Source: an uncultured Tolumonas sp.
GTDB taxonomy: Bacteria; Pseudomonadota; Gammaproteobacteria; Enterobacterales; Aeromonadaceae
DNA: 7,115 bases
Assembly: GCA_903931645.1 (NCBI GenBank)
Contig: CAIZDF010000450.1
Span: 1 to 7,115, forward strand
Reading direction: 5' to 3'
Of the stretch, positions 1-7,115 are shown one piece after another. A model generated the notes under the pieces. That model saw only the letters and a list, made by a program, of their open reading frames with translations, was not told the DNA's origin and made no database searches. Positions within the stretch are counted from its first letter, which is position 1. Every line of letters starts with the position of its first letter. Position numbers and translations under genes: made by a program.

Positions 1-792
1 ATCTTTCAATGCATGTTGTTGCCGCTTCTTTAAGCGCTTTTGCCATTGTTTCGGCAATATCAGTTCTTGAGGCCATTGCTCTTCAAATAAAGCAATATCA
101 TGCAATAACCCTAAGCTTTGCTGTAGCTCAGTTAATACCGGTAGCCGATGATTCTGTCGTTTGGTTAATACGGCCGCAAACCCTTTCCCCCAGTAACGCA
201 ACTGTTTTACATGTAAGCGTAAGGCGTGCCAATCCGCAATTGGGGAGCTTAGTTTTAAATCAGCTGCTGCTTTCAAAAAACGTTTCTCTAATTGACGTGA
301 TTTCTGTCGGGCTGCTGATTGCAAAACACTCTTACGCTTATGCCGCGATTTTCTATCCCAGACCGAACTCACTTGCGATAACGTTTCTGCTAAAGCAGTG
401 GCATGCAAATCAGGCAATAAATGTTGTCGTAATGCCAGCAAGTTATCTGCGAGCAAAGAGACAATCTCCGCTCCGCAACCTGTTTTAGCAGATAGCGATT
501 CTGCGAGTGCCAACCTGACCTCCCGATCCCGATCTTGCCCCGTCAACGCTGCTGCGATTCCTAACTGTTTCTTTTGTTCCCGCATGATATGACAGCGCGG
601 ATACAACCCTTGTAATACCCGCAAACTGCGTAGATTGACCCGCAGATCATGCAGCGCTTCGGTGTCACCATCATCAGCCATTAGCACTAAAGCCTGACTG
701 GCTTTTGATGCTAACGCTGAAAAGTGCGTACTCAATTCCCGGGCAAACGATCGGTTTGATGAAAGCCGTTTTTTATTCTTCGTTTTCGACAT
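1..792 (-). CDS. CHAD-domain protein, partial (C-terminus outside window)
   Basis: The minus strand reads open from an ATG at 792 to the window edge, 264 codons without a stop. An AGGAAA Shine-Dalgarno sequence (complement of 799-804) supports the start. The product shows both halves of a CHAD (conserved histidine alpha-helical) domain. Around residues 48-58 is H-D-L-R followed by regularly spaced arginines (HDLRVNLRSLR). Around residues 189-200 is a second, similar helix (HALRLHVKQLRY). Near residue 225 is the LQQSLGLLHD helix typical of the family. The protein is rich in Lys and Arg, as expected for a domain known to bind polyphosphate. There is no signal peptide or membrane segment, so it is probably cytosolic. 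CHAD domains often accompany CYTH/triphosphatase domains, but no CYTH domain lies upstream within this protein. The CHAD assignment is firm, while its cellular role is inference. The gene is divergent from the PTS gene and may share its control region. Confidence 0.88.
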   Translation of the reverse strand, partial: MSKTKNKKRLSSNRSFARELSTHFSALASKASQALVLMADDGDTEALHDLRVNLRSLRVLQGLYPRCHIMREQKKQLGIAAALTGQDRDREVRLALAESLSAKTGCGAEIVSLLADNLLALRQHLLPDLHATALAETLSQVSSVWDRKSRHKRKSVLQSAARQKSRQLEKRFLKAAADLKLSSPIADWHALRLHVKQLRYWGKGFAAVLTKRQNHRLPVLTELQQSLGLLHDIALFEEQWPQELILPKQWQKRLKKRQQHALKD

Positions 793-835
793 TAGCAGTT
801 TCCTGATGATATCCCTGCTCTTATCCATAAGTATC

Positions 836-849
836 GTTCAGATCTGAAC
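836..849. promoter_or_regulatory. Perfect 14-bp palindrome, candidate operator of the CHAD gene
   Basis: GTTCAGATCTGAAC equals its own reverse complement. It lies 44-57 bp upstream of the CHAD start codon and just downstream, on the minus strand, of a TAAAAT candidate -10 box (complement of 855-860). That would place it at the transcription start, a common position for a repressor operator. I do not recognise the regulator. Confidence 0.4.
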
Positions 850-854
850 ATGTA

Positions 855-860
855 ATTTTA
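855..860 (-). promoter_or_regulatory. Candidate -10 box for the CHAD gene
   Basis: The minus strand reads TAAAAT here (5 of 6 matches to TATAAT). The predicted start of transcription is near 848, giving a leader of about 55 nt. No good -35 hexamer is visible at the usual distance. The CRP-like site centred at 886.5 lies about 38-40 bp upstream of this start, close to the class II activator position (-41.5), so CRP could replace the -35 element. This is inference. Confidence 0.3.
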
Positions 861-875
861 ATACTCCCCTCGGCA

Positions 876-897
876 TAGTGAGATCTAAATCACATCA
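876..897. promoter_or_regulatory. CRP (cAMP receptor protein) binding site, predicted
   Basis: The core TGAGA-TCTAAA-TCACA (879-894) matches the CRP consensus TGTGA-N6-TCACA at 9 of 10 half-site bases, and the six-base spacer closely resembles the best-known TCTAGA spacer. It sits between the divergent CHAD and PTS genes. Its centre is about -91.5 from a predicted PTS start near 978, and about -39 from the predicted CHAD start. Catabolite control is typical for PTS sugar permeases. Confidence 0.55.
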
Positions 898-948
898 CGA
901 TTTTTATGGTACAAAAATCCAGTTTATGCGTTTTCTTTCCGATTTTTA
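898..948. repeat. Three GATTTTT motifs: an inverted pair plus a direct copy
   Basis: The nonamer CGATTTTTA occurs at 898-906 and again at 940-948, exactly 42 bp apart (about four helical turns). A third copy of the heptamer GATTTTT lies inverted at 913-919, forming a 7-bp perfect inverted repeat with 899-905 across a 7-base spacer. The cluster lies between the CRP-like site and the predicted core promoter of the PTS gene. AT-rich runs arise easily by chance, so a specific regulator is only a possibility. Confidence 0.35.
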
Positions 949-971
949 CAGCTGCTTATTCCCCACATAAT
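945..971 (+). promoter_or_regulatory. Candidate sigma-70 promoter of the PTS gene
   Basis: TTTACA (945-950, 5 of 6 matches to TTGACA) and CATAAT (966-971, 5 of 6 matches to TATAAT) are 15 bp apart, shorter than the ideal 17. Transcription would start near 978 and give a leader of about 98 nt. The CRP-like site would then be centred near -91.5, close to a permitted class I position. A weaker alternative is an extended -10 sequence, TGGTACAAA, at 907-915. Confidence 0.35.
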
Positions 972-990
972 GCCATCGCTTAATGGGGAA
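959..990. repeat. TTCCCCA / TGGGGAA dyad around the PTS promoter
   Basis: TTCCCCA (959-965) and TGGGGAA (984-990) are perfect reverse complements with an 18-base spacer that contains the candidate CATAAT box. The dyad could be an operator bracketing the -10 region. Alternatively, if transcription starts upstream, it could form an RNA hairpin with a 7-bp stem in the leader. An alternative CCAT/ATGG pairing (973-976 with 983-986) would compete with it. Confidence 0.35.
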
Positions 991-1075
991 ATGCCGAATC
1001 AGTACATGGATGTCACTGGCTCGCATTATTTAGGAATATCGGTGCTTATTGCATCGGAAACATTTGGGAATCGCT

Positions 1076-2977
1076 ATGATCACTAACCTCATCAATGAAA
1101 AATTGATATGCCTCGATTTGCAGGCAACCACCAAGGACGCCGTATTTCGTGAAATGATCGAGATGCTGTCCGCACAAGGAAAAGTGAAAGATAAACTGCA
1201 GTTTTTACAAGACGTACAAGCACGTGAAGCCATTGGCAATACTGGCTTTGAAGATGGCATTGCACTGCCACATGCCAAGAGCCCTGCGGTTGTTGAACCT
1301 GCTGTTGTGATTGGAGTCAGTCGTAAAGGCGTTGATTACGGCGCAGAAGATGGCAAGCCATCAAAGCTGTTTTTCATGATTGCGTCACCTGCCGGTGGTG
1401 CCGATCACCACATTGGTGTCTTAGCGGAACTCTCATCCAAACTAATAGAAACTGGCTTTGTCGACGCCATTATGGCTGCTAAATCCAGCCGTGAAGCACT
1501 AACTTTACTGACAGCAAAAGCAGCGCCGGTTGCAGCACCATCAGGTGCCAGTAAAGGTTTCTTGATCGGGGTTACTGGCTGCCCAGCGGGGATAGCACAT
1601 ACCTATCTGGCAGCTGAGGCACTGGAAAAAGCGGCCAAAGAGTTAGGTTACAAAATTAAAGTTGAAACTAACGGTTCCATCGGCGTTAAAAATGCCCCAA
1701 CCGCAAAAGAAATCGCAGATGCAGACGCCATTATCGTGAGTTGTGACAAACAAGTGGATATGCACCGATTCACTGGTAAGAAAGTGATTAAAACCGGTGT
1801 TAAAGCCCCGATTAAAGATGCCAAAAACTTAATCAAACAAGCTTTAGCTGCTGCACCATATCAACCTCAGGGGAATGCTATGCCTGCTGAAGGAAATAAA
1901 TCTACGCAAACCCGTTCCGATCTTTACCGCTTCCTGATGAATGGTGTTTCCCACATGATCCCGTTCGTCGTTACCGGTGGTTTATTGATTGCACTCTCGC
2001 TGGCAATTGGTGGTGATCCGACTCCCGGCGGTATGGCAATTCCAGCCGGTAGTATGTGGAACTCGGTGCTGAATGTCGGTGTCGTTGCGTTCAAACTGAT
2101 GATCCCAATTTTGGCCGGTTATATTGCTTATGCGATTGGCGATCGCCCAGCACTGGCACCCGGTTTTATTGGTGGTTGGATTGCCAATGATGGTTCGTTC
2201 TATGGCGCAACTGCGGGTACAGGTTTTATTGGCGCCATCGTTGCCGGTTTATTGGTTGGTTATTTTGTGCGCTGGGTCGCTACCCGCGATTACAACAAAA
2301 TGCTGCGTCCATTGGTGCCTATTTTGATTGCACCACTATCCGGCACATTGTTTATCGCAGCGATCTTTATCTTCATCATCGGCGCACCCATTGCCGGTTT
2401 GATGACAGGTCTTAATGCCATGCTGATTTCCATGAGTGGTGGCAGTCTGGTGTTGTTAGGCATTGTTATCGGTGGCATGGCTGGTTTTGATATGGGCGGC
2501 CCAGTCAACAAAGTCGCCTTCCTGTTCTCTGTCGGCATGATTGCTTCAGGTCAAACTCAATTCATGGGTGCCATGGCCTGTGCGATCCCGGTTGCACCAT
2601 TGGGTATGGGTCTGGCGACTTTCCTTGGTCGTAAGATGGATCTGTTCGATGAAGACGAAATTGAAGCGGGTAAAGCTGCGGCAGCTATGGGTCTGGTTGG
2701 TATTTCTGAAGGTGCAATTCCGTTTGCAGCGCAAGATCCGCTGGCGGTTATTCCAGCCAACATGTTGGGCAGTATCGTCGCCGCCGTTATGGCATTCGTA
2801 TTCGGTGTGACTAACGCGGTTGCACACGGTGGTCCAATCGTAGCGCTGTTAGGTGCGATGAATAAACCACTGTTGGCATTAGCTGCCATGGCAGCAGGCG
2901 CAGTCACTACCGCGCTGGTTGCCATTACCCTGAAAAAAATCAAAGCCTCAAAAATAGCGGTTGCTAACGCAGCCTGA
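1076..2977 (+). CDS. fruA: PTS fructose-family transporter, fused EIIABC
   Basis: This 633-residue inner-membrane permease imports and phosphorylates a sugar, most likely fructose, using phosphate passed from HPr. The order is EIIA (about 1-147), EIIB (about 160-262) and EIIC (about 288-620, hydrophobic, several membrane spans). The EIIA phosphorylation site is His66 in GIALPHAKSP. The EIIB site is Cys169 in GVTGCPAGIAHTYLAAE. The EIIC hallmarks GFDMGGPVNK (470-479) and ISEGAIPFA (543-551) are present. I chose the ATG at 1076, preceded by GGGAA at 1066-1070, because EIIA proteins begin much like MITNLINEKL; a TTG at 1049 would add nine atypical residues. Length and domain order match Bacillus-type FruA and also mannosylglycerate MngA, but the EIIA part reads closer to FruA. 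Neither fruK nor fruB is next to it, so the substrate is not proven by context. Control by CRP is likely from the upstream site. Confidence 0.88.
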   Translation: MITNLINEKLICLDLQATTKDAVFREMIEMLSAQGKVKDKLQFLQDVQAREAIGNTGFEDGIALPHAKSPAVVEPAVVIGVSRKGVDYGAEDGKPSKLFFMIASPAGGADHHIGVLAELSSKLIETGFVDAIMAAKSSREALTLLTAKAAPVAAPSGASKGFLIGVTGCPAGIAHTYLAAEALEKAAKELGYKIKVETNGSIGVKNAPTAKEIADADAIIVSCDKQVDMHRFTGKKVIKTGVKAPIKDAKNLIKQALAAAPYQPQGNAMPAEGNKSTQTRSDLYRFLMNGVSHMIPFVVTGGLLIALSLAIGGDPTPGGMAIPAGSMWNSVLNVGVVAFKLMIPILAGYIAYAIGDRPALAPGFIGGWIANDGSFYGATAGTGFIGAIVAGLLVGYFVRWVATRDYNKMLRPLVPILIAPLSGTLFIAAIFIFIIGAPIAGLMTGLNAMLISMSGGSLVLLGIVIGGMAGFDMGGPVNKVAFLFSVGMIASGQTQFMGAMACAIPVAPLGMGLATFLGRKMDLFDEDEIEAGKAAAAMGLVGISEGAIPFAAQDPLAVIPANMLGSIVAAVMAFVFGVTNAVAHGGPIVALLGAMNKPLLALAAMAAGAVTTALVAITLKKIKASKIAVANAA

Positions 2978-2991
2978 TCATAAATAACGCA

Positions 2992-3026
2992 TTGGTCTGG
3001 CAGCCCCCCTGTCAGGCCAATTTTTT
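2992..3026 (+). terminator. Intrinsic terminator after the PTS gene
   Basis: A 12-bp stem (2992-3003 with 3009-3020, two G-T pairs) with a C-rich five-base loop is followed directly by six T residues and a further T-rich run. It begins 14 bases after the PTS stop codon. Its T-tract contains the end of the convergent radical SAM gene (stop at 3025-3027). On the minus strand no T-tract follows the stem, so it should work mainly for the PTS transcript. Confidence 0.88.
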
Positions 3027-4101
3027 ATTTTATCTCTACCGGTAACCGTCTTGGCCCCCATTTGCCGGGACGATCTTCAAATACACCCGGAATTCTAGTA
3101 CCACAGTGCTGACAGCTGCCATGATGTAAGGCCCAAGTTCCCAGCCGGTATGCATCACGTTCGATCAGTAATTCGCCACAAGAGGGGCACCAGGTACTGC
3201 CATCTTTAACATCATGCACGTTGCCGACATAAACATAATGCAGACCATGGGCTTTCGCGATATCCCGCGCTTGCAACAAGCTGGTCATGGGGGTACGGGG
3301 TTTATCCAGCATATGAAAATCAGGATGAAATGCGGTGAAATGCAAGGGCACATCCGGCCCTAACTCATCTGCGATCCAGCGACACATTGCTTCTAGTTCC
3401 ACCGGAGAATCGTTTTCTCCCGGGATCAATAACGTCGTAATTTCAAACCAGACATGGGTCTCATGTTTTAAATAACGTAAACAATCCAATACCGGTGCCA
3501 AGTGCCCGCCACAGATCCGATGGTAAAACGCTTCTGTAAAGCCTTTGAGATCGACATTCGCGGCATCCATGCCAGCAAAGAATTCTCGCCGTGGTTCCGG
3601 GTTGATATAGCCAGCCGTCACCGCTACTGTTTTGATGTTCCGCTCATGGCAGGCTGCTGCGACATCCAGCGCATACTCCATAAAAATCACCGGATCGTTA
3701 TAGGTAAAGGCGACAGAACGACTGCCGGTTTGCTCCGCCATTTTCGCTAACTGTTCCGGTGTCGCAGCGGCACTCAGAGTTTCCATATGGCGGGATTTGC
3801 TGATATCCCAGTTTTGACAGAACGCGCAGGTCAGATTGCATCCGGCAGTACCAAACGACAGCACCGGCGTGCCGGGTAAAAAATGATGTAGCGGTTTTTT
3901 CTCTATCGGGTCAATGCAAAAACCACTGGAGCGACCATAACTGGTTAAGACTATTTCGCCGCCCTGCGCCATGCGGACATAACACACACCACGTTTACCT
4001 TCGCGTAATTCACACTCACGCGGGCACAACGTACAAATGACATGATCATTATCCAGATGACGCCAATAATGGGTCGCAACGGTATTGTCTGAATTATCCA
4101 T
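3025..4101 (-). CDS. amrS: AmmeMemoRadiSam system radical SAM enzyme
   Basis: This 358-residue protein is a radical SAM enzyme related to pyruvate formate-lyase activases. The CxxxCxxC motif that holds the [4Fe-4S] cluster is C88-x3-C92-x2-C95 (CNLTCAFCQNW). An N-terminal cysteine set, C23-x2-C26-x3-C30-x9-C40, is typical of this subfamily. A C-terminal CPSC...CQHC pair (C305, C308, C330, C333) looks like a zinc ribbon or a second metal site. The ATG at 4101 has a strong GGAGG (complement of 4106-4110), four bases away. The adjacent divergent Memo-like and AMMECR1-like genes give the three-gene family its name. The reaction and substrate are, to my knowledge, not established; the enzyme probably makes a radical-dependent modification with the two partner proteins. 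All key cysteines are present and the length is normal, so the gene appears functional. The symbol is the one commonly used for this family. Confidence 0.9.
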   Translation of the reverse strand: MDNSDNTVATHYWRHLDNDHVICTLCPRECELREGKRGVCYVRMAQGGEIVLTSYGRSSGFCIDPIEKKPLHHFLPGTPVLSFGTAGCNLTCAFCQNWDISKSRHMETLSAAATPEQLAKMAEQTGSRSVAFTYNDPVIFMEYALDVAAACHERNIKTVAVTAGYINPEPRREFFAGMDAANVDLKGFTEAFYHRICGGHLAPVLDCLRYLKHETHVWFEITTLLIPGENDSPVELEAMCRWIADELGPDVPLHFTAFHPDFHMLDKPRTPMTSLLQARDIAKAHGLHYVYVGNVHDVKDGSTWCPSCGELLIERDAYRLGTWALHHGSCQHCGTRIPGVFEDRPGKWGPRRLPVEIK

Positions 4102-4118
4102 ATATCCTCCAGGGTAAC

Positions 4119-4133
4119 ACTATAATTGTAGGT
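4119..4133. promoter_or_regulatory. Overlapping divergent -10 boxes between amrS and amrB
   Basis: TATAAT (4121-4126) is a perfect -10 box for the rightward amrB gene, with transcription starting near 4133 and a leader of about 25 nt. On the other strand, TACAAT (complement of 4125-4130) and TATAGT (complement of 4119-4124) are -10 candidates for amrS. No convincing -35 hexamer is visible in either direction, which would fit activator dependence or weak promoters. Overlapping boxes mean the two promoters may exclude each other. Confidence 0.45.
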
Positions 4134-4145
4134 GACATCTACCTA
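4129..4145. promoter_or_regulatory. Dyad TAGGT-N7-ACCTA, candidate operator for the amr genes
   Basis: TAGGT (4129-4133) and ACCTA (4141-4145) are inverted copies with a seven-base spacer. The dyad covers the predicted amrB transcription start and lies just upstream of the amrS -10 candidates, so one bound protein could control both directions. The arms are short, so chance cannot be excluded. Confidence 0.3.
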
Positions 4146-4157
4146 TTCGGAGGTTGT

Positions 4158-4934
4158 ATGCAGGTCATTCATCAGCCCGCGGTGGCGGATATGTTTTATC
4201 CAGCTGATCCGGAAAGATTAATCAGCTGGATGCAAAACCATGTCCACCCGACAGCAGACACCAACCGTCGGCCACGCATGCTGATCCTGCCGCATGCCGG
4301 ATATCGGTTCTCCGGTGATACTGCAGCGCAGGGTTATCGGCTGTTACAGAAAAGCCAGTTTAAACGCGTGATCGTGTTATGCCCCGCGCATCGGGTTTAT
4401 GTACAAGGTATCGCCGTCCCCACCCGTTGGGATGCGGAAGCAACACCGTTAGGCCGCGTGCCCTTAGACAAAATGGCTATCGAGCAACTGCTCACCTTAC
4501 CGGGCGTGATTGCCATGACGGAAGCGCACCGTCAGGAACATGCCATTGAAGTCCAACTCCCCTTCCTGCAATATCAACTGGGTGAGTTTCAACTTATTCC
4601 CTTGGTGGTAGGCGAATGCCCGCCAGAAGATATCGCCCATGCATTAGAACTACTGATGAACGATGAGACACTGGCAATTATCAGCAGTGATCTCAGCCAT
4701 TACCTCAGCGCCGATATCGCCAAACAACAAGATGAGCAAACCATTCAGCAAATACTGCAATTTGATGAAACGTTATCGGGTGATCAGGCTTGTGGTTGCT
4801 ACGCACTGAATGGCGCTTTGCACTGGGCCCACCAGCATCAGTTAACTATTGAACTATTAGCAAAATGTAATTCGGGTGACGCCAGTCATGATAAAGATCG
4901 GGTGGTAGGCTATGCCGCTTTTGCTTTGTATTGA
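4158..4934 (+). CDS. amrB: AmmeMemoRadiSam system protein B (MEMO1 family)
   Basis: This 258-residue Memo-family protein has the class III extradiol dioxygenase (LigB) fold family signature. Human MEMO1 keeps a metal site made of histidines, an aspartate and a cysteine, and the matching residues appear here. They are His46 in LPHAGYRFSG, His78 in LCPAHRVY, His128 in QEHAIEVQLPFL, Asp178 and His181 in SSDLSHY, and Cys237 in CNSGD. The site therefore looks intact. Whether bacterial members act as enzymes or as metal-binding scaffolds is not settled as far as I know. There is no signal peptide, so it is probably cytosolic. The ATG at 4158 has GGAGG at 4149-4153, and transcription probably starts from the TATAAT box at 4121. 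The gene overlaps amrA by 23 bases, which suggests translational coupling. Confidence 0.9.
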   Translation: MQVIHQPAVADMFYPADPERLISWMQNHVHPTADTNRRPRMLILPHAGYRFSGDTAAQGYRLLQKSQFKRVIVLCPAHRVYVQGIAVPTRWDAEATPLGRVPLDKMAIEQLLTLPGVIAMTEAHRQEHAIEVQLPFLQYQLGEFQLIPLVVGECPPEDIAHALELLMNDETLAIISSDLSHYLSADIAKQQDEQTIQQILQFDETLSGDQACGCYALNGALHWAHQHQLTIELLAKCNSGDASHDKDRVVGYAAFALY

Positions 4935-5499
4935 ATTAACCGAACGTCAGACCATGCTGGCTCTGGCGCGGCAAGCGATTCAAGCTCATTGGTCACAGAG
5001 TAATGCTCCAGTTACCAATAATTTAGCGCATGGCGATCAAAAACCCGGCTGTTTTGTCACATTACGAAAACACGGTGAATTGCGTGGCTGTATTGGCACA
5101 TTAGAACAAGATATGCCCTTGTTACAATCCATTCCTTATTTTGCCCGCGCCGCAGCTTTTCAAGATCCCCGTTTTCCGCCACTGAGCAAAGATGAATTAG
5201 CTGACTGTGTGATTAGTATTTCACTGCTCAGCGAACGTGACCCCATCCCCGCAGACAGCAAAGAGGAATTGCTGGCAGCACTAACCCCTTTTACTGATGG
5301 TTTATGGCTCAGTGATGGTTATCATCGTGCCACTTTCCTACCAGCTGTCTGGCGCGAATTACCGGATAAGAACGAATTTATTCAGCATTTATTGCGCAAA
5401 GGCGGTTGGTCTCCACTAGGCTGGCCGGCACAGATGAAAGCATGGCGTTATAAAAGCATAGAGTTTTCCGAACCAGATGGTGAACTAGTTCGCGAATGA
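4912..5499 (+). CDS. amrA: AmmeMemoRadiSam system protein A (AMMECR1 domain)
   Basis: This 195-residue protein is almost entirely an AMMECR1 domain, the bacterial and archaeal counterpart of the human protein from the AMME deletion region. The hallmark LRGCIGTL is at 57-64 with Cys60. It is followed by the DPRFPPLS segment (85-92) and the C-terminal block ATFLPAVWRELPDKNEFIQHLL (from 140). No catalytic mechanism is established for this fold; the conserved Cys and surrounding groove suggest ligand binding or a role as a modified substrate. The ATG at 4912 lies inside amrB and gives a 23-base overlap, with GGTGG at 4901-4905. Homologues usually begin near ELTERQ, so a slightly later non-ATG start is possible, but no good one is visible. 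It is co-transcribed with amrB. Confidence 0.9.
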   Translation: MPLLLCIELTERQTMLALARQAIQAHWSQSNAPVTNNLAHGDQKPGCFVTLRKHGELRGCIGTLEQDMPLLQSIPYFARAAAFQDPRFPPLSKDELADCVISISLLSERDPIPADSKEELLAALTPFTDGLWLSDGYHRATFLPAVWRELPDKNEFIQHLLRKGGWSPLGWPAQMKAWRYKSIEFSEPDGELVRE

Positions 5500-5512
5500 G
5501 TGCTAAAGATGA

Positions 5513-5546
5513 TTGTTTAGTAAGTGCTTAATTTGTCATAATGACA
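5513..5546 (+). promoter_or_regulatory. Candidate promoter with palindrome for the cheW-cheR unit
   Basis: TTGTTT (5513-5518) and CATAAT (5537-5542) are 18 bp apart and form a possible sigma-70 promoter with a start near 5549. A perfect 13-base palindrome, TGTCAT-A-ATGACA (5534-5546), covers the -10 box and could be a repressor operator. No flagellar sigma-28 sequence is recognisable. A weak hairpin at 5501-5522 lacks a T-tract, so nothing clearly terminates amrA before this point and read-through is possible. Confidence 0.4.
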
Positions 5547-5556
5547 CAAGCTTGAT

Positions 5557-6075
5557 GTGGTCTCTTGTCATCTGCCGGAAATCAAGAAAAAGGAGTTTCT
5601 TCTGGATTCATCAGCTCTATCTCTGTTTGTATTTCGTCTGGATGATCACCTCTACGCGCTGCCACTGGCGGCGGTCGAACGAGTGACCCGAGCAGCAGCC
5701 GTCACCCCCGTTGCCCATTCTGCTTCGATCCTGCAAGGCGTTATTAATGTGCAGGGAAACCTATTACCGGTCATAAACACTCGGCGTATGCTTTCATTAC
5801 CAGAAAGGGAACTGGATATTGATGATGTTTTTATCCTGATCCGTAATGACCAACAACGTTTGGTTATGATCGCAGATGCGGTGCATCAGGTGATAACAAC
5901 AGAAGCCTCCCGCATTGTTCCTGCGGATCATATCTTAAGTCATAACTCGCCATGGCAAGGCTTGCTGGTGCTGGATGATGGCATGGTGTTGATCCAAGAT
6001 CTCGCGGCTTGTATGCGTGAGTTTGATGAACAAATCCAAACGATGCCATCCAAGGAAAGCCTGTCGCATGGATAA
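5557..6075 (+). CDS. CheW-like chemosensory adaptor
   Basis: This CheW-domain protein would link a chemoreceptor to the histidine kinase CheA. The domain starts with LSLFVFRLDDHLYALPL and contains the family hallmark GVINVQGNLLPVINTR; it fills nearly the whole protein. The coordinates use the GTG at 5557 (172 residues), the only conventional start, but it has no Shine-Dalgarno sequence and adds about 15 polar residues unlike CheW. A perfect AAGGAG at 5590-5595 sits six bases before an in-frame CTG at 5602. That start would give 157 residues with a typical CheW beginning, so I think it is the likelier one. The stop overlaps the cheR ATG by eight bases. The order CheW then CheR resembles wspB-wspC of Pseudomonas, but no receptor gene is upstream. 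The symbol is left open because the role (flagellar or other) is unknown. Confidence 0.88.
   Translation: MVSCHLPEIKKKEFLLDSSALSLFVFRLDDHLYALPLAAVERVTRAAAVTPVAHSASILQGVINVQGNLLPVINTRRMLSLPERELDIDDVFILIRNDQQRLVMIADAVHQVITTEASRIVPADHILSHNSPWQGLLVLDDGMVLIQDLAACMREFDEQIQTMPSKESLSHG
5590..5595 (+). promoter_or_regulatory. Shine-Dalgarno sequence pointing to a CTG start at 5602
   Basis: AAGGAG matches the anti-Shine-Dalgarno sequence perfectly. Six bases further is an in-frame CTG (5602-5604), from which the protein would read like a normal CheW. No ATG, GTG or TTG in this frame lies within reach, so the site either serves the CTG or is unused. Confidence 0.5.
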
Positions 6076-7105
6076 TCTGGTTTTAGAGCCCGTCCGTCAG
6101 GCCAGAGATTTCATCTCGCGGCATTACGGCATCCATCACCCGGGCGAACGCCTGACCGATCTGGATCGAAAGCTAACGCAAATTGCACAGTTTCTCGGCT
6201 ACCCACAACAATTTGATTTAATTAAAAATCTATTAGCAGGGCAACTCCCGACGACAGAGCTGCAACAGATGGTTGAAGCGCTGACGGTGGGAGAAACCTA
6301 TTTTTTCCGCGAACCCGATGCCATCGATGCCTTATTAAAGGCCATTAGTCCCAGCATTCGGGAACGCCAGGGCCGGCGAATTAAATTATGGAGTGCTGGG
6401 TGCGCGACCGGCGAAGAGCCCTACTCATTAGCGATGGCATTAGATGCTCATCTCAACGATGCTGAACATTGGGATATCTCTATTCTGGCCACCGATATCA
6501 ATCAGCAATCGTTACAGAAAGCCGCACAAGGTAATTATAAAGCCTGGTCATTTCGCGCGACTCCCACGCATTACAAACAGCGCTATTTTTATCCGCAAAC
6601 AGACGGCTCTTTTGCGCTGGATAGTCGGATCCGACAAATGGTGCAATTTAATCAGCTAAATCTGGCCCAACAGGATTACCCTTCCCCCGCTAACGGCACG
6701 CATCAGGTTGATGTGCTATTTTGCCGTAATGTTTTGATGTATTTTGCCCCACAAACCATTAATCAAATCGTTCAGCAATTTTCCAGATCGCTGGCGCCTG
6801 GTGGTTGGCTGGTGGTCAGCCAGACGGAATGTTCGCATTATTTCCAGCAAGAATTTGAAACGGTGCAATTTGGGCAGGCTTTTTTATTCCGTAAACGCGA
6901 CCCGCATGTGCAGCGGAAGCCGTTACCACTGCCAGAGTTATCGCCTACTGCTCTCTTTGACTATGCCAAATTGCCTGAACCTTCGTTAGCGCAACCACAA
7001 ACAAGGTGGACAACCCCCGAAGCGCCCATCGCCATGCCGGCTGTGGTCAAAAAAAGTAGTGCGGAGCTATTAAAACAAGCACAAACATTGGCTAATCAAG
7101 GCTGA
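6068..7105 (+). CDS. CheR-type chemoreceptor glutamate methyltransferase
   Basis: This protein transfers a methyl group from S-adenosylmethionine to receptor glutamates during adaptation. The 345 residues hold an N-terminal CheR helical part (about 10-85, with TVGETYFFREP at 73-83). The methyltransferase fold follows, with LWSAGCATGEEPYSLAM at 107-123 (SAM-binding loop), the acidic ATDIN at 141-145 and FCRNVLMYF at 218-226. From about 280 a proline-rich linker follows, and the last residues, SSAELLKQAQTLANQG, look like the first helix of a TPR repeat. The frame then meets TGA. Past it the frame would read L-N-E, as expected for the second TPR helix, so the gene may be a cut version of a CheR-TPR (WspC-like) protein. 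The ATG at 6068 overlaps the cheW stop and follows AGGAAA (6053-6058). An earlier in-frame ATG at 6017 would overlap more and lacks family support. Confidence 0.88.
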   Translation: MDNLVLEPVRQARDFISRHYGIHHPGERLTDLDRKLTQIAQFLGYPQQFDLIKNLLAGQLPTTELQQMVEALTVGETYFFREPDAIDALLKAISPSIRERQGRRIKLWSAGCATGEEPYSLAMALDAHLNDAEHWDISILATDINQQSLQKAAQGNYKAWSFRATPTHYKQRYFYPQTDGSFALDSRIRQMVQFNQLNLAQQDYPSPANGTHQVDVLFCRNVLMYFAPQTINQIVQQFSRSLAPGGWLVVSQTECSHYFQQEFETVQFGQAFLFRKRDPHVQRKPLPLPELSPTALFDYAKLPEPSLAQPQTRWTTPEAPIAMPAVVKKSSAELLKQAQTLANQG

Positions 7106-7109
7106 TTGA

Positions 7110-7115
7110 ATGAAG
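7110..7115 (+). CDS. Possible start of the next gene (two codons)
   Basis: An ATG followed by AAG lies five bases after the cheR stop, with AAGG (7098-7101) eight bases upstream. In a CheW-CheR cluster the next gene is often another CheW or a CheA-related protein. Only two codons are visible. They are in a different frame from cheR, so this may instead be the interior of a longer, interrupted cheR. Confidence 0.25.

Follow-up and report, generated by a model that had tools for sequence, protein, structure and literature searches.

Gene layout and predicted sites

The locus at positions 3025 to 5499 of the window (the whole stretch of 7,115 nucleotides analysed here) raises the question of which reaction is served by a radical SAM enzyme, a Memo-family protein, and an AMMECR1-domain protein whose genes lie side by side. 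The question extends to human biology: MEMO1 (cell motility and iron handling) and AMMECR1 (a developmental disorder) have no known reaction.

The radical SAM gene (amrS type; positions 3025 to 4101, minus strand; 358 residues) is divergent from the Memo gene (amrB type; 4158 to 4934, plus strand; 258 residues) and the AMMECR1 gene (amrA type; 4912 to 5499, plus strand; 195 residues from the ATG at 4912). The gap between the radical SAM and Memo genes is 56 bases, and Memo overlaps AMMECR1, when the latter is read from 4912, by 23 bases; an ATG at 4954 is also a possible AMMECR1 start. Genes for a CHAD protein (1 to 828, minus strand) and a fructose-type PTS permease (1049 to 2977) lie on one side of the trio, and those for CheW (5557 to 6075) and CheR (6017 to 7105) lie on the other. 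The initial annotation had called the three genes and their span correctly, had described them as the adjacent defining families of the AmmeMemoRadiSam set, and had proposed searches with the AmmeMemoRadiSam A, B, and radical SAM profiles. When these were run, all three proteins scored above the curated cut-offs: the radical SAM protein with 621.7 bits to TIGR04337 (cut-off, 220), Memo with 259.1 bits to TIGR04336 (cut-off, 26), and AMMECR1 with 193.3 bits to TIGR04335 (cut-off, 99). Memo and AMMECR1 also belong to PF01875 and PF01871, respectively, and the radical SAM protein matched PF04055 with 68.2 bits (cut-off, 29.5). The locus thus has all of the sequence features of an AmmeMemoRadiSam member, that is, three models over cut-off and adjacent genes, and its radical SAM protein has those of its superfamily, a CxxxCxxC motif (C88, C92, and C95) and the PF04055 domain. 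The window's own genome contains one match over cut-off for each family, and the closest locus is that of a Tolumonas MAG, in which the radical SAM protein is 98% identical.

The 56-base divergent intergenic stretch (4102 to 4157) contains CTATAATTGTAG, with TATAAT at 4121 to 4126 on the plus strand and TACAAT at 4130 to 4125 on the minus strand, and is a possible two-way promoter. The stretch, including CTATAATTGTAG, is kept in three Tolumonas relatives (loci L032 to L034); however, a consensus promoter scan found nothing in 4102 to 4157, which counts against such a promoter.

Residue conservation was assessed in 218 radical SAM, 191 Memo, and 181 AMMECR1 aligned domains (coverage of >60%, near-duplicates included), and values of 100% are given after rounding. 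In the radical SAM protein, the CxxxCxxC motif (3817 to 3840, minus strand) is 100% conserved, as are an N-terminal set of cysteines (C23, C26, C30, and C40; 3982 to 4035, minus strand), which may bind an extra cluster or zinc, and a C-terminal set (C305, C308, C330, and C333; 3103 to 3189, minus strand). The latter set appears not to be needed everywhere, as a Segatella radical SAM relative matches only positions 11 to 286 of the 349 profile positions and the set falls outside the matched part.

In Memo, the predicted metal ligands H46 (4293 to 4295) and H78 (4389 to 4391), the pair D178 and H181 (4689 to 4700), and C212 (4791 to 4793), all on the plus strand, are 100% conserved, and so are E127, H128, E131, and D192. 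The profile alignment of the window protein with human MEMO1 pairs ACG with ICG and thereby sets C212 opposite the metal ligand C244, which is replaced in the C244S metal-site mutant named in the title of structure 7m8h; the human ligands also include H49 and H81, according to the portion of the source available (PMC11081632). C237, another cysteine of the window protein, is not the site and falls in a variable column. The possibility that bacterial Memo uses a different metal ligand was considered and rejected, since C212 occupies the ligand position in the profile alignment. In AMMECR1, C60 of the LRGCIG motif (5089 to 5091), D85 and R87 (5164 to 5172), and K163 (5398 to 5400), all on the plus strand, are likewise 100% conserved. 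The CxxxCxxC motif, the Memo His/Asp/Cys site, and the AMMECR1 Cys60 reported in the initial annotation are therefore all present, and its description of the metal sites as intact holds for the predicted ligand residues at the level of sequence.

Co-inheritance, neighbours, and fusions

Profile searches of 185 Gammaproteobacteria located Memo in 94 genomes, AMMECR1 in 93, and main-type radical SAM proteins in 91; counting main-type radical SAM proteins only, all three families occurred together in 89 genomes, and none of them occurred in 90. The figure of 91 excludes G056, G088, and G116, which have only a second-type match of 220 to 315 bits (the tally over cut-off is 94). Contig-end fragments were kept in the counts, except for a 32-residue radical SAM piece in G028, and Fisher's test on the co-occurrence treats genomes as independent. 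Memo and AMMECR1 were found without a main-type radical SAM protein in G008, G028 (which has the piece mentioned above), G098, and G116 (which has a second-type match), while AMMECR1 was missing from G167 and a radical SAM protein occurred without Memo and AMMECR1 in G123. The Memo and radical SAM genes were divergent within 600 bases in 70 of the 90 Gammaproteobacteria having both.

In a phylum draw of 120 genomes, Memo and AMMECR1 occurred in the same 53 genomes, all 53 of which had a radical SAM protein, and a single genome (G203) had the radical SAM protein alone; this count was compiled by hand, and two radical SAM matches (~294 and ~304 bits) were left out. The Memo and radical SAM genes were within 2.5 kb of each other in at least 30 of the 53 genomes (a lower bound, as many assemblies are in pieces), with 28 of these 30 on the same strand. 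Since the genes are this close in only 30 of 53 genomes, a figure blurred by draft contigs, co-inheritance seems not to result from linkage alone.

Such pairing also bears on the idea that the role of Memo and AMMECR1 is to handle iron or copper and not to catalyse a reaction. Copper binding is on record for a Memo-type protein in the part of the source seen (PMC9477392); however, the strict pairing with a radical SAM enzyme and the invariant Cys-Asp-Arg-Lys set of AMMECR1 look catalytic, and we regard this idea as quite improbable.

The radical SAM protein could instead activate a glycyl-radical enzyme, as its weak similarity to activases, the shared fold, and the glycyl-radical matches in the window's own genome might suggest. 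However, it scored far below the activase cut-offs (56 versus 231.75 bits for TIGR02493 and 49.1 versus 174.35 bits for TIGR02494), and only 11 of the 89 trio genomes matched PF01228 or PF13597 in a hand tally, leaving 78 without a match. Activation of a glycyl-radical enzyme is excluded as the common function of the trio and is hardly credible as a reading of this protein.

Among 111 loci (30 of them spanning only ~4 kb), the three trio families were found in 96, 74, and 62, compared with 13 for the next most frequent family. These 111 loci showed no conserved neighbours of the cytosolic trio beyond lineage-bound ones, no family recurred in more than two of the cases among 73 neighbour proteins of atypical loci, and 50,697 phage records contained no match of the region. 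The earlier proposal that the flanking genes are unrelated and that the trio works alone thus stands for the main form.

The best 120 of 1804 proteins include 93 single-chain fusions in the order radical SAM-AMMECR1-Memo and 22 in the order radical SAM-Memo-AMMECR1; the existence of two main fusion orders argues for consecutive steps. None of these 120 triple fusions (best 120 of 1804) had a leader by the residue rule. The strict co-inheritance and the frequent fusion lead to the prediction that the three gene products catalyse consecutive stages of a single reaction, with an intracellular radical step as its likely beginning. The fusions also offer natural single-chain versions of the trio for biochemistry. 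The three-domain fusions and the near-perfect co-occurrence would equally suit one standing three-protein complex with a shared active site and a single reaction; however, the predicted models of two fusions (pTM, 0.67 and 0.59, without inter-domain error) support no particular arrangement.

A second, leader-bearing form of Memo-AMMECR1

Seventeen loci from 16 genomes, hand-chosen from one phylum draw and not a full survey, carry a second type of Memo that in most cases is fused to AMMECR1; the named loci are mostly from Magnetococcales. A signal-peptide-like leader start was detected in 11 of the 17 loci by a simple sequence rule, whereas the same rule found none in two other sets of Memo loci (0 of 57 and 0 of 14); six duplicate rows of the same genes were counted once. 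Radical SAM genes accompanied this form in eight loci, seven of them adjoining Memo-AMMECR1 and one lying ~9 kb away, and none of the eight had a leader by the simple rule. All tested residues of both sites were kept in 10 of the 11 leader-bearing copies. In the best 120 of 2996 second-type homologues, 96 had a leader under a residue rule stricter than that used for the loci, and all 120 kept each of the nine Memo and five AMMECR1 positions that were checked; residue conservation both in this list and among the best 120 of 1804 is, however, skewed towards close relatives. Homologue P0121, named from a Magnetococcales MAG, is 100% identical to the search query from locus L136. Three copies whose genomes belong to one family, L152 to L154, show changes at both sites together, which fits one joint function but may reflect one event.

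A nucleoside-gate gene was found near 9 of the 17 second-type loci and 0 of 146 other loci (30 of which span ~4 kb), and its product contains two Gate stretches (PF07670, nucleoside recognition). As the named second-type loci are mostly from Magnetococcales, this link may be due to shared ancestry. For the leader-bearing form, the proposal that the trio works alone does not hold, given this recurring neighbour.

The second-type radical SAM genes were also considered as selenoprotein genes, and this was rejected: the one in-frame TGA in eight of them is an ordinary stop after GVWT, GVWS, or GVWA, with nothing conserved after it in these genes.

Because Memo-AMMECR1 has a leader and the radical SAM protein lacks one, the second form is unlikely to work as a fixed three-protein unit, and together with the fusion models this makes the standing complex a distinctly doubtful explanation overall. 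Export of Memo-AMMECR1 with its two sites unimpaired, if it occurs, would make the stages separable.

All 191 main-type Memo domains have VVGY at G251, a sequence that we take to resemble the radical loop of pyruvate formate-lyase. A glycyl radical on G251 was nevertheless rejected as a general mechanism: the residue is Ser in 118 of 120 second-type Memo proteins (best 120 of 2996), though radical SAM genes lie next to second-type Memo in the loci examined, and the Gly stays in G098 and G116, both without a main-type radical SAM match.

The main rival to a chain of successive steps is that the radical SAM protein is a maturase whose target, either one of its two partners (Memo or AMMECR1) or a peptide handled by them, is modified before acting and, in the second form, before export. 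Sulfatase maturases modify their targets in a comparable way, and the closest relative of the radical SAM domain with a solved structure, the pyruvate formate-lyase-activating enzyme, acts on a protein. However, the trio shows fusion with the presumed target in two main orders, which to our knowledge is unusual for a maturase; human MEMO1 and AMMECR1 are not known to have a radical SAM partner of this kind; and G251, the candidate target, is replaced by Ser in nearly all of the second-type proteins listed above. According to the sections of the sources available (PMC7159879 and PMC12710340), related radical SAM proteins belong to systems that process peptides, and Memo-like proteins can carry a RiPP recognition domain; these reports and the protein substrate of the activating enzyme suit a maturase better than a relay. 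Taken together, we judge a maturase to be somewhat unlikely.

A possible two-stage relay and comparison with known systems

We tentatively favour, as a possibility at rather less than even chance, a two-stage relay in which the radical SAM step comes first and a separable Memo-AMMECR1 catalyst acts next. Separable stages and fusion in two main orders favour it over a standing complex. Radical SAM enzymes need a reduced cluster and SAM and therefore work in the cytoplasm, where the first, radical step would likely take place, with SAM being cleaved at the CxxxCxxC cluster. Memo and AMMECR1 would form one two-site catalyst for the next step, combining a metal site, with iron or copper at H46, H78, and C212 of Memo, and the invariant C60 of AMMECR1, which with D85, R87, and K163 could have a covalent or acid-base role. 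A small molecule would pass between the stages; the gate gene near the putatively exported form prompts the guess that this molecule resembles a nucleoside. In the leader-bearing form, the radical step and the Memo-AMMECR1 step would be spatially separated, which makes this division of labour testable.

In the control lists, Memo and AMMECR1 were both matched in T. maritima and M. jannaschii, and a Segatella hominis plasmid carries the trio. All three organisms are strict anaerobes, and the second step therefore probably needs no O2. Class III extradiol dioxygenases (3vsg, 3wr8, and others) bind iron by two His and a Glu or Asp, whereas the third ligand of Memo is C212. That Memo is an O2-dependent extradiol dioxygenase whose substrate is prepared by the radical SAM enzyme is very improbable, because Cys replaces the Glu ligand, MEMO1 was inactive with the substrates tried (PMC11081632, in the part available), and Memo is present in T. 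maritima and M. jannaschii.

Further observations speak against the relay. The families also occur apart: the control lists have an AMMECR1 match and no Memo match for Haloferax volcanii and the reverse for Thermus composti, a Sinorhizobium plasmid with a radical SAM gene has no Memo match on the plasmid (the chromosome was not covered), and G203, G123, and G098 have incomplete sets. In addition, the Memo of L155 is leader-bearing and has two altered residues, with no AMMECR1 in frame.

A bolder version, in which Memo-AMMECR1 is a complete catalyst that is periplasmic and works with a nucleoside-gate transporter in Magnetococcales and their relatives, the radical SAM enzyme makes its substrate in the cytoplasm, and human MEMO1 and AMMECR1 are the second half, fed otherwise, seems unlikely as a whole.

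Among known systems, the radical SAM protein shares its core fold and CxxxCxxC motif with the pyruvate formate-lyase-activating enzyme (3c8f and 3cb8) but has extra Cys sets at both ends. Human MEMO1 (7kq8, 7l5c, and 7m8h) has Ser where main-type bacterial Memo has G251. The AMMECR1 structures PH0010, MM0484, and ST0229 (1vaj, 1zq7, and 1wsc) have no known function, and AMMECR1 is listed among the top-priority uncharacterised archaeal proteins in the part of the source seen (PMC6393860). "Recently-described Memo-Ammecr1 systems" are mentioned with a citation of Burroughs et al. 2019 in the accessible text (PMC7159879). The abstract of the 2019 paper by Burroughs et al. reportedly links Memo to nucleotide-base and isoprenoid modification. 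The AmmeMemoRadiSam models TIGR04335, TIGR04336, and TIGR04337 are of the "hypoth_equivalog" class and name no reaction, and, in line with the initial annotation, the portions of the literature surveyed gave no reaction for the trio. Compared with the AmmeMemoRadiSam system (amrA, amrB, and amrS), with which it shares all three models and gene adjacency, the window copy showed nothing that sets it apart: it is an intact, ordinary member of a known system whose reaction is unexplained. The kind is thus already known, and what is added here is the lack of a match to the glycyl-radical families searched in 78 of 89 trio genomes, the strict co-inheritance, the two main fusion orders, and the leader-bearing form with its recurring gate gene.

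Stretch between the divergent genes

The near-palindromic stretch CTATAATTGTAG lies at window positions 4121 to 4130, between the divergent radical SAM and Memo genes, and is conserved in three Tolumonas relatives. As judged from its sequence, it comprises putative overlapping -10-like elements, one per strand.

Further radical SAM matches and gene neighbourhoods

A second radical SAM match to model TIGR04337, scoring about 220 to 315 bits, was identified in many genomes, for example, at positions 117621 to 118604 (genome G126, C2) and 16224 to 17207 (genome G001, C36). A Sinorhizobium terangae plasmid carries a radical SAM gene (locus L132, 5941 to 7083; 66% identical), and no Memo match was found on this plasmid. 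No AMMECR1 match was found in genome G167, where a protein-isoaspartate methyltransferase gene (PF01135) directly follows Memo (locus L118, 4598 to 5314).

Fused copies and second-type Memo

In the fused copies of loci L152, L153, and L154, the Memo site and the AMMECR1 site each contain altered residues. In planctomycete-type fusions such as P0073, ~200 additional residues (about 600 to 790 in P0073) separate AMMECR1 from Memo; by eye, this insert resembles a further AMMECR1 copy that lacks the Cys motif. A nearby two-stretch Gate (nucleoside recognition) gene, presumably SpmA/SpmB-like, accompanies second-type Memo-AMMECR1 at loci L136, L138, L139, L140, L142, L143, L149, L155, and L156; L163 to L165, L168, and L169 are longer stretches from this locus set.

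At the position of window Memo G251, 118 of the best 120 of 2996 second-type homologues (P0121 to P0240) have Ser (SVSY). Human MEMO1 likewise has Ser (VSY), whereas main-type Memo has VVGY, and the eukaryotic protein may have descended from the second-type branch.
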